A stretch of 64,000 nt of DNA from Caproiciproducens faecalis (GTDB lineage Bacteria > Bacillota > Clostridia > Oscillospirales > Acutalibacteraceae): the NCBI RefSeq assembly GCF_019448085.1, contig NZ_JAGFNZ010000001.1:806001-870000 (forward strand). The letters run 5' to 3'. Position numbers and translations under genes: made by a program. Shown here one piece after another: positions 1 to 64,000 of the stretch. Numbering within the stretch: the first letter of the stretch is position 1; each line of letters opens with the position of its first letter. A model generated the notes under the pieces. That model saw only the letters and a list, made by a program, of their open reading frames with translations, had not been told where the DNA came from and did not search any database.

Positions 1-1
1 A

Positions 2-184
2 AACCATCTCCGTTTTGAAACTCTGGATGAAAAGAAAATCAATATTGTCGACACGGAAGCTGTGATCGTTTGTAAAAAGGACAATCTGAGGATTTGCCAG
101 ATTATCCGCCAGATGTTGGAGAAGGAAAAGGTTCTCGAGGTCCAGAAGAGCGTGATTGACGGCGAAATATTACCGAAATACTAA
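2..184 (+). CDS. yhfZ: C-terminal end of a YhfZ-like regulator (partial)
   Basis: An open frame enters from the left edge and stops with TAA at 182-184, giving 60 residues that end in GEILPKY. It contains a short predicted beta/helix segment but no recognisable motif. The identity is inferred from position: in enterobacterial yhf clusters the putative transcription regulator YhfZ sits beside yhfY, and here the next gene is a YhfY-like PRD protein. The gene is 18 bp upstream of that PRD gene, so it probably belongs to the same operon. The DNA-binding part lies outside the window, so the call cannot be confirmed here. Confidence 0.6.
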   Translation, partial: NHLRFETLDEKKINIVDTEAVIVCKKDNLRICQIIRQMLEKEKVLEVQKSVIDGEILPKY

Positions 185-201
185 AAAAGGAACAGGCAAC
201 G

Positions 202-558
202 ATGGATATAATGGAGCGAATTAACCTGATGAAAGAATGCGGAATGATCGACGATCCGGCTTGCGTTGATCTGGTGAGGATTGTTAAAATTTTTAAAGAG
301 GATTTTCAGTTTGACCTGACTGAAGAAAACGGCGGAGTCATGATAACCCATATTGGTGCGGCGATTAACAGGCTAAAGTCTGGTGAAGAAATTGAACCCT
401 TGGGTCGTGAGGTTTTAAAGCAGGCAGAGGAGGAGCCTTCCTATCCTACCGCACTTGCAATATTGGATCAGGTAAAACAGGAAATGGTCTGTAAGCTGCC
501 GGATATCGAACAGGAATTTTTGCTGGTTCATATCTGCAATACTTTGGCGGCCAATTAA
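202..558 (+). CDS. yhfY: small PRD-domain protein, YhfY family
   Basis: This is a 118-residue, all-helical, single PRD-like domain with no DNA-binding domain. The pattern NGGVMITHIGAAINRL (about residues 43-58), with a histidine in the middle helix, and LLVHICNTL near the C-terminus fit the PRD fold, in which paired histidines are phosphorylated by HPr or EII proteins. An AAGGAACAG ribosome site precedes ATG 202; ATG 211 is an alternative. It is the first complete gene of a yhf-type operon and is followed 20 bp later by yhfU. I infer a role as phosphorylation-dependent modulator or partner of the regulator or transporter; no activity is established for the family. Confidence 0.75.
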   Translation: MDIMERINLMKECGMIDDPACVDLVRIVKIFKEDFQFDLTEENGGVMITHIGAAINRLKSGEEIEPLGREVLKQAEEEPSYPTALAILDQVKQEMVCKLPDIEQEFLLVHICNTLAAN

Positions 559-578
559 AAGAAAGGATGTTCTTGTAA

Positions 579-944
579 ATGAAAATTGCAATCGGCGGAC
601 TGAGTAAAAATGTCACAGCGGCTGCGGTTCAAAAATTTTCCGGGGGGAAAATTGAAACCGTGATTACTACAGACATAGGCGCTGTATCAATGCTGAAAAA
701 AGGGGAGGTGGATTATTATTTCGGCGCTTGCGAGAGCGGCGGTGGTGCGGCGATATCAATTCTGATCGGAATGATCGGATACGCCAAGTGCTGCACGGTG
801 GCAAAAAATGGGCAGGTTGTAAAGAAAGAGAATGTGGAAAAGTTTGTGAATGAGGGGAAAATCGCTTTTGGGATGTCGGTGGAAAGCATTGAGAAGACCG
901 TCCCATTATTAGTCGAAGCATTGTTGGAAAAAAGTGGGGAATAG
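579..944 (+). CDS. yhfU: YhfU / DUF2620 small glycine-rich protein
   Basis: This is a 121-residue cytosolic protein. It starts with a beta strand, IAIGGLSKNVTAAAVQ, and carries a glycine-rich loop, GACESGGGAAISILIGMIGY (about residues 48-67), followed by AKCCTVAK. This matches the DUF2620 (YhfU) family of yhf operons. The function is unknown. The loop resembles the SFCGSGGAGALTAKTKYGY loop of the SFCGS protein at 42318-42686, which occupies the equivalent position in the second operon. It is directly upstream of the YhfT membrane protein, so a soluble transport component is a plausible inference. The ribosome site AAAGGA lies about 12 bases before ATG 579. Confidence 0.8.
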   Translation: MKIAIGGLSKNVTAAAVQKFSGGKIETVITTDIGAVSMLKKGEVDYYFGACESGGGAAISILIGMIGYAKCCTVAKNGQVVKKENVEKFVNEGKIAFGMSVESIEKTVPLLVEALLEKSGE

Positions 945-977
945 CACAGAACCAAAATATTAAGGAGGAAAGACATT

Positions 978-2282
978 ATGACAGGGAATTTTTCGGTACT
1001 GAATTTTACAGTGGTAATCATACTGTGTGCATTTACGGCGTTCCTTTCCCACATGGGTATGGCGGTGTTCCACGACGGGCTTCGTCCCGTCATTCCGGAA
1101 TACATTGAGGGGCGGATGAAGCGTCCCGAACTCGGGAGTATTGCATTCGGACTGAGCGTAGGGTTTATCGCGTCCGTCGGTATCGCGCACACCGTGGCAA
1201 CCGGACTTTTGAACCCGTGGCTGCTGTTTCTGACCACGGATATTTTGGGAATTATTTCCCCAAAGAAATGGATCGCACCGATTCTCGGCGGTATTTGGGG
1301 CGCTCTGACTCTTACAGCCTTGGGCTTCATTAATACGGTTTTGACCGGTCTGCCGGTAAATTTCATCGGAGCTATGGGGGAAATCAGCAACCCGGTCGTT
1401 TCCTGTTTTGCACTGTTCCCGCTGATAGCGATTTTCATGCAGTTCAATGCGAAAAAAGGTATTATTTCTACTGTAATCACTTTTGCCGTTCGCATTCTGC
1501 TTACAAAATTTGTCCCATCCCTTTCTGCGGATGCTATGGAAATGTTTGTGGGCATCGTACTTCTTATCGGTTTCGCGGTTGTACAGGACAGCAAGCTAAA
1601 GCACACCGGTGAAGAGGAAGAAAATGTTTTCTCCGTGCGCACAGCCAGAATTCGGAAAAATATTGTTTTCCTGATGATCAGCGGAGCCTTGATTGCCGTG
1701 GCCTGTAATATACATATTTTCGGCGGTTCAGAGGTTTCCATCTATACGCTGGCTAAAGCTTATAAGTCGACAGATCCTGCCACATCTTCCGGCCTGATTC
1801 AGCAGGCGGCTCTTTCCGAATTTATGAGAGGCCTCGGTTTCATTCCACTGATTGCGACAACCGCGATTACAACCGGCGTTTATGGTGTTGCCGGGTTTAC
1901 CTTCGTTTACTGCGTCGGCTATCTGATGCCGAATCCGGTCTTTGCGGCCATCGGCGGTGCCGCTGTCATCCTGTTGGAAGTTTTGCTCCTTGGCTGGGTC
2001 GGTAAATTCCTTGGCAAGTTCCCGTCCATCCGTGACGCTTCCGATAATATCCGCACGTCAATGACAACTGTGATGGAGTTTGCGTTGATCATCGGTTCCA
2101 TTAATGCTGTTGTTAAAATGGGCGGATACACCGGCTTCTTTATTGCGGCTATGATTTATTTCATCAACGAAATGACAGGAAAGCGCATTATGAAGATGGC
2201 GATTGGTCCAGTGGCAGCTATTGCGACCGGCGTTATCCTAAATCTGTTGTGCTATGTTGGGCTGTTTGTGCCTATCAAATAA
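978..2282 (+). CDS. yhfT: YhfT family integral membrane transporter
   Basis: This is a 434-residue, very hydrophobic protein with about 11-12 predicted membrane spans, starting with NFTVVIILCAFTAFLSHMGM and ending in NLLCYVGLFVPIK. It has no ATPase or signal peptide and matches the YhfT family. A perfect AGGAGG lies about 9 bases before ATG 978. It is the only membrane protein of the operon and is presumably the importer for the operon's substrate, which is unknown. Between it and php is a strong intercistronic hairpin (2320-2349). The DUF4311/DUF4310 proteins take its place in the second operon. Confidence 0.85.
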   Translation: MTGNFSVLNFTVVIILCAFTAFLSHMGMAVFHDGLRPVIPEYIEGRMKRPELGSIAFGLSVGFIASVGIAHTVATGLLNPWLLFLTTDILGIISPKKWIAPILGGIWGALTLTALGFINTVLTGLPVNFIGAMGEISNPVVSCFALFPLIAIFMQFNAKKGIISTVITFAVRILLTKFVPSLSADAMEMFVGIVLLIGFAVVQDSKLKHTGEEEENVFSVRTARIRKNIVFLMISGALIAVACNIHIFGGSEVSIYTLAKAYKSTDPATSSGLIQQAALSEFMRGLGFIPLIATTAITTGVYGVAGFTFVYCVGYLMPNPVFAAIGGAAVILLEVLLLGWVGKFLGKFPSIRDASDNIRTSMTTVMEFALIIGSINAVVKMGGYTGFFIAAMIYFINEMTGKRIMKMAIGPVAAIATGVILNLLCYVGLFVPIK

Positions 2283-2319
2283 AAAGTAAAGCAATTTAAG
2301 CAATCGACAGGCGATCTGG

Positions 2320-2349
2320 GCAAAATTGCGGAGAGCTCCGCAATTTTGC
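2320..2349 (+). other. intercistronic hairpin between yhfT and php
   Basis: A perfect 13-bp inverted repeat, GCAAAATTGCGGA / TCCGCAATTTTGC, with a 4-base loop lies in the 95-bp gap between yhfT and php. No T-run follows, so it is not a typical terminator. A role in mRNA processing or in stabilising the upstream yhfUT message is more likely. Confidence 0.6.
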
Positions 2350-2377
2350 TGGGTTGTCTTGCAGGAAGGAATATAAA

Positions 2378-3280
2378 ATGATACAAACGGTTCGTGGAAT
2401 CATTACAAAAGAAGAACTCGGCATCACTATGAGCCATGAACATCTATTGCTGGATTTGAGACCGGTCAGGCATGATGAGGTTTCTATTATCGACGATCTG
2501 GAGCTGGTTTCCGGTGAATTGAAGCCGGCAATCGAAATGGGGTGCCGCTCAGTCATTGAGGTCACCACTGTCGACATGGGACGAAATCCGGAAGGGCTTC
2601 GCGAACTGTCGAAGAGAACCGGAATCAATATTATCACTTCTACCGGTTTCTATTTGAAAGATTATCACAGCGACTGGCTGCAAAAGGCGCCGGTGAAGCA
2701 GTTGGAAGACTTTTTTGTAAAAGAAATTACTGTTGGAATAGACGGAACCAATATCAAGGCCGGAGCAATCGGAGAAGTTGCTTCTTCGGAGAAAATTTAC
2801 CCCAGTGAACAAAAGGTTCTGACTGCTGCGGCGAGAGCATCTAAACGGACCAACGCGGCGGTGTTCACTCATTGTGACATGGGTCTGCTCGGCTTGGAAC
2901 AGATTGATTTAATGCTGGGGCAGGGAATGGCTCCGGACAAGCTTGTTATCGGGCATACCGATTTGACGGCGGACGCAGATTATCAGACTGAGATACTGAG
3001 AGCCGGAGTGAACCTGGCATTCGACACGGTTGGAAAAAACAACTATCTTTCCGACGAAACGCGTGCGGAAGTTTTGATGCGTTTGCTCGAAGCCGGATGG
3101 GAAGACCATTTGCTGCTTTCCGAAGATGTTTCCAAGCAAACTTACCTTATTAACTATGGCGGACGCGGGTACACCGCTGTGCTGGGATATTTCGTACCCC
3201 TGCTTTGCGCAAAAGGCGTGGGCGAGGTGCAAATCCGCAAAATGCTTGTGGAAAACCCGGCCAGAATTCTTGATCGGTAA
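2378..3280 (+). CDS. php: phosphotriesterase homology protein (PHP)
   Basis: This is a 300-residue amidohydrolase-superfamily TIM barrel. MSHEHLLLDL (around residue 17) holds the HxH metal pair, TGFYLKDYH lies near residue 89, GAIGEVASSEKIYP supplies the bridging acidic residue that replaces the carbamylated lysine of true phosphotriesterases, FTHCD and VIGHTDL supply further histidines, and LLSEDVSKQTY the metal-binding aspartate. This is the pattern of E. coli PHP, whose natural substrate is not known. ATG 2378 is chosen because GGAAGGAAT sits 6 bases upstream; the in-frame TTG 2354 lacks such a site. It probably hydrolyses a lactone, ester or amide in the yhf pathway. Confidence 0.88.
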   Translation: MIQTVRGIITKEELGITMSHEHLLLDLRPVRHDEVSIIDDLELVSGELKPAIEMGCRSVIEVTTVDMGRNPEGLRELSKRTGINIITSTGFYLKDYHSDWLQKAPVKQLEDFFVKEITVGIDGTNIKAGAIGEVASSEKIYPSEQKVLTAAARASKRTNAAVFTHCDMGLLGLEQIDLMLGQGMAPDKLVIGHTDLTADADYQTEILRAGVNLAFDTVGKNNYLSDETRAEVLMRLLEAGWEDHLLLSEDVSKQTYLINYGGRGYTAVLGYFVPLLCAKGVGEVQIRKMLVENPARILDR

Positions 3281-3306
3281 AAACTGATTAAAGGAGGATA
3301 TGTAAA

Positions 3307-4419
3307 ATGGATACGTTTCCCCTTTCATCCCTTACTTTGGAACAAGCCAAAGCGTTGCAGTTCAGAATTGTTGATATCGCAATGCGGCATTTCGACGGAT
3401 TTCAGATTTTATCCGAAGGTGATCTCGGTGTTGTAAAGGGAAAAAATAAACCGGAATATACAAGAAAAGTTGAAAATATCATTGCGGAACTTTTTCATGC
3501 CGAAGATGCGGTTTTAGTACGCGGCGCCGGGACAGGCGCTATCCGCTGGGGGCTAGCGTCCATTTTAAGACGCGGCAGAAAGCTGCTGGTGCATTCCGCC
3601 CCCGTCTATCCTACGACACAGGTTACGCTGGAAACGATGAACGCGGAACCGGTGCGTGCGGATTTTAATTGTACGGGAGAAATCGAAAAAACGCTGGATG
3701 AGAACCCCGGTATTACGGCGGCGCTAGTGCAGTTAACCCGGCAGAAAATAGACGACAGTTATGACTGTGGTGAAGTGATTCAAACAATTAAGTCGAAAAA
3801 TCCATCCGTCAGAATTCTCACGGATGATAACTATGCGGTTTTAAAGGTGCCGCAGATTGGTGTTCAGTGCGGCGCCGACCTATCCGCTTTTTCTTGCTTC
3901 AAGCTTTTGGGGCCCGCAGGGGTCGGAGCCTTGGTCGGTAGCGGAGACCTAATCCGATATGTGTGCGACTGTAATTATTCCGGAGGAAGTCAGGTGCAGG
4001 GCTACGAAGCAATGGCTGTTCTGCGCGGCATGGTTTATGCCCCCATGGCTTTGGCCGTTCAGGCCGAGGTTGGGGAAGAACTGGTAAAAAGGCTTCGTTC
4101 CGGGGAAATCCCCGAAGTGAAAAATGCTTTTCTTGCAAATGCGCAATCCAAGGTGCTGCTTGTAGAATTTCAGGAAGATATTGCGGAACAGGTACTGGAG
4201 TGTACGGCAAAACACGGAGCAGCCGCCTACCCTGTGGGCTGCGAGTCCAAATTTGAATTTGTTCCTATGATGTATCGTATTTCAGGCACAGTTCGCCAAC
4301 AGGACCCCGCGCTGGAAAAACGGATGATCCGCATCAACCCCATGCGGGGCGGTGCGGAAACCGTGATGCGGATTCTTAAGGAGTCGCTGCAGGAAACGAA
4401 ACAAATGAAAGGTGAATAA
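3307..4419 (+). CDS. yhfS: YhfS-like PLP-dependent aminotransferase/lyase
   Basis: This is a 370-residue fold-type I PLP enzyme of the YhfS family. RGAGTGAIRWGL (about 74-85) is the cofactor phosphate-binding loop, LTDDNYAVLK contains the ring-stacking aspartate, and AFSCFKLLGPAGVGALVG (lysine near residue 199) is the Schiff-base site. The distribution resembles SelA/class V enzymes such as DgaE at 44407-45513. An AAAGGAGG ribosome site lies 10 bases before ATG 3307. It is five bases from the next gene, the YhfX PLP protein, so the pair is translationally linked. The reaction is not established; aminotransfer or beta-elimination on an amino sugar acid is possible. Confidence 0.82.
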   Translation: MDTFPLSSLTLEQAKALQFRIVDIAMRHFDGFQILSEGDLGVVKGKNKPEYTRKVENIIAELFHAEDAVLVRGAGTGAIRWGLASILRRGRKLLVHSAPVYPTTQVTLETMNAEPVRADFNCTGEIEKTLDENPGITAALVQLTRQKIDDSYDCGEVIQTIKSKNPSVRILTDDNYAVLKVPQIGVQCGADLSAFSCFKLLGPAGVGALVGSGDLIRYVCDCNYSGGSQVQGYEAMAVLRGMVYAPMALAVQAEVGEELVKRLRSGEIPEVKNAFLANAQSKVLLVEFQEDIAEQVLECTAKHGAAAYPVGCESKFEFVPMMYRISGTVRQQDPALEKRMIRINPMRGGAETVMRILKESLQETKQMKGE

Positions 4420-4424
4420 ATTAA

Positions 4425-5579
4425 ATGTTTTTAAAAAAAACATTGGAACGAAATCGTCCGCTGATTGAGACAGCGGTTAAAATGCATAAGGAAGGACTTC
4501 TTTTTCCGGATACTTATTTGGTGGACATGGATGCGCTGCTTGCCAATGCGTCTGCAATTAAAAGTCATGCGGAACAGAACGGGATACATCTCTATTTCAT
4601 GCTAAAACAGTTAGGAAGAAACCCTGAGATTGCCCATGAATTGATTCAACTGGGTTATGACGGAGCCGTCGCAGTGGATTTCCGTGAGGCTGAGTCCCTC
4701 ATCGACGAGGGGATTCCAATTGGGAATGTGGGCCATCTGGTTCAAACGCCGCGTGCGGCGCTGAAAAAAATACTGGAATCCGACCCGGAATATATGACGG
4801 TTTATTCTTTGGAAAAGGTAAGAGAGATCAATGACATCTGCGAGAAGCTTAGCGTGACACAAAAGCTTATGCTGCGGGTGCTAGGGGAATCCGATACATT
4901 GTATTCCGGGCAGTACGGCGGTTTTTCGCTGAACACGCTTGCGGAAACGGTAAAAGAAATCTCTAAATTTAATCATGTTCGCATTGCAGGATTGACTTCA
5001 TTTCCCTGCTTCCTATTTCAGGAGGAAACCGGGATCATCGAGCCGACCCCGAACGTCGGTACGTTGCAGTCGGCAAAAAAGCTGTTAACCGATTTGGGGC
5101 TGGAAATCGAAGCAATGGACATGCCCAGCGTCACCTGTTCCGAAAGTATTCCTCTGATTCGCAAATTCGGCGGGACACACGGCGAACCGGGTCACGGTCT
5201 GACCGGAACCACACCTATGCACGCGGTCGAGAACTGTGAAGAAATACCGGCGCTTATTTATCTCAGTGAGATTTCCCATGAATGCGACGGGAAGGCCTAT
5301 TGCTATGGTGGGGGGCATTATCATCGTTCCCATGTAAAACAGGCGCTGATCGGCGCACCGGAGGAAGGAAAGTTCCTCGATGTGATTCCTCCTACGGATG
5401 AGAGTATTGATTATTATTTTGGCCTGAATGGTTCTGCACGGGTTTCCGACAGTGTCGTCATGGCGTTTCGCACTCAGATTTTTGTAACGCGCAGCCAGGT
5501 TGCGCTGGTCAAAGGCATTGCAAAGGGGGAGCCCGAGATCATGGGGATTTATACCTCTTTGGGACAAAGGCTGAAATAG
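4425..5579 (+). CDS. yhfX: YhfX family PLP-dependent racemase-like protein
   Basis: This is a 384-residue protein of the alanine-racemase N-terminal (fold-type III) class. LYFMLKQLGRNPEIA around residues 57-71 carries the candidate PLP lysine at about 61, and later barrel strands include GAVAVDFREAESL, ITGLTSFPCF-like and GGTHGEPGHGLTGTTP segments. It fits YhfX of yhf operons, annotated as an amino-acid racemase without a proven substrate. It follows yhfS by 5 bp and precedes yhfW by 19 bp. The combination with YhfS suggests handling of a D-amino or phospho-amino compound, which is inference only. Confidence 0.82.
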   Translation: MFLKKTLERNRPLIETAVKMHKEGLLFPDTYLVDMDALLANASAIKSHAEQNGIHLYFMLKQLGRNPEIAHELIQLGYDGAVAVDFREAESLIDEGIPIGNVGHLVQTPRAALKKILESDPEYMTVYSLEKVREINDICEKLSVTQKLMLRVLGESDTLYSGQYGGFSLNTLAETVKEISKFNHVRIAGLTSFPCFLFQEETGIIEPTPNVGTLQSAKKLLTDLGLEIEAMDMPSVTCSESIPLIRKFGGTHGEPGHGLTGTTPMHAVENCEEIPALIYLSEISHECDGKAYCYGGGHYHRSHVKQALIGAPEEGKFLDVIPPTDESIDYYFGLNGSARVSDSVVMAFRTQIFVTRSQVALVKGIAKGEPEIMGIYTSLGQRLK

Positions 5580-5598
5580 GCAGGAAAGGAGAACTTCA

Positions 5599-6807
5599 TT
5601 GAAGAAATTCATGATTATTGTTTTGGACGGCTTTGGAGTCGGACAGATGGAAGACGTACCGCGAGTTCGCTCACAGGACACGGGTGCCAACACATGGCTG
5701 CACATTCTGGCCCAAAATCCGGAACTCAGGCTTCCTACGCTGGAAAAGCTCGGACTGATGAACATTGCCGGACAGGAATCACCCACGATGAAATACAGCC
5801 GCAGTGCGACTTTTGGCAGGGCCAAACTGATGCATACCGGTGCGGACACCTTTTTCGGGCATCAGGAGATTGTTGGGACAAAACCTCAGGAGCCGTTCGG
5901 AGAGCCGATTCGGAACCGGATTGAACAGATTCATGACACGCTTACCAAAAACGGGTATCACGTAGAGTATTTTCAGGGTGGGGCCGAACGGATTCTGATT
6001 GTGGAGAATGCCCTGACGGTAGCGGATAATGTGGAATGCGACCCGGGTCAGGCGTTTAACGTCACGGCGGCAATCGATACGATTGAGTTTGAGGAAGTTC
6101 TGAAAATCGGGAAACTGGTGCGTTCTGTCTCCAAGGTCCCCCGTGTAATCACCTTCGGCGGCCGCGGTGTTACGATTCAGGACATTCTTGCCGCGGTGGA
6201 AGAGCATGAAAACGGTTACATCGGCGTCAGCGCACCGAAATCGGGAGTTTACAACCGGGATTACCATTGTGTCCACTTGGGCTACGGGGTTGACCCAGAA
6301 GTGCAGGTTCCCACGATTTTGGGCCGGGCCGGTTTTCCGGTAACACTGCTTGGCAAGGCTGCGGATGTGATTCAAAATCCCTTTGGCACAAGCATCTCTA
6401 TTGTGGAGACCTCGCAGGTGCTTGGGAAAATGATAGAAATCGCGGAAAAAACGGAGGTTGGCTTCCTTTGCTGCAATGTACAGGAAACGGATCTTGCAGG
6501 GCATCAGCAGAATGTAGAAAAATATGCGCAGATTCTGGAAACGGCTGACCGGTTGATCGGGCATCTGATGGAAGGAATGGGAGAAGAAGATATTCTGGTT
6601 GTCATGGCAGACCACGGCAACGACCCGACAATCGGGCATCCGCACCATACTCGGGAATGTGTTCCCCTTATGGTTTATGGGCGCGCTATCCGGCCGGGCA
6701 GCATTGGCACACGCAATACGCTGTCTGATGTAGGCGCTACGGCGGCTGATTATTTTGGGGTGCAAAGGCCGGAAAACGGAACCAGCTTTTTGCCGATGAT
6801 TCGATAA
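5599..6807 (+). CDS. yhfW: YhfW, phosphopentomutase-like metalloenzyme
   Basis: This is a 402-residue alkaline-phosphatase-superfamily enzyme close to phosphopentomutase DeoB. VLDGFGVGQMED at the N-terminus gives the first metal aspartate, HTGADTFFGHQEIVGT (about 76-91) the phosphothreonine region, and MADHGNDPTIGHPHHTRECVP (about 336-356) the C-terminal metal ligands. It starts with TTG at 5599 behind AGGAAAGGAG. The family is named YhfW; it probably transfers or isomerises a phosphate on a sugar-like compound, implying that the pathway has phosphorylated intermediates. An HPr-like gene follows after 50 bp. Confidence 0.85.
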   Translation: MKKFMIIVLDGFGVGQMEDVPRVRSQDTGANTWLHILAQNPELRLPTLEKLGLMNIAGQESPTMKYSRSATFGRAKLMHTGADTFFGHQEIVGTKPQEPFGEPIRNRIEQIHDTLTKNGYHVEYFQGGAERILIVENALTVADNVECDPGQAFNVTAAIDTIEFEEVLKIGKLVRSVSKVPRVITFGGRGVTIQDILAAVEEHENGYIGVSAPKSGVYNRDYHCVHLGYGVDPEVQVPTILGRAGFPVTLLGKAADVIQNPFGTSISIVETSQVLGKMIEIAEKTEVGFLCCNVQETDLAGHQQNVEKYAQILETADRLIGHLMEGMGEEDILVVMADHGNDPTIGHPHHTRECVPLMVYGRAIRPGSIGTRNTLSDVGATAADYFGVQRPENGTSFLPMIR

Positions 6808-6857
6808 GCAGACGCAATATCACTCCAATAATATTAATAAAAAGGCAGGTTGAAAAA

Positions 6858-7115
6858 ATGCGGACTTTTCAGTACACGGTCAAAGATCCCGAAGGGCTTC
6901 ACGCCCGTCCGGCGGGAATGCTTGCGAAATTCGCACAGAGTTGCACTTCTTCTATCAGCATTGAAAAGGGAGGGAAAACCGCAGACGCCAAGCGGCTGTT
7001 CGCCGTAATGGGACTGGCAGTAAAGCAAAATGACATTGTTACTTTTACGCTGGAAGGAGAATCTGAACAGAAGGACTGCGCAGATTTGCAATCCTTTTGC
7101 GCGCTAACATTTTAG
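6858..7115 (+). CDS. HPr-like phosphocarrier without Ser46 (operon paralogue)
   Basis: This is an 85-residue HPr-fold protein. GLHARPAGML places the phosphorylatable histidine at residue 15 with the normal Arg17, so it should accept phosphate from enzyme I. The regulatory serine of Gram-positive HPr (Ser46, in KSIMG) is replaced: the aligned segment reads AKRLFAVMGL, with arginine at 46, so HPr kinase should not modify it and it should not act as a CcpA corepressor. It is the last intact gene of the yhf operon, 50 bp after yhfW, and is followed by a remnant of enzyme I. A dedicated phosphate donor for the operon's PRD/YhfU/YhfT proteins is the likely role. Confidence 0.85.
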   Translation: MRTFQYTVKDPEGLHARPAGMLAKFAQSCTSSISIEKGGKTADAKRLFAVMGLAVKQNDIVTFTLEGESEQKDCADLQSFCALTF

Positions 7116-7119
7116 GCGG

Positions 7120-7182
7120 ATGACAGCAATGAAAATGATTCGTGGAATCAGGGCGTCGGGCGAAATGGCAAAAGGGCGATGA
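7120..7182 (+). pseudogene. N-terminal remnant of PTS enzyme I (ptsI)
   Basis: Directly after the HPr-like gene an ATG frame reads MTAMKMIRGIRASGEMAKGR and then stops (TGA 7180-7182). MKMIRGIRASGEMAKGR matches the start of enzyme I proteins, whose first residues are typically GI.AS.GIA.GKA. Only about 17 residues remain; the following DNA has no enzyme I frame. GGCGG lies before ATG 7129. The order HPr then enzyme I is that of ptsHI, so the operon once carried, or still carries elsewhere, its own enzyme I. The short match makes this tentative. Confidence 0.55.
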
Positions 7183-7595
7183 TATCCTCTAATTCGCTTT
7201 TACGGGCACGCAAGCGGTTTATTTCTTCCTCCAATTCGGGGAATTCCACTCTGTATAGAGCGGCTTATATCATCGCTGGCACCGGCGATTCCATCGTTCT
7301 GAACACCACGGATTACCAAATTCCGGAAAACGGACGCTACCAGATCGGCGCAAAGCTGGCCGGAAGTAAAGCGGCTTCTGTAAAGGTCTATTCCACGAAT
7401 GACAAGACGGCGACCGTGACCAGGCTGAAAAAAGGCAATTACCAGGTAACCGGCAAAAGTTTTGGCACGGCATATATTATGTACGATGTGTACGACAGCA
7501 AAAACAATCTGCTGACTCACGCTTCCGTCCGTGTGGACGTGAAAAGGGGCGTAAAGCCGAATGGCAATTCCGCAAGGCAGTACGGCATCTTCTAA
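7179..7595 (+). pseudogene. C-terminal piece of a secreted Ig-like domain protein
   Basis: An open frame of 138 residues. From about residue 34 it reads GDSIVLNTTDYQIPENG and then a beta-rich domain with VKVYSTNDKTATVTRLKKG, YIMYDVYD and LLTHASVRVDVKRGV. This is the pattern of Big2-like, surface-exposed clostridial domains that end with HASV.V.V. No signal peptide or good ribosome site is visible; the first 30 residues are basic and serine-rich and look like out-of-frame joined DNA. I read it as the 3' fragment of a larger gene fused to rearranged sequence after the ptsI stub. It could also be a short intact gene with an unusual start. Confidence 0.45.
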
Positions 7596-7624
7596 TTGCA
7601 CAATAATACCAAGATATATGGTAC

Positions 7625-7670
7625 AGGCCCGGATTAACCCAATTCATTGGATTAGTCCGGGCCTTGCTCT
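7625..7670 (+). terminator. hairpin, probable bidirectional terminator
   Basis: AGGCCCGGAT pairs with GTCCGGGCCT around a partly paired 20-base apical loop, 30 bp after the Ig-like fragment. The T-run after it is weak (CTTGCTCTTC), so termination strength is uncertain. Confidence 0.5.
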
Positions 7671-7788
7671 TCAATACACTCTGGAAAGCACTCACACAAC
7701 GCAAAATCAGGCTGCTGTGTGGTATGTGAAAGTAGTACATACAAGAGATTGCAGACCGGCGCAGGCATAAAGAAAAGTCCATATAAAC

Positions 7789-7836
7789 AAAATGTTCCCT
7801 GCAAACTTTTATGGCTTGCAGGGAGCATTTTGTTCT
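7789..7836 (+). terminator. Rho-independent terminator
   Basis: The stem AAAATGTTCCCTGCAA / TTGCAGGGAGCATTTT surrounds a 10-base loop and is followed by TGTTCTT. It is nearly symmetrical and could terminate from either side. No gene ends close upstream on the + strand, so it is a relic or terminates read-through from the yhf operon. Confidence 0.6.
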
Positions 7837-7901
7837 TATCAATGCCTTTTCGCATGAAGGTTTAGGAAAAGCACCAGCAATCCATTTACGAAATAAACGT
7901 G

Positions 7902-7968
7902 TTCGGATTTAGCGCGGTTATCTCCACCATAAACAAAAGGACGCCCCAAAGGGCGTCCTTTTGTTTAT
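7902..7968 (+). repeat. dispersed GGTTATCTCCACCAT repeat plus hairpin, copy 1
   Basis: A block ending GCGGTTATCTCCACCAT (7914-7930) runs straight into a perfect 17-18 bp palindrome: TAAACAAAAGGACGCCCC, loop AAA, and its complement, up to 7968. Related blocks occur at 8092, 20080, 38624 and 60744, each also followed by a hairpin whose sequence differs. The constant part is therefore conserved while the hairpin is not. Function unknown. Confidence 0.65.
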
Positions 7969-8091
7969 TACGGAACATGCCCGCAGGCAAACTCCGGCGC
8001 AAGGAAAGGGAAACCCGTTCGGTTACGATATCTGCAATCAAAACGAAAGCACTCGCGGAACGCGGGTGAAAACAGCGCCACCCGACTCTCG

Positions 8092-8150
8092 TCATCTCCA
8101 CCATCGCCTTGGAACCCGCATGAATTCTGGGTTCCAAGGCCTTTTTGATT
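8092..8150 (+). repeat. TCATCTCCACCAT repeat plus terminator, copy 2
   Basis: TCATCTCCACCAT (8092-8104) is followed at once by a 12-bp stem, GCCTTGGAACCC / GGGTTCCAAGGC, an 11-base loop and CTTTTTG. This has the form of a Rho-independent terminator. It shares the ATCTCCACCA core with the other copies but lacks the upstream GGATTTAG part. Confidence 0.6.
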
Positions 8151-8241
8151 TTATAGCACAGCCGAATAACACACATTGTCCTTGCAAGCTCATATTTGAA
8201 ATGATCCCAACAAGGAGACAAAAAATTTAATTAAACAACCG

Positions 8242-8281
8242 AAAGGGCTTGTTGCCGTGAATTGAAGTCGGCAAGCCCTTT
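8242..8281 (+). terminator. hairpin in gene-free stretch
   Basis: AAAGGGCTTG..CCG pairs with CGGCAAGCCCTTT across an 11-base loop, with a two-base bulge. No gene ends nearby. From here to 8941 I see no gene, RNA or repeat: the DNA is AT-rich, has stops in all frames and looks like decayed intergenic sequence. Confidence 0.4.
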
Positions 8282-8941
8282 AGTATTGCCTTGATTCTTC
8301 GATTGCTATTCTGTCCATTTGCAATCGCTGCTTTTAACTGGTGGCCTTCCCATGTGAACTGCATCTGCTGACTGTTGATATCCTGATGATAAAGAACTGA
8401 ATTCCGATGTCGTCATAGGTAATTGTCGTGAGATTCACCATTGTAATTTGTTAGCAGGTCTTTCCATAGGAATGAGATTTGTCAGTATTAGTTCCACAAA
8501 ATACATCTCCAAACCGTTTTCTCCATTAATCTGCCAATGTCTCCGATTCAATCCTTTGGGGGAAACATCCGCACGATAAAAAGAAACCATGTATGTTTTC
8601 GCAAGTAGCTACTTTTGGTTACCACTCATAAAGCGTTTCCTAATCGTCAATCATTTAACAAATAGAAATGCCGAAAAATTTTTGCTCCGGGATTGGTGCA
8701 ATCCGCCCTCAGTTTTCTTTATATAACTCAGTGCTGTATCTGTTTGTTTCCTTCTGAATTTTGAAAAAACGGGAAATATTTTGCAATGAATTTTTGCAAA
8801 CTTTCATGTCATATAATTTATCTCCGAATAAAATATAATGCCTAAATAAAAAAGAGTTTGATTAAAATAACTATTTATTTAAAATTAGTATAGCACATTT
8901 GCTATAAAATTAATAAATAATCAAAAATAGTAAAGTTTTCG

Positions 8942-8970
8942 TTGACTTTGTTGCATTCCGATGCTAAAAT
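8942..8970 (+). promoter_or_regulatory. sigma-A promoter of the oligopeptide ABC operon
   Basis: TTGACT (8942-8947), a 17-base spacer and TAAAAT (8965-8970) form a near-consensus vegetative promoter. Transcription would start near 8977 and leave a leader of about 200 nt before the lipoprotein gene at 9178. The AT-rich tract just upstream could act as an UP element. Confidence 0.75.
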
Positions 8971-9177
8971 ATTATCAATTGAAAGCGGAAAAGTATTTGG
9001 CAAAGGCGTCAAACTGGTTTTTATCATTTTGCAGCCTTTGCTAAATTATTATTCATTATCAGGAATTCATAGCCGCTTTTAACCGATTCTTGGCTCGGAG
9101 CTTTCCAGTTTCATTGCGAATCGGGCTTGATGATGAATAAAGTCTCTTCAAAACTTGTGCTTATGAGGTGGTTAACG

Positions 9178-10827
9178 ATGAAAAAGCTCGCTGCGATGCT
9201 ACTTGCCATGACAATTCTTCTCTCCGGAACGGCCGGCTGTAACTCCTTTACCGGAAAATCCGGTGAAACGTCCGGCGGAACGGAATCTGGAGCCGCGCAG
9301 ACAAAATCCGTAAGTTTTTACCTGGAAAATGAAATTCCGACCCTAGACCAGTTTGCCGCGTCAGACAACATCGCGTTCAATGTTCTGAACAACATTTCAG
9401 AGGGGTTGTACCGTCTGGACACCAACAATGTCCCCCAGCCCGCTCTCGCGGAAAAATGCGACGTTTCGGAAGATAAGCTTTCCTACACCTTTACGCTGCG
9501 CGACGGCCTGAAATTCAGCAACGGCGATCCCATTACCTCGAAGACTTTCAAGGAAACCTGGCTTAAACAGATGAAGGCAGACACTAAAAACAACTATGCG
9601 TTTATTATGACCGACTACATTGTCAACGGAATGGAATACTCCGAAAAGAAAATGGACGCGGATAAAGTCGGCCTTGAGACGCCGGACGACAAAACCCTTG
9701 TGGTGAAATTGAAAGCCCCGACCCCGTATTTTCTTTCCCTTACGGCCTTCGTACCGTACTACGCGGTTGATATGGACTTTTACAAAAATAAAGGTGCTGA
9801 CTATGCACTGAACAAAGACAATCTTGTTTACTCCGGTCCTTATATGCTGAGCCAGTATGACGCCGCTGCCGGCGCGACATTGGTAAAGAACCCGAACTAT
9901 TGGGACAAGGACAGTGTAAAAGTCGACACGGTTACCATTAAGATCATCAAGGAGCAGAGCACAGCGCTTAACCTTTATAAAGCGGGTCAGCTCAGCCGAG
10001 TAAAGCTCTCTGCTACGGATGTGCCCTCCTACAAGGATGACAAGGAATTTACTACGCACTCCATCTACCGCACCAACTTTATTCAGTTTAATACAACCGC
10101 TGAGGGCACAAAAAATGTGAATATTCGTAAGGCACTCAGTATGGCCATCGACAATAATACGCTGATGTCCACCATTTTGAACAACGGCTCCGAAGCCGCG
10201 AACGGCGTAGTTCCAAAAGGTATGAGCAGCGGAATTGCTGGAAAAACCTTCGGTTCCCTTCAGGGTACGCTGACGAGCTTTAACGCGGAAAAAGCAAAGG
10301 AGTACTGGGAAAAGGGTGTTAAGGAGCTCGGCGGAACAATCCCGCAGATAACGCTTGTTCTGGACGATGACACGGAGAACAAGGACGTCGGCACCTACCT
10401 GCAAAGTCAGTTCAAATCGGTGCTCGGCATTGACGTAACGCTCGATTCCAAAACCAAGGAAGCCAGAAGAGCCCTGATGAAATCGGGTAAATATCAGATG
10501 GGCCTGAATGCGTGGGGTGCTGACTACGACGATCCGATGACCTACCTGCAAATCTGGACAGAAAATACCAACAGCTTCCGCGGTAACTTCAAGGATACAG
10601 ACGCCGCGAACGACTACGCAAATCTTATTAAAGCGGCCCATTCTGAAAAAGACACGGAAAAACGTGCCGACTTCCTTCTTCGGGCGGAAAAAAGCCTGAT
10701 TGTTGACAACGCCGTGGTTGCTCCGCTCTACTACATGGGATCTGCTTACCTCGTGAAATCAAACGTGAAAAACTTGGTGGAACCCAATAGTGGCATTCTG
10801 GAACTGAAATATGCCAGTGTAGAATAA
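9178..10827 (+). CDS. oligopeptide/dipeptide ABC transporter substrate-binding lipoprotein
   Basis: This is a 549-residue extracytoplasmic family 5 solute-binding protein. The start MKKLAAMLLAMTILLSGTAGC is a lipoprotein signal with lipobox SGTAGC (cysteine 21), followed by a Gly/Ser-rich linker. Family 5 features include LDQFAASDNIAFNVLNNISEGLY, YTFTLRDGLKFSNGDP and NIRKALSMAIDNNTLM-type segments. ATG 9178 is chosen over the upstream TTG 9127 because GAGGTGG precedes it by about 8 bases and the signal peptide starts there. It is the first gene of the importer operon and is followed by a strong hairpin that would keep its message abundant. The substrate is probably short peptides, judging by the peptidase genes downstream. 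Confidence 0.93.
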   Translation: MKKLAAMLLAMTILLSGTAGCNSFTGKSGETSGGTESGAAQTKSVSFYLENEIPTLDQFAASDNIAFNVLNNISEGLYRLDTNNVPQPALAEKCDVSEDKLSYTFTLRDGLKFSNGDPITSKTFKETWLKQMKADTKNNYAFIMTDYIVNGMEYSEKKMDADKVGLETPDDKTLVVKLKAPTPYFLSLTAFVPYYAVDMDFYKNKGADYALNKDNLVYSGPYMLSQYDAAAGATLVKNPNYWDKDSVKVDTVTIKIIKEQSTALNLYKAGQLSRVKLSATDVPSYKDDKEFTTHSIYRTNFIQFNTTAEGTKNVNIRKALSMAIDNNTLMSTILNNGSEAANGVVPKGMSSGIAGKTFGSLQGTLTSFNAEKAKEYWEKGVKELGGTIPQITLVLDDDTENKDVGTYLQSQFKSVLGIDVTLDSKTKEARRALMKSGKYQMGLNAWGADYDDPMTYLQIWTENTNSFRGNFKDTDAANDYANLIKAAHSEKDTEKRADFLLRAEKSLIVDNAVVAPLYYMGSAYLVKSNVKNLVEPNSGILELKYASVE

Positions 10828-10848
10828 CCCGGCGGCATTCCACGCAAA

Positions 10849-10881
10849 AGAGCAGGCTGTTGCGGTGCAACAGCCTGCTCT
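10849..10881 (+). other. intercistronic hairpin after the binding-protein gene
   Basis: AGAGCAGGCTGTTG pairs perfectly with CAACAGCCTGCTCT around the loop CGGTG. There is no T-run, and the permease gene begins 40 bp later. Such hairpins commonly protect the 3' end of solute-binding-protein mRNA so that it outnumbers the permease message. Confidence 0.7.
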
Positions 10882-10920
10882 GCCGTGAACCTGCCGCCTG
10901 TCTCAAAAGGAGGAGGCAAT

Positions 10921-11856
10921 TTGAAAACATATATTCTGAAGCGGATCGCGTATCTTTTCGTGACTTTGCTTGTCATTATGACCGCGACCTTCTTTTTAAT
11001 GCACAGCCTTCCTGGAACACCCTTCGACGAGGATAAGATCAGCAAGCTGAGCCCGGAACAGCAGCGGCAGATCTATGCCAGCTACGGTCTGGATCAGCCC
11101 GTCCACGTTCAGTACTTCAAATACCTAGGCAACGTCTTTCAGGGGGACTTCGGGACATCAACGCTGTATGCCGGTCACCCGGTCAGGAACATTCTCATGT
11201 CGCGTATCGTTCCTTCCGCCATCGTGGGAATTCAGGCCGTTCTCATTGGACTGGCTATCGGGCTTTTGTTGGGTGTGGTGGCAGCGTACCGGCACAACAC
11301 ATCGCTTGATTACCTGACAATGGTCATTTCCGTGCTGGGAATTTCCGTCCCCAACTTTGTTGTTGCGGCACTGCTGCAATATCTTTTCGGCCTGAAGTGG
11401 GGTCTTTTACCGGTTGCATACTGGGAAAGCTACTCATCCTCCGTGCTGCCCTCGTTGGCGCTGTCCTTCGGAGTGATTGCACAGATTGCGCGGTTCATAC
11501 GCACGGAAATGCTCACGGTACTGCAACAGGACTACATCCTTATGGCGAAGTCGAAGGGACTGAGTCCGGTACGGATTCTTCTGCGCCACGCTCTGCGCAA
11601 CTCCATGCTGCCGGTGCTTACCATACTCGGCGCCATAACGGTGAACGTGCTGACGGGTTCTCTCGCTGTTGAGAGCATTTACAGTGTGCCGGGCATCGGA
11701 AGCCTGTTCGTAGACACTATTAAGGCGAACGACTATTCTACCATAATCGGCCTTACGGTTTTTTATAGCGCATTCTATGTAGTGGTCATCCTGATTATTG
11801 ACCTTCTCTACTGCGTAATCGACCCAAGAATCCGGCTTGCGTCGGCGAAGGAGTGA
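10921..11856 (+). CDS. dppB: peptide ABC transporter permease, DppB/OppB type
   Basis: This is a 311-residue integral membrane protein with six predicted spans. It starts MKTYILKRIAYLFVTLLVIM, typical of DppB/OppB, and carries the EAA-type loop in ILMAKSKGLSPVRILLRHALRNSMLP (about 199-224). TTG 10921 is the start because AAAGGAGGAGG sits 4-10 bases upstream; an in-frame ATG at 10885 would place coding sequence over that site. It overlaps the second permease gene (GTGA) or adjoins it, depending on that gene's start. Confidence 0.92.
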   Translation: MKTYILKRIAYLFVTLLVIMTATFFLMHSLPGTPFDEDKISKLSPEQQRQIYASYGLDQPVHVQYFKYLGNVFQGDFGTSTLYAGHPVRNILMSRIVPSAIVGIQAVLIGLAIGLLLGVVAAYRHNTSLDYLTMVISVLGISVPNFVVAALLQYLFGLKWGLLPVAYWESYSSSVLPSLALSFGVIAQIARFIRTEMLTVLQQDYILMAKSKGLSPVRILLRHALRNSMLPVLTILGAITVNVLTGSLAVESIYSVPGIGSLFVDTIKANDYSTIIGLTVFYSAFYVVVILIIDLLYCVIDPRIRLASAKE

Positions 11857-12785
11857 TACAGTTGCAAAACACGGAATTGACGGACGACCTGTTCTCCCCT
11901 GCTCGCTCGGGCGCGGTGGAACGGGAAAAAATATCGCGGCCGATGCGGTCCGGCTTTCAGGACGGATGGTTTCGCCTGAAGCAGAACAAGGGCGCGGTCG
12001 CCGCCCTCGCCATCCTCCTTGTTCTGGTGGCTCTCGCGTTTCTTGGCCCTTTACTTACAAAATACGATTACTACACCACAAACTATGGTGCCATTTTCCA
12101 GTCCCCAAGTGCTGAGCACTGGTTCGGTACGGATAAATTCGGTCGCGACCAGTGGGCTCGCGTATGGTACGGCACGCGTATCTCCTTGCTGATCGCCGTG
12201 GTCGCCGCCACGTTGGATCTTCTCGTCGGCGTGACCTACGGTTCGATTTCCGCCCTGCTCGGTGGTCGGACGGACGCCGTGATGCAGCGAATCGTGGAGG
12301 TGCTCGTAGGAATTCCGAACCTGATTATCGTGATTCTTCTGATGATGGTGATGCCGGCTGGCATAGGGACGTTGATTATTGCAATGTCCATTTCCGGTTG
12401 GGTCAACATGGCGCGCCTGGTCCGCGCAGAAATCTTGAAGCTGAAAAATCATGAGTTTGTGCTCGCGGCCCGTTTGCTCGACGCCTCCAACGGGCAGATT
12501 ATTCTCAGGCATCTGATCCCCAACACCGTGGGCGTTATCGTCATCAACACGATGTTTACCATTCCGTCCGCCATTTTTACGGAAGCGTTTCTCAGCTTTA
12601 TCGGCATCGGCCTTCAGGAGCCGAAGGCTTCGCTGGGCGTTCTCATCAACAGCGGGTTTCAGGTCATCAACAGCCATCCCTACCTGCTGTTCATCTCGGC
12701 GATCGTGATTGTTCTGATTATGGTCTGCTTCAGCATTCTTGGCGATGGTCTGCGCGATGCGTTCGACCCGCAGATGCGTGTTTAG
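11853..12785 (+). CDS. dppC: peptide ABC transporter permease, DppC/OppC type
   Basis: This is a roughly 310-residue permease with an N-terminal cytosolic tail of about 45 residues, then the OppC_N span VAALAILLVLVALAFLGPLL, the periplasmic-side motif HWFGTDKFGRDQWARVWYG, and the EAA loop FVLAARLLDASNGQIILRHLIPN. Two starts are possible: GTG 11853 overlapping the dppB stop, or TTG 11862, which is better placed behind AAGGAG (11848-11853). The C-terminus DGLRDAFDPQMRV is family-typical. It partners DppB in the heterodimeric channel. Confidence 0.92.
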   Translation: MIQLQNTELTDDLFSPARSGAVEREKISRPMRSGFQDGWFRLKQNKGAVAALAILLVLVALAFLGPLLTKYDYYTTNYGAIFQSPSAEHWFGTDKFGRDQWARVWYGTRISLLIAVVAATLDLLVGVTYGSISALLGGRTDAVMQRIVEVLVGIPNLIIVILLMMVMPAGIGTLIIAMSISGWVNMARLVRAEILKLKNHEFVLAARLLDASNGQIILRHLIPNTVGVIVINTMFTIPSAIFTEAFLSFIGIGLQEPKASLGVLINSGFQVINSHPYLLFISAIVIVLIMVCFSILGDGLRDAFDPQMRV

Positions 12786-12806
12786 CGCGAAAAGGGGGTT
12801 CGAAAA

Positions 12807-13808
12807 ATGAGCTTATTGGAAGTCAGCAATCTGCACATCAGCCTGCGCACGCAGGACAGCGTCGTAAAGGCCGTGCGCGGTGTCAGCTTTTCGCTGGAGC
12901 CAAAGGACACCCTCGCCATTGTAGGGGAGTCCGGTTCCGGAAAGAGCATGACGGTTAAGGGAATTATGAAACTCCTGCCGAAGGCGGGTCGTGTGACGGA
13001 TGGGAAAATTGTTTTTGATGGAACGGATATTACACAATTCGGTGAACGCCAGATGCGGAAGCTGAACGGTTCTGAAATTTCCATGATTTTTCAGGATCCG
13101 ATGACGTCGCTGAACCCGACTATGACCGTCGGAAAACAAATTATGGAGGTGCTACACGAGCACAAAAAAATGAGCGCGCAGAACCAAAAGGCCCGCGCGG
13201 TGGAACTTCTCTCTCTTGTGGGCATCTCTTCGCCGGAAAAACGGTTTGGGCAGTATCCGCACCAGCTTTCCGGCGGTATGCGCCAGCGTGTGGTCATTGC
13301 CATTGCGCTGGCCTGCGATCCGAAAATTCTCGTCGCGGACGAACCGACCACAGCACTGGACGTGACGATTCAAGCGCAGATTTTGGAACTGATGAAGTCC
13401 CTGCAGGACAAGATCAGTACCTCTATTATCCTGATTACCCACAACCTCGGGGTTGTCGCCAATATCGCGAATAAGGTCGCTGTCATGTACGGCGGTGAAA
13501 TTGTTGAAAGCGGGACGGTGGACGATATTTTCTATGAAGCGCAGCACCCTTACACGCTGGGTCTGATTGCCTCTATCCCGAAAATCCATGAGGAGTCCGT
13601 CACTCTGAAGACCATTCCGGGTACACCGCCGGACCTGATCGACCCGCCCGCCGGCTGCCCGTTTGCTCCCCGCTGCGACAAAGCTATGAAAATCTGCCAT
13701 CTCCGCCAGCCGGAGAATAAGCAGATTAGCGGCACGCACCGCTCCGCCTGCTGGCTGCAGCATTCCATGGCAAAACAAGCGGCCGAAAAGGAGGAGCATC
13801 ATGAGTGA
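12807..13808 (+). CDS. dppD: peptide ABC transporter ATP-binding protein, DppD/OppD type
   Basis: This is a 333-residue ATPase. It has Walker A GESGSGKS (about 41-48), the Q-loop FQDPMTSLNP, signature LSGGMRQR, Walker B ILVADEPTTALD and the H-loop ITHNLG. The C-terminal oligopeptide domain contains a CPFAPRCDKAMKIC cysteine cluster typical of DppD/OppD. AAAGGGGG precedes the ATG. Its end overlaps the start of dppF by 8 bp, indicating coupled translation. Confidence 0.94.
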   Translation: MSLLEVSNLHISLRTQDSVVKAVRGVSFSLEPKDTLAIVGESGSGKSMTVKGIMKLLPKAGRVTDGKIVFDGTDITQFGERQMRKLNGSEISMIFQDPMTSLNPTMTVGKQIMEVLHEHKKMSAQNQKARAVELLSLVGISSPEKRFGQYPHQLSGGMRQRVVIAIALACDPKILVADEPTTALDVTIQAQILELMKSLQDKISTSIILITHNLGVVANIANKVAVMYGGEIVESGTVDDIFYEAQHPYTLGLIASIPKIHEESVTLKTIPGTPPDLIDPPAGCPFAPRCDKAMKICHLRQPENKQISGTHRSACWLQHSMAKQAAEKEEHHE

Positions 13809-14769
13809 AGTTTTGCTGGAAGTAAAGAACTTGAAAAAATATTTTCAAGTGGGAAAAGCACAAACCCTAAAAGCGGTGGACAACGTATCCTTTCAGATTT
13901 ACAAAGGGGAAACCCTTGGCCTTGTGGGGGAATCCGGCTGCGGAAAATCAACGCTCGGCAGAACGATTATGCGCCTCTACCACCCGACGGACGGCGAGGT
14001 CTTCTACGAAGGCAAAAAAATCAGCGGATCCGTTTCCAAAGAGGAAAATCACGAGTGCTGCCGAAAAATGCAGATGATTTTTCAGGACCCGTACATGTCT
14101 CTTGATCCGCGCATGAAGGTCGTTGACATCGTAGCGGAAGGCCTCAACTCGCGGAACTCTTCCATGAGCAGGGGTGAACGGGAAATGCAGGTGGTGCGGC
14201 TGATGGAAATGGTCGGTCTGCAGAAAGAGCACATCGGAAGGTTCGCGCATGAATTTTCCGGCGGGCAGCGGCAGAGGATCGGCATTGCCCGAGCACTGGC
14301 CATACACCCGGAATTCATCGTGGCAGACGAACCCATCTCGGCGCTAGATGTCTCCATTCAGGCGCAGGTGGTCAACCTGCTGCGGCAGCTTCAGGACGAG
14401 CTGGGGCTAACCTACCTGTTCATCGCGCACGACATCTCCATGGTAAAATACATCAGCAGCCGCATCGGCGTCATGTACCTCGGCAGCCTCGTGGAACTCG
14501 CGCCGAGCGGGGCGGTGTTCGACCGCCCGCTGCACCCGTATACGCAGGCGCTTCTGTCAGCCATACCGCTGCCGGACCCAAGGGCAGAAAAAAATCGTAG
14601 CCGCATTGTTCTGGAAGGGACGGTGCCAAGCCCCGTCAACATCCCGGAAGGCTGCAAATTTTGTTCGCGCTGCCGGTACGCGACGGACGAATGCAAAAAA
14701 TCCACCCCGCAGTTCCGTCAGGTGGAGGAAGGGCACTGGGTCGCGTGCCACCGGTATGCAAACCAATAA
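13801..14769 (+). CDS. dppF: peptide ABC transporter ATP-binding protein, DppF/OppF type
   Basis: This is a 322-residue ATPase. It has Walker A GESGCGKS (about 43-50), FQDPYMSLDPR, signature FSGGQRQRIG, Walker B IVADEPISALD, and a C-terminal extension with KFCSRCRYATDEC. GGAGG lies just before the ATG inside dppD. It forms the ATPase heterodimer with DppD. It ends 14 bp from the convergently transcribed RpiR-family regulator, with no obvious terminator hairpin in between. Confidence 0.94.
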   Translation: MSEVLLEVKNLKKYFQVGKAQTLKAVDNVSFQIYKGETLGLVGESGCGKSTLGRTIMRLYHPTDGEVFYEGKKISGSVSKEENHECCRKMQMIFQDPYMSLDPRMKVVDIVAEGLNSRNSSMSRGEREMQVVRLMEMVGLQKEHIGRFAHEFSGGQRQRIGIARALAIHPEFIVADEPISALDVSIQAQVVNLLRQLQDELGLTYLFIAHDISMVKYISSRIGVMYLGSLVELAPSGAVFDRPLHPYTQALLSAIPLPDPRAEKNRSRIVLEGTVPSPVNIPEGCKFCSRCRYATDECKKSTPQFRQVEEGHWVACHRYANQ

Positions 14770-14783
14770 AGACAACGCGAAGG

Positions 14784-15668
14784 CTACGTGTTTGAGCTGG
14801 AATTCGATTCGTTGATGAAGTGAATGACTTCATGTGCGGATGACACCAGCCGGTCGTAGTCTTCTCCCATTTCCAGCACCACGCCGGAGGCGATAAGGTT
14901 CACCAGCTCAATCGGCAGGGAATACGAATTGTAAAATACCCTTGTTGCCGTATTGCACAGGTAATTGATGCTGTTAGGGGTCACAACCGGCGAATCCGGA
15001 CTGTCCGTAATGGCGGTCACGTTCGCGCCGCGGTACTCCGCAAACCGGACAATGCTGCGCATGGCGGCGTAGTAGCGTGGGAAGGAAATGGCAATGACAT
15101 GGTCGCCGGGCCTAAGCTTGACGAGGCTGGCCTGTACGCTGTCTATGTCCTCTACACGGACGGGTACGGCACCCGGAATCAGTGGGGATAGGCGGCGGTA
15201 AAAGTAATCCGCCATAATGGCGGATACACCCTGTCCGCAGATCAGCACGGTTCCGGCCTGCAGAATCAGACGCGACGTTTTTAAAATCTTCTGCCGGGAG
15301 AGTGTATCAAAAAATGCCGTGCTCTGCGCGCGCGCGCCGTCCAGAATCTGTTGCATGACGGCGTCCTTGTCCTTCCGCTCCGCAGCTGGAAGGTCAAGGG
15401 AAAAATAGCTGGTTTCCATAGAATTCTTAACGAGGCGCTCCGTATGGGTACGAAAAGCCTGTTTCAACTCCACAAAGCTTGTAAAGCCTAGGCGTTTGCA
15501 CATACGCAGAATCGTGACCTCCGATACGCCCATGCGTCTACCCAGCTCGCTGAGAGACGCATAGCAAACTTCTTCGGGGTTGGACAACAGCGCGTCCAGA
15601 ATCTCCTTCTGTTTGCGCGTCAGGTTATCGTAATTCCGATTGATATTTTGAAAAGACTCATCCCTCAT
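14784..15668 (-). CDS. RpiR/MurR-family transcriptional regulator (HTH + SIS)
   Basis: This is a 294-residue regulator. The N-terminal HTH_6 domain covers about residues 10-85, with ASLSELGRRMGVSEVTILRMCKRLGF as recognition unit. The SIS domain, about 115-260, begins LILQAGTVLICGQGVSAIMADYFYRRL and normally binds a phosphosugar. It is divergent from the isoaspartyl peptidase gene and convergent with the ABC operon. Location suggests that it controls the peptide or peptidase genes; a cell-wall-derived amino sugar or muropeptide signal would fit both the SIS domain and the context, but this is inference. Confidence 0.9.
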   Translation of the reverse strand: MRDESFQNINRNYDNLTRKQKEILDALLSNPEEVCYASLSELGRRMGVSEVTILRMCKRLGFTSFVELKQAFRTHTERLVKNSMETSYFSLDLPAAERKDKDAVMQQILDGARAQSTAFFDTLSRQKILKTSRLILQAGTVLICGQGVSAIMADYFYRRLSPLIPGAVPVRVEDIDSVQASLVKLRPGDHVIAISFPRYYAAMRSIVRFAEYRGANVTAITDSPDSPVVTPNSINYLCNTATRVFYNSYSLPIELVNLIASGVVLEMGEDYDRLVSSAHEVIHFINESNSSSNT

Positions 15669-15812
15669 GGCTAGGCCTGCTTTCTTCTGTTTTTCTTCGA
15701 TTAAAAAATATTATAGCGCAAATCCAGGTAAAATGGAAGAACCCGCGGCCTCACCGGCACAGGGAAACTTTAAATACAGCCGCATCTCGCAAAGCGGCAG
15801 TCTGGAGCACCT

Positions 15813-16943
15813 ATGTTACTGATTAAAAATATTCGAATTGATCCTGAAAACCCGGCGGAAGTGTCGGACATATTTATCGCGGGAGGCAAAATACAGGCCG
15901 TTGGCACAAAGCTTGCGCCTGATCTTCCGAATCTTACCATCATTGACGGGGACGGCAGAACCGCCGTGCCAGGCTATATCGATCAGCACGTCCACATTCT
16001 CGGCGGGGGCGGAGAAAGCGGGTTTGCCAGCCGCGTCCCAGAGCTTCAGCTTTCAGAATGCGTACGCGGCGGCGTTTCTACGGTTGTGGGGCTGCTCGGC
16101 ACTGATTCTCTTACCCGCAGTGTGGAAAACCTGGTGGCCAAAACCAAGGCGCTCAAAAGCGAGGGTCTGACGGCTTTCTGCCTGACCGGCGCTTACGAAT
16201 TTCCTTCCCCCACGCTGACGGGCACGGTCAAAAAAGACATCGCGTTCATTGATGAGGTCATTGGTGTCAAAATCGCGATTGCAGACCACCGGTCTTCCAA
16301 CCTCGCAAAAGGGGACCTGATTCGTCTGGCATCGCAAGCGCGTCTGGGCGGCATTATTTCCGGCAAGCCCGGCATCGTCCATCTGCACGTCGGAAGCGGA
16401 AAACGCGGCCTAGGCCTGCTGTTCGATATTCTTGAAACGGAAGACTTGCCCATCAGCGTTTTCCGACCCACGCATGTGGGCAGGGTATTCGCGGACGCTG
16501 TCCGTTTCGCCGGAATGGGCGGTTACATCGATTTTACCGCGGACGAAGGTGGCGGGGAAACGGCGAGAATGCTTGCGAGAGCGTTCGAGCAAGCTCCCGT
16601 TGACCGTATCACGCTCAGCACGGACTCCAACGGAAGCATCCCGAAATGGAACGACCGCAAAGAGCTTCTCCGTATGGGTGTGGGTCAGATTTCCTCAATG
16701 CACCGGACCGTGAAGACACTTGTTGAGGAATGCGGGGTCCCGCTTTCGATGGCTTTACGTCCCGTCACAACGTCCGTGGCAAAGGCGCTCGGTCTGGCGG
16801 ATCGGAAAGGATGCCTTGCCGTCGGTTACGACGCCGACTTGAACTTGCTGGATGACCGACTCAGCCTCAGTATGGTTGTCACGGGCGGAACAGTCATGAT
16901 GGACGGAGGCCGCGTGCTTCGAAAAGGCATGTTTGAACCGTGA
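15813..16943 (+). CDS. iadA: isoaspartyl dipeptidase (beta-aspartyl peptidase)
   Basis: This is a 376-residue amidohydrolase-superfamily enzyme of the IadA type, which cleaves beta-Asp-X dipeptides from damaged proteins or cell wall. DQHVHILGGGGESG (about 56-69) gives the HxH metal pair and substrate loop, GVKIAIADHRSS (lysine near 153) the carbamylated bridging lysine, IVHLHVGSG and RPTHVGRV the two metal histidines, and STDSNGS the catalytic aspartate. It begins ATG 15813, divergent from the RpiR-type gene. No ideal ribosome site is seen (GGAGCACCT, 4-12 bases upstream). It supplies the intracellular hydrolysis step of the peptide importer locus. Confidence 0.92.
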   Translation: MLLIKNIRIDPENPAEVSDIFIAGGKIQAVGTKLAPDLPNLTIIDGDGRTAVPGYIDQHVHILGGGGESGFASRVPELQLSECVRGGVSTVVGLLGTDSLTRSVENLVAKTKALKSEGLTAFCLTGAYEFPSPTLTGTVKKDIAFIDEVIGVKIAIADHRSSNLAKGDLIRLASQARLGGIISGKPGIVHLHVGSGKRGLGLLFDILETEDLPISVFRPTHVGRVFADAVRFAGMGGYIDFTADEGGGETARMLARAFEQAPVDRITLSTDSNGSIPKWNDRKELLRMGVGQISSMHRTVKTLVEECGVPLSMALRPVTTSVAKALGLADRKGCLAVGYDADLNLLDDRLSLSMVVTGGTVMMDGGRVLRKGMFEP

Positions 16944-17042
16944 ATTCTATCGGGGGTAGGTTGCGTATCCGTTTTATAACAAGTGCAATTCATTACTTTA
17001 AAAGAATTTATATACATTATTATACATGAGGAGGAATCGGTT

Positions 17043-18119
17043 TTGAAAAAAGAAAACATGCTTCGGCTGATTCAGGACATTTCCAATGCAAACGGTGCGT
17101 CCGGCTTTGAGGACGAGGTTCTCACCGTGATTCGCAGATACGGGGAAAGGCTTGGGGAATTTTCAGAGGATTCCCTGCGAAATCTTTTCCTTCGGCGTGC
17201 CGGAAACCGCGGCGGCCGCCCGGTCGTTCAGCTCGACGCCCACACGGACGAGGTTTCGTTCATGGTGCAGGCCATAAAACCCAACGGAACACTGGTCTTC
17301 ATTACGCTGGGTGGTTGGGTTGCAAACAACATTCCGGCGCACCGCGTTCGCGTGCGAAATGCGGACGGTGAATACATACCGGGCGTGATCGCAAGCAAGC
17401 CCCCGCACTTCATGACGGAAGCGGAGCGAAACGCCCCCGTCGACGTCTCAAACATGGTCATTGACGTGGGCGCAACTTCAAAGGAAGAGGCGATCCGCGA
17501 TTTTAAAATCCGCATCGGCGAACCCGTGGTGCCGGACGTCGCATATGAATACATTGAAAACCGCGGTCTCATGATCGGCAAAGCGTTTGACTGCCGCCTC
17601 GGCTGCGCTTCCATTCTGGGCACGCTGCAGGCTCTGAAGGATAAGAAACTGGATGTCGATGTTACGGCGGGCTTTGCCGTTCAGGAGGAAGTCGGAACGC
17701 GCGGTGCCTGCGTTACAAGCCGCACCATTCGTCCGGATATTGCCATCGTCTTTGAGGGTTGCCCTGCGGACGACACGTTCACTGAGGAGTACCTTACGCA
17801 GACGGCGATCCGCAAAGGACCGATGCTGCGGCATATCGATGCCCGTATGATTACGAATCCGCGGTACCAGAGATACGTTTTAGACCTCGGCGCAAAGCTC
17901 GGCATCCCGGTGCAGGAATCGGTGAGGAAGGGCGGCTCGACCAACGGCGCGCCCATTCATCTTTCCAACGCAGGCGTGCCGGTCGTCGTCGTGGGGCTTC
18001 CCGTCCGCTACATTCACACCCATTTCGGCATAGCGGCCTTCTCGGACGTGGAAAACGCCGTTAAGCTCGCGAGCGCGGTGATCGAGTCGCTGAACGCGGA
18101 CGTCATCCGCTCCTTCTGA
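17043..18119 (+). CDS. M42 family metallopeptidase (aminopeptidase/endoglucanase-like)
   Basis: This is a 358-residue M42 enzyme. QLDAHTDEVSFMVQAIKPNG carries the first zinc ligands (HTD), DCRLGC (about 186) the bridging aspartate, VQEEVGTRGA (about 212-221) the catalytic and metal glutamates, and HTHFGIAAFSDVENAVKL the final histidine. TTG 17043 is chosen because GAGGAGG (17028-17034) precedes it by 8 bases; the in-frame upstream extension to 16983 lacks a site. It follows iadA by 99 bp and lies 28 bp before the M20 peptidase gene. It probably works as a cytosolic multimeric aminopeptidase on imported peptides. Confidence 0.92.
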   Translation: MKKENMLRLIQDISNANGASGFEDEVLTVIRRYGERLGEFSEDSLRNLFLRRAGNRGGRPVVQLDAHTDEVSFMVQAIKPNGTLVFITLGGWVANNIPAHRVRVRNADGEYIPGVIASKPPHFMTEAERNAPVDVSNMVIDVGATSKEEAIRDFKIRIGEPVVPDVAYEYIENRGLMIGKAFDCRLGCASILGTLQALKDKKLDVDVTAGFAVQEEVGTRGACVTSRTIRPDIAIVFEGCPADDTFTEEYLTQTAIRKGPMLRHIDARMITNPRYQRYVLDLGAKLGIPVQESVRKGGSTNGAPIHLSNAGVPVVVVGLPVRYIHTHFGIAAFSDVENAVKLASAVIESLNADVIRSF

Positions 18120-18147
18120 ACCGAAATTGCAGAGGAGGGATTGAATT

Positions 18148-19551
18148 ATGTATCAAAAGCAGATAAAGGAATATTTCAGGCTTCACCGGGAAGAGCTTCT
18201 GCGTGATATTTCGGAGCTCATCCGCATCCCGAGCGAAAAAGGAGAGCCGAAACCCGGTATGCCGTTCGGGGAATTCCCCGCCAAAGCACTGGATGCCGCC
18301 GGAAAAATGGCGAAGGCCATGGGATTTTCCGTGCACGATTACGACCGTTGTGTCATTGCGGTCGACCTGAACGACTACCCGAGACAGCTTGATATTCTCG
18401 CGCACCTAGACGTGGTCCCGGCGGGCAACGGGTGGTCGGTCACGCAGCCGTTCGAGCCGTTTGTAAAGGACGGGAAGCTGTACGGCAGGGGCGCGGCGGA
18501 CGACAAAGGCCCCGCGGTCGCCGCCCTGTACGCTCTCAGGGCGGTGCGCGAACTCGGGGTACCGCTAAAAAAGAACGCCCGGCTGGTCCTCGGCAGTGAC
18601 GAGGAATGCGGCAGCGCAGACATGAAACATTACTACGCGATAGAGCCGGAGGCACCCATGACCATTTCTCCCGACGCGGAGTTTCCGGTCATCAACATAG
18701 AAAAAGGGCGATACAGTACATGGGTGAGGGCTTCGTGGAATCAGGACGCAGCACTCCCTCGCATCCTCTCCGCACGAGGCGGTGTCAAGAGCAACGTGGT
18801 ACCGGACACAGCGGAGGCCGTGGTGGAGGGCCTTTCCGCCGAGAAGCTTTCGGAGTATGCGCAGGCTGCCACGGATCGGACGGGAATCCGGTTCCTGATC
18901 CGGGAAGACGACGGTAGAACCGTCGTGGAGGCACATGGTGACTGTGCCCATGCTTCCACACCTGGTGAGGGCAATAACGCCGTTACGGGCCTTATCGATT
19001 TTCTTTCCCGAATCCCGTTCGCGGATTCCGAGTGCTTCCGCAGTCTCCGCGCGCTGGGAATGCTATTCCCGCATGGGGACTGGAAGGGCACGGCGGCCGG
19101 TGTGGAAATGAAGGACGACCTGTCGGGCGGGCTGACCATGAGCCTGAATCTTTTCGAATACGAAGAAGGTGGACTCAAAGCATTTTTCGACGGGCGCACG
19201 CCGGTTTCTGCGACCAATGAAAACCTGAGGGACGTGTTCTGCGCGCGGGTGCGGGTTCTTGGACTTACTCCGGACGGTGCGGATGTTTCTCCCGCCCACC
19301 ACGTTCCGAAGAACACGCCGTTCGTACGTACGTTGCTGAACTGCTATGAGCAGTATTCCGGAAAAAAGGGTGCGTGCCTTGCAATCGGCGGCGGAACATA
19401 CGCCCACCGCCTGAAAAACGGGGTCGCGTTCGGCTGTGCTATGCCGGGAACGGACAACCGCGTGCACGGTGCGGACGAATACGCCGTCATTGATGAGCTG
19501 CTGCTTGGCGCTGAAATTTTCACGCAGGTGATCATCGACCTGTGCTCATGA
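18148..19551 (+). CDS. M20 family dipeptidase (PepV/Sapep-like)
   Basis: This is a 467-residue M20 peptidase. LDILAHLDVVPAGNGW has the first zinc histidine, GRGAADDKGP the bridging aspartate, LVLGSDEECGSADM the catalytic Glu pair, ISPDAEFPV the zinc aspartate, and NRVHGADEY the C-terminal histidine. A lid domain occupies roughly residues 180-380, as in PepV. AGAGGAGGG precedes ATG 18148. Together with IadA and the M42 enzyme it completes a set for breaking di- and oligopeptides to amino acids. It ends 18 bp before the guanidine promoter region. Confidence 0.92.
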   Translation: MYQKQIKEYFRLHREELLRDISELIRIPSEKGEPKPGMPFGEFPAKALDAAGKMAKAMGFSVHDYDRCVIAVDLNDYPRQLDILAHLDVVPAGNGWSVTQPFEPFVKDGKLYGRGAADDKGPAVAALYALRAVRELGVPLKKNARLVLGSDEECGSADMKHYYAIEPEAPMTISPDAEFPVINIEKGRYSTWVRASWNQDAALPRILSARGGVKSNVVPDTAEAVVEGLSAEKLSEYAQAATDRTGIRFLIREDDGRTVVEAHGDCAHASTPGEGNNAVTGLIDFLSRIPFADSECFRSLRALGMLFPHGDWKGTAAGVEMKDDLSGGLTMSLNLFEYEEGGLKAFFDGRTPVSATNENLRDVFCARVRVLGLTPDGADVSPAHHVPKNTPFVRTLLNCYEQYSGKKGACLAIGGGTYAHRLKNGVAFGCAMPGTDNRVHGADEYAVIDELLLGAEIFTQVIIDLCS

Positions 19552-19569
19552 AAAGGCACGTTCAAAGCT

Positions 19570-19598
19570 TTGACATCTTTTCAGATGGATGGTACCAT
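19570..19598 (+). promoter_or_regulatory. promoter of the guanidine riboswitch transcript
   Basis: TTGACA (19570-19575), a 17-base spacer and TACCAT (19593-19598). The -35 is perfect and the -10 matches in four of six positions. The predicted start near 19605 coincides with the 5' edge of the riboswitch. Confidence 0.6.
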
Positions 19599-19607
19599 AA
19601 GGCATAA

Positions 19608-19692
19608 TTTTATAGAGTTTTGCTGCTGGGACCGGTTCGGGATAAAACACACAGGATACTGTGTTCACGGAAGGATAAAAGCCTGAGAGACA
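19608..19692 (+). promoter_or_regulatory. guanidine-I (ykkC) riboswitch aptamer
   Basis: GGGACCGGTTCGGGATAAAA, then the hairpin ACACAGGATACTGTGT, then CACGGAAGGATAAAAGCC and TGAGAGA reproduce the conserved order of guanidine-I aptamers (GG.CCGAGAG, ACAC stem, CACGGAGGGATAAAAGCCCGGGAGA). The 5' strand (TAGAGTTTTGCTG) is more divergent than the classical CTAGGGTTCCG, so the element may be partly degraded. It sits between a promoter and a terminator, 55 bp upstream of a broken gdx gene, which is the expected target. The call rests on motif recall; a covariance search would settle it. Confidence 0.75.
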
Positions 19693-19693
19693 T

Positions 19694-19720
19694 GAAAATG
19701 TTTCCAAGGCATTTTTCTTT
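19694..19720 (+). terminator. expression-platform terminator of the riboswitch
   Basis: GAAAATG pairs with CATTTTTC around TTTCCAAGG, and an alternative GCCT/AGGC pairing connects it to the aptamer 3' end. The T-rich tail (CATTTTTCTTTG) fits transcriptional control: guanidine binding would favour read-through. Confidence 0.6.
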
Positions 19721-19745
19721 GTCCGTAAGAAAAGGAGTAAAGAAT

Positions 19746-20000
19746 ATGAACTGGATTTTCTAAGTCGCCGCGGGCGGTCGGCCTGAAGTACTCCCATGGA
19801 TTTACCAACCCGATTCTCAGCGTTCTGACGATGGCGGACATGGATGCAAGCTTTTATTTCCTGTCGTTTTGCTGAAGTACCTTCCCCTTGGAACGGTTTA
19901 AGCCGCATGGACGGGAATCGGCACAGTCGGAACCTTTTTCGCTGTGGAAGTGGATTGCGTCAAAATCGTCGACTGTGAATATGTGGTATCATATGCATAG
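19746..20000 (+). pseudogene. gdx: decayed SMR-family guanidinium exporter (gdx/sugE)
   Basis: ATG 19746 behind AAAGGAG begins MNWIF and hits a stop at once. In other frames the next 250 bp encode VGLKYSHGFTNPILSVLT and LKYLPLGTV, a stop, then AAWTGIGTVGTFFA. These are the hallmark segments of Gdx/SugE small multidrug-resistance proteins (AVGLKYTHGF and VWTGIGAVG). At least three frame changes, two stops and loss of the last membrane helix show that it is dead. The preceding guanidine riboswitch confirms the assignment. The 25-codon frame that follows at 20013, behind AGGAGG, resembles nothing I know. Confidence 0.8.
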
Positions 20001-20079
20001 GAGGCAGAAAAAATGGCAAGCAATAACAGTAAGTATTCAGAGAAAATGAGGGGATTTGAACCCAAGGTCGATCCAATGT

Positions 20080-20153
20080 TTTGGATTTAGCGTGGTTATC
20101 TCCAATATGGAAATAAATAGCACAGATTCCTTAATTCGGAGTCAGTGCTATTT
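20080..20153 (+). repeat. dispersed GGTTATCTCCA repeat plus hairpin, copy 3
   Basis: TTGGATTTAGCGTGGTTATCTCCA (20081-20104) matches the copy at 7902 closely. After a few bases comes a stem, AAATAGCAC.GATTCC / GGAGTC.GTGCTATTT (20115-20153), with loop TTAATTC. The final CCA.CAT of the other copies has changed to CCAATAT. From 20154 to 20494 I recognise no gene on either strand; the minus strand has short frames only. Confidence 0.6.
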
Positions 20154-20494
20154 TATGGACTGTTGCCGGATTTTGACGATGAGGCTGATGAATGAGATTT
20201 TCCAGAAAGTGTGATTACTTATAGCAGAAATTTAAACTGAAAAGTAATAGCTTGGCTATTATAAAGTCAAAACAAGAGAAGGTGCTTATAACCCCTCTTT
20301 AATCCGTTCGGCAAAAACATAGATGCGCTCTATTTCAATAGACCGGGTTCATTGCATCAGGCCGACCAGCATATTTTCTTGCCTGAGCGTGGGCCAGCAA
20401 GGCCGTTGGAAAGATTTCCACGCCTTCATGACTTCCTGTGCGAAGCTGTGTCAGGAAGACAGAGATATTGCACAGATGGATGGCCCTAAAAATC

Positions 20495-21190
20495 TTATAC
20501 GTTTCGCAACTCCCATCCACACAATTTATCAAGCTGCTCCGGAGTATGAAACCAATGCTCGCCCTGCTCGTAAATAGTAAGTGCCGCGCCGTGGGTTTTG
20601 CAAAAATCTGCGACGGTTTCGCGAGCGGTCAGATTGTCTTGCCCCCCGTAAAGGATTGAAGTAGGAGCTTTCCACCCGGGAAGCGGATGCTCTCTCACCC
20701 AGCTGAGATAATGCCAGGAGAGCGTCTGACCGAAGTTTGTGGGAATCTCGCCTTTGGCGCGAAGCAGCTCCTCGGTCACGCCTGCCCAGCCGATCATATC
20801 GAGAATCAGCCGCTCCATATCCACAATGGGGGATACAAGCAAAGCCTTTTCAATAGGCTCGTCGGCAAAGGCTAGCATGGAGAAATACGCGCCGATGCTG
20901 GTTGCTCTGAGAGAAATATTAGTCCAGCGAGGCTTCATGTGTGCCATGACAGTTTGCAGTTCCGGTACAACCGCCCAAGGGTCGAAGCTACCCTGTGTTC
21001 CTTTGCGTGCCCCGTGTTCCGGCAGATCAACGCCAAGAACCTGATACCCGGCAGGGACGGCGATTTCGGCAAATACCGCGGCTTCCTCTTTGTTTCCCCC
21101 CTGACCGTGAACGAACAGCCAGCACTTTTTACTCGTCTCCCCGTACAGAACGGATGGAATTTGTTTGATTTGATAATTTTCAGTTTTCAT
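20495..21190 (-). CDS. alpha/beta hydrolase
   Basis: This is a 231-residue alpha/beta-hydrolase-fold protein. CWLFVHGQGGNKEEA (about 23-37) is the oxyanion loop, RATSIGAYFSML the nucleophile elbow (Ser about 97), GGQDNLT the acid, and YEQGEHWFHTPEQ the catalytic histidine. It resembles peptidase S9-like or YqiA/YhhA-like small hydrolases with no defined substrate. Its 5' end faces the serine-recombinase remnant, so it may have entered with a mobile element. No signal peptide is present; it acts in the cytosol. Confidence 0.85.
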   Translation of the reverse strand: MKTENYQIKQIPSVLYGETSKKCWLFVHGQGGNKEEAAVFAEIAVPAGYQVLGVDLPEHGARKGTQGSFDPWAVVPELQTVMAHMKPRWTNISLRATSIGAYFSMLAFADEPIEKALLVSPIVDMERLILDMIGWAGVTEELLRAKGEIPTNFGQTLSWHYLSWVREHPLPGWKAPTSILYGGQDNLTARETVADFCKTHGAALTIYEQGEHWFHTPEQLDKLCGWELRNV

Positions 21191-21227
21191 AGAAATTTTC
21201 TCTTTTCTTGTGTGATATTTGAATTAG

Positions 21228-21596
21228 CTCATATCCAGCCGAATCATCTGCGGCGACTGCGGCGGGGTATACCGCAGTAAGGTATGGCACAGCACATCAA
21301 AATACCGGTGCGTTATTTGGCAGTGCAATGCGAAGTTCAAAAACGGAAAGAAATGTGCCACACCCCATTTTTATGAAGACGAGCTGAAAGCTCTTTTTGT
21401 AGATGCTTTTAACAGTCTGCTTGCCGATCGGGAAAGTATTTTCGCCGCCTATGAGGAAATCATTGCGGATTTGACTGATAACACTGCCCTCCCAAAAGAA
21501 GCGACCGTGGATTGCCTGATTGTTCGTTCCGACACAGAATTTACTTTTCGGTTTAAAGATGGGACGGAATTGCCATGGAACAGTAAAAAGCGGTGA
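21228..21596 (+). pseudogene. remnant of a large serine recombinase
   Basis: An open stretch without a start reads RIICGDCGGVY, KYRCVIWQCNAKFKNGKKC and ATPHFYEDELKALFVDAF. This is the zinc beta-ribbon domain of TnpX-like large serine recombinases (CGxCG with WQC and C.TP). After AYEEIIADLT the sequence jumps to VDCLIVRSDTEFTFRFKDGTEL, the extreme C-terminus of the same family. The coiled-coil region between them (about 150-200 residues) and the whole catalytic N-terminus are missing. It marks a former integrative element at this place. Confidence 0.8.
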
Positions 21597-21721
21597 CTCA
21601 GTCAAAGTTAAAATAATGATTTATTGTCATAATATTTTTTACCCTATGCATTTTACTTCATTGTATGGAATTATGTGCTTGTTGTCAAATTCGGTATCGA
21701 AGTAGAAAGGTCTACCGTTAA

Positions 21722-22201
21722 TTATTCCCCCTTTTGGCTTGCGTTTTCTCTCGCGCCCAGAACTTTATCTACGGCAGCGCTGGCTGTTTTTTGGCACAGT
21801 TGTCTAAACCGGCGCTTTCCAATTCTCCTGTCTGCGGCCAGCAATAAATTGGTTAAGCCCCAGATATCGTATTGAAAATTCTTTGTAAGCAATTCATTTC
21901 TTGGAGTATTCAAATACTCACAGATAAGGTGGGGAATATTTGTTTTAGTATTTCCATAATCAGGATAGATAGAAAAGGGTTCATCGTTCCCGGTATCATG
22001 GTTAAGAATATCTGTAAAATCATCTGGATAATTCCAAATGATTTCTCTATTCAGAACAAACCAGTATTTGGGAAACATATTCATGCCGCTGTTCCATCCG
22101 CCCTTCTTGCGATAGACGGTGCAGTGGAATTGAAGATCAATATTTTGATCCAGAATGGAATCAATTTCTTTTTGAAGCTTGCTCCAAGGTCTGCTTCTCA
22201 T
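21722..22201 (-). CDS. SF0329 family protein
   Basis: This is a 159-residue soluble protein beginning MRSRPWSKLQKEIDSILDQNIDLQFHC, with YWFVLNREIIWNYP in the middle and FQYDIWGLTNLLLAADRRIGKRRFRQL near the end. This pattern belongs to a widespread but uncharacterised family (SF0329-like). There is no catalytic motif or membrane segment. It stands alone, with no operon partner on its strand. Such proteins are frequent in accessory regions; the function is unknown. Confidence 0.7.
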   Translation of the reverse strand: MRSRPWSKLQKEIDSILDQNIDLQFHCTVYRKKGGWNSGMNMFPKYWFVLNREIIWNYPDDFTDILNHDTGNDEPFSIYPDYGNTKTNIPHLICEYLNTPRNELLTKNFQYDIWGLTNLLLAADRRIGKRRFRQLCQKTASAAVDKVLGARENASQKGE

Positions 22202-22435
22202 GTTGAAAACCTCGTTTCATTTTAGCTTTCTGATAGAGTAAGGACCGCAATCAGCCGTTGCTGATAATCGCGCCGAATCTATTGCAGTACCGTGCAGTTG
22301 ACTTGCGCTACATTGAAACTATTATATTCCCGGTAGCTTGAAATGAAAGGACAACGGTATGGCGCAAAGATTGATAAATATTTCTGTAGATCTGTCGATA
22401 TATTTATAAATAATTAGGGAAAGGAAACATACAAA

Positions 22436-23299
22436 ATGTCATTTAAAAGGCAATTTAATAATTTTGATTTTCGAAAAATGGGACAGGAGAGAATATATCA
22501 ATACATTGGGCCCGAAATTCGATCAGGAGAGATTTTTCCCGCTCTTAGAGATAACCGAATAGATTTTTACTATAATGGGGGTTGCATTTATCAATACAAA
22601 AATAAAGGTTTTTACTGCAATCCTGATTACGGCAAATATCTCCACGGGGCAGTTCCTTCCCTGACAGGTGAAAGTGATTATTTTATAGATAGCTTTTCTG
22701 ATATTAATTTTGGATTATTACATTCCGATTTAAAAAAAGCAATTGGAAAAAAGTTTTCAAATGTGGAACGAAATGCAGAACGGAGTTATTTGAAAAATAT
22801 TTATGCATATACGTATAGCCGGCAAGGCTCTGCGGTCAAGGTTATTGACATAGAGGTTTATATCGACAGAACCAAATGCGATATGGTATTATGGGACAGT
22901 GGGACACAAACGTTGCAATTCGTTGAGGCAAAATTATATGATGACTCCAGACTCTGGGAAAAAGGAGAAAGAGAATTAGATACTTTGGAACAAGTACAAA
23001 AATATGAACAGGCCATAAGCACACAGCAAAATGATATCCTTTTACAGTATCAGACATCTATTGGCATTATGAAGCAATTTGGACTTGAGATCGGTCAGAT
23101 TAGAAATATAAATCCGTCGGTCAAGCTGGCGATTTTTGATGTGAGACGCAGCCGTTTCAATGACGGTCATAATAAAGGCAGAAAAGAGAAAATTGATTCT
23201 TTCTATAAGGAAAAGCTAAAGAACAATTTGTATCTTTGCTTTGACAGGCAGCCCGAAGACATAACGCCTGATTTAATATTCAATGGACATTATGAATAG
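22436..23299 (+). CDS. orphan protein with PD-(D/E)XK nuclease-like motif
   Basis: This is a 287-residue protein, not recognised as a named family. Residues about 141-170 read IEVYIDRTKCDMVLWDSGTQ followed by LQFVEAKLYDD: an acidic residue on one strand and ExK on the next strand, the core signature of PD-(D/E)XK nucleases. Downstream, SIGIMKQFG and VKLAIFDV may complete the fold. The N-terminal 130 residues are rich in aromatic and Asn residues. It is AT-rich compared with its neighbours and has its own AGGAAA ribosome site. It could be a restriction or defence effector, a DNA repair factor or a phage remnant; no partner methylase or helicase is nearby. Confidence 0.6.
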   Translation: MSFKRQFNNFDFRKMGQERIYQYIGPEIRSGEIFPALRDNRIDFYYNGGCIYQYKNKGFYCNPDYGKYLHGAVPSLTGESDYFIDSFSDINFGLLHSDLKKAIGKKFSNVERNAERSYLKNIYAYTYSRQGSAVKVIDIEVYIDRTKCDMVLWDSGTQTLQFVEAKLYDDSRLWEKGERELDTLEQVQKYEQAISTQQNDILLQYQTSIGIMKQFGLEIGQIRNINPSVKLAIFDVRRSRFNDGHNKGRKEKIDSFYKEKLKNNLYLCFDRQPEDITPDLIFNGHYE

Positions 23300-23305
23300 C
23301 AAAGG

Positions 23306-23335
23306 GCTGCTCTGTTGCTGAGCGGCTTTTTCAGT
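23306..23335 (+). terminator. terminator after the PD-(D/E)XK-like gene
   Basis: GGGCTGCTC pairs with GAGCGGCTTT around TGTTGCT (one wobble), ending in TTTTTC. It is 7 bp after the stop codon. Confidence 0.7.
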
Positions 23336-23361
23336 ATGATGCCATACATTTGTCTTTTTGC

Positions 23362-23390
23362 AGCGCAGATTCTGTTCTGCGCTTTTTTTT
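23362..23390 (+). terminator. second strong terminator
   Basis: AGCGCAGA pairs with TCTGCGCT around TTCTGT, followed by eight T residues. It insulates the regulator gene at 23471 from upstream transcription. Confidence 0.8.
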
Positions 23391-23470
23391 GAAGAATATG
23401 CGACAGTACGTATGTCCTGCTAGTAAAACAATACTATGATAAACTGATGTTTGTAAGGAGGAACCCAAAG

Positions 23471-23956
23471 ATGGAGCTGACAAAAACTTCCCGAATCCTC
23501 TCTGTTTTTCACCTGTTCCGGTATTGCAGTGAGGTCTCTTTCAAAGAGATTACCAATTTGCTGCCGGTGAGTGAAAAGACCGTTTACCGGGATATCACGC
23601 TGCTCAGGCAGGCTGGTGTTCTGCATATCCGCTTTTCCCAAAAAAGAGGCGCGTTTGTTTTAGTTGATACCGATTTTCATCCGCCGCAGTTTCCCGAGAA
23701 CAAAACGCGAAAATTGTACCTTGAAAAAATAATACGGTTATGCACGTTAATGGTAGGGCTGGACAGCGACGACCCGATCGTTTGGTATCGGGAGCGCTAC
23801 CCCCAACTGTCAGCTCGAACACGGCAGCGGGATTTTGCCGAGCTTTTCAAAATCGGATACCGTATTCGTTATGAGCCGACAGACCCATGGGGTGAATCCG
23901 GTCATTATGATTATGAGATTCCGGACACCTATGGATTAGAAACGTTTCATACTTGA
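23471..23956 (+). CDS. DeoR/YafY-type HTH regulator without WYL domain
   Basis: This is a 161-residue protein. The N-terminal helix-turn-helix (about 1-60) has the HTH_11 pattern: LTKTSRILSVFHLFRYC, FKEITNLLPVSEKTVYRDI and LLRQAGVL. After RFSQKRGAFVL it does not continue into a WYL ligand domain but into a short helical tail with LYLEKIIRLCTLMVGL and YETP-like end residues. ATG 23471 follows AAGGAGG by 9 bases. It is 12 bp upstream of the WG-repeat gene and may regulate this small operon. The length, half that of YafY regulators, suggests an independent short family. Confidence 0.75.
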   Translation: MELTKTSRILSVFHLFRYCSEVSFKEITNLLPVSEKTVYRDITLLRQAGVLHIRFSQKRGAFVLVDTDFHPPQFPENKTRKLYLEKIIRLCTLMVGLDSDDPIVWYRERYPQLSARTRQRDFAELFKIGYRIRYEPTDPWGESGHYDYEIPDTYGLETFHT

Positions 23957-23968
23957 AAGAAGGATAAT

Positions 23969-24655
23969 ATGAAAAAATGCAGCATATATAACGTCTTTGG
24001 TAAAAAGGTCGAAGGGGTACTTTCCGGCAACCGTATTTATCCGTCGTCGGAAGACGAATTATTTTACGACCTTCTTGAACCGTTTTTGCTGCCGGTGGAA
24101 TCCGGTGGTAAATGGGGTCTAATGGACGGACACAGCGGAGCCCTTCGTGTTTCCCTGCGGTTTGATTTCATTGGACTGTTTGTATACGGTGCCTGTCACG
24201 CAGTGAAAGACGGCCTGCACGGATATCTGGGGGCACGGGGTGAAGCCGTGCTTCCGTTTGAATACGAGGATGTCGGCGACGAGTCTTCCCCGGATGGATA
24301 TTTTGCGGTCAAGCGTGGAAAATGGGGCGTGGTGAACAAAAACAATGTGCCGGTTGTGCCGTTTGTTTATGATAGAATTTTTCTGGATAGCTGTGTTGAC
24401 CGGAATATAGGATGGCTCACCCCCTATTCAGGAGTGACCGCCATCAAAGACGACCGCTACGTCCTTCTTGACAGCAGCTATCAGGTGCTGACGGACAACC
24501 TGACCGCATATCCGCGTGGGTATGAAGATTACTTACTGCTGCAAAACGGCAGAAAATTCGGTGTGGCCTGCCGGGATGGGCGGCTCATCACCGATGTCAC
24601 TCTGCTAAAGAGAGAGGCTATGAATCTGATTAAAAAGCTAGGGAGAGCTTGCTGA
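23969..24655 (+). CDS. WG-repeat protein
   Basis: This is a 228-residue protein with several WG repeats: GGKWGLMDGHSG, LHGYLGARGEAVLPFEYEDV, RGKWGVVNKNNVPVVPFVYDRI, and weaker ones at VTAIKDDRYVLL and GRKFGVACRDGRLI. No signal peptide is visible, so it is probably cytosolic. WG repeats form beta-propeller-like or solenoid surfaces for protein binding; no enzyme activity is known. GAAAGAAGGATAAT precedes the ATG. It overlaps the next gene by one base (TGATG), so the two are co-translated. Confidence 0.8.
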   Translation: MKKCSIYNVFGKKVEGVLSGNRIYPSSEDELFYDLLEPFLLPVESGGKWGLMDGHSGALRVSLRFDFIGLFVYGACHAVKDGLHGYLGARGEAVLPFEYEDVGDESSPDGYFAVKRGKWGVVNKNNVPVVPFVYDRIFLDSCVDRNIGWLTPYSGVTAIKDDRYVLLDSSYQVLTDNLTAYPRGYEDYLLLQNGRKFGVACRDGRLITDVTLLKREAMNLIKKLGRAC

Positions 24656-25074
24656 TGGAAAATATGGAATATTTTACTTTAAGGCTTCCATGTAGTCATG
24701 AAGATAAAACAGAATCTCTGCAAACCATGAGAAAGCTCAGCTGTTTTCTGACGGTGGCGAGGGCGGACGGTTTTTTAGCGTTGGAGCCTTTTCTGGAACA
24801 GGAAACAGATCTACTGATCAAAGCGTGCCTGCTTGATATTCTGGACGGACTGGACGGCACGGAACTGGAACAGCGTTTCAGAGGATATTTGGCGGCGGGA
24901 GATTACCGTGGTAAGGATTTTTTGCAGGCTGTTGTGGTATTAAAGGGATTTCTGCTTCTGCAAGCCTGCCAGACTCCGGAAATTTTCTGGAAAGAACTGC
25001 AAGGCTTTTTTGGTGCAGATTTCGCATTGGAGTATCGGGAAGCATTCCGGCTGGAGCAAACGAAGGGAAAATAA
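24655..25074 (+). CDS. hypothetical helical protein paired with the WG-repeat gene
   Basis: This is a 139-residue soluble protein, predicted mostly helical (CLLDILDGLDGTELEQRFRGYLA, LLQACQTPEIFWKELQGFF). I do not recognise the family. ATG 24655 overlaps the upstream TGA. The regular acidic-helical character and tight coupling suggest a partner or adaptor for the WG-repeat protein, possibly HEAT-like, but this is only inference. Confidence 0.65.
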   Translation: MENMEYFTLRLPCSHEDKTESLQTMRKLSCFLTVARADGFLALEPFLEQETDLLIKACLLDILDGLDGTELEQRFRGYLAAGDYRGKDFLQAVVVLKGFLLLQACQTPEIFWKELQGFFGADFALEYREAFRLEQTKGK

Positions 25075-25136
25075 CAGCAAATCTTGTTAAGAATTTCATG
25101 TGAATGAAGTACAGCCAACAAGAAAGGACGAAGCGA

Positions 25137-26378
25137 ATGTATATAAAAATCCACCGGGGAACCGCGCAAATCGGCGGAAACCTGATTGAAATCGGAACAA
25201 ATCAGACCCGAATTCTTTTTGATGCGGGAACCAATCTTCCGCCTCTTGATGAAAAACAGACGAGTGATCAGATCGAAATTGAAGGGCTTACCTGTGGAGA
25301 GCCTGCCTTTGACTGGGTTTTCATCAGCCATCATCATAACGACCACTGCGGGTTGGTGGAGCGGATTTTGCCCGGCATTCCGATTTTTTCCGGGACGGAA
25401 ACATACCGTATTCTGGATGTTATTGCTGATTTTACCGACAGTCCCCGCCCAAATATCAATTTTCACTTTACAAACTGTCAGCCAATCCAATTGAATGATA
25501 TGCGTGTAACCCCAGTCGGCGTTGATCATTCCGCAGTGGACGCTTATATGTTCCTGATCCAGGCAGACGGGAAAAATGTCCTCTATACTGGGGATTATCG
25601 GGCGGTGGAGAACATTCCGACGGAAATCCGGCGGTTGCTCGGCGTGGCGGGAAAACTGGATGTCCTCATCAGCGAAGGGACAAATATCCGTGTGGGAAAG
25701 ACTGGACGTGAAGAGGAGCTCCGGGACGAGAGTCAGGTGGAACAGCGTGCTTTCGAGTTGATGGAACAATACGATGGCACAGTATTTGTCCTGTGCTCGT
25801 CTACGAATGAAGAAAGAATCTGCGCCATGCATCGGGCTGCGAAATCCGCTAGACGAATGGTATGTGAGGATTTATTCCTGACCGCGGTCCGCGAACAACG
25901 GGAAGAAAACACTCTGCGTTTTGTGGCAAGCTATGTGGATGAGGAAAAAACGCCGCGTACCTATGCCTACTTTAACAGGCTTTTTGAGCAGTGGGAGCTG
26001 CTGGGAGCGGAAAGTCTCGCCGGAATTCCGGGTAAAAAGCTGATTTTTGTGCGAATATCCATGCTGCCATTCCTGAAAAAATATTTGGACAACCACACCG
26101 CATCCGAAAAGAATCTGCTGATTTATTCGATGTGGCAGGGCTATAAGGAAACATCTAAGGTTGAAAAATTTTTGTCTTTCTGCAAAGATCAAAAGATGGA
26201 GGTGGTCAGCCTGCATTGCAGTGGACACGCCTATCGCAACACGATTCAGGAGTTCATCCACTGGCTGGAACCGAAAGCGCTCATTCCCATTCACTGCGAC
26301 GCCGCCGACCGTTCTCAATTTGAATCGCTTCATCCAAACTGCTTGATGCTGCGCGACGGCGAAAGATGGGAGGTGTAA
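25137..26378 (+). CDS. metallo-beta-lactamase-fold hydrolase (RNase J/CPSF-like)
   Basis: This is a 413-residue MBL-fold protein. FISHHHNDHCGLVERI (about 62-77) is the HxHxDH zinc motif, VGVDHSAVDAYMFLI the second-site histidine, LYTGDYRA the bridging aspartate, and VSLHCSGHAYRNTI and PIHCDAADRS the C-terminal histidines typical of the RNase J/beta-CASP-like branch. ATG 25137 follows AAAGGACG by 6 bases. It is followed after two bases by a membrane protein gene. It could be an RNA or DNA phosphodiesterase; the absence of clear RNase J C-terminal sequence leaves the substrate open. Confidence 0.85.
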   Translation: MYIKIHRGTAQIGGNLIEIGTNQTRILFDAGTNLPPLDEKQTSDQIEIEGLTCGEPAFDWVFISHHHNDHCGLVERILPGIPIFSGTETYRILDVIADFTDSPRPNINFHFTNCQPIQLNDMRVTPVGVDHSAVDAYMFLIQADGKNVLYTGDYRAVENIPTEIRRLLGVAGKLDVLISEGTNIRVGKTGREEELRDESQVEQRAFELMEQYDGTVFVLCSSTNEERICAMHRAAKSARRMVCEDLFLTAVREQREENTLRFVASYVDEEKTPRTYAYFNRLFEQWELLGAESLAGIPGKKLIFVRISMLPFLKKYLDNHTASEKNLLIYSMWQGYKETSKVEKFLSFCKDQKMEVVSLHCSGHAYRNTIQEFIHWLEPKALIPIHCDAADRSQFESLHPNCLMLRDGERWEV

Positions 26379-26380
26379 AA

Positions 26381-26734
26381 ATGCTGGAAGGTTGGCTTGC
26401 CATTTTATCCGTGATTGTTGTCGTGTCGTTCGGTGTATATTATAATTCATGGTTGCAGCGTACCCATGGGTGCTCCGCGCTCACCTTTTGGAGGGTGATC
26501 GGCGGTATTGCGGATTTGCTTTTGTGGCTGGCTGCGCTTGGAGCCGACAGCGCAGTACATGGGGTTATTTTGTTTTTGATCGCGGGAGGCATTTTTCTTC
26601 TGCTGTTTTTGGCAAACTATCGTGATTCCAAAAGCGTGCTGCACGGTTTTCTGATGACGCTGTGGCTGATTTTAATCGGCGGAGCGATCACATGGCTTAT
26701 AGGCGCATTAAGCAATCGGAGCAAAAAGCACTGA
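26381..26734 (+). CDS. small integral membrane protein
   Basis: This is a 117-residue protein with four predicted membrane spans: the N-terminal LAILSVIVVVSFGVYY, LLLWLAALG, VILFLIAGGIFLLLFLA and LWLILIGGAITWLIGA. It ends in a basic tail, NRSKKH. The family is not recognised. GGGAGGTG precedes ATG 26381 within the end of the MBL gene. The next gene begins inside its 3' end in another frame. Confidence 0.7.
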   Translation: MLEGWLAILSVIVVVSFGVYYNSWLQRTHGCSALTFWRVIGGIADLLLWLAALGADSAVHGVILFLIAGGIFLLLFLANYRDSKSVLHGFLMTLWLILIGGAITWLIGALSNRSKKH

Positions 26735-27003
26735 GCAGGGACGTGAAAGCCTGTCTAACGGAAAGAAAGATTCGTGAAGACGAAGCGGAAAAGCTGGCAG
26801 AGCATTTGCACCGAAACACGGTGAAATCCGTCGCAGTCTGTGTCCATTGCTGCGAAAATGAAACGCTGGATGAGGTAGCCGTGATGCTTTCTTCTTTTTC
26901 TTCTCTGCCAGACTTTTCATGGGATGCTGTGAGGCATGACCAAACAGCCGGAATAGGTAGCTATATGGTTGTCCGATATGCTTCCGGGAAAGGGGAAAAC
27001 TGA
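26692..27003 (+). CDS. hypothetical small protein
   Basis: This is a 103-residue soluble protein. The N-terminus is basic and helical (IKQSEQKALSRDVKACLTERK), then REDEAEKLAEHL and a beta-rich part with SVAVCVHCCENETLDE, ending YMVVRYASGKGEN. ATG 26692 follows GGCGGAG by 8 bases and lies inside the membrane protein gene (43-bp overlap). Family unknown. Its operon position between the MBL/membrane pair and the next hypothetical gene suggests co-expression. Confidence 0.6.
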   Translation: MAYRRIKQSEQKALSRDVKACLTERKIREDEAEKLAEHLHRNTVKSVAVCVHCCENETLDEVAVMLSSFSSLPDFSWDAVRHDQTAGIGSYMVVRYASGKGEN

Positions 27004-27004
27004 A

Positions 27005-27973
27005 ATGAGCCTTGATATTTATGGCTGGATTCCATCTTTAGAGGTAGCTGAACATCTCCGTCAGAACCGGACGTTTACCGTGACGGAAAAATATCAGTTG
27101 ATTCACGATGCGCCGCGCCCCTTGGAAGAAAAGCTGGAAGCACTTCTGAATTTGGAAGCAGAAGCGTCCAAAGAACGAGAAAAGAAATTCATGAGTCGGG
27201 CGATAGAGGTTTATCGGTTGGTACTGCGCTTGATGGAGGAGCAGCCATCCGGCAGCTTTTTCCTTGTAAAAGCTTTTTCTGATACGGATGAATTGGTTGG
27301 CGCGATTCCCTATGCCACTTTTACACAGGTATTGGAGCAAGCCGCAAACGACAAAACAGTGTCCTCTTATCTGGCAGAATTCTGGCAGAAAACGACCAAT
27401 GGAGGCCTTACCAATCCGATTGAATATCATTTGCTCCCATTGAATGGACAACTTAGGGCAACCGATTTTTGGATTGACGATGTATTCGCTCCGAATACGG
27501 ACGATTTGTTTGACTCCAAACTGTACTTGCGCCGCCTGCTTCCGTTTGAAAACGGCGATTTGTTCTGTCTGGAAGTGGACGGTGTTTCCCGGCATGGTTT
27601 CTTTTATCAGGAACTTGACGGCAACGGAACGTTATATGCTTATCTGGGATATCTTCATGACGGGTACTTAGATTCGTTGGAATTGGGGGAAAACGCAGTC
27701 CTGACACTGAACTGGACCCGTCTGCATTCCTTTCATGGTGAACTGCCGCCAGAGGAGGGCATCTTGCGTGAAATTGGAGATTTGATGAAGCGGTTAGGAC
27801 AGCAAGACCCTATGTCGGTTGAAAAACTGTTTTGGGATACGCTTTTTAATCCCATATCTCGGCTGAGAGGAGAGTCCAGCCTTTTTCCTTACCGCATAAC
27901 GCCTCTGAAATTAGCCGAACTGCTGGAAGAAGCACACTGTGTGAAATATCAAGAATATCTGGAAACTCATTGA
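27005..27973 (+). CDS. hypothetical protein, 322 residues
   Basis: This is a soluble, acidic protein beginning MSLDIYGWIPSLEVAEHL. It has a helical N-terminal half (LEEKLEALLNLEAEASKEREKK) and a C-terminal half with beta strands (ENGDLFCLEVDGVSRHGFFY, YLGYLHDGYL). No known family or catalytic motif is recognised. ATG 27005 follows AAAGGGG. Its last 20 codons are the start of a 115-bp segment that is repeated at 28507-28619, showing that a second copy of this gene once existed downstream. Confidence 0.65.
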   Translation: MSLDIYGWIPSLEVAEHLRQNRTFTVTEKYQLIHDAPRPLEEKLEALLNLEAEASKEREKKFMSRAIEVYRLVLRLMEEQPSGSFFLVKAFSDTDELVGAIPYATFTQVLEQAANDKTVSSYLAEFWQKTTNGGLTNPIEYHLLPLNGQLRATDFWIDDVFAPNTDDLFDSKLYLRRLLPFENGDLFCLEVDGVSRHGFFYQELDGNGTLYAYLGYLHDGYLDSLELGENAVLTLNWTRLHSFHGELPPEEGILREIGDLMKRLGQQDPMSVEKLFWDTLFNPISRLRGESSLFPYRITPLKLAELLEEAHCVKYQEYLETH

Positions 27974-28028
27974 TTGAAAATTGAGGGAGCTATTATGTAC
28001 GATAATACAGAGTTGTTCAACACCCCGT
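27914..28028 (+). repeat. imperfect direct repeat, copy 1
   Basis: This covers the last 60 bp of the 322-residue gene, its stop, the intergenic TTGAGGGAGCTATT, and the first 11 codons of a lost gene. Long matches to 28507-28619 include GAAGAAGCACACTGTG-like and GAGGGAGCTATTA blocks. Identity is roughly 70 percent by eye. Confidence 0.75.
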
Positions 28029-28030
28029 AG
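27995..28030 (+). pseudogene. truncated 5' end of a duplicated gene
   Basis: ATG 27995 behind TTGAGGGAG reads MYDNTELFNTP and stops at TAG 28028. The same residues, in diverged form (HNNKELLNTPP), begin the membrane protein at 28587-29297. This copy has lost everything after codon 11. Confidence 0.6.
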
Positions 28031-28099
28031 GTGGCGGCATTACAATAGATGAATTGCCGACACCATGTCTCTATTTAAATAGTAACAGGAGGTATATGA

Positions 28100-28435
28100 A
28101 TGGTTGCTTATTTTCTTAAACTCCCATATGATGAATATGTGAGTAAAGTGAAAGAGTTGATGAAGCAAGGAGATCCGGTGATTGAGGAAGATTTTCCTGT
28201 TTTTGAATCGACAGCAAAAAAAGTTTTAGAAGAACTGCATGCGGATGCAGACTACAACTTTGTGAATTCGAGAGTTCTCTCCAACTTTTTAGGTTCCTGG
28301 GGATTGCCAGGTCCCCTCAAGGATGAAGAATCTTTTGGAATAATCTATGCCACACTTGAGGTTTTGTATACTAACCCTGAAGCAGTTCGGAGGAAAGGAA
28401 TTTATCTTGCTAAATTAAATCAACCTATTGTTTAA
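28100..28435 (+). CDS. hypothetical small protein
   Basis: This is a 111-residue soluble, mainly helical protein: MVAYFLKLPYDEYVSKVKEL, VLEELHADADYNFVNSRVL and LGSWGLPGPLKDEESFGII. Family unknown. ACAGGAGGTAT lies 6 bases before ATG 28100. It sits between the two arms of the 27914/28507 direct repeat, so it was either inserted into, or is the only survivor of, the duplicated segment. Its lower GC content supports later acquisition. Confidence 0.6.
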   Translation: MVAYFLKLPYDEYVSKVKELMKQGDPVIEEDFPVFESTAKKVLEELHADADYNFVNSRVLSNFLGSWGLPGPLKDEESFGIIYATLEVLYTNPEAVRRKGIYLAKLNQPIV

Positions 28436-28502
28436 TTTAGTATTGGTATAAATCCCAATCTTCCATTTGAGAAGAGAGTCCAGATATTTATCTTACTGTG
28501 TA

Positions 28503-29297
28503 ATGAGCAGAACTGCTAAAAGAAGCACACTGTGGAGAATCTCACAGGTATCTGCAACCATATTCATTAAAAGTGAGGGAGCTATTACGCACAATAATAA
28601 AGAATTGCTAAACACGCCGCCAGTGACTGCATCAGAAACAGCATCACAGGAAGAACAATTTACAGAATCACAGCCAAAGGCAAAAACGAAGAAAAGGGTT
28701 CTTGCAGGTCTAGTTTTCATTGGGGTTCTATATTATTTAATAAAGGGCTTTGACATCAGTGGAATAGCGTTTGTTTTAGGCTTCGCTGCCTGTGGCTGGC
28801 TGATTTTTTGTACTGTAAAAGGAAAGCCCAAGATAATCCCCGCGGCTGTTACGATTATTCTTCTTACAATTGCCTTTGCAGTTCCCGGTGTAAACACGGC
28901 AAGCATTACACAAAAGCAGCTAATGAAAAACCTGTCTGATGTTATGCAGCCGGTCGGCTATCAACTGGTCGCCACAGACAACATGTCAGGCAATACATAT
29001 TTGATCTATGTTAAAGACAGTCCGAATGACACACCGCAGCCAAATGGTGTTCAATGCAAGATTACGGAAGAAAGTGGTCGCGTCAAATCTATTATTTTAA
29101 TTTCTGCAAACGGTTCAAAAGGAATTCCTATGAGTGGGATGAAATTTGTAAGTGCTTTAAATCCAAAATGGTCGTCTGACAAGACAACTGACGCTATGAC
29201 TGAAATTCTTCGGGGACAAACCATCCATGAGGGAAATATTACTTATATGTTCAAAGATTTAAGAACAACTTCGCAATTCATAATAGAGATGAAGTAA
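28503..29297 (+). CDS. membrane-anchored hypothetical protein with doubtful start
   Basis: The conserved part begins around ACG 28587 (HNNKELLNTPPVTASETASQ), has two to three membrane helices (GLVFIGVLYYLIKGF, GIAFVLGFAACGWLIFC, IIPAAVTIILLTIAFAVPG; about residues 80-140 from ATG 28503) and an extracytoplasmic C-terminal domain (MQPVGYQLVATDNMSGNTYL to the end). In the duplicated copy at 27995 the start is ATG at the same distance from GAGGGAG; here it reads ACG. Either translation begins at a non-standard codon or ATG 28503 is used, which would translate the repeat remnant. It may be silenced. Confidence 0.55.
   Translation: MSRTAKRSTLWRISQVSATIFIKSEGAITHNNKELLNTPPVTASETASQEEQFTESQPKAKTKKRVLAGLVFIGVLYYLIKGFDISGIAFVLGFAACGWLIFCTVKGKPKIIPAAVTIILLTIAFAVPGVNTASITQKQLMKNLSDVMQPVGYQLVATDNMSGNTYLIYVKDSPNDTPQPNGVQCKITEESGRVKSIILISANGSKGIPMSGMKFVSALNPKWSSDKTTDAMTEILRGQTIHEGNITYMFKDLRTTSQFIIEMK
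28507..28619 (+). repeat. imperfect direct repeat, copy 2
   Basis: This is the counterpart of 27914-28028. It keeps the decayed 3' end of a second copy of the 322-residue gene (frameshifted), the ribosome site GAGGGAG and the first codons of the membrane-protein gene, but with ACG at the place of the ATG. Confidence 0.75.
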
Positions 29298-29354
29298 AAT
29301 TTGTTTTTTATCTGTTTGTGTTGTATTAAATAAAGCTGAAGAAGGAAATGATTT

Positions 29355-29879
29355 ATGCTATTAAAAGAAATTGGACGTTTTGGTGATAATATAGAAAACC
29401 TGCGTCCGTCAGATCTGGTGGATGAAGTTCCAATCAATCTTAGAGTAGGCCGTGTAGGAATATTTTGGCATGTTGGAAACAATAAGTGGATCATTCGTAC
29501 AGCTCCGGTTTTAGACGACACCAAAAATGCAGTTGAAATGGGGCAGAATTTTGATGAAGAAACCAATCCGGATGATCTGCAAATAGATTTTAACCTCTTC
29601 CACAAAGATATTTGGACTTCGGAAATCTTACCGAAAAAGCCGGAATGGAAAGATTTTGGTTTTGACCATTTTTCCAGAGGCAGAGTGGTTTTTGAAGTCC
29701 TGAAGCATAAATTCGTTATCTATATTCCGAAGTCTCCCAATTTTTCGCAAGAAGAAACATTGTTCTTAGCTGGAAAATTTCAGTTGCCCGTTGGAAGTTT
29801 TGGCACCAACAATGGAATTTATAAAAGGAAGAAAGATTTAGAATCATTGGGCAGCGGTGAAAATGAGATACTTTTTTGA
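29355..29879 (+). CDS. hypothetical protein, 174 residues
   Basis: This is a soluble, acidic protein: MLLKEIGRFGDNIENLRPSD, VGRVGIFWHVGNNKWIIRT, FNLFHKDIWTSEILP, and a C-terminal GRVVFEVLKHKFVIYIP. The family is not recognised. GAAGGAAATG precedes ATG 29355. The size and composition resemble immunity proteins in polymorphic toxin loci, but no toxin gene is seen. It ends the run of small genes that starts at 23471. From 29880 to 30144 no gene is visible. Confidence 0.6.
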   Translation: MLLKEIGRFGDNIENLRPSDLVDEVPINLRVGRVGIFWHVGNNKWIIRTAPVLDDTKNAVEMGQNFDEETNPDDLQIDFNLFHKDIWTSEILPKKPEWKDFGFDHFSRGRVVFEVLKHKFVIYIPKSPNFSQEETLFLAGKFQLPVGSFGTNNGIYKRKKDLESLGSGENEILF

Positions 29880-30144
29880 CTTCTAAAGAAAACACCATTG
29901 AACATTTTTATCTGGAGGACTTTTGAAGGCGAGCCAGAAGAAAAGTCGCAATCTGGAATTACAACTCTCCGCAAAAGTGAAACTCTTAAAGCGAAATGAA
30001 ACTTTCAAAAGGAATCGTTCAATTGTATCAAACTTTAGTTTACTAGGCAAAAAGGCAAACCTGTTTTTATAACATTAGTTATAGGCAGGTTTGTCTTTTT
30101 ATGGTCAAAAATCCACCAGCTGGAGAATCCCCCAGGATTCTGAG

Positions 30145-30507
30145 CACTTCCTACCACATCGGATACCTTAGGCACGACAGCCCAAAGCTGGGCGCAGGGG
30201 TGATCGTGGTTCCAAATTCGCCGAGGATCGTGAATACGCGGAAGAAACGGCGGATAAAATTGCTGAGTTCGTGTGGTCGCAGCGAGGTGTTTTCCACTAC
30301 ACCGGGAACACCGCCGAACCGGAGGATGCGATCAAGCTGGTCATGGATTACCAGGGAAAGCCTGTCTTTTTGACCGATTCTGGCGATAATGCCACCGCTG
30401 GCGGCGCGGGCTACAATACGCTGGTGCAAGGACAACAATTTGCAGCAATCCATGTCCAGGCGAGCAAACTGTTGGAGCAACGCACCGCAGGAGAGCCTGC
30501 TTGGTGA
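30145..30507 (+). pseudogene. M81 metallopeptidase (MlrC-like) fragment
   Basis: In one frame DSPKLGAGVIVV, then after a frameshift near 30212 KFAEDREYAEETADKIAEF, WSQRGVFHYTGNTAEPEDA and PVFLTDSGDNATAGGAGYNT. The last block is the DSGDN..GG.PGDNT motif of M81 (microcystinase C-like) peptidases. The zinc-binding N-terminal half and the C-terminal domain are missing, and the 3' end runs into DNA next to the IS3-like element. It is a remnant, possibly truncated by the insertion. Confidence 0.75.
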
Positions 30508-30570
30508 AGGATGAAATAGACCTCGTCATGCGTGCTCCCAAACATCGGCGACCTAAAAATCCCCTGCAAA

Positions 30571-31612
30571 GTGAACTGCCCAGATGCAACGGACAACCCT
30601 ACCGAATTAATTGCATTGCTTCTTCGAAGGTTTTCAACTTACGTCTGTAAATGCACTCTGTTTTGAGAATGGAGAAGAAATTTTCGGCCATGGCATTTTC
30701 ATAACAGTTCCGCGTCTTGACATCGAGGGAGTTATGCCGTACTGTTGAGTCAGGGTAAAATATGCTTGCGAGGTGTATTGAAACCCTTGGTCGCTGTGGA
30801 GTTGCAGCTCTGCAGCGGCCTCTCTTTTTGAATAGCATCCTTTATGGTTTGCAACACAAGGTTGATAGTCTGCTCTGTGCCAGTGCGGTAAGCCACGATA
30901 CTGCTGTCATAAAGGTGACGGATTACGGACAAGTACAAAACGCCTTCTTTGGTATGTATGTAGGATATGTCTGTCACCCACTTGGCATTGGGCCTGTCCG
31001 CTTTGAAGCTGCGGTTTAGGAGATTGGGTACTTATGTACCTGTTCACCCATGACCTTGTATTTTCTCCTTCTGCGTATCTCTGAAAGTAAGCCATACTTG
31101 TTCATCACTTTAAGTACGGTTTTAGGGTTGAGGTTCAAGGATTTCTCCCGAATCAGCCATATGTGGATCCGTCTGTACCCGTATGTTTCACCACACCTGT
31201 GCTGACATTCCCGTACCATCCCAGCCAGATGTTCATCCCTTTGTGGCATGTCTATTCGTTTCACATAGTCGTTCTCCGCGCGTAGCCTCTGATTTTCTGC
31301 GATCAAGTCTTCTTCTACCTGTTTGGGTGGTTTTGACGGCTTGCCCTTTCCACCACGTCCTCGGCGCTCAAGATACAGTCCTTCTGCTCCGTAGGTCAGG
31401 TGAATTCGCTCCCATAGTGCTACATTTTTGTGATCGGTATCAAATATCTTTGCAGTTTCCACGCAGGACAGCTTGTGTTCCTGCATGTATTCCACTACCT
31501 GTTGCTTAAATTCTCCAGTATGTCGCTTGTTCGGTATCCCTTTTGGCATAGAAAAACACCCCATTTGTTTCCAGTATATCATACTGTCTAACAAATGGGG
31601 TGCAGTTCATTA
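30571..31612 (-). mobile_element. degenerate IS3-family insertion sequence
   Basis: The ends are TGAACTGCCC (30571 onward) and, inverted, TGAACTGCACC (31612 backward), as in IS3-family members. Between them lies a broken transposase on the minus strand. Outside these ends a further inverted pair is visible: TCCCCTGCAAA at about 30556 and TTTGCAGGGGA at about 31667, each also close to a matching ACGGACA/TGTCCGT, so the mobile unit may extend to about 30554-31680. No target-site duplication was identified with confidence. Confidence 0.75.
30599..31594 (-). pseudogene. IS3-family transposase, multiply frameshifted
   Basis: The 5' part (31594-31016) encodes an OrfA-like HTH (GEFKQQVVEYMQEHKLSCVETAKIF) and leucine-zipper (VEEDLIAENQRLRAENDYVK), joined directly to the HTH_21 part of OrfB (YGYRRIHIWL, LNPKTVLKVMNKYGLL). 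The DDE core continues in other frames: WVTDISYIHTKEGVLYLSV (first Asp), SDQGFQYTSQAYF, and SRRGNCYENAMAENFFSILKTE (Glu). It breaks off at EAMQLIR near 30599. At least two frameshifts and an internal deletion make it inactive. Confidence 0.85.
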
Positions 31613-31788
31613 TCCTACGATTGGGGGCTTTTTGCAATGTCCGTTTTTTTGATTCAGTTCAAAGCGTTTTGCAGGGGATTGACCCAATAAATTATGACGA
31701 GCAAAGGGATGGATCTTGCAATTATCCGGATTCATTGTGCCCCGTTCAGTATGATATGGGGCGCTGATTAGATACGAATACTGTTGGA

Positions 31789-34700
31789 CTAAGCGACGGA
31801 TGCAGCCGCGATAGGTGTTTTGTTGGAATTGATATAGAATCCCGCGGCCTGCCCGGGTTTGCCAACCGCCGTAACCTGATAGAAATAATCTCTTACGGAT
31901 TGCTTTACGAACCTTACCTGAAATACGGAAGAATTTCCTGAAGTAAAGGATGGTTTGGTGTTTGCCGTCAGTCTAAACGTGTAAGCCTTGCCTTTTGTAA
32001 CTTTAAAGGACGCTGTAGTATCGCTCTTAACAAGAGAAACCGTAGTTCCTACCGTTGCGGCCAGCAGCTTTACCCCATTGATATAAATACCGGCTTTGCT
32101 GCCCGGTTTGCCGATGGCCGTCAACCTAAAGTAATAGTCATTGTCGGATGTGCGCACAAGCTGTGTTTCGAATACGCCCGGAGTGCCGACGGTAAGCGAA
32201 GGGGCCGCACCGTTTTGGCTCGTGATTTTGAACTGATAGGCACCGTTCACGGAGAAATCCGCGTTTGTATCGCTCACAAAAGCTGTTGCGGCGGTGCTAA
32301 CCGTCACGCTGGGACTCGAAACTGACCCGTCGGAACTGTGGTGTGAACCGGAACTGCTTCCGTTCGAGGTTCCGACAAGGCTGAACGTGGAAAACGAAGA
32401 AGTCGTAAAAGTTGCGGTATAGTGTCCGGCCGTGCCACCGATGGTCAGCGGCAGAGTTTCCTGGGTTCCGTCCGCTTTGGTGTGTACAGCCACATAGGTG
32501 AAGCTTGGCCGTAGAATGAAATTGGTCGGGAGCTTTAGGGTGACGGTAACCGGAAACGGAAGCACAGTATGAATCGTTTGGGGCGCGCCGCTCGCTGTCT
32601 GTCCTGTCAGGGTAAGGTCAAACACTATTTGGGAGCCCGATGGTCCAAGAGTAGTCGGCTGTTGGATTGTGGACAGGGTCACAGTGTTCACCTTGTTATA
32701 GAACAGTAAGATATCGATGAGCAAACCGGTCGCGACTATAGGACTTTTCGGCAGTTCGTCAGGACCGATGAAGCCTGTGGTTACCGGTTCGGGAAGGCTG
32801 GGAGGTGTAACACCCAAAGTACTTTGCATCAGTCCTTCCAGTTTCGCAATCTGCTGGGACGGTATAAGAGACTGATCGGAGGAGGGAAGGCAAAGAGCCT
32901 GAGCTATCGCACCGGCCACTTCACCGGGAGTGGAGTTTTCAGATAAGCTGCCGATTGCAGTGGACACGGTGCCCGTAGTTGGAGTATAGCCGCCGGCTGT
33001 AAGAATTGTGGAGGCAATTGCCGCGTGTCCATGGGTGTTGGGATGTGGGTCAAGATTGGAAGATTTAAAATCTGCGTTCACAAGGGGAATCCCATTTTTC
33101 AGCGAGTTCGAAAAGAGAGAATAGTTGTCGATCAGAGTGTAATCCGCAGAATCCGTGGAAAACGCACTGTTTAAAGTCCGAATATAGCCGTCCGCAATGC
33201 CGCCGAGGTCCAGTGTGCCGGCACCGTAGGGAAGCTTGATGCCCTCATACGGATTATAAACATTTGTCACATAGATTTTGGCGTTCGGCGCGGCGGCTTT
33301 GAGCGCGCTGATGATTCCCAGAAAGTTTGCCGAGAATCCGGAAGCCGCACTCTGGATGTCCGGATTGTTTTTCAAACCGCTGCTGTGGTCTGCGTTCAGT
33401 GAGCCGAGAGCGGCTGCCAAAGCTACCGGATCGGATATCTTTAGCGCTGCCAGTGTGGACTGAATGTCTTCCGGATTGCAGCTGAGCTTGCTGGCGACGA
33501 TGTTTAAAAACGGAAGCAGGATATCGTCCGACCCGATGCTGAGGGTAATCACTTTTGCCTGAGACAGGGAAGCTCCGATCAGCGGGTCGGACAGACCGGC
33601 AAGAAGCTCGCTGCTGCGCATTCCGCTTTGCGCAAAAGAACCTGCCGACAGGTGCATAGTGTCACCGACAAGGGTTGGATATGCGATTAGCGGCGGCTTT
33701 TGTGAGTTCGGGCTGTAGCCCGGCAGTCCGTACCCGGCGGGAATGCTGTCACCCAGCGCCACATATTCAGGGGCGGCAAGAACGGTGACCTTCAGCGTCG
33801 CATTCAGTCCGGCAAAGCTCAGAGACGCCACGCCGGTGGGGAGCGTTTCAAGGTACTCTTTTTTAATTATGACGGTATCGCCGTCTACCGTATAGTCCAG
33901 ATTCAGCGTCAAATCGGTTGCTCCATTGTGGATGCCGGAAAAGGCGTTGGCGGGATCCAATTTGTAGACTTTAATATTCTGAGGCAAATAACTCAAAAAC
34001 ACTGCCGTTCCGGGGAAAACGGAAGTCTCCGCGGCATTGACCAGCGTGATGCTGCTGCCGGAACCGGGCTCATAAGCTGCCCAGTATTTGCTCTCGTCGT
34101 TCATCGTGACAACGACGGGTAAAACGCTGTTGTATGCCGGCAGATTAAGGTAGAGTTTCCCGCTGCCGTCGGTGTAGACGCCGTTCCCGTAGGGCTCTCC
34201 GTTGATGCTGACGGAAGATACGGCCGCGTTAATTTGCCCGGGTATGGTAAGCTCATCGGGAGACGGAGAAATGAGGTCCCCTGCGTTGTTCTTGCAGGAG
34301 CTTGACACAATCAATCCGCGATGGATGGAGCCGCCGTCGATCACGACTTCAGGAAACGTTCCCGTGTAGTCTAGAGCCACCCCCAGATTGACGGACGAAT
34401 CGCTCCGGCTGCTGACGATGGTGCCGCCTTTGATGAGAATTTCATCGCCGTCGCCAGAGTGGCCACCGATATCCGGATAGGTATCGCCAAATCCGTTCGT
34501 GGCTGTGACCATCCCGCCGTAAATACTGATGGTCCCAAAACTTGTTCCGCTCACGTTGCCAATGCCGGCGGCAACGTCGCTTCCGTTGCCGCCCGTCGCC
34601 GTGATTCTGCCGCCGCAGATGGAAATGTTACCGGACGGGCTGAAACTATCGCTGCCGATGCCGGCGCCGTTTTCGCTGCCCGTAGCGGTCAGCTTGCCCA

Positions 34701-35067
34701 TGTTACTGCCGATGGACTGGGCGTAGATGCTCAGGCTGTTGTCCGCCGTGACCTCAATGCCTGCATTGTCGCCGTCACTTCCGTTGACCGTGAGCGACGC
34801 GCCGTCCGCGAGAATCAATTTGACATCGCCGGTGACGGTTAAGGTATGGTCAATCTTTACTGTGCCGCTGTCCACCACATACCAGCCACTATCCAGTGTT
34901 GCGGTGTCGTTGTCAATTTCTGTAGCCGCTATGTGCTGTGTGTTGCTGTTTGAATCCACATAATAAGTATTTGCTTCCGCCGCAAAAGCCGCTGTCGGCA
35001 GCATGGTAAGCACCAGCGCCACTGCCAACAGCAGGCTGCAGGCTCGTTTTTGTACCAGCTTTATCAT
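31789..35067 (-). CDS. large secreted SGNH/GDSL hydrolase
   Basis: This is a 1092-residue extracellular protein. A signal peptide (1-29, ending TAAFA) is followed by a beta-helix/carbohydrate-binding-like region (about 30-240, repeats such as GNISICGGRITATGG and GTISIYGGMVTATNG), an X2-like beta domain (about 350-430), and an SGNH hydrolase (about 434-690) with LGDSIPAGYG (Ser near 440), SIGSDDI where GxND is expected, and LDPHPNTHGH as the Asp/His block. A further beta domain and two C-terminal repeats of about 80 residues (each with AIGKPG.KAGIYIN or AVGKPGQAAGFYIN) follow. No sortase motif is seen. It may de-esterify polysaccharide. It is transcribed alone. Confidence 0.88.
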   Translation of the reverse strand: MIKLVQKRACSLLLAVALVLTMLPTAAFAAEANTYYVDSNSNTQHIAATEIDNDTATLDSGWYVVDSGTVKIDHTLTVTGDVKLILADGASLTVNGSDGDNAGIEVTADNSLSIYAQSIGSNMGKLTATGSENGAGIGSDSFSPSGNISICGGRITATGGNGSDVAAGIGNVSGTSFGTISIYGGMVTATNGFGDTYPDIGGHSGDGDEILIKGGTIVSSRSDSSVNLGVALDYTGTFPEVVIDGGSIHRGLIVSSSCKNNAGDLISPSPDELTIPGQINAAVSSVSINGEPYGNGVYTDGSGKLYLNLPAYNSVLPVVVTMNDESKYWAAYEPGSGSSITLVNAAETSVFPGTAVFLSYLPQNIKVYKLDPANAFSGIHNGATDLTLNLDYTVDGDTVIIKKEYLETLPTGVASLSFAGLNATLKVTVLAAPEYVALGDSIPAGYGLPGYSPNSQKPPLIAYPTLVGDTMHLSAGSFAQSGMRSSELLAGLSDPLIGASLSQAKVITLSIGSDDILLPFLNIVASKLSCNPEDIQSTLAALKISDPVALAAALGSLNADHSSGLKNNPDIQSAASGFSANFLGIISALKAAAPNAKIYVTNVYNPYEGIKLPYGAGTLDLGGIADGYIRTLNSAFSTDSADYTLIDNYSLFSNSLKNGIPLVNADFKSSNLDPHPNTHGHAAIASTILTAGGYTPTTGTVSTAIGSLSENSTPGEVAGAIAQALCLPSSDQSLIPSQQIAKLEGLMQSTLGVTPPSLPEPVTTGFIGPDELPKSPIVATGLLIDILLFYNKVNTVTLSTIQQPTTLGPSGSQIVFDLTLTGQTASGAPQTIHTVLPFPVTVTLKLPTNFILRPSFTYVAVHTKADGTQETLPLTIGGTAGHYTATFTTSSFSTFSLVGTSNGSSSGSHHSSDGSVSSPSVTVSTAATAFVSDTNADFSVNGAYQFKITSQNGAAPSLTVGTPGVFETQLVRTSDNDYYFRLTAIGKPGSKAGIYINGVKLLAATVGTTVSLVKSDTTASFKVTKGKAYTFRLTANTKPSFTSGNSSVFQVRFVKQSVRDYFYQVTAVGKPGQAAGFYINSNKTPIAAASVA

Positions 35068-35111
35068 TTTTGTCCTCCTCGTATCATAAGTTTTCCATGA
35101 TAATATTTCTC

Positions 35112-35477
35112 TTAAGCACTTCCCTTCGTGTCATTCGGCTGCCCGCCAGTCGGGAGCCGCGAAAATTTTGGAATCAGACTCCTGACCGCCGCGATATAGG
35201 TGTTTTTATTCACCGCCACATATCCGGCGATCCATTCGAAGGGCTTTTTCAGGCTGCCTCTTGGAAGGATGGTCAGAGACTTTCCATCCCCGCTGAGAAG
35301 CCGGTCCCCGTTGTCCGGGGGGCGCGCGCCGCCGCCGATTTCCCCGATCACGGTGAAATTTCCGTCCGGGTAAAGTTTTCGCATTTCCTTCACGGTACGG
35401 TATGGAAGTTTACTCCCGCTGCGCGGTTCCGTGTAAAGCTTCGCAGATTCCACCCATGGATCAATCCGGTAAAGCAT
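35112..35477 (-). CDS. hypothetical small protein
   Basis: This is a 121-residue basic protein beginning MLYRIDPWVESAKLYTEP, with FTVIGEIGGGARPP and SLKKPFEWIAGYVAVNKNTYIAA. The family is not recognised. ATG 35477 is preceded on its strand by GGAGGTGATCGC, a perfect ribosome site; the in-frame ATG at 35486 overlaps it. It lies upstream of the SGNH hydrolase gene on the same strand (45-bp gap) and could share its transcript. Confidence 0.65.
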   Translation of the reverse strand: MLYRIDPWVESAKLYTEPRSGSKLPYRTVKEMRKLYPDGNFTVIGEIGGGARPPDNGDRLLSGDGKSLTILPRGSLKKPFEWIAGYVAVNKNTYIAAVRSLIPKFSRLPTGGQPNDTKGSA

Positions 35478-35565
35478 TGCGATCACCTCCCAAATCGATT
35501 ATACGAAAAAATTTTTCAAAAAACACGGAATGGCGAAATTGGACTTCTTTTCGCCGAAATTGGCA

Positions 35566-35598
35566 TAAAAAATACCCTGCAAAGCATTTTGCAGGGTA
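35566..35598 (-). terminator. terminator of the two-component operon
   Basis: Read on the minus strand, TACCCTGCAAAA and TTTGCAGGGTA form a stem with a 3-base loop, followed by TTTTTTAT. It lies 48 bp downstream of the histidine kinase stop codon. Confidence 0.85.
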
Positions 35599-35645
35599 CA
35601 GCAAATTAAAAATAAATATAAAAATGAGTCCGGATAATTGCAGGA

Positions 35646-37589
35646 TCAAACCTCGTCCGCATTGCACGGATTAGGAAACGCGGCCATCAGAGAGAAAACC
35701 TTTCCGTCGTTTTCTGCCTTTACAAAGCCCTTATAGGATTCGACAACCTTTTTTATATTCCGCATCCCTATCCCGTGGAATTCTCCGTTTTTGGTTGACA
35801 GATAGGAGTCGTCTTTCATTTTCAAGCAGCCGTTGAAGGAATTCTCGACTTTGAACAGCAGTTGGCCGTTTATGGTTCTAACCTCCACCGACATGAACCG
35901 CGCGTCCGAATTGAGCAGTTTTTCGCACGCCTCAATCGCGTTTTCCAGCGCATTGCCCAAAACGACGCAGAGATCGCTGTCGCTCACGAAAAGCTGTTTT
36001 TGAATGCTGCACGCACAGCGGAACGGAATATTCTCTCTTTTCGCCTTCAGAGAATAATATCCTAGAATGGAATTTGCCACAACATTTTCACAAAACACCG
36101 GAAGCGAGTCGGTTTCCGTCTGTTTCGCATATTCGCCCAAAAAGCGGTTCAATTCATCTATGCGCCCCTCCTCGGACAGCCGCTCCATTACGCTGATAAA
36201 ATGGCGTAGGTCGTGCTTGATCCCGCGGATCTCGTTTATCTGCCCGCTTAGAATGCCAAAATACTCTTTCTGCATGGCAATCTGATTCTCTGCCCGCGCA
36301 AGTAAGGAGGAAGATACGGCAAAGTCGTTGTACAAGTCTGCAATACGCAAAGCATAAACCAGACTGAGAATCATCAGATATGCCGAAAACATAATCAGCA
36401 GCGTCAGCGACATATTGAAGTAAATGTTTCCATTGATGTAATAGCAGTCGATGATCAGCCCTGAAATGGCAAGGATGACGCCCCCATAGATCAGCAGGCC
36501 GAACTTTTTCAGCTGATGCCGGCTGAAGTAGACCTTAAAGAACGAATAGCCCTCCAGAGCAAAGGTAGAGACGGGCAGCAGGACCGTCAGATACCGGTTG
36601 TATATGGCGTGTGGGATGAAAAAATACGCCAGATATATTACGGTATAATATAGGGAAAAGAAGACCTTTTCCTTTCTGGAAAAAGTGATTTGGAATTGCT
36701 CCTGAACCAGGAATATAAACAAAAATTTGAGCACAAAGGTTACAAAAAACATCAACTGGTTGGCAGTCTCATAGGAAAGATTGAAAAACACTGTTTTTTG
36801 CCAGAAACTGTAGAACTCCGTCGTCAGCATGATACGCAGAATCACAAGAAAACCCATGGCCGGAAACCACGGGGAGTGTATATTTTTTCGGAAGGACAGT
36901 CCGTATAGGACAATCAGAATGATAAGGAAAGACAGCACGGTTCCGAACAGAATAAGCCGGATGCTGTCTCGATTGTTGTTTTCTCCTACGGTACTGTTGT
37001 AATCCTTCAAAACGGGGGCCATGTACAGTCCGGAAAATCGCGTGCTCGCCACCTCGATGACCACCTCATGGGCCTTTCCAGCGGACAGCGTTACGGGGGA
37101 GAGCTTTGCCTGAGGAACCGTAAATATTTTTTCGGTATTCTTTGATACAATACCGCTTTCCGTGGTCAATATGCCATCGATGAATACGCGGTACGCGCTG
37201 CCGAAATCCGGTATGTAAACGGTGACGGGGTGGGAATAGTCAAGCCTGCGCAGCGTGAGCCGGTAGCTTGCGAACCCATCTGCGGGCAGCCAGCTTCCGT
37301 TAATTTTGTACTTCGACCAATAATCCGGCACCTTGATGAGAAAATCCGGTTTGACACCCTGCTGCGGTTCGGTGGCAATCAGGCGATTCCAATAAAATTC
37401 CCAGCTTCCGTCCAGAACGATTGTCTGTGAAGAAGAAAGCATCGTACCATTGATGTTTCCGTTTTCCGCTGTCGGAGCACCGGTCAGGTTGTGATAAAAC
37501 AGGGTATAAACAACCGGCAGATGGGTAAACAGAATCACGAAGATCAATCCTAAAATCAGATATGCTTTCGTATGTCTTGATTTCATCAT
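35646..37589 (-). CDS. GHKL sensor histidine kinase with 7TMR-DISM-like sensor
   Basis: This is a 647-residue membrane kinase. An N-terminal span (about 9-30) is followed by an extracytoplasmic beta-sandwich (about 50-195, LDGSWEFYWNRL, ASYRLTLRRLDYSHPVTVYIPDFGSAYRVFIDG), as in 7TMR-DISM sensors that bind carbohydrates. About seven membrane spans follow (205-420), then a coiled segment, the H-box GIKHDLRHFISVMERL, the N-box LGNALENAIEAC and the G-box GIGMRNIKKVV. This is the AgrC/LytS-like GHKL class. Its start overlaps the stop of the response regulator gene, so they form an operon. The neighbouring surface hydrolase is a plausible target. Confidence 0.9.
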   Translation of the reverse strand: MMKSRHTKAYLILGLIFVILFTHLPVVYTLFYHNLTGAPTAENGNINGTMLSSSQTIVLDGSWEFYWNRLIATEPQQGVKPDFLIKVPDYWSKYKINGSWLPADGFASYRLTLRRLDYSHPVTVYIPDFGSAYRVFIDGILTTESGIVSKNTEKIFTVPQAKLSPVTLSAGKAHEVVIEVASTRFSGLYMAPVLKDYNSTVGENNNRDSIRLILFGTVLSFLIILIVLYGLSFRKNIHSPWFPAMGFLVILRIMLTTEFYSFWQKTVFFNLSYETANQLMFFVTFVLKFLFIFLVQEQFQITFSRKEKVFFSLYYTVIYLAYFFIPHAIYNRYLTVLLPVSTFALEGYSFFKVYFSRHQLKKFGLLIYGGVILAISGLIIDCYYINGNIYFNMSLTLLIMFSAYLMILSLVYALRIADLYNDFAVSSSLLARAENQIAMQKEYFGILSGQINEIRGIKHDLRHFISVMERLSEEGRIDELNRFLGEYAKQTETDSLPVFCENVVANSILGYYSLKAKRENIPFRCACSIQKQLFVSDSDLCVVLGNALENAIEACEKLLNSDARFMSVEVRTINGQLLFKVENSFNGCLKMKDDSYLSTKNGEFHGIGMRNIKKVVESYKGFVKAENDGKVFSLMAAFPNPCNADEV

Positions 37590-38314
37590 TACAATTGCAC
37601 CTTGCCCATATGCGAGAATAAGTACGCATAATACTGATCTTTTGCAGATTTTAAATGCTTTTTGGAAATACCGATCACAACCTGTCTGACACGGAAGTAA
37701 TTCTCCCCCATTTCGGTGACGAAAGAAATATTCACGATAAAGCTTTGGTGACAGCGAACAAAGGATTGTGTTTGTAGCTCTTTTATAATTTCGTCAAGCT
37801 TCCCGTAACACTGCAATGTACTTCCATCTGACAAATGGAACAGTATGAGTTTATCATTGCTTTCTATGTACAGAATATCACGGCAGTTCACGCTGTACGC
37901 GATAGATTTGTAGTTGAAACAAATTTTTTGACTGAGTTCCCTCTTGATTTCGTCAATAGCGCGATCAAGCACATGGTACAATCTTTCCCTGTCGAACGGT
38001 TTAAGAATATAATTGAATGCGAAGATCTCATACGCCTGTGAATAATGCTCCTTGCTTGAGGAAATAAATATAATTTTAATGTCATTGCTTATATTCCTTA
38101 TTTTCTGTGCCGTCTTTACTCCGTCTATTTCCGGCATATAAATATCCAAAAACAAAATATCGATTAAGGGGTTGGAATCCAAAAAGTCATCTATCAGCGT
38201 TTCTCCGTTTGTATAGGTGATGATCTCAAAAGAATGGTCATATGCGTAAAGAGCATTAGACAATCGCTCGATATCTTCCGCCGTATCATCACAGATAGCA
38301 ATTTTTATCGACAT
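37589..38314 (-). CDS. LytTR-family response regulator
   Basis: This is a 241-residue regulator. The receiver domain (1-120) has the acidic pair CDD at 8-10, phosphoacceptor Asp57 in LFLDIYMP, and LKPF near 108. The LytTR DNA-binding domain (about 140-235) contains ILYIESNDKLILFHL and SFVRCHQSFIVNI. It pairs with the GHKL kinase encoded immediately downstream, giving an AgrAC-like or DISM-type two-component system. LytTR proteins bind direct repeats upstream of targets; none was identified with confidence. Confidence 0.92.
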   Translation of the reverse strand: MSIKIAICDDTAEDIERLSNALYAYDHSFEIITYTNGETLIDDFLDSNPLIDILFLDIYMPEIDGVKTAQKIRNISNDIKIIFISSSKEHYSQAYEIFAFNYILKPFDRERLYHVLDRAIDEIKRELSQKICFNYKSIAYSVNCRDILYIESNDKLILFHLSDGSTLQCYGKLDEIIKELQTQSFVRCHQSFIVNISFVTEMGENYFRVRQVVIGISKKHLKSAKDQYYAYLFSHMGKVQL

Positions 38315-38623
38315 TATTCCACCCCACTTCCCGTATTTGACATAGCATGATTGTCTTCAGCCATTTTGAGCCGTTCATGCAATCTTTGACGGCATTAGTC
38401 TACATGTGAAATGATATGTTACTTCTTAGTTTTCTCATTATAATTATATAAGCATTATAACGAAGCTTGAAAGCGGAATGAAGCCTATACAATTAGCTGC
38501 AGTGGCATTCCTATAAAACCAATTATATTACCATCAATTACCAATTACAACAAAATTTGATGGAATCATCCAATTGAATTTCCTCTTTCCATAGTGACTT
38601 TGCAGCAAAAAATTATCCCGTGA

Positions 38624-38686
38624 TTTGGATATAGAGCGGTTATCTCCACCAATAAAAATGCACCTGAAAGGGTGCATTTTTATTGG
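38624..38686 (+). repeat. dispersed GGTTATCTCCACCA repeat plus hairpin, copy 4
   Basis: TTGGATATAGAGCGG followed by TTATCTCCACCA (38625-38651) continues directly into the stem CCAATAAAAATGCACC / GGTGCATTTTTATTGG (38649-38686) with loop TGAAA. As at 7902, the last bases of the constant block are the first bases of the stem. The rest of 38315-38944 is AT-rich intergenic DNA between divergent operons and must hold their promoters. Confidence 0.65.
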
Positions 38687-38944
38687 CGAGTATGCCAACA
38701 GGGTTATGTGCGAAGCTAGAATAGTTCTCGAGTCTCAGAATTGCAGAAAAAATTTTTATTTTGCAAAAGAATAAGGTAACGTGAGAGGAAAAATATGATA
38801 ACATAATTTTAACATAAATTTTACACAACCAGTGGATAACTATGTCAATCTGTCCAGTCAGGCAGAAAATATGCGGTCGATAAGAATAAATAGGGATGAC
38901 TGAAACGGGTTGATTGGGAGGCTTTTAGGAAGGATGGCGACAGA

Positions 38945-40867
38945 ATGAATGGAAAATTGAAACCAAGGCAGTATGAAATACTGAAAATTTTAGTTACTTC
39001 TTCCGCCCCGCTGGACATCACCTTTTTCCGGGATGAGCTTAAAAAAAGCGAACGGACCGTATGGTATGACATCAATGAGCTGAAGAAAATTTGTGCGGAA
39101 AAAAACGTGGAAATACGCCACCGTTCAAAGTGGGGGTTCTACATACCGATCGAGCAGAAACCCAGGTGTTCGGAAATCATTATTGCCGGGCGGCCTGAAA
39201 AGGACGCGGGATTTCTGAAGAGTATTGAAGATGAGCGCATTTTGAACCTTTTCTTTTATTTTTATGTGAAGAAAAGAGACGTTACGGCGGAGTTGCTCGC
39301 CAGAGAATTTTATATCTCCCGGTCCACTCTGATGAGGATTATACCGCGATTTGACGAGTGTTTTGATAACCGGGTTCATCTGTCCTCCCTGAAAACAGGG
39401 GGTTATGAGCTTCAGGGGGACGAATTTACTATCCGCCATATTCTGGCGGAACGGCTGGCTCAGTATTTTAAGGGAAGCTATACGGCGGAAGACTGGTATC
39501 TGCTCTTGCCCGATTTATTGAAAAAATACATTGATCTTCAAAGAATCATTACGATCAGCAATGAAATTAAAAAAGTAAATGAGCAGTATAATGTCTGGAT
39601 TTCCAACAGCGGTTTTTTGAACCTGCTGTCCTATTGCATCGCAAGCGATATACGCAAATATTTCTGCAACCCCGGGGATTGTTCGGATGATTCGCACGGG
39701 TATGCCGAAACTCTTTTAAAAAGGCTGAACAAAAAGATCGACAAAACGGAATTGGGCTATCTGAAAACCATTCTGATGGAAAACGAAATCATTGTCAATA
39801 TTCAGGAGATAGAGGAGCAGAAGGTCAATTCCAGCCTGAAGAAGATTCTGGAGTTTTTAAAAACGCAGGAAGAAAAAGGCAACTACAAGTTTGATATGAC
39901 CTCTCTTTTCGATGATTTATACGGGCATCTGAAAAGCTCGTTATTCCTGTTCCTCAACGCGAAGGAGAAAAAAGAGGAGAACTATATTGTTATCCGTGAG
40001 GTAAAAGAAAATTACCTTGATTTCTACCGCATGGCGGAAGCGTGTTCCAATATCCTGAAACAGGATTTTTCAATTGATTTTACAGAAACGGAAGTTTGCT
40101 ATATTGCCGTTTATTTATATAAAAACTGTAAAAATCAGTTAAACAGGAAGAAAAATGTTCTTCTGGTCTGCGGAACGGGCAAGGGCCTGTCGAACCTGCT
40201 GGCCATCCGGCTGGGCAATGTGTTTCCCATGCTGAATATCGCGGGACAGGTTTCTCCTTACCAGCTTTCCAATATGAATTTCGGGAAAGCGGTCGACTTT
40301 GTTATATCGACTATTCCGCTGAACATCACAAGCATACCGGTGCTGAAAATCTCACAGATACTTCCGATGGAGGACATCAAACGCATTCAGGAATTTCTTG
40401 ACTACGGCAAACTGGTCGATGAGATTCCCCTGCAGGAGAAAAACCGGGCCTCCTTTAACTCAAAGGACGACCCGTTTGAGATAGCCGGAACCGTTCAGCA
40501 GAAAACAGCTTTTAATAATCTGACCTATGCCGCCAATATCATCAGCAAGCTGATTTTGACGCTTTTGGAATACACCTCCAAATTCCCGGAGAATTACAGG
40601 ATGAGTCAGGATGTGCTTCTCGGTATGGTGATCCATATGAGCATGGCTGTTCCCAGATGGTTTCAGGGCTCCGATCACGATACTCCGCCCGAAATCGCGG
40701 AAGAGTACATCAGGATTGCGAATGACCACAAAGTGATTCATGAGATTATGGAGCAGTTTTTTAAACTCGTGGAAAACTCTCTGCAGGTGAGTATCAGCAT
40801 AGAAGAAAAAATGGCGTTTTTCTTATACATTATAGGAGGAAATGAGGATGAAAGTACTAACGATTAA
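38945..40867 (+). CDS. BglG/LicR-type regulator with PRD and EIIB-like domains
   Basis: This is a 640-residue regulator of the operon. The N-terminal HTH (QYEILKILVTSSAPLDITFFRDELKKSERTVWYDI) is followed by a second, Mga-like HTH, a PRD region (about 180-390), an EIIB-like domain starting VLLVCGTGKGLSNLLAIRLG (cysteine near 407), a linker, and a C-terminal PRD (about 510-630) with LLGMVIHMSMAVPRWF. No EIIA domain is present. Phosphorylation by HPr or EII would set its activity according to substrate uptake. It starts behind AAGGATGG and overlaps the amidohydrolase gene by 20 bp, so it is autogenously co-transcribed. Confidence 0.85.
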   Translation: MNGKLKPRQYEILKILVTSSAPLDITFFRDELKKSERTVWYDINELKKICAEKNVEIRHRSKWGFYIPIEQKPRCSEIIIAGRPEKDAGFLKSIEDERILNLFFYFYVKKRDVTAELLAREFYISRSTLMRIIPRFDECFDNRVHLSSLKTGGYELQGDEFTIRHILAERLAQYFKGSYTAEDWYLLLPDLLKKYIDLQRIITISNEIKKVNEQYNVWISNSGFLNLLSYCIASDIRKYFCNPGDCSDDSHGYAETLLKRLNKKIDKTELGYLKTILMENEIIVNIQEIEEQKVNSSLKKILEFLKTQEEKGNYKFDMTSLFDDLYGHLKSSLFLFLNAKEKKEENYIVIREVKENYLDFYRMAEACSNILKQDFSIDFTETEVCYIAVYLYKNCKNQLNRKKNVLLVCGTGKGLSNLLAIRLGNVFPMLNIAGQVSPYQLSNMNFGKAVDFVISTIPLNITSIPVLKISQILPMEDIKRIQEFLDYGKLVDEIPLQEKNRASFNSKDDPFEIAGTVQQKTAFNNLTYAANIISKLILTLLEYTSKFPENYRMSQDVLLGMVIHMSMAVPRWFQGSDHDTPPEIAEEYIRIANDHKVIHEIMEQFFKLVENSLQVSISIEEKMAFFLYIIGGNEDESTND

Positions 40868-41978
40868 AAAGGGGAGCCTGATTTCCCCGATTAACGGATA
40901 TCACAGGGATGTAAAAGATATTCTTGTCAAAGACGGTGTCATCGCGGCAATCGAAGATTCCATCGATCCCCAGGGAACCGTCATCGATGCGCAGGGATAT
41001 ATCGTTACCCCCGGTTTCATTGACATCCATACGCACTGTTACCCAAAGGTATCTCTGGGCATGGCACCGGATGAGCTGGGTATTCGGCGTGGTTCTACGG
41101 CAATTCTGGACGCCGGGAGCAGCGGTACAGACAATTACGAGGATTTTCGGGAGAACTATATTGAAAAAAGCGGAACAAAAGTATTTACCCTTTTAAACCT
41201 CTCCAAAGAAGGGCTTACCCACGGCCATGAGCTGAGCGACAGGAAGAATATCGATATTCCCCGGCTGAAGGAGATGCTCCAAAAGTATCCGGACAACATC
41301 GTGGGACTGAAGGCCAGAGCCAGCGCCAGCGTCGTCGGCGCCATGGGGCTGGAGCCCATCGCGCTTGCGGTTAAGACGGCCCACGAGGTGGGCAAGCCGC
41401 TGATGGTGCATGTCGGGAACCGTCCTCCGGAATTTACGGAGGTGCTGGATTTGCTGCAGAAAAACGATGTCGTGACCCACTCTTTCCACGGAAAGGCGGG
41501 CGGCATCCTCGACGAAGAGGGGCGTGTGATTCCACAGGCGCACAAAGCCAGGGAAAGGGGAGTCCAGTTTGATGTGGGCCACGGAATCGCAAGCTTTAGC
41601 TTCCGCGTGTTTGAACAGGCGCTGAGGGACGGCTTCGACTGCGATATGATCTCCACAGATTTACATATTGAAAATTATAATGGTCCCGTCTACAGTCTGG
41701 CGGCTGTTGTCAGTAAGACCGTCAACTGCGGGGAAAAGCTGGAAGACGCGGTGGCCAAGTGCACCAGTGTACCGGCCAGACATTTCGGCTTGAAAGGGCT
41801 GGGTGAAATCGCCGTCGGCATGACCGCCGACTTTAACATCATGGAGCTGACGCCCTGCGAGGAAACCGTGCAGGATTCCGTCGGCGACTCCCTGAAGCTG
41901 AAACAAAAGCTTGTATTAAAGAAAACAATATACAGTAGAGGTAATGAAAGTGCAATCATGGAACACGCTGTTAAATGA
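40848..41978 (+). CDS. amidohydrolase/deacetylase-family metallohydrolase (EF_0837-like)
   Basis: This is a 376-residue amidohydrolase-superfamily enzyme. GFIDIHTHCYP (about 62-72) has the HxH pair, IVGLKARASASVVG the carbamylated lysine (about 150), LMVHVGNRPPEF and VTHSFHGKAG two metal histidines, FDVGHGIASFSF, and MISTDLH the catalytic aspartate. It corresponds to the hydrolase of the E. faecalis EF_0829-0839 cluster. ATG 40848 is chosen: AGGAGG (40834-40839) is 8 bases upstream, whereas ATG 40842 is too close. It probably opens a lactam or removes an acyl group before DgaE acts. Confidence 0.87.
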   Translation: MKVLTIKKGSLISPINGYHRDVKDILVKDGVIAAIEDSIDPQGTVIDAQGYIVTPGFIDIHTHCYPKVSLGMAPDELGIRRGSTAILDAGSSGTDNYEDFRENYIEKSGTKVFTLLNLSKEGLTHGHELSDRKNIDIPRLKEMLQKYPDNIVGLKARASASVVGAMGLEPIALAVKTAHEVGKPLMVHVGNRPPEFTEVLDLLQKNDVVTHSFHGKAGGILDEEGRVIPQAHKARERGVQFDVGHGIASFSFRVFEQALRDGFDCDMISTDLHIENYNGPVYSLAAVVSKTVNCGEKLEDAVAKCTSVPARHFGLKGLGEIAVGMTADFNIMELTPCEETVQDSVGDSLKLKQKLVLKKTIYSRGNESAIMEHAVK

Positions 41979-42321
41979 CGGTGAACTGGATATCTCCGTA
42001 AAAAACGAGTTTATCCGGTGCTATCAGGAAGCAAAGGAAAAATTGAAATCGTATGGGATCGTGATGGATGAAGAGGCGGACTTCATGTTCGCAAATCATA
42101 TCCTGGCTTTGCTCAAAAGGGTAAAGGCCCGTTCGTTTGTAGAGGATATGGAAGAGGAAGATTTCGAACAGGTTCCCAAGGATGTGTATGACATGGCGGA
42201 AGACATTGTTAAGGGTTTGTTTGAAAAAGAGCATCTGCCCATCAATCAAACAGAAGTATTTCTTGTGGCAACCCACATTGAAATTACAATTCAAAAGACA
42301 AAAGGAGGAACAGAACAATGA
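41944..42321 (+). CDS. small PRD-domain protein (EF_0829-like)
   Basis: This is a 125-residue single-PRD protein: MFANHILALLKRVKA (about 50-64) and VFLVATHIEITIQK near the C-terminus supply the histidine pair in PRD-like helices. It matches the PRD family of the EF_0829 type. It overlaps the amidohydrolase gene by 35 bp and the following gene by 4 bp. It is equivalent in position and size to the YhfY-like protein at 202-558. It is likely phosphorylated by the local HPr-like protein and may regulate the transporter or regulator. Confidence 0.82.
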   Translation: MKVQSWNTLLNDGELDISVKNEFIRCYQEAKEKLKSYGIVMDEEADFMFANHILALLKRVKARSFVEDMEEEDFEQVPKDVYDMAEDIVKGLFEKEHLPINQTEVFLVATHIEITIQKTKGGTEQ

Positions 42322-42686
42322 GCGAAAAAAAGGTCTTGGTCGTAATCGGGCACCGTATGGGCAAAGGTCAGGCAGTCGCCCGCGGAGTGGAAAAGGCCGG
42401 GGGTACGGCCATCGTGATTCCGGGAATGGCCGCGGACATGAAGCTGGGGGACGTGATGCATGAAAACAATGCGGACCTTGGAATCAGCTTCTGCGGCAGC
42501 GGCGGCGCCGGCGCATTGACGGCAAAGACCAAATACGGTTATCCGGCAAAATCCGAACTCCGCACTGTAGAGGGAGCCTGTACTGCCGTGGAAGAAGGGT
42601 GTAAGGTAGTCGGTCTGGGCTTTTTGGATGTGGAGGAACTGGGACAAAGACTGGTAGAAACTTACCGCAAAGTCCATGGAGAATAG
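42318..42686 (+). CDS. glycine-rich SFCGS family protein (EF_0830-like)
   Basis: This is a 122-residue cytosolic protein. It begins KKVLVVIGHRMGKGQAVARG and holds LGISFCGSGGAGALTAKTKY (about 55-74), the SFCGS signature that names the family, then GYPAKSE and ACTAVEEGCKVVGLGFLDVEE. The fold looks like a small Rossmann-like or EIIB-like alpha/beta protein. AAAGGAGG is 8-10 bases before the ATG. The conserved cysteine and glycine loop, next to PRD, HPr and membrane genes, suggest a phosphoryl-carrier or substrate-binding role, but this is not established. Confidence 0.85.
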   Translation: MSEKKVLVVIGHRMGKGQAVARGVEKAGGTAIVIPGMAADMKLGDVMHENNADLGISFCGSGGAGALTAKTKYGYPAKSELRTVEGACTAVEEGCKVVGLGFLDVEELGQRLVETYRKVHGE

Positions 42687-42687
42687 T

Positions 42688-43011
42688 ATGCTGAACAATT
42701 TACCGAACAAACAGCTGCTCAAAGAGATGGAACATGAGCTTGTGGTTACCGCAAGAGGAGATTCCCTGAAGGACGTTACAGGCAAGCTCTTCCAAATTAT
42801 GAGGAAGCAGATCTTCATGGATATTCAGCAACCGATTATTCAGATGGAAGCCGAGGAAGTCTTTTTTCAAAAAGTGGAAACGAAGACCATAACGGAACAT
42901 TTTCTGTTCGTTTTCTGGCCGCGGGAAAAAACCACTTATACCGTTACTGCAAGAATCGTGGTAAAAGTTAAATATTTAGATGTTGTGGAGGAGGACCTTA
43001 CAGATGGTTGA
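42688..43011 (+). CDS. DUF4312 family protein (EF_0831-like)
   Basis: This is a 107-residue protein with alternating helix and strand: LLKEMEHELVVTARGDSLKDVTGKLF, IFMDIQQPIIQMEAEEVFF and YTVTARIVVKVKYL. No catalytic motif is seen. It belongs to DUF4312, always encoded with DUF4310/DUF4311. GGAG is 6 bases before ATG 42688; ATG 42676 inside the previous gene is an alternative. The last bases overlap the DUF4311 start. It is probably a peripheral subunit of the membrane complex. Confidence 0.85.
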   Translation: MLNNLPNKQLLKEMEHELVVTARGDSLKDVTGKLFQIMRKQIFMDIQQPIIQMEAEEVFFQKVETKTITEHFLFVFWPREKTTYTVTARIVVKVKYLDVVEEDLTDG

Positions 43012-43717
43012 GATTATTATTTATTCACTGATTATTGGGGCCCTGGGCGGAGGCTGCATTGCGGCGGGTGCGGCGCGTATGTTTCACGCACCGGAAATAC
43101 AGGCGATGGGCGCTTTCCGTACGTTGGGCGAAATGAATGCCTGTAACGGAGATCCGATTGCGCATTTTTCGTTTGGCCTGGGCTTTTTCTTTTCAGCAGC
43201 GGCTTCGACTGTTGCAGCCGGAGCGCTGTCTGGAGAAGTATTACATAGAGTTGTTCCAAACTGGAGCGCAGCATCACTCTTAATCAAAAATAAAAATGTT
43301 GATGAAACAGTCCGCAATCCCGGAAAGATGTTTATAGCCGGTTCCGTAATTGGCGCGGTCGTGGTTGTTTTTCTGAATACCATGTCCCAGCTGATCCCGG
43401 AAAAGCTCTCCATGATTGCGAAAAATGTGTTGACTCCGGCTACAACATGGCTGATTAACCCGGTCATGCCCGCCATCTTCTGGCTGGCTGCCATTGACGC
43501 CGGTAAGGTTGTCGGTATGTGGGCAACGGTACTGGGTGGTATTTCTGCACTGGTATCCGGAAACGCGGTACCCGGAATCGTACTTGGAATCCTGATCGGA
43601 AAGTCGGCAGAGGAAAGTGGATACAAGAAAAAGATGGTTCAGATTTTGATTGCCATTGTTACTGTTATGTTCATTGCCATTGCTTACTTCAGAGGATTCT
43701 TCGAGAAATTTATTTAG
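43004..43717 (+). CDS. DUF4311 integral membrane protein (EF_0832-like)
   Basis: This is a 237-residue membrane protein with about six spans: IIYSLIIGALGGGCIAAGAARM, FGLGFFFSAAASTVAAGAL, FIAGSVIGAVVVVFLNTM, WLINPVMPAIFWLAA, AVPGIVLGILIG and ILIAIVTVMFIAIAYF. The loop HAPEIQAMGAFRTLGEMNAC between helices 1 and 2 is a candidate substrate loop. ATG 43004 follows GGAGGAGG by about 7 bases. It is paired with DUF4310 (13 bp gap), and both are glycine-rich like PTS EIIC/EIID or GatC-type permeases. Confidence 0.85.
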   Translation: MVEIIIYSLIIGALGGGCIAAGAARMFHAPEIQAMGAFRTLGEMNACNGDPIAHFSFGLGFFFSAAASTVAAGALSGEVLHRVVPNWSAASLLIKNKNVDETVRNPGKMFIAGSVIGAVVVVFLNTMSQLIPEKLSMIAKNVLTPATTWLINPVMPAIFWLAAIDAGKVVGMWATVLGGISALVSGNAVPGIVLGILIGKSAEESGYKKKMVQILIAIVTVMFIAIAYFRGFFEKFI

Positions 43718-43730
43718 GAGGAGACAGAAG

Positions 43731-44381
43731 ATGGAAAACAAAACCTTTATGCAGAAATTTGATGATTTTATGATGAAGGACAGCACCTTCATCCTTCTGG
43801 TTATGGGAGCGGCCGCGGCGATCTTCTCAGGAACCTTTATGTTTATTAAGTTCGGTACGGGTGCCTTCAACGACATTTCAATTGTTGCCATGCTGACCGA
43901 CGGGATGAGCAGCGGGGATTACGCGGCTGCAGCCGGATTTGCCGCAGGCTTCCTGATTGCCCGAGTTCTGGAAGGTCCGCTGGTCGGCTTGATGGATATT
44001 GGCGGCAGCCTGATGACCGGCGTAGGCATCGGTATCCCGGCAGTGTTTTTGTCCATGGGCTGGAAGTTCCCGTTTTCCAATTTCCTTTCGGCACTGCTCG
44101 TCGGTGCGGTTATTGGACTTGTCATTGGCCTTGCAATCATTATTATCCGTAAAGTTGTGCCGGATGGCATGGCGGTCGGTGGCACCAGCGTTATGATGGG
44201 TGCCGGAAACGCGGTGGGCCGTTACCTTGCTCCCCTGATTATCGTTGCGGCGACACAGTACAATGTCTATGCGGGGATCGGAGCGGTCGTGGGAGCGGCG
44301 ATTTTCTACAAGTGGGGAAAGGAAATGACCGGCGGCGCAATTTTGGGCGCCATGATTCTGGGTGCAATTTTTCTGAAATAG
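43731..44381 (+). CDS. DUF4310 integral membrane protein (EF_0833-like)
   Basis: This is a 216-residue membrane protein with about five to six spans, including FILLVMGAAAAIFSGTFMFI, AAAAGFAAGFLIARVL, LLVGAVIGLVIGLAIIII and GGAILGAMILGAIFLK. MADIGG-type loop LMDIGGSLMTGVGIGIP and VGGTSVMMGAGNAVGRY are conserved-looking glycine loops. ATG 43731 follows TAGGAGGAG; the longer upstream frame lies inside the preceding gene. It forms the second half of the membrane unit with DUF4311 and presumably imports the amino sugar acid used by DgaE. Confidence 0.85.
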   Translation: MENKTFMQKFDDFMMKDSTFILLVMGAAAAIFSGTFMFIKFGTGAFNDISIVAMLTDGMSSGDYAAAAGFAAGFLIARVLEGPLVGLMDIGGSLMTGVGIGIPAVFLSMGWKFPFSNFLSALLVGAVIGLVIGLAIIIIRKVVPDGMAVGGTSVMMGAGNAVGRYLAPLIIVAATQYNVYAGIGAVVGAAIFYKWGKEMTGGAILGAMILGAIFLK

Positions 44382-44406
44382 TGAAAGTGATTAAAGAGGA
44401 ATAAAA

Positions 44407-45513
44407 ATGAGTGTATATCAGGATATTGGATTAAAAAAAGTGATTAACTGCTGTGGGCGCGTAACCCTGCTGGGTGTTTCCACCCTGAGCGATGAAGTGG
44501 CCCGGGCCGCGGTCGCCGGGGGACAGTCCTATGTGGTAATCGAGGATTTGATCAACCGTGCGGGCGAGATCATTTCCCAGTACACAGGGGGCGAAGACAG
44601 CTGCGTGGCGTCCTGCGCTTCCGCCGCAATCTGTCTTACAGTGGCCGGGTTAATCTCAAAAGGGAAAAAATCAATTATGGACCGTCTTCCGAATTCTGAA
44701 GGTATTCCGAACGAAATCGTTCTTCAGAAGGGGCACAGTATCGAATTCGGGGGGACCATGGCGACGATGCTTCGAATTGGAGGCGGGGTGTCGGTGGAAG
44801 TGGGCACCGTGAATGAAGTCGTCCCGGAAGACGTGGAAGGAGCCATCAACGAAAAAACGGTTGCTTTGCTATATGTTAAGAGCCATCACTGTGTGCAGAA
44901 GGGCATGCTGACTATCGAAACGATGCGTGATATTGCACACCGGCACCAGCTTCCCCTCATCATCGACGCAGCGGCGGAAGAGGATTTCCGGAAATACATT
45001 GCGATGGGGGCCGATCTGGTAGTGTACAGTGGGGCAAAAGCCCTCGAAGCGACAACCTCCGGATTTGTAACCGGAAAGAAAGAATATATCGCGTATGCCA
45101 AAAAGCAGTATCACGGAATCGGACGTCCCATGAAGATCGGGAAAGAAGGTATTATGGGCCTTTTAAAGGCTTTGGACCGCTATGAAAACAAGGACCGCGA
45201 AAAGGAAGTCAAAGAAAATCTGGAAAAGGTACGGTACCTGTGCGACGAGATCAACAGGATTCCCGGCCTGAAGGCGGTTCAGATTCAGGATGAAGCGGGA
45301 CGGGCGATTTACCGGGCCAGAGTGACGGTGGATACGGCGGTCAGCGATAAAAAAATCGAAGATATTAACCGTGAGCTGCGCGCCGGTGACCCCATCATTT
45401 ATTGCCGGGCCGAATTTCTGAATCTGGGCGAGCTGGACCTTGACCCGAGACCGCTGTGCGAGGGTGACAAGGAACTGATTGTAAGCAGATTGAAAGAAAT
45501 TATGAAGGGATGA
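44407..45513 (+). CDS. dgaE: D-glucosaminate-6-phosphate ammonia-lyase, DgaE family
   Basis: This is a 368-residue fold-type I PLP enzyme of the SelA-like DgaE family. KVINCCGRVTLLGVSTLSDEV is the family N-terminus, SCVASCASAAICLTVAG the phosphate-binding loop, LIIDAAAEED (Asp near 183) the ring-binding acid, and VYSGAKALEATTSGF carries the Schiff-base lysine near residue 211. In Salmonella, DgaE converts D-glucosaminate-6-phosphate to 2-keto-3-deoxygluconate-6-phosphate and ammonia. The exact substrate here may differ. AAAGAGGAA precedes the ATG, and dgaF follows after 4 bp. Confidence 0.88.
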   Translation: MSVYQDIGLKKVINCCGRVTLLGVSTLSDEVARAAVAGGQSYVVIEDLINRAGEIISQYTGGEDSCVASCASAAICLTVAGLISKGKKSIMDRLPNSEGIPNEIVLQKGHSIEFGGTMATMLRIGGGVSVEVGTVNEVVPEDVEGAINEKTVALLYVKSHHCVQKGMLTIETMRDIAHRHQLPLIIDAAAEEDFRKYIAMGADLVVYSGAKALEATTSGFVTGKKEYIAYAKKQYHGIGRPMKIGKEGIMGLLKALDRYENKDREKEVKENLEKVRYLCDEINRIPGLKAVQIQDEAGRAIYRARVTVDTAVSDKKIEDINRELRAGDPIIYCRAEFLNLGELDLDPRPLCEGDKELIVSRLKEIMKG

Positions 45514-45517
45514 AATC

Positions 45518-46252
45518 ATGGGAATCAATTACTACCATCATCGTGTATGCCTGAACGTACTGGCCGGAAGCCTGAAAAATGCGGAAGAAATCTATCAGGC
45601 GGCGGAAAAACATGTGGAGGTCGGCGTACTCTCCGCCAGCTATCCGGATGTTCCGAGCGCGGTAGAGGATATGAAAAAATACATGGACGTACTGGAGGGG
45701 AATCTCTCTGTCGGGCTGGGCGGCGGAAATCCTGCTCAGTGGAAAGCGGTCGCGGAGATTGCAAAGGGCATTAAGGCCAATCACTTTAATCAGGTGTTTT
45801 CCGCGGTCGGCTATACAAGGGCAAACGTGGGGAATGAATCCAGCCATATCAATGCCCTCGTGTCCCCTTCCGGAACAGCCGGAATGGTGAAGATTTCCAC
45901 AGGCCCACTGTCCAAGGACTGTGAACAGCCCGCAGTAATCCCGGTGGATACGGCCATTGCCATGATTCGGGAAATGGGCGGGAATTCCATCAAGTTTTTC
46001 CCGATGGGCGGCCTGAAATGCAGGGAAGAGCTGAAAGCGGTGGCGCAGTCCTGCGCCAGAAACCATTTCATTCTGGAGCCAACCGGCGGGATCAGCCCGG
46101 ATAATTTCCGTGAAATCATGGAAATTATCTTACAGGCGGGTGTGGAAAAAATTATTCCGCATGTCTACAGCTCCATTATTGACAAAGAGAGCGGAAACAC
46201 GAAGACTGACGAAGTGAAAAAATTGTTGTCGGTCGTAAAAGAATTAATATAA
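45518..46252 (+). CDS. dgaF: 2-keto-3-deoxy-6-phosphogluconate aldolase, DgaF family
   Basis: This is a 244-residue aldolase of the DgaF/EF_0839 type (KDGP aldolase family). Features include HRVCLNVLAGSLKNAEEIYQ at the N-terminus, LSVGLGGGNPAQW, HINALVSPSGTAGMVKIST, SIKFFPMGGLKCREELKAV with the likely Schiff-base lysine in SIKFFPMGG, and ILEPTGGISPDNF. It cleaves the keto-deoxy phospho-acid formed by DgaE into pyruvate and glyceraldehyde-3-phosphate. Both enzymes require a phosphorylated substrate, which implies phosphorylation during or after uptake. Confidence 0.88.
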   Translation: MGINYYHHRVCLNVLAGSLKNAEEIYQAAEKHVEVGVLSASYPDVPSAVEDMKKYMDVLEGNLSVGLGGGNPAQWKAVAEIAKGIKANHFNQVFSAVGYTRANVGNESSHINALVSPSGTAGMVKISTGPLSKDCEQPAVIPVDTAIAMIREMGGNSIKFFPMGGLKCREELKAVAQSCARNHFILEPTGGISPDNFREIMEIILQAGVEKIIPHVYSSIIDKESGNTKTDEVKKLLSVVKELI

Positions 46253-46268
46253 ATTAGGATAAGAAGAT

Positions 46269-46529
46269 ATGAAAGAATTTACTTATACAATCAAAGATCA
46301 ATTGGGAATTCATGCAAGGCCCGCCGGAATGCTGGTGAAAGAAGCAAAAAAGTTCGGCAGTGCGATTACCATCCGCAGCAAAAACGGGAAAAGCTCGGAT
46401 GTTTGCAAAATTTTGAACCTGATGGCAATGGGCATCAAGCATGGCGACGTCATCACGGTACAGGCTGACGGTAAGGATGAGGAAGCTGCCATCTCCGCAA
46501 TGAAAACACTGGTTACCAACAATTTATAA
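46269..46529 (+). CDS. HPr-like phosphocarrier without Ser46 (second paralogue)
   Basis: This is an 86-residue HPr-fold protein, closing the operon 16 bp after dgaF. GIHARPAGML gives His15 and Arg17. The segment equivalent to the HPr kinase site reads SSDVCKILNLMAMGI; lysine stands where HPr has Ser46. A one-residue insertion (RSKNGK) precedes it. Compared with the protein at 6858-7115 it shares the same start (M.F.YT.KD) and site changes, so the two are clear paralogues. It should carry phosphate from enzyme I to the operon's PRD, EIIB-like or transporter proteins. Confidence 0.88.
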   Translation: MKEFTYTIKDQLGIHARPAGMLVKEAKKFGSAITIRSKNGKSSDVCKILNLMAMGIKHGDVITVQADGKDEEAAISAMKTLVTNNL

Positions 46530-46666
46530 GAGCGGGTTCTTTATCGTTCATTTCGGGGGACTGGTGATCTCCAGATCTCCCGACTGCCCGCAGCGCTCAT
46601 TGTGACTCAAAAAGCCGTTGCACAAAGAAGGATATAAACCGTACAGTTTGTCGATCAGGGGCCTGA

Positions 46667-46864
46667 TTGAAGACGGCGGGCAGCCACACACAGTGGTCCG
46701 GCACGGGCAGACAGTCGGAGGACGAAAGCGGAAAAGAGGTTCTTCGCCCGAAGATTGTGCCGCTTTTGCAGGAAGGCTCGGTCGTCACCACGCGCAACGA
46801 CACCGACTATGTGGTGACGGAATACGGCATTGTCTGGGAGCGAAAAAAACTGAATAGACATTGA
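46667..46864 (+). pseudogene. C-terminal fragment of a CoA-transferase
   Basis: The frame reads GKEVLRPKIVPLLQEGSVVT and TRNDTDYVVTEYGIVWERKK. KIVP.L..G..VTT.R.D..YVVTEYG is a hallmark of acetyl-CoA hydrolase/4-hydroxybutyrate CoA-transferase C-termini. The N-terminal 350 or more residues and the following RGKSLRERA segment are absent, and no start codon with ribosome site exists. It is a remnant, probably left by a deletion next to the dga operon. Confidence 0.75.
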
Positions 46865-46947
46865 CACAAAAATATGTTGACAATATATTCCAATGATGTT
46901 ATAGTCCTTTTGAGAGAAACCTTAATACGAGAAAGGGAGTATCACTT

Positions 46948-47130
46948 ATGAGCGAGAAAGAATATGTTGGTACCGGTAAAGGCCTTGGATATTATGGCTC
47001 CTCGGATATATATGAAGATAATCAGAAAGTTGGTTCTGAAGCATATAGAACCACTCTGAGCGGAAGAACATACGTTGATGAATATGATAAGGATGGCAAT
47101 AAGATCGGGTCACATTATACTGATGATTAA
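46948..47130 (+). CDS. small hypothetical protein, 60 residues
   Basis: This is a polar, glycine- and tyrosine-rich peptide, MSEKEYVGTGKGLGYYGSSD and so on, ending YDKDGNKIGSHYTDD, with beta-hairpin character. The family is not recognised. GAAAGGGAG is 8 bases before the ATG, and TTGACA (46878) lies about 70 bp upstream with a TATAGT 17-18 bases later, so it has a likely promoter of its own. A terminator follows at 47200. It appears to be a genuine single-gene transcript. Confidence 0.65.
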   Translation: MSEKEYVGTGKGLGYYGSSDIYEDNQKVGSEAYRTTLSGRTYVDEYDKDGNKIGSHYTDD

Positions 47131-47199
47131 TCTGGGTTTCACATTTATTACGAACAAGGTTTCTCCCGCGAAGCGATTTTAAACCGCATAGATATGACG

Positions 47200-47239
47200 A
47201 TCCCCCGCTGGCCTATTGGCTGACGGGGGATTTTTTATT
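47200..47239 (+). terminator. terminator
   Basis: ATCCCCCG pairs with CGGGGGAT around CTGGCCTATTGGCTGA, followed by TTTTTTATTT. It ends the transcript of the 60-residue gene. From 47240 to 47474 no gene or structure is apparent. Confidence 0.85.
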
Positions 47240-47474
47240 TAATCATCAAAACTCATTTGATCGTCAAGCCCAAAACGCTTATTAAATAATTAATAAATTC
47301 GTCCCAGCTATTACTTATTTTCATTAATGTAATTACACTTGCTATGTGTTTATCCAGATGTGGAATTCCCGTATCATATGTTACTAATTGGTGAAACATA
47401 GGTGTAAAACAGAAAGTTGCTACGCCAGTAAACTGATTAAACTCGGAACCTTCTTTGTGGCGCTAGATTAATGA

Positions 47475-47503
47475 TTGACAACAGCTGAAAGCAATGCTAT
47501 ATT
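47475..47503 (+). promoter_or_regulatory. strong sigma-A promoter of the mutS2-like gene
   Basis: TTGACA (47475-47480), a 17-base spacer and TATATT (47498-47503). The start site would be near 47510, giving a leader of about 455 nt before the ATG at 47965, unusually long. Confidence 0.8.
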
Positions 47504-47536
47504 ATAGTCATATCCCTGATTGAAAGGATGGTTTTC

Positions 47537-47572
47537 ATGTCGGATTTGTCTGTAAAGGTGAACAACAACTAA
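47537..47572 (+). CDS. leader peptide of the mutS2-like gene
   Basis: An 11-codon ORF, MSDLSVKVNNN, begins 27 nt after the predicted start of transcription. GAAAGGA (47522-47528) lies 8 bases before its ATG, a good ribosome site. It ends with three consecutive Asn codons, then TAA. It sits upstream of at least three alternative hairpins and two terminators. The arrangement fits ribosome-dependent transcription attenuation, as for antibiotic-inducible ABC-F and Erm genes. Translation is not proven. Confidence 0.6.
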   Translation: MSDLSVKVNNN

Positions 47573-47579
47573 ATAAGTT

Positions 47580-47770
47580 GTGAAAGGTGATAACAGGCGC
47601 AGAATGGATCTGCATTTTTTGTTATGCCTTTCTGATGACGCTGACTTAACAGCGCTGTCGGACATCTACCTTACAGACTGCTTCCATGCGGCTTATTAGC
47701 CGTGATATAACCATCCAGTTATATATTTTGTTGCATGAACTATTGAACATCTATTTTCTATGCAACAATG
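47580..47770 (+). promoter_or_regulatory. attenuator leader with alternative hairpins
   Basis: Downstream of the leader peptide come: an ATAACA/TGTTAT stem enclosing GCAGA/TCTGC (about 47592-47624) with a T-run; CGCTGA/..CAGCG; CGGC/GCCG; ATATAAC/GTTATAT followed by ATTTTG (about 47704-47729); and TTGTTGCAT / ATGCAACAA (47728-47768). Several are mutually exclusive. The set reads as an RNA switch that responds to the ribosome's position on the leader peptide. Confidence 0.6.
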
Positions 47771-47774
47771 GAGT

Positions 47775-47805
47775 GTAGTGGGTTTGTCCCATTACGCTTT
47801 TTTTA
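47775..47805 (+). terminator. attenuator terminator 1
   Basis: GTAGTGGG pairs with CCCATTAC around TTTGT, followed by GCTTTTTTTATTT. It lies 160 bp upstream of the mutS2-like start codon, so it must be bypassed for expression. Confidence 0.8.
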
Positions 47806-47821
47806 TTTATACTGATGAATT

Positions 47822-47950
47822 ATGCCCACAGGAGCATTCTGCCATTTCCAAATAACGCAACAGTCGAGCACTTTTTTCACGTCTCGGAAAAATTACTCTT
47901 CGCGTTTTGGAAATGTCGGTAGATGTCACCTGTGGGTATTTTTTTATTGA
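47822..47950 (+). terminator. attenuator terminator 2, long rod hairpin
   Basis: CCCACAGG (47825-47832) pairs with CCTGTGGG (47929-47936), and internally ATTTCCAAA (47844-47852) pairs with TTTTGGAAAT (47905-47914). The structure is closed by TATTTTTTTATT and ends just before the ribosome site TAGGAG of the mutS2-like gene. A T-rich break inside the loop (CACTTTTTTCAC) suggests a possible alternative fold. Confidence 0.8.
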
Positions 47951-47964
47951 TAGGAGTAATCTAG

Positions 47965-49908
47965 ATGAATTCATCAGAAAAAATATTAGAATACGAGCAA
48001 ATCAAAGAAATGCTTTGTGACCATGCTCTGTCTGAACGCGCACGTAGGCGGCTAGCTGCATTATCACCTTATATGGATGAAAGTGAGTGTCATCGAAAAA
48101 TGGATGAAACCACTGCTGCGAGGAAAATCCTTGATGCATGCGGCACACCGCCTTTAACCGCCATGACGCAAGTCGATCAGATTTTGACTCTCTGTCAAGC
48201 CGGTTCCATGTTGGTTCCCGAACAGTTATTATCAGTTGTCCAATTTATCCTGTCCTGCAACCGAATCAAGTCCTACCTCAAAAAGGCAGAAATGCTGGAC
48301 GGCACGATTGCCTGCTATGGAAAGAGCATGTACGATTTGCCTGAACTCCAGCAGGAAATCGAGCGGTGTATCCGCAATGAGCAGGTGGACAGCGCCGCAA
48401 GTTCCGACCTGAGAGACGTACGGCGAAAAGTCGAAACAGTCAAGGCACAGATACAAACGAAGCTGAATGATATTTTGCGCAGCAAAAAGCAGTGGTTTTC
48501 GGACGACGCGGTCGTGACACGAGGCGGCCGTTTTGCCCTGCCGGTGAAAAAAGAATATAAAAATAAATTTTCCGGAAGCGTACTGGGAATTTCGGGTACC
48601 GGCGGCACTTACTTTATGGAGCCCAGCTCTGTGACAAAACTGCAGGAAGAGTTGTCATCACTGCAAATCGAAGAGGAAAACGAAGTTCGCAGAATCCTTT
48701 ACACGCTGTCTGCGCTGGTAGATGACAATCGTTCTGAATTAATGAGAAATATAGAAGCCGTTGAAACGCTGGATGTTGTATTTGCCAAAGCAAAGCTCAG
48801 CGCTCATATGGATGCCGTTCCGGTTTCCATAACCGCCGACCGAAAAATATGCATTCGGAAAGGTCGTCATCCATTGATTGACAGAAACATCTGCGTGCCG
48901 TTGGATTTTGAGCTGGACGGCGACTGTTCAGGCGTAGTCATCACCGGCCCCAACACCGGCGGAAAAACCGTCGCTCTGAAAACAGTAGGGCTACTCTCCA
49001 TGATGGCGCAAAGCGGCCTGCATATTCCGGCGGACGCATCCAGCATCCTGTGTATGCACAATGCCTACCTGTGCGATATTGGCGACGGGCAAAGCATTGC
49101 TGAGAATTTGTCCACTTTCTCCGCCCACATGACCAATATCATTGAAATCCTGCGACAGACAACCCGTGAAAGTCTTGTTCTGCTGGATGAGTTAGGTTCC
49201 GGCACCGACCCTGCGGAAGGCATGGGAATCGCCATTGCTGTGCTGGATGAACTGCGTGTCAAGGGCTGTCTGTTTATTGCAACCACGCATTACCCAGAGG
49301 TCAAGGATTACGCCGATTCTGCCCTTGGCATGACAAACGCGCGCATGGCGTTTGACCGCGAAACCCTCAACCCCACCTATCGGCTGGAATTGGGCAAAGC
49401 CGGGGAAAGCTGTGCGCTCTATATTGCAAAGCGCCTCGGACTGCCACCCAGCCTTTTGGAACGAGCATATCAGGAAGCCTATCGGAAAAAGGAACGCAAC
49501 AGCCCCCTTCCGGATTTTCAGTTGAATTCCGGTTGTGCCGATACGGAACCTGCCGCGCTGCCTGTCTCAAAAATCCAGAAAAGCAAACCGGCAAAGCCCG
49601 TTTCCACTCATGCTGTAAAATTCCAATTAGGCGACAGCGTCTTGATTTACCCCGAAAAAAGAATTGGTATCGTATTTCATCAAGCGAACGAGCATGGAGA
49701 AATCGGGGTACAGATTAAGGGCGAAAAGGAGTGGGTCAGCCATAAGAGGCTAGAACTAAAAACACCTGCCAGCGAGCTGTACCCGCCTGATTACGACTTT
49801 TCCATTGTATTTGATACTGTTTCTAATCGCAAGGCAAGACACGTTATGGGGAAGCGGCATGATCCGAATCTGAGTATCCAGTGTGATGAAAAAGATATCG
49901 CCAAATGA
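47965..49908 (+). CDS. MutS2-like ATPase lacking the Smr domain
   Basis: This is a 647-residue MutS-family ATPase of the MutS2 type. Core helices (about 1-290) precede Walker A GPNTGGKT (about 329-336), Walker B SLVLLDELGSGTDPAEGMG (about 405-420), and the family motif TTHYPEVKDYA. After a linker, a small beta domain (FQLGDSVLIYPEKRIGIVF) and ELYPPDYDFSIVFDTVSNRKARH end the protein. There is no Smr nuclease domain (no LDLRG or HGxG), and it is about 140 residues shorter than B. subtilis MutS2. MutS2 acts on collided ribosomes or recombination intermediates. The long attenuator in front makes a drug-inducible ribosome-protection role attractive. Confidence 0.88.
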   Translation: MNSSEKILEYEQIKEMLCDHALSERARRRLAALSPYMDESECHRKMDETTAARKILDACGTPPLTAMTQVDQILTLCQAGSMLVPEQLLSVVQFILSCNRIKSYLKKAEMLDGTIACYGKSMYDLPELQQEIERCIRNEQVDSAASSDLRDVRRKVETVKAQIQTKLNDILRSKKQWFSDDAVVTRGGRFALPVKKEYKNKFSGSVLGISGTGGTYFMEPSSVTKLQEELSSLQIEEENEVRRILYTLSALVDDNRSELMRNIEAVETLDVVFAKAKLSAHMDAVPVSITADRKICIRKGRHPLIDRNICVPLDFELDGDCSGVVITGPNTGGKTVALKTVGLLSMMAQSGLHIPADASSILCMHNAYLCDIGDGQSIAENLSTFSAHMTNIIEILRQTTRESLVLLDELGSGTDPAEGMGIAIAVLDELRVKGCLFIATTHYPEVKDYADSALGMTNARMAFDRETLNPTYRLELGKAGESCALYIAKRLGLPPSLLERAYQEAYRKKERNSPLPDFQLNSGCADTEPAALPVSKIQKSKPAKPVSTHAVKFQLGDSVLIYPEKRIGIVFHQANEHGEIGVQIKGEKEWVSHKRLELKTPASELYPPDYDFSIVFDTVSNRKARHVMGKRHDPNLSIQCDEKDIAK

Positions 49909-49970
49909 AAACGAAGGGGATCCCAAAGAAATAGCCGCCTTTGAGCTGGCACTCAAAGACGGCAGAACCT

Positions 49971-50126
49971 TCATTGATTAATTACTCTTTGGTATGTTTC
50001 ATTTCCGCATTTTGGGCAGTTTGGGAGAGAATGGGAATCATCATTGAGCACAACGATTTCACCACATGTTTTGCATTTATAGCGTCCTAGCCCAGGCTTT
50101 TCTCCTGCCTTGTCCAACTTGTCCAT
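49971..50126 (-). CDS. small zinc-ribbon protein
   Basis: This is a 51-residue protein, MDKLDKAGEKPGLGRYKCKT, with CKTCGE and CPKCGNETY forming a CxxC...CxxC zinc ribbon. It resembles short clostridial zinc-ribbon proteins of the form GEKPG.G.Y.C..CG. AGAAGGCG precedes the ATG on its strand. The function is unknown. It is the last of three small genes on this strand between mutS2-like and ku. Confidence 0.75.
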   Translation of the reverse strand: MDKLDKAGEKPGLGRYKCKTCGEIVVLNDDSHSLPNCPKCGNETYQRVINQ

Positions 50127-50169
50127 ATAATCGCCTTCTTTCACAACGATATTCTATACGGCGGAGGAA

Positions 50170-50412
50170 TTACTTATTCGGAACCGTGTCATCAGTATTT
50201 TTATCTCTAGGATTTTCTTTCGTATTGGTTGCTGATTCAACCGAATCAGAATTCGTATTACTCATTGTGGGGTCGCTATCTCTCGTACTTCCGTTTCGAG
50301 CACTTGACTCATCTTCCTGAGGAATAGGCATTGGTATCGGCACAGGAGCCGGGACTGTTGGCATAACCGAATCTGAAACTGGCGAATTTTTATTATTTTT
50401 TTTACTATTCAT
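50170..50412 (-). CDS. low-complexity hypothetical protein
   Basis: This is an 80-residue protein starting MNSKKNNKNSPVSDS, with a proline-rich stretch, VPAPVPIPMPIPQ, and a Ser/Thr/Asn/Asp-rich acidic tail. It is probably disordered. AAAGGGGATG lies before ATG 50412. No homologue is recognised, so coding status rests on the ribosome site and composition. Confidence 0.45.
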   Translation of the reverse strand: MNSKKNNKNSPVSDSVMPTVPAPVPIPMPIPQEDESSARNGSTRDSDPTMSNTNSDSVESATNTKENPRDKNTDDTVPNK

Positions 50413-50501
50413 AAATGCATCCCCTTTCGGGATTAGCTTATCCAGCAAATCGGATTTTATTAAAAGCGTTATGTACGGCGAACTTTTGCTCGCCGAAAGT
50501 A

Positions 50502-50840
50502 TTACATTGATTGACATTCAATTTCGCATTTATTGCATTCTTCTGCACATCTTTTGCAATGGTCATCTTTAAACATTTCACATTCCTGTGCACATTCATC
50601 ACAGATTAAAGCGCAAAGTTTGCATAAGTCTACTGCATGACTAGAGCCCATCATCATAAATTTTGCAGCTTCTTGACAAATCGAGATGCATTCATTTAAT
50701 TTTGCAATACATTTTTCCCTATCAGCTGCATCTGGCTCATTATTACACAGCTGCATACATTCCATGCAAGCCTGTGCACATCTGTTACATGAATCAATGC
50801 AAGCTTGGTATTTGTTAGTGCCGTTTGTTACTAAACCCAT
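50502..50840 (-). CDS. four-helix-bundle copper-binding (DUF326-like) cysteine-rich protein
   Basis: This is a 112-residue protein with about 18 cysteines in CxxC/CxxxC spacing: CIDSCNRCAQACMECMQLC, CISICQEAAKF, CKLCALICDECAQECEMF and CKRCAEECNKCEIEC. This is the pattern of the four-helix-bundle copper-storage (Csp-like) proteins, which bind many Cu(I) ions in the bundle core. No signal peptide is present, so it is cytosolic. AAAGGAG precedes the ATG. A role in metal storage or protection is inferred from the family. Confidence 0.88.
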   Translation of the reverse strand: MGLVTNGTNKYQACIDSCNRCAQACMECMQLCNNEPDAADREKCIAKLNECISICQEAAKFMMMGSSHAVDLCKLCALICDECAQECEMFKDDHCKRCAEECNKCEIECQSM

Positions 50841-50895
50841 AGTTAATCTCCTTTAAACGCAGCTTCATGATACTCTCCATTTTTTATATTGGCAG

Positions 50896-51714
50896 TTAAG
50901 CACCTTGCTTTTTTGTCGTCTTCTTTTTCGTGGACTCTTTCGTTGCTTTTCCCTCATTTTGTTTTTCAATACTGGCTTTCAGCGCATCCATAAGATTAAT
51001 AACTTTTCCGGTCTGCTCCTCGGAACTGGCGGCAACAACATCCTTGCCGGCAATTTTTGTTTCGATGAGTTCTTTGAGCCTGTCCTGATATTCATCTTTA
51101 TATTGAGACGGGTCAAAAGGCGTATCCATTGAGTTAATCAGCACTTGAGCCATTTTCAGCTCTTGTTCGTTGGGCTGCGGAATATCATAAGACTTTTGCA
51201 AATCTTTAATATCATCCTGATAAAACATGGTGGAAATCAACACCCCGTTCTTACGGGGAATAATCGCCATTAACGTGTCTTTTGTCCCCAAAACGGTCTT
51301 GCCTACTGCAATTTTCTGCTCATTCATCAGAGCAGACCGCAGAAGCTCAAACGCCTTTTCTCCACCTTTATCCGGCACTGCCTGATAGGTCTTATCATAA
51401 TAAACGGGTGAAATTTGATTTAATTGTGCGAAGTGCAGGATCTGAATCGATTTTTCCTTTTCAGTCTTGATTTTTTCTATTTCTTCATCCGATACAACGA
51501 CATAATGTTCCTTGTCATATTCGTAGCCTTTGATAATATCCTCACTTTTTAGCTCTTTCCCGCAATGGGCACAGGTCTTTTTATACCGCACACGACTCTG
51601 ATCATCTTTGTGCAGTTGATTAAAATGAATATCGTTATCCTGAGTGGCTGTGTACATGGAAATAGGGATTGCCACAAGTCCAAATGAAATAACGGAATGA
51701 TGTGATACCGGCAT
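50896..51714 (-). CDS. ku: bacterial Ku protein
   Basis: This is a 272-residue Ku homologue. MPVSHHSVISFGLVAIPISMY, NQLHKDDQSRVRYKKTCAHCGKE and GYEYDKEHYVVVSDEEIE are typical of bacterial Ku, followed by the bridge (QISPVYYDKTYQAVPDKGGEKAFELL) and a Lys-rich C-terminal tail (ATKESTKKKTTKKQGA) that contacts DNA. It binds double-strand breaks and recruits LigD, whose gene lies divergent 120 bp away. AGGTGAG precedes the ATG. Confidence 0.95.
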   Translation of the reverse strand: MPVSHHSVISFGLVAIPISMYTATQDNDIHFNQLHKDDQSRVRYKKTCAHCGKELKSEDIIKGYEYDKEHYVVVSDEEIEKIKTEKEKSIQILHFAQLNQISPVYYDKTYQAVPDKGGEKAFELLRSALMNEQKIAVGKTVLGTKDTLMAIIPRKNGVLISTMFYQDDIKDLQKSYDIPQPNEQELKMAQVLINSMDTPFDPSQYKDEYQDRLKELIETKIAGKDVVAASSEEQTGKVINLMDALKASIEKQNEGKATKESTKKKTTKKQGA

Positions 51715-51834
51715 AAACTCACCTCGTGTTTAGTTTAACCAAATAGCCGGAAAATACAACAAAAGAATAGATTACGCGAAGTAACAAATAATACCCAAAA
51801 GCACGCGATAGCTATTTACAAAAAGGTGATAGAT

Positions 51835-54276
51835 GTGGCTACAAAATTAGAGGAATACAACCGGAAAAGAAATTTTGATAAAACCGAAGAACCTGTGGGT
51901 ACATCGGAGAATCCCGAAAAACACCTGAAATTTGTGGTTCAGCACCATATGGCGCGCAGGGACCATTTCGATTTTCGCCTTGAATGGGACGGAGCATTAT
52001 TAAGCTGGGCGGTACCCAAGGGGCCTTCTTATCATCTCCGTGACAAAAGGCTTGCCGTTAAAGTGGAGGATCACCCCTTAGAATACAGAAACTTTGAAGG
52101 GCTGATTCCTAAGGGCGAGTATGGCGGCGGAACCGTCATGATTTGGGATGAAGGAACCTGGCAGCCGCAGACGGATGCAGCGGAAGGGCTGAGTAAAGGT
52201 TCGCTTAAATTCATACTGAATGGAAAAAGGTTAAAGGGTAAATGGGCTCTAGTCCGAATGAAAGCAAAAGCAGGTGAAGATCGGGACAACTGGCTTCTTC
52301 TTAAAGAAAAAGACGGTTATGAAAAAAGCGCCGATGGGATTTCCGAATTTAACACAAGCATCCGAACCGGACGCACTATGGAGGAAATTGAAAAAGGTGA
52401 GGGCGAAAAATTCGTACACAATCCTTTTAAGAAGGTAGATGCGCAGCTTGCCAAACTTGTTTCCACAGTCCCGGAAGACGAGGATTGGCTCTTTGAAGTA
52501 AAGTATGACGGTTACCGGATTCTTGCGTTTTTAGAGGGCAGCAGCGCTTTGCTGCAAACCCGCAACGGCAATGATTATACGGATCGGTTTCAGGATGTTG
52601 CCGATTCCCTCATTGATTGGGCTGCCGGAAGAGCGATGGTTCTGGACGGTGAAATGACGGTTACAGACGAGAACGGTAAGACGGATTTTCAGGCTCTGCA
52701 AAACTTTATGAGGAATCCAAAGAGCAAAAACCTAACTTACATCATCTTTGATCTTCTGGCGTTGGACGGAACAGATTTAAGAAATCATCCTCTGATCGAA
52801 AGAAAAGAAAAGCTGGAAGCTCTTATGAGGAATTCGCCAAAAAATCTCCATTATAGCCAGCATGTCAAAGGGAATGGGAAAGCAAGCTTTGCCGCGGCAT
52901 CGCAGGCTGATTTGGAAGGCATCGTGGGCAAGAAAGCCGATTCTGTATACAGTGGTACAAGAAACGGCGACTGGATTAAACTGAAATGTGATAAAAGGCA
53001 GGAATTCGTCATTGGAGGATATACCTTATCTGATAAAAAAGCAAGCGGAGTAAGCTCACTGTTGCTTGGCGTTTATGAAGAAGAAAAGCTGGTCTATGTT
53101 GGGCGTGCCGGAACTGGTTTGAGCGCCCGCCGCGTTGAGGAACTTGCGAATAAATTTAAAAGTATAGAAGCGGAGTCGTCTCCTTTCAACCCAGCACCAC
53201 AGGCGAGAACACACGAAAAAATTACATGGATTGAACCACAGCTGGTTGCGGAAATCAAATTTGCACAATGGACGGAAGAAAACCTGTTACGGCAGGCAAG
53301 CTTTAAAGGTTTGCGAACGGATAAAACCCCAAAGGATGTTAGAAAGGAAAAAGCGGATAATGAGACACAGCCTCAAGTATCCGCCGAAGATGTGGAAAAG
53401 CCCATGGAAACACCCGGAAAAGACCTTATCATAGAAGGTGTTAAGATTACCCATCCGGACAAAATTATGTTTGACGACCCGGATATAATAAAAGCGGATG
53501 TCATCCGGTATTACCAAAAAATAGCGGTGCGCATGCTGCCCTATGTATCGCATCGAATTTTAAGCATTGTGCGTTGCCCTAAAGGAATATCGGAGACCTG
53601 TTTCTTTAAAAAGCATCCCGGCCCGGGCAGTAAAGGAATCGTCACCGTATCCATTCCAGCGAATGACGGCGAAATGGAAGAATACTTTTATATTGAAAAT
53701 GTATCCGGTCTTATATCGGAAGCACAGATGGGCACACTGGAATTTCATACTTGGGGAAGCAATGTGGAAAATCTTGAAAAACCCGATGTAATGGTATTTG
53801 ATTTGGATCCGGACGAGGGAATGGATTTAGCTACGATACGCCAAGGCGTAAAGGATCTGAAAAGCATTTTGTCTGAACTTTCGATTAAGTCGTACCTAAA
53901 AACCAGCGGCGGCAAGGGCTACCATGTAGTTGTTCCTTTTAAACCTGCTGCTTCGTGGGATGTGTTTCACGATTTTGCAAAACGCGTTGCCGAAGTAATG
54001 GAACAAAAGTGGCCTGACCGCTACACCAGCAACATCCGAAAGGAAAAGCGAAAAAACAAAATCTTTATCGATTGGATTCGCAACGGCAGAGGTGCCACAA
54101 GTGTTTCACCCTATTCCATAAGAGCGCGAAAAGGAGCCAGAGTGTCCATGCCTATCGCTTGGGATGAATTAGACACAGTTGCTCCGGACGGTATCAGCAT
54201 GGCGGATGCATTTCTTAGAATCAGCAAAGACGACCCATGGAAAGATTTTTTTCAAAATAATCAAATATTAAAATAA
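51835..54276 (+). CDS. ligD: DNA ligase D (NHEJ), PE-LIG-POL order
   Basis: This is an 813-residue, multi-domain end-joining ligase. The 3'-phosphoesterase domain (about 25-170) has FVVQHHMARRDHFDFRLEWDG and GEYGGGTVMIWDEG. The ATP-dependent ligase domain (about 210-500) has the nucleotidyl lysine near 223 in FEVKYDGYRI and VLDGEMTV. The primase/polymerase domain (about 535-805) has MVFDLDPDEGMD and YLKTSGGKGYHVVVPF. GTG 51835 is preferred over GTG 51826, with AAGGTGAT upstream. It acts with the divergent Ku. Confidence 0.95.
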   Translation: MATKLEEYNRKRNFDKTEEPVGTSENPEKHLKFVVQHHMARRDHFDFRLEWDGALLSWAVPKGPSYHLRDKRLAVKVEDHPLEYRNFEGLIPKGEYGGGTVMIWDEGTWQPQTDAAEGLSKGSLKFILNGKRLKGKWALVRMKAKAGEDRDNWLLLKEKDGYEKSADGISEFNTSIRTGRTMEEIEKGEGEKFVHNPFKKVDAQLAKLVSTVPEDEDWLFEVKYDGYRILAFLEGSSALLQTRNGNDYTDRFQDVADSLIDWAAGRAMVLDGEMTVTDENGKTDFQALQNFMRNPKSKNLTYIIFDLLALDGTDLRNHPLIERKEKLEALMRNSPKNLHYSQHVKGNGKASFAAASQADLEGIVGKKADSVYSGTRNGDWIKLKCDKRQEFVIGGYTLSDKKASGVSSLLLGVYEEEKLVYVGRAGTGLSARRVEELANKFKSIEAESSPFNPAPQARTHEKITWIEPQLVAEIKFAQWTEENLLRQASFKGLRTDKTPKDVRKEKADNETQPQVSAEDVEKPMETPGKDLIIEGVKITHPDKIMFDDPDIIKADVIRYYQKIAVRMLPYVSHRILSIVRCPKGISETCFFKKHPGPGSKGIVTVSIPANDGEMEEYFYIENVSGLISEAQMGTLEFHTWGSNVENLEKPDVMVFDLDPDEGMDLATIRQGVKDLKSILSELSIKSYLKTSGGKGYHVVVPFKPAASWDVFHDFAKRVAEVMEQKWPDRYTSNIRKEKRKNKIFIDWIRNGRGATSVSPYSIRARKGARVSMPIAWDELDTVAPDGISMADAFLRISKDDPWKDFFQNNQILK

Positions 54277-54319
54277 TCCCCTTTATGTCAAAATTCATGT
54301 GTAGGGATTAAACCCGCAC

Positions 54320-54544
54320 ATGGATTTCAAATACGTGTTCGCTGAAGCAAAGGATGCTTACACAAGTTCTGCATGCATAAGGGTTCGACTAAATCCAAAA
54401 GATCTGCTCAATCTGAATAAAATGGTGCATGAATTATTTGCAGATAAACCGGAAATTACTAAGATATTGCAAGAAGCCGGTTTCCTAACCGAAGGTAAAA
54501 CCATTTGTAATACCTGTGTCCCTCACACTGGGACGGGGGACTGA
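54320..54544 (+). CDS. doubtful small ORF
   Basis: This is a 74-residue frame, MDFKYVFAEAKDAYTSSACI, with LNLNKMVHELFADKPEITKILQEAGF as a helical part. The ribosome site is weak (GATTAAACCCGCAC). The family is not recognised. It might be an unrelated small protein or a fortuitous frame between ligD and the VOC gene. Confidence 0.35.
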   Translation: MDFKYVFAEAKDAYTSSACIRVRLNPKDLLNLNKMVHELFADKPEITKILQEAGFLTEGKTICNTCVPHTGTGD

Positions 54545-54620
54545 CGTGCTTCTTACGGTTGTGTTCCCAGTAGGTGCAATAGAACAGAAATTATCGTGTG
54601 TGAAAAAAGGAGGCTATGAA

Positions 54621-55028
54621 ATGTTAGGTCATTATTTGTTGTTTAACAGGAACTGCGGAGAAGCTATTAAGGCTTATGAAAAAGCCTTTGACGCAAAAGT
54701 AATTGAGATTAGGAAATATGGGGATATGCCATCAAATACGAATTTTTCCATTCCTGATGAGGACAAGGAGCTCGTTTTGCATGCAAGATTAGATATCTGC
54801 GGAACGGAGCTCATGTGTGCCGACAGTTCTGAACAGAGCCAAAGCGGAACCAATATGTATGTTTCAATTACAACCAAGGATGCGGGTTTTGTTCAAAGAG
54901 CGTGGGACCTTCTCAAGCAGGACGGCATCGTATATATGGAGTTGGCCCCATCCTTTTTTGCGGCTTTGCACGGCTCTTTACAAGATAGGTTTGGTATCAA
55001 CTGGATGTTTACAGCCTTAAAGGAATAA
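54621..55028 (+). CDS. VOC-family protein (PhnB-like)
   Basis: This is a 135-residue glyoxalase/bleomycin-resistance-fold protein. HYLLFNRNCGEAIKAYEKAF is the PhnB/3-demethylubiquinone-like start, VLHARLDICGTELMCADS the middle strand set, and DRFGINWMFTAL the C-terminus typical of PhnB-like proteins. ATG 54621 follows AAAAGGAGG by about 8 bases. Metal-binding residues are not obviously complete. The function is not assigned; it may bind a small compound. Confidence 0.85.
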   Translation: MLGHYLLFNRNCGEAIKAYEKAFDAKVIEIRKYGDMPSNTNFSIPDEDKELVLHARLDICGTELMCADSSEQSQSGTNMYVSITTKDAGFVQRAWDLLKQDGIVYMELAPSFFAALHGSLQDRFGINWMFTALKE

Positions 55029-55133
55029 CTGCGCCGCGCCCGTGATTTACGAGCGTGTGCTTTTTCCATTGGTCAGATGCAGAATAACCCATAAAATAGT
55101 AAACCGGGCACCGGAAGATTAAATAATTCGAGA

Positions 55134-55748
55134 ATGAAAGAAGCGGATTCCTGGATGGCAGACAGAAAAATGAATCCTAAGGTCGATGAATTTTTGTGCA
55201 ACGCCAAACAGTGGCGGGAAGAATATGAGAAACTGAGAATGATCGCCCTCGACTGCGAACTGACTGAAGAGTTTAAGTGGATGCACCCATGTTACACGTT
55301 TCAGAATAAAAATATAATTTTAATCCATGGATTTAAAGAATACTGTGCGCTTCTGTTTCATAAAGGGGCTTTGTTAAAAGATCCTAATGGTATTCTGATC
55401 TGCCAGACAGAGAATGTGCAGGAGGGCCGTCAAATTCGTTTTACCGGGATTCAACAGATCCTTGATATGGAACCCATTATAAAAGAATATATTTATGAGG
55501 CGATTGAAGTAGAAAAATCCGGTTTGAAAGTGGTCAAAAAAGAAACAGCAGATTTCACGGTTGCCGAAGAATTCCAAAAAAAATTAGATGAAATCCCTGC
55601 CTTAAAGATTGCTTTTGAGGCATTGACGCCGGGGCGGCAAAGAGCGTACTTCTTTTATTTTTCCCAGCCTAAACAATCCAAGACCCGAGAGTCAAGGGTT
55701 GAGAAATATATGCAGAAAATTCTTGAAGGAAAAGGATTGGATGATTAG
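55134..55748 (+). CDS. YdeI/OmpD-associated-like protein (DUF1801 + YdeI)
   Basis: This is a 204-residue cytosolic protein. The N-terminal DUF1801-like domain (EEFKWMHPCYTFQNKNIILIHGFKEYCALLFHKGALL) is followed by a YdeI C-terminal helical domain (FQKKLDEIPALKIAFEALTPGRQRAYFFYFSQPKQSKTRESRVEK). The combination is that of YdeI family proteins, linked in other bacteria to envelope stress and peptide resistance, with no enzyme reaction known. No strong ribosome site precedes ATG 55134 (GAGAATGAA). Confidence 0.82.
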   Translation: MKEADSWMADRKMNPKVDEFLCNAKQWREEYEKLRMIALDCELTEEFKWMHPCYTFQNKNIILIHGFKEYCALLFHKGALLKDPNGILICQTENVQEGRQIRFTGIQQILDMEPIIKEYIYEAIEVEKSGLKVVKKETADFTVAEEFQKKLDEIPALKIAFEALTPGRQRAYFFYFSQPKQSKTRESRVEKYMQKILEGKGLDD

Positions 55749-55867
55749 TACTCTGTGCAAATTCTCATCCGGACTTTATGGTTTCAGCAAAAACGCCACA
55801 TCCTATGGAATTCTTCCATGGATGTGGCGCTTTTTTGAAGTGACCAAACTACTGTCTATTCTAAAAA

Positions 55868-56206
55868 CTATTTTTTCGTAAAAAATGTAACATACGGAAT
55901 CAAATTGACTCTGTTTGCCATCAGTATCCAGACATTGTAAAGGAAGCCAATAAACAGCACAGCTGCCGTTGCGTAATAGTAGATATATTTATGCATATTC
56001 TGGTTGCTTTTAATTTGGCGCCGTTCCTGAAGCACTTTTTTCTTTTGTTCCTTATTTTTATAAACTTTCAGACTTTCTGTGTCTTGTAGTACTTCTAACT
56101 GCTCACTATCCACACCTACACTGGCAAGCAGCTCTGGGATTACCAAAATAGCTGAAGTAAAGAAAATCATGCCAAAGCGCTGAAACAGGAAGTGCTGACA
56201 AGTCAT
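55868..56206 (-). CDS. small hypothetical protein with one membrane helix
   Basis: This is a 112-residue frame. The central basic part (KNKEQKKKVLQERRQIKSNQ) resembles a cytosolic linker and the C-terminal segment, YIYYYATAAVLFIGFLYNVWILMA, a membrane helix. The first 30 residues are hydrophobic. No family or good start is seen. It might be the truncated end of a larger membrane protein, since the adjacent DNA on the right also holds a broken gene. Confidence 0.4.
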   Translation of the reverse strand: MTCQHFLFQRFGMIFFTSAILVIPELLASVGVDSEQLEVLQDTESLKVYKNKEQKKKVLQERRQIKSNQNMHKYIYYYATAAVLFIGFLYNVWILMANRVNLIPYVTFFTKK

Positions 56207-56228
56207 GATATAAAGAAGCCCGGAATAA

Positions 56229-56707
56229 ATTGAGAATATTTTTTTTCAACCGGGAATATATAGCGAAGATATTGAATGTATTCCTAAATTATTTTTAATT
56301 GCAAAAAATATTACAATTTTATCTGAAAGTCATTACTATTATAGACAAAATAGGCAAGGCTCTATTACACACAAAAGTTCAATAAAACGAGTAAAAGATT
56401 TACTTAAAATTATTCAAGAATGGATAACAATTTTAGAAAGTGCAGACATTATTTTTGAATTAAAGGAACAATTAATAGATTATTTTGCATATCAATATGC
56501 AATTACGACGGGGTTATTATTTTATGTAAAAAAAAAGAAATAGTTCTTTTATTACCAGAAATGAAGCAGTATACATTTCTTTTTGAATATGGGATTTCGA
56601 AAAAAACTAAAATAGTTAAAGATTTATACAAAATTGCGGGGTATAAATTGACAGGAAAGATACTGGCGTTCTGGATTATTCATAAAGGGAGATTAGAAGT
56701 CCATTAA
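56229..56707 (+). pseudogene. 3' end of a family 2 glycosyltransferase, one frameshift
   Basis: The frame YSEDIECIPKLFLIAKNITI and SHYYYRQNRQGSITHKSSIKR is the C-terminal signature of GT2 enzymes in capsule loci. It stops after GLLFYVKKKK; shifting one base in the nine-A run (56525-56535) restores a continuing frame: EIVLLLPEMKQYTFLFEYGI to WIIHKGRLEVH at 56707. The 5' half with the GT-A fold is absent. A sequencing or assembly error in the A-run is possible, but the 5' truncation is real. It lies directly upstream of the pyruvyl transferase gene. Confidence 0.75.
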
Positions 56708-56733
56708 TTTTAAAAATTAAAAGGTTGTAAACA

Positions 56734-57906
56734 ATGAAAAAATGTGGGTTAGCGACAATTACCGTTGGAGCAAATTATGGAAATAAGCTTCAAAATTATG
56801 CCTTACAACAAGTTGTAAGAAGCTTTGGATTCCAACCTGAAACTATCAGATATCAACCTATATATCCATATAATTCTATTGTAGCTAAAATCTTAAGAAA
56901 ACTGAAAGAGTGGAGATCTTATAACATAATAGCAGTTTTATTCGATATGAAAAGAATTATAGAAAAAAGACTCTGTAAAATGTTGCATCCAAATGTAGAA
57001 AAGAATAGAATGGATAATTTTTCTGAATTTGTACAAACAGAAATAAAAATGGGTAGTCATGAATATTGTTTTAATGATGATTTGTCAATGTTAAACGATC
57101 AATATGATGTTTTTATAACAGGAAGCGATCAAGTATGGAATCCTTATTGGGAGGGGGTTAACCCATTCTATTTTTTAACTTTTGCAGATAAAAGAAAACG
57201 AATTGCATATGCTCCGAGCTTTGGTGTTGAGGATATTCCCAAAGATCTTAAGGATTATTATCAATCAAATTTAAGCCCCATACCGTATCTTTCAACTAGA
57301 GAAGAACAGGGGCAAGAAATAATACAGTCACTAATTCACAGAAAAATACCGGTGCTTATAGACCCCTGTTTCTTACTTGGTCATAAAGCGTGGCTGGAAA
57401 TAGCCAAAAAGGCAATTTGCAGGCCGGCGCAAGAATACCTGTTGTGCTATTTTTTGGGGGTGAAATCTCATGAACATCATAAAGCAATTGTGCGATTTGC
57501 AAAAAAGAATAACTTGACTATTGTTTCTTTAAATGATGTTACTAATCCTAAAGGTTATGTTTGCGGACCTGCTGAATTTCTTGATTTAATTGCAAATGCA
57601 AAGGCTGTGTGTACCGATTCTTTTCACGGTACAGTTTTTTCCATTATTTTTAATCGACCTTTTATTACATTTATTAGATCATGCTCAAATAAAAGAGAGT
57701 CTATGAATTCCAGAATTGACACTTTATTAAACAGTTTTGGCTTACAGGATTGTTTATTTCAAAGCGATTTAACTTGGGAGAATGTTTTGCAAATAAATTT
57801 TAATAAAACTAATTGCATTTTAGAAGATAAGAGAAAATTTGCTTTATCATACTTATCGGATGCACTTAACAATATAAATAATGATATTATTGGTGAAAAT
57901 TATTGA
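56734..57906 (+). CDS. polysaccharide pyruvyl transferase family protein
   Basis: This is a 390-residue GT-B-like enzyme. GLATITVGANYGNKLQNYAL at the start, DVFITGSDQVWNPYWEG (about 127-143), RIAYAPSFG, and AVCTDSFHGTVFSIIFNRPF (about 290-309) are the conserved PF04230 motifs. It uses phosphoenolpyruvate to add ketal pyruvate to a sugar in cell-surface polysaccharide. It is AT-rich (about 35 percent GC by impression), unlike the operons further left, a sign of horizontal acquisition. The flippase gene follows with a 4-bp overlap. Confidence 0.92.
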   Translation: MKKCGLATITVGANYGNKLQNYALQQVVRSFGFQPETIRYQPIYPYNSIVAKILRKLKEWRSYNIIAVLFDMKRIIEKRLCKMLHPNVEKNRMDNFSEFVQTEIKMGSHEYCFNDDLSMLNDQYDVFITGSDQVWNPYWEGVNPFYFLTFADKRKRIAYAPSFGVEDIPKDLKDYYQSNLSPIPYLSTREEQGQEIIQSLIHRKIPVLIDPCFLLGHKAWLEIAKKAICRPAQEYLLCYFLGVKSHEHHKAIVRFAKKNNLTIVSLNDVTNPKGYVCGPAEFLDLIANAKAVCTDSFHGTVFSIIFNRPFITFIRSCSNKRESMNSRIDTLLNSFGLQDCLFQSDLTWENVLQINFNKTNCILEDKRKFALSYLSDALNNINNDIIGENY

Positions 57907-59453
57907 AATCAAAAATCAATCAGCTAAAAGCGGGTGTAATTCTATCCTATGCTACTATGGCAGTGCAAAGTCTTATTGCCATCGCATACACCCCAGTTAT
58001 GCTTCGTTTATTAGGGAAAAGCGAATATGGCGTTTATAATCTGGTCTATTCCGTTGTAAGCTATCTGGGTTTGCTGAGCTTTGGCTTCGGCAGTGCATAT
58101 ATGCGCTTTTACTCGCGGTATCAAACGAAACATGATGAAGATAATATTGCCCGTCTGAATGGGATGTTTATATCAATTTTTTCCGTGATTGCACTCATTG
58201 CATTGGCAGCTGGCGCTATTTTGACGATGAATTCTGAAGCACTCTTCTCTGGCGGCCTTACGGAACATGAAATTCATACAGCAAAGATATTAATGGAACT
58301 AATGGTTTTTAATATTGCAGTATCGTTTCCAGCGAGTGTATTTGATTCTATTGTAACGGCACATGAGCAATACATTTTTCAAAGAATTATCAATCTTCTT
58401 CGTACGGTTCTTAACCCATTTCTGACATTGCCGCTGCTTCTGATGGGTTACAAATCCATCAGTTTAGTTGTGGTAACTACCTTCTTAACATTGGCCAGTT
58501 TTGCAGTAAATGCTTGGTTTTGTTTTATTAAAATAAAAACCAGGTTCATCTTCAACAATTTTAATTTTATTCTTCTAAAGGAGATTTGGCTTTTTTCTTT
58601 TTATATTTTTTTGAATATGCTTACTGATCAGGCAAATTGGAGCGTTGACAAGATTATTCTCGGAAAAATGAAGGGCAGCTCTGATGTTGCTGTTTATTCT
58701 ATTGGGGCGCAGTTCAATACGCTTTATCTTTCATTTTCGACTGCAATATCTTCCGTGTTTATCCCAAAGGTTAATCGTATTGTAGCGGAAAATGACGATA
58801 ACAACACGCTAACGGATCTTTTTGCTCGCGTTGGAAGAGTGCAGTTTCTCGTACTCTCGTTTATACTAACAGGATTTATATTCTTTGGAGAATACTTTAT
58901 TAAGGTATGGGCGGGAAAAGAGTATGCGACTTCTTATATAACAGCTTATCATGTTGCTTTGTGGCTGATGATTCCAGTGACAGTGCCGCTAATACAGAAT
59001 TTAGGATTAGAAATTCAAAAAGCCAAGAATATGCATAAATTTAGATCTGTAATATATGCGCTTATAACTGTTGCCAATGTGATTATCAGTGTTTTGCTAT
59101 GCCCTTCTTTTGGGGCCATAGGCTGTGCTATTGGTACTGCAATTGCACTAATTGTGGGCAACGGATTTATCATGAACTGGTATTATTATAAACGTGTCAA
59201 ATTAAATTTGTATCATTTTTGGAAACAAATCTTAGAGTTTGCTCCGGCATTTATTCTACCCTGTGCTGTAGGAGGGGTGATGAAATACCTGTTGGGTATT
59301 GATAGCGTCTTGAAATTTGTGGGCTTGGGACTCATTTATGCACTTGTGTTCGCTTTCTCTATGTGGTCTTTTGGTATGAACAATTCGGAAAAACAGCTGT
59401 TTAAAGCCCCATTTATAAAAATAAGGTCGTACTTCGTCAAAAAGGAAATGTGA
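57903..59453 (+). CDS. oligosaccharide flippase (Wzx-like, MOP superfamily)
   Basis: This is a 516-residue membrane protein with about 14 predicted spans. It starts LKAGVILSYATMAVQSLIAI and VMLRLLGKSEYGVYNLVYSV, the typical polysaccharide_synt motif of Wzx/RfbX transporters, and has a central WSVDKIILGKMKGSSDVAVYSIG. TTG 57903 overlaps the TGA of the pyruvyl transferase. It moves lipid-linked repeat units across the membrane. GC rises from here on compared with the preceding gene. Confidence 0.92.
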   Translation: MKSKINQLKAGVILSYATMAVQSLIAIAYTPVMLRLLGKSEYGVYNLVYSVVSYLGLLSFGFGSAYMRFYSRYQTKHDEDNIARLNGMFISIFSVIALIALAAGAILTMNSEALFSGGLTEHEIHTAKILMELMVFNIAVSFPASVFDSIVTAHEQYIFQRIINLLRTVLNPFLTLPLLLMGYKSISLVVVTTFLTLASFAVNAWFCFIKIKTRFIFNNFNFILLKEIWLFSFYIFLNMLTDQANWSVDKIILGKMKGSSDVAVYSIGAQFNTLYLSFSTAISSVFIPKVNRIVAENDDNNTLTDLFARVGRVQFLVLSFILTGFIFFGEYFIKVWAGKEYATSYITAYHVALWLMIPVTVPLIQNLGLEIQKAKNMHKFRSVIYALITVANVIISVLLCPSFGAIGCAIGTAIALIVGNGFIMNWYYYKRVKLNLYHFWKQILEFAPAFILPCAVGGVMKYLLGIDSVLKFVGLGLIYALVFAFSMWSFGMNNSEKQLFKAPFIKIRSYFVKKEM

Positions 59454-59457
59454 TTTT

Positions 59458-60618
59458 ATGTTATCCATCTTGGAACCTCAAGACTGCTGTGGATGCCATG
59501 CCTGTTATAGCATTTGCCCCAAAAGTTGTATCACAATGCGTAGTGACAGTGAAGGCTTTTGGTATCCTCAAATCGATCAAATGAAATGTATTAATTGTGG
59601 CTCGTGTGAGAGAGTTTGTCCGATTATACATAAAACGATTATTAATAATAACCCACAGGCCTATGCGGCGTACAATATAGATGAGAACAACAGAATGCAA
59701 AGTTCATCCGGTGGTATTTTTACATTGCTTGCAGAAAATATCATTGCTCGAGGTGGTGTCGTTTTTGGTGCGGGCTTTGATAATGAATTTCAAGTGGTTC
59801 ACAGTTGTGCGGAAACAAGATCTGAAATAAAAGCATTTCGTGGCTCTAAATATGTGCAGAGTAAAATAGGGGAAACCTATAAACAAGTTAGGATTTTTTT
59901 GGATGTCGGCAGGCTTGTGCTGTTCAGCGGTACCCCGTGCCAAATCAGTGGACTTAAATCTTACATGGGAAAAGAGTATGACAATCTGTTCTGTCAGGAT
60001 ATTATTTGCCACGGTGTTCCGTCACCAAAAGTATGGAAAAATTATGTTGCCTATCGGGAGGGCTGCTCCGGTACGCCGGTGGGGAGAATCTCTTTTAGAG
60101 AGAAGAATGAAAGCTGGAAGAGATACTCCGTATCCTTTCTGTTCAATGATGATACTGAGTATCGAGAAACGTTTGACAAAGACTTAATGATGCAAGGATT
60201 TCTAAAAAATATTTATCTTCGTCCTTCTTGTTATCATTGTTGCTTTAAAGGTGTAAACAGGCAAAGCGATATAACGTTAGCAGATTTTTGGGGTATCGAA
60301 AATGTTCTGCCAGAATTGTTTGATGATAAGGGTACTTCCTTAATATTTTTGAATTCACAAAAGGGACAGGATCTTTTTCAACAAATTGACGAAAAAATGA
60401 TTTTCTGCCACGTTGATATTAAAAAAGCAGTAAGCTATAATCCCTCAGCATTTCAATCTTCTAGACCAAGTACAAAGAGAGATGCCTTTTTTAAAGACTT
60501 GGACAAACTGCCCTTTGAAGCTCTCATGAAGAAATATTGTGTTGACAGTTACTATACTAAAGCGCGGCATACGATTCATCGCTTTCTAAGTAAAGTCAAG
60601 CATATTTTCATCAAATAA
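59458..60618 (+). CDS. F420-type hydrogenase/dehydrogenase beta-subunit family protein
   Basis: This is a 386-residue iron-sulfur flavoprotein. Two 4Fe-4S clusters are seen: CCGCHACYSICPKSC (about 9-23) and CINCGSCERVCP (about 44-55). The FrhB N- and C-terminal domains follow (SSSGGIFTLLAENI, VLFSGTPCQISGL, CQDIICHGVPSP, CCFKGVNRQSDITLADFWG). Such proteins are frequent in exopolysaccharide clusters beside pyruvyl transferases, where their redox role is not defined. It is 4 bp after the flippase. Confidence 0.92.
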   Translation: MLSILEPQDCCGCHACYSICPKSCITMRSDSEGFWYPQIDQMKCINCGSCERVCPIIHKTIINNNPQAYAAYNIDENNRMQSSSGGIFTLLAENIIARGGVVFGAGFDNEFQVVHSCAETRSEIKAFRGSKYVQSKIGETYKQVRIFLDVGRLVLFSGTPCQISGLKSYMGKEYDNLFCQDIICHGVPSPKVWKNYVAYREGCSGTPVGRISFREKNESWKRYSVSFLFNDDTEYRETFDKDLMMQGFLKNIYLRPSCYHCCFKGVNRQSDITLADFWGIENVLPELFDDKGTSLIFLNSQKGQDLFQQIDEKMIFCHVDIKKAVSYNPSAFQSSRPSTKRDAFFKDLDKLPFEALMKKYCVDSYYTKARHTIHRFLSKVKHIFIK

Positions 60619-60743
60619 TGTAGACTAGCTATGTACAGTAGAAGAAACTCAAAAGCGCTTCTGACCTCAATGGAAATCAGTGAAAATGGCCATTTAATCC
60701 GTTAAAATTTCCTCTCTGGTAGCCATAAACGACATGATTATGT

Positions 60744-60802
60744 AGGGGTCATCTCCACCATATGAATGACCTTGGGATCTAGCATTCATGCTGGCTTCAA
60801 GG
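60744..60802 (+). repeat. GGGGTCATCTCCACCAT repeat plus hairpin, copy 5
   Basis: GTAGGGGTCATCTCCACCAT (60743-60762) is followed by ATGAATG / CATTCAT (60762-60768 with 60783-60789) and an overlapping CCTTG/CAAGG pairing. It shares the ATCTCCACCAT core with the copies at 7902, 8092, 20080 and 38624. Confidence 0.5.
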
Positions 60803-60858
60803 ATTTTCCTTTCTTTGAAATAACGGTTTGGCCGTCATTTGCCGTTACAGACAAAACA

Positions 60859-60890
60859 GCGGATACCCATACTTTTTTGGGTACCCGCTT
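60859..60890 (+). terminator. hairpin, probable terminator of the polysaccharide genes
   Basis: GCGGATACCCA pairs with TGGGTACCCGC (one mismatch) around ACTTTTT, then TTATTC. A second structure, CCTC..GAGG followed by ATTTTTTA, lies at about 60945-60980. The remainder of 60619-61306 shows no gene that I can support. Confidence 0.55.
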
Positions 60891-61306
60891 ATTCTATGTC
60901 TTTTGAAGTTCAGTACATCGGCGACGGCGGCGAGGCAAGTCCAGACCCTCTCAGCTAAGTAGACCGATGAGGATTTTTTATATATGGGGATATTTGTATT
61001 GAGTTTGACGAAATTAGTGCTATTATTAATTTATATATCTGCAAGGTTTCAGCAAACTAAAACCGAACGGCACAAAATGAGCACAATGTGCTGTTCCTCT
61101 TCTCTCAGAACTTCGCAGTTGGTTTATTAATTTCGATTCATAAAAGCGATACTACTACATATAAGCGGAATAATGAGCAAGTTAACATAGCAACAGATCT
61201 TAGAGATAATGCGACGTTCAATATATATTTAGTGAGCAGTGGAATTCTTGATCGATGTTGCTAAAGAAAAGCAGGGCATCATTAACAGGATAGGAGCAAA
61301 TGTTTC

Positions 61307-62356
61307 ATGGAAAACCAAGAACAACAGCATAAAAGGCGTGTTCGATACAAAGGAACACATCCGAGAAATTTCAATGAAAAATATAAGGAACTGCAACCTG
61401 AAAAATACACAGAAACAGTTGAGAAAATAATTCAAAAGGGGAATACGCCTGCCGGAATGCATATTTCCATCATGGTTGAGGAAATATTGAATTTTTTAGC
61501 AATTAAACCGGGCGAAATCGGGTTGGATGCAACATTGGGGTATGGTGGACATACGTCAGCGATGCTCAAACGCTTAGAGAATAAAGGGCATATTTATGCT
61601 TTGGATATAGACCCAATTGAAATAGCCAAAACCAGAGAACGCTTAGAAAAAATGGGTTATGGGCCGGATATCTTAACAATTAAGCATCTTAATTTTGCAG
61701 ATATTGATCAAGTCGTTGCCGAGGCGGGCAAGTTTGATTTTATATTGGCGGATTTAGGCGTATCTTCCATGCAAATTGATAATCCTGAGAGAGGGTTTTC
61801 TTTTAAAAAGAACGGTCCATTAGATTTGAGAATGAATCCTGAAAAGGGCGTTACTGGGGCTCAACGCTTAAAAGAGTTGACCCAAGAGGAATTAGAAGGC
61901 ATGCTAATCGAAAATGCAGATGAGCCTTACGCAAAAGAAATATCCAAAGCGATTATTTCAAAGCTAAGAAGCGGTACTGATATATCTACGACGACGAAGC
62001 TTCACGAAATCATCAAAGAGGCGCTTCGATTTATTCCGGCAGCTGAAAGAGATGAAACGGTAAAAAAGTCAAGCCAAAGGGTATTTCAAGCACTTAGAAT
62101 TGATGTGAACAGCGAATTTGAAGTGCTATATACGTTTTTAGAAAAGCTTCCCAATGCTCTTTCGAAAAACGGACGGGTTGCCGTGCTGACTTTTCATTCA
62201 GGTGAAGACAGATTGGTCAAAAAATCATTTAAAATGCTATTTCAAGAGGGTGTTTACAGCAAAATCGCAACCGAGGTAATACGACCGTCGGCAGAAGAAT
62301 GTAACAGGAACAGCCGTGCCCATTCAACAAAAATGAGATGGGCAATCAAAGTGTAA
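61307..62356 (+). CDS. rsmH: 16S rRNA (cytosine1402-N4)-methyltransferase, RsmH family
   Basis: This is a 349-residue SAM-dependent methyltransferase with an N-terminal extension of about 45 residues rich in Lys/Arg. GMHISIMVEEILNFL, LDATLGYGGHTSAMLKRL (SAM loop), YALDIDPIEIAKTRERL, ILADLGVSSMQIDNPERGFSF and AVLTFHSGEDRLVKKSF are RsmH motifs. Canonical rsmH lies with mraZ and ftsL in the division cluster; here it is alone, so it is probably a second, diverged copy. AGGAGC is about 12 bases before the ATG. Confidence 0.92.
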   Translation: MENQEQQHKRRVRYKGTHPRNFNEKYKELQPEKYTETVEKIIQKGNTPAGMHISIMVEEILNFLAIKPGEIGLDATLGYGGHTSAMLKRLENKGHIYALDIDPIEIAKTRERLEKMGYGPDILTIKHLNFADIDQVVAEAGKFDFILADLGVSSMQIDNPERGFSFKKNGPLDLRMNPEKGVTGAQRLKELTQEELEGMLIENADEPYAKEISKAIISKLRSGTDISTTTKLHEIIKEALRFIPAAERDETVKKSSQRVFQALRIDVNSEFEVLYTFLEKLPNALSKNGRVAVLTFHSGEDRLVKKSFKMLFQEGVYSKIATEVIRPSAEECNRNSRAHSTKMRWAIKV

Positions 62357-62561
62357 CCTGGGTGGTTTTATAGAATGTGTCGTCTCCCCTTCCCTTACAC
62401 TTCGCATAATGATCTTGAGAGTATAAGAATGGCAAACTGGAAATTTTATGTCATTGTATTAATAAATGGCTAAAATAGGAAGCTACGAAAAGAATATGCA
62501 GGTAACATGTTTCCATGAACGGGGTACTAATGTGGTTTCATAAATTCGGAGGTAAGATTAG

Positions 62562-63311
62562 ATGAATATAAAATTTGATCCCAATAATGCCGTTATTAGA
62601 CTTTGTATGAGTGGGATGAGCCTTGAGGATAGTGGGAACATTGAAGATGCAACAACGATGTTTTATAAAGCATGGCACGAAGCAACAGACGACTACGAAA
62701 GATTTATTGCAGCTTATCATTTAGCTCGTCAACAAAAAATCATTGCAGACAAATTGAAATGGATTGAAGCATCTTTACAGTGTGCGCTAAATATAAATGA
62801 CGATAATGTTAAGAGTGCATACTCAACGTTATATTTACACATTGCAAAATGTTATGATGAATTGGGTGATTCTGATAATGCATTAAGAAATTATGAATCG
62901 GCAAATTTATATAACGGTGCGCCTTCTGATGAAGGCCCATTTTATCATGGAACAAAGGCAGATTTGCAGGTCGGTGATCTACTGATAGCTGGTGGAATTT
63001 CAAATTATAAACCTGAGCTCAAAATGAACCACATTTATTTCACTGCTAATGTCAATGGGGCAGGTCTTGCAGCAGCATTAGCGAAAGGCGAAGGAAAAGA
63101 ACGCGTTTATATAGTAAAACCAATAGGCGAATTTGAAAACGACCCAAATGTTACCGACAAAAAATTCCCGGGTAATTTAACACGCTCTTATCGCTCACAA
63201 GCACCTTTAAGAATTATTGGTGAAGAAACAGAGTGGGCGAAACCGACAACTACGGAACGACGCGAATGGCGCGAAAATTTAGCAAAAAGCAAGGGGGGAA
63301 TTATTAACTGA
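62562..63311 (+). CDS. arr: rifampin ADP-ribosyltransferase (Arr) with TPR-like N-terminus
   Basis: This is a 249-residue protein. The C-terminal half (about 125-249) is an Arr domain: GPFYHGTKADLQVGDLL, NHIYFTANVNGAGLAAALA, RVYIVKPIGEFENDPNVTDK and TRSYRSQAPLRIIGE, including the H/Y/D-type catalytic positions of Arr enzymes, which inactivate rifampin by ADP-ribosylation. The N-terminal half is helical with TPR-like repeats (GNIEDATTMFYKAW, CYDELGDSDNALRNYESA). Usual Arr proteins are about 140-150 residues and lack it. GGAGGTAAG precedes the ATG. It is AT-rich and has no operon partner. Confidence 0.9.
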   Translation: MNIKFDPNNAVIRLCMSGMSLEDSGNIEDATTMFYKAWHEATDDYERFIAAYHLARQQKIIADKLKWIEASLQCALNINDDNVKSAYSTLYLHIAKCYDELGDSDNALRNYESANLYNGAPSDEGPFYHGTKADLQVGDLLIAGGISNYKPELKMNHIYFTANVNGAGLAAALAKGEGKERVYIVKPIGEFENDPNVTDKKFPGNLTRSYRSQAPLRIIGEETEWAKPTTTERREWRENLAKSKGGIIN

Positions 63312-63479
63312 GCATATTTCAAATGGGTAGATTATGAGTATAATTTGAACTCCCTGAACTTCATAGTAGAGCAGATAAAAGTAAACGAATTCCCGATCTA
63401 AGTAACAAGGCAATAAATTAATATTTGAGAGATGAAGCAACTTTTATGAAAGATAGAAGAAGAGAATGGAGACGAGTAA

Positions 63480-64000
63480 ATGAGAAAAACAATATGTCAA
63501 ATAGTTGACTCTTCAGGAAATCTGCCACGAAAATTTATTGAAGAGAACAACATCAGCGAGATTCCATTCTATTTTAAATTTGATAAACCGAATTACTACC
63601 GCGAAAATGTTGATTATAAAATAACCGAGTTTTATAATCATATGGAACAATATCCCAATGAGATTCCAAAAACATCTGCTCCAAATATTTATGATTGGTT
63701 GACCGTGTTTGAGGAGCAGTATGCAAGGGGCATTAAAAACTATATTGTTACGACGATTTCTTCTAAACTATCTTCAAGCTTTCAAACTGCTATTTTAGCA
63801 AAGCAAATATTTGAAGAAAAAAACACGGATATCCAAATGAAAGTGATTAGTTCAAACACTTGTGCTTGCGGGCAGGCTGCTTTGGAAATTGGAATAGCCA
63901 AAATGATTGCCAGTGGCAGAGATTTTGTAGATATTGTTGAGACGATATCTAAGATGGTAACGAGCGTAAGCACACTTTTTGCAGTTAATAGCTTAAAATA
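63480..64000 (+). CDS. DegV-family fatty-acid-binding protein (partial)
   Basis: The frame runs off the right edge after 173 residues. It begins MRKTICQIVDSSGNLPRKFI and has IPKTSAPNIYDWLTVFEEQY, YIVTTISSKLSSSFQTAILA (the TISS.LSGT.QSA motif of DegV) and VISSNTCACGQAALEIG. DegV proteins bind fatty acids and, as FakB, present them to the kinase FakA. AGGAGACG-like GGAGACGAG lies upstream of ATG 63480. No neighbouring FakA is visible in the window. Confidence 0.88.
   Translation, partial: MRKTICQIVDSSGNLPRKFIEENNISEIPFYFKFDKPNYYRENVDYKITEFYNHMEQYPNEIPKTSAPNIYDWLTVFEEQYARGIKNYIVTTISSKLSSSFQTAILAKQIFEEKNTDIQMKVISSNTCACGQAALEIGIAKMIASGRDFVDIVETISKMVTSVSTLFAVNSLK

Follow-up and report, generated by a model that had tools for sequence, protein, structure and literature searches.

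We suggest that Caproiciproducens faecalis encodes a second MutS2 protein, lacking the Smr domain, that is controlled by a ribosome-operated transcription attenuator and probably splits drug-stalled ribosomes. The locus lies in a window of 64,000 nt (contig NZ_JAGFNZ010000001.1, positions 806,001 to 870,000), and all coordinates below are those of the window. The initial annotation had proposed that the gene is induced by ribosome-stalling antibiotics and that its product protects or rescues ribosomes. The control logic of this proposal was borne out by a conserved leader, a switchable predicted structure and covariation, so that ribosome-dependent attenuation is well supported in silico, while ribosome protection or rescue stands as an interpretation.

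The locus opens with an extended −10 promoter of the sigma-70 type (47475–47503, forward strand; TTGACA-17-TATATT with TG before the −10 box), which matches the consensus at 11 of 12 positions and is thus near-consensus, as first described. A scan of 47200–50200 found five promoter-like sites against 5.0 expected by shuffling and therefore proves nothing by itself for this site, which is the single 11/12 match in the region; its position is kept in locus L005. A Shine–Dalgarno-like sequence, AAAGGATGG (47523–47531, forward strand), is followed by the 11-codon leader ORF MSDLSVKVNNN (47537–47572, forward strand), read from the sequence and recurring in relatives. The whole 455-nt leader (47510–47964) folds at −155.3 kcal/mol (z −8.5), and none of 100 shuffles was as low. 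It contains, on the forward strand, a weak early terminator-like hairpin, T1 (47599–47613, −4.6 kcal/mol), and two strong terminators in tandem: T2 (47770–47810; hairpin 47770–47800 with a T-run, −17.6 kcal/mol) and T3 (47825–47948; 47825–47936 with a T-run, −41.8 kcal/mol), the latter adjoining the gene start. The leader ORF with its ribosome site and the structured leader with two strong terminators had likewise been claimed earlier. A terminator scan gave three sites against 3.3 expected, which alone is not significant, and PADLOC found no match in the window. Given its conservation in relatives, the arrangement of promoter, leader and gene is confirmed, at the level of sequence comparison, to exceed chance.

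Three forward-strand segments are predicted to form a switch. Segment A (47548–47560; predicted folding, RNAalifold) consists of leader codons pairing with segment B and would be the 5′ strand of an anti-antiterminator. Segment B (47667–47684), which comprises TACCTTACAGAC and TGCTTC, has as its predicted partner either A or the 5′ arms of T2 and T3. Segment C, GGAGCATTCTG (47831–47841), lies in the 5′ arm of T3 and is the predicted antiterminator partner of B; its motif was found again in relatives.

To assess conservation, we applied a strict test requiring a Shine–Dalgarno sequence, a promoter of at least 9/12, an ORF of 3–26 codons and at least one intrinsic terminator downstream, all within 600 nt. 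It was passed by 34 of 38 members of the first set (39 loci less L080, which lies at a contig end and has no ORF), by 56 of the 63 named loci whose upstream sequence reached 300 nt or more and, after merging, setting of starts by hand and removal of duplicates, by 89 of 101 unique relatives. The initial annotation had staked its reading on such leaders being conserved before Smr-less MutS2 genes, and this expectation held. The background was 4–12%: the test was passed by 1 of 25 ordinary MutS2 genes, 17 of 224 neighbouring ORFs (the first, at least 220, met by the script and a part of those in 80 loci) and 12 of 101 shuffled leaders. The final sample was reached from 112 loci, 105 of them unique and 101 with at least 290 nt upstream. 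From the 80-locus set, L157, L168 and L176 were dropped because no ORF carried the tail, and L128, L149 and L179 because no start was set; starts were set by hand in L108, L140, L155, L161, L172, L177 and L185, and in L094, and were otherwise chosen by script from the Shine–Dalgarno score. Among the 12 relatives that missed the test, a leader with a weak or cut-off promoter or Shine–Dalgarno sequence was visible by eye in eight (L075, L086, L087, L095, L111, L141, L164 and L181), and no leader was seen in L112, L171, L172 and L180.

The leader peptides range from MSVLSVMVIIN down to a bare MSV. Strict leaders in which [S/A/T]V begins at residue 2–5, a pattern defined after the leaders had been inspected, were present in 70 of 101 unique relatives, in none of 101 shuffles and in one of the 224 neighbours, that one being a MutS2 leader. 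One leader was picked per locus by a score rewarding promoter strength, ATG and the [S/A/T]V motif, so the following composition counts lean toward that pattern. Among the 89 picked leaders, residue 2 was Ser in 57 and Leu in 26, 88 had a length of 3–13 aa and one of 26 aa, and 74 match once Gly is allowed and the positions are slightly widened. Ser is encoded by TCN in 56 and by AGY in 11 of 70; the use of both codon families argues for selection at the peptide level.

In the longer leaders (10–12 aa), codons GTCTGTAAAGG (A) are predicted to pair with CCTTACAGAC (B), and the RNAalifold consensus of 24 leaders consisted of the A:B helix alone, with compensatory changes. In this alignment 93.9% of the cells pair, against 26.6–40.5% when slid, and both the covariation and the number of double-changed cells lay above all 500 shuffles; these counts were scored on the alignment that had yielded the structure, and kinship inflates covariation. 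There was no excess in the number of pairs with a double change (three, reached by 152 of 500 shuffles) or of pair types (13, reached by 65 of 500). In a swap test on 33 leaders, the own A:B pairing was stronger than the swapped one (−10.85 against −9.72 kcal/mol, p 0.003), with the B site set by motif and visibly wrong in, e.g., L119, L130, L134, L158 and L169, which were kept. In the short leaders (6–8 aa), the 3′ end, often GTTCTTAACTAA, pairs in prediction with TTAGTTAAGAAC 75–275 nt downstream and has covarying forms, e.g., GTTCTGAAC/GTTCAGAAC. The corresponding swap test on 19 of 22 sequences (L093, L110 and L112 dropped) gave −13.8 for the own pairing against −10.5 (p 2e-5), B having been picked by eye, which favours the own pairing, in seven sequences with several GAAC sites. 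The swap tests and alignment counts replace a whole-leader duplex test, which was uninformative for longer leaders.

When the leader is masked in the folding model, mimicking cover by a stalled ribosome, the prediction changes from the terminator to the antiterminator fold. With the leader free, the window gives P(A:B) 0.87, P(T3) 1.00 and P(B:C) 0.00; with the leader masked, P(B:C) is 0.81–0.86 for transcript ends at 47845–47915. At end 47940, P(B:C) is 0.64 against 0.26 for T3, and once the T-run is out (end 47948) T3 returns with P 0.92. Similarly, the 5′ arm of T2 is held by B until its 3′ arm is almost complete, whereupon T2 re-forms (0.84 at end 47800; range 0.84–0.91). Because the masked fold reverts to T2 or T3 when these are complete, read-through must rest on co-transcriptional kinetics. 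Family-wide, 11.6 leader bases were paired downstream against 7.2 in shuffles (p 2e-11), and for the 89 strict members the capture of terminator arms on masking rose by 2.65 against 1.02 expected pairs (p 0.003). A gain of more than two pairs was seen in 36 of these 89 and in 22 of 89 shuffled leaders, which is weaker than in the window. The locus therefore has a Shine–Dalgarno-led short ORF between promoter and intrinsic terminator and, in silico, mutually exclusive structures governed by occupancy of that ORF, the second feature being weaker family-wide.

Based on the above results, we propose the following course of events, in which leader translation, the stall, read-through, ribosome splitting and the drug class are steps that we infer. 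Without stress, the leader codons of A would pair with B, T3 (and T2) would form, and transcription would end before the gene. If a drug or some other obstacle to early elongation acts, the ribosome would stall near Ser-Val, within the first codons. The stalled ribosome would cover A, and the freed B would capture the 5′ arm of T2 first and then that of T3, allowing RNA polymerase to read through into the MutS2 gene. The paralogue would then split drug-stalled ribosomes like B. subtilis MutS2, but without the Smr collision sensor; once ribosomes are rescued, the leader would be translated as before and the gene switched off. As for the inducer, macrolide sensing of the RLR type was set aside, since the window leader has no RLR motif; a drug acting at the peptidyl-transferase centre (phenicol, oxazolidinone, lincosamide or pleuromutilin class) thus seems at least as likely as a macrolide. 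According to a 2026 review, chloramphenicol arrest favours Ala in the E site and, less so, Ser, Gly or Thr (PMC13410324), a preference that the Ser/Gly/Ala/Thr-Val context of the leaders appears to match.

The gene (47965–49908, forward strand) encodes a 647-aa protein that matches TIGR01069 (mutS2) at 580.8 bits against a cut-off of 400. Pfam found MutS_V and no other MutS domain, and neither Smr nor MSSS was detected in it, in agreement with the earlier description of a MutS2-like gene without Smr; PF01713 was also absent from nine of nine Smr-less members at E 0.01. The ordinary MutS2 of the same genome carries both Smr and MSSS (Pfam). Walker A (residues 328–335) and Walker B (406–410) are intact, and a KOW-like domain at about 553–600 was recognised by a profile–profile match (95.6%, 46 columns) and by five strands at 558–600 in the structure model. 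It is followed by a clade-specific tail with LYPPDYDF at 605–612 and RK at 622–623. The best sequence and fold matches were MutS2 structures, including the B. subtilis MutS2–disome complex 7qv3. The NCBIfam matches included no ABC-F model, Pfam giving MutS_V only, and no HflX-type GTPase family appeared among the NCBIfam and Pfam matches. KamC ATPase (NF052383, 508 positions) is likewise a MutS2-like ATPase without Smr, and the window protein matches its model over the ATPase and lever region, but its 210.8 bits lie below the cut-off of 300. In two annotated records the Smr-less protein is labelled 'endonuclease MutS2' or 'DNA mismatch repair protein MutS'.

B. subtilis MutS2 is reported to use its ATPase to split disomes, and a Walker B mutant to have lost activity and become erythromycin-sensitive (PMC10897456). 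In the same study, SMR and KOW mutants show reduced binding to collided ribosomes and an intermediate reporter phenotype, which by analogy would count against splitting by an Smr-less protein. Their erythromycin sensitivity is given there as very modest only. A role of the paralogue in protecting or rescuing ribosomes under drug stress is nevertheless well motivated by analogy, given the intact Walker motifs and KOW-like domain, the MutS2 and 7qv3 fold matches, that very modest sensitivity of the published SMR mutants (PMC10897456) and the presence of this leader ahead of genes for ABC transporters and acetyltransferases. The paralogue would share with B. subtilis MutS2 the ATPase core, the KOW domain and, by conjecture, disome splitting, and differs from it in lacking Smr and in having a conserved C-terminal tail and attenuator control.

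Drug-inducible ribosome splitting is suggested by these B. subtilis data together with the precedent of HflXr (PMC10897456, PMC6310831), the nearest example we found of an antibiotic defence that works by ribosome splitting under attenuator control. HflXr (Listeria lmo0762), located behind rli80, is reported to be a paralogue of a ribosome-splitting factor that exists beside an ordinary copy; its transcription is controlled by ribosome-dependent attenuation involving a short ORF and an anti-antiterminator (PMC6310831), as is predicted here. Unlike the present protein, a MutS2-type ATPase, it is an HflX GTPase with a 14-aa leader containing RLR (PMC6310831), whereas our picked leaders have 3–13 aa (26 in one) around Ser-Val and the tandem terminators are predicted to share one antiterminator strand. 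Very short leaders also precede the ARE ABC-F genes (vmlR MIN, cplR MR[I/M], VmlR2 MK[L/Q] and lsaA MAGN; PMC9226507 and PMC10201436); relief of premature termination by a drug-stalled ribosome has been shown there and is presumed here, and both the effector family and the leader consensus are different. Among the matches listed from the open-access literature, as far as their text was available, we found no report of an attenuator before MutS2, and an earlier mention is possible. If the proposal is true, this would be a second such defence, from a different ATPase family, the role of MutS2 without Smr would become directly testable, and the leader consensus offers a ready probe for stalling contexts and further inducible defence genes.

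Within the window's family, 150 genomes were surveyed and five carry Smr-less MutS2, the window's own genome counted; each of the five also has an ordinary MutS2. A C-terminal profile (E 1e-12) matched in 31 of 398 sampled Bacillota genomes. In the named collection, among at least 596 stretches with the pattern, 538 of those listed encode relatives; the best 80 of at least 538 were kept, with carriers such as Anaerocolumna, Desulfosporosinus, Ruminiclostridium, Herbinix and Neglectibacter. In a quick tree, 61 of the 105 unique Smr-less members were split by one branch (support 100) from 26 ordinary MutS2, all from the window's family. The unit of promoter, leader and gene extends over 47455–49921 (86% over 2474 bp against L005/L186). 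In a 14.5-kb region of a same-genus genome, homology to the window was limited to this interval and the flanks and neighbouring genes differ; hence promoter, leader and gene appear to move together as a unit.

A covariance model of the element (R1) matched in 20 of 398 phylum genomes at E 0.05. Eleven matches had E below 1e-10; eight lie before Smr-less MutS2 genes and confirm nothing, since these sequences built the model, and three lie elsewhere. In L190, the leader MSVLSVMVVLN precedes a GNAT (acetyltransferase) gene (Pfam); in L197, MSVLYVMRFTTN precedes an ABC ATPase (Pfam ABC_tran); and in L196, MSVQSVMVISN precedes an ORF that by eye resembles that of L197. The GNAT and L197 genes look frame-broken in the assemblies, and their pieces were scanned apart. 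Weaker matches (E 1.5e-4 to 0.013) also stand before other genes: MSVIL precedes one methyltransferase family in four of them (L198, L199, L200 and L202), and RsgA-type genes lie near two (L201, assigned by Pfam, and L212, by eye). Family searches covered L190, L197, L198 and L201; the names given to L196, L199, L200, L202 and L212 rest on visual likeness. The strict test was passed by six of eight non-MutS2 loci, L201 and L202 failing. L213 and L214, in coding sequence, look like chance matches (L203–L206 and L215 were left out). R1 matched 10 of 250 family genomes; two of these matches, G548 and G028, are MutS2 leaders that had not gone into the model. A crude pattern and R1 revealed no convincing second copy in the window's genome, where R1 had one further match at E up to 1 (E 0.14), which by eye did not look like a leader. 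Judging by the genes that follow it, the element also stands before classes of genes commonly linked to drug export, modification and ribosome handling. We therefore raise, tentatively and as somewhat short of an even chance, the idea of a phylum-wide 'MSV' attenuator, a shared cis-element that would read stalls on a Ser-Val (or Gly/Ala/Thr-Val) start and switch on ribosome-defence genes, its shared-regulon part resting on the three non-MutS2 matches at E below 1e-10 plus weaker ones. Its chief target would be a drug-resistance MutS2 that splits stalled ribosomes without an Smr sensor, with efflux ABC ATPases, acetyltransferases, the methyltransferase family and RsgA GTPases as further ones, and one B strand would disarm two successive terminators.

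Other explanations of the locus were weighed. The leader could sense a general slowing of translation or a shortage of charged tRNA, as in trp-type attenuation, with the gene being a housekeeping stress factor. The window leader does close with Asn-Asn-Asn, and 49 of the 89 picked leaders have Asn at their C-terminal position, but the Asn run is not conserved, MSV, MSVR, MESVR and MLSVL contain no single-residue run, and what recurs is Ser-Val near the start, so we consider this unlikely. Still less probable is a MutS paralogue of DNA repair or recombination whose long leader has nothing to do with drugs. It is suggested by Ku (50896–51714) and a LigD-like ligase (51826–54276) within 2 kb downstream; however, the unit has other neighbours in the same-genus genome, the window protein has no MutS domain other than V (Pfam), its best sequence and fold matches are MutS2, including the disome-bound form, and a conserved leader of the stalling type would be left unexplained.

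The structure of the leader admits two further readings. The hairpins could be terminators of upstream transcription and insulators and the short ORF a product of chance, in favour of which the simple scan found as many terminator-like sites as shuffles gave; yet promoter, Shine–Dalgarno-led ORF and terminator stand in order in 89 of 101 relatives, A:B covaries and the same element precedes other genes, which makes this very improbable. A ligand-binding riboswitch would suit so highly structured a leader, but Rfam gave no family at the gathering score for the window and no credible one for the leader at E up to 5, and what is conserved at its core is a predicted ORF, with codons that make up one arm of the switch; we hardly expect this to be the case. 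Attenuation by a stalled ribosome thus remains our preferred reading.

The element was also sought in mobile DNA. A DNA search of plasmids with the leader gave no match, and the plasmid protein search gave 72 records, five with at least 80% query coverage. In IMG/VR viral contigs, 13 stretches had the pattern and none encoded a relative. A phage collection yielded 33 records, and the two inspected were unannotated, unverified wastewater contigs, presumably host DNA. On one wastewater contig (L217), a Smr-less MutS2 gene lies behind the leader MSVAGI.

The attenuator found before the Smr-less MutS2 gene was also present in other genomes, at loci matched by its covariance model R1, upstream of different genes. 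At L190 (about 1500–1780) it lies 5′ of a GNAT acetyltransferase gene, at L197 of an ABC-transporter ATPase gene and at L196 of an ORF named as an ABC-transporter ATPase by likeness. Both the GNAT gene of L190 and the ATPase gene of L197 look frame-broken in their assemblies.

At four loci (L198, L199, L200 and L202, about 1510–1530), the leader MSVIL and a terminator accompany a class I SAM methyltransferase family, for which one of the four genes was compared with Pfam and NCBIfam. The methyltransferase is a candidate inducible modification enzyme. RsgA-type GTPase genes were located 3′ of leader-like ORFs with terminators in two genomes within the window's family: MSVVFEVAFL precedes the gene at L201 (1516–1846), whose product is fused to an RNHCP domain, and MSHLFAILG precedes the gene at L212 (1500–2500, named by eye).

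Upstream of one Smr-less MutS2 relative (L136), the leader is apparently truncated to MLA*, with the downstream RNA element still recognisable; this leader is possibly decayed or re-tuned.

Just downstream of the Smr-less MutS2 gene in the window, genes for Ku (50896–51714, minus strand) and a LigD-like ligase/polymerase/phosphoesterase (51826–54276, plus strand) form a divergently oriented non-homologous end joining pair.
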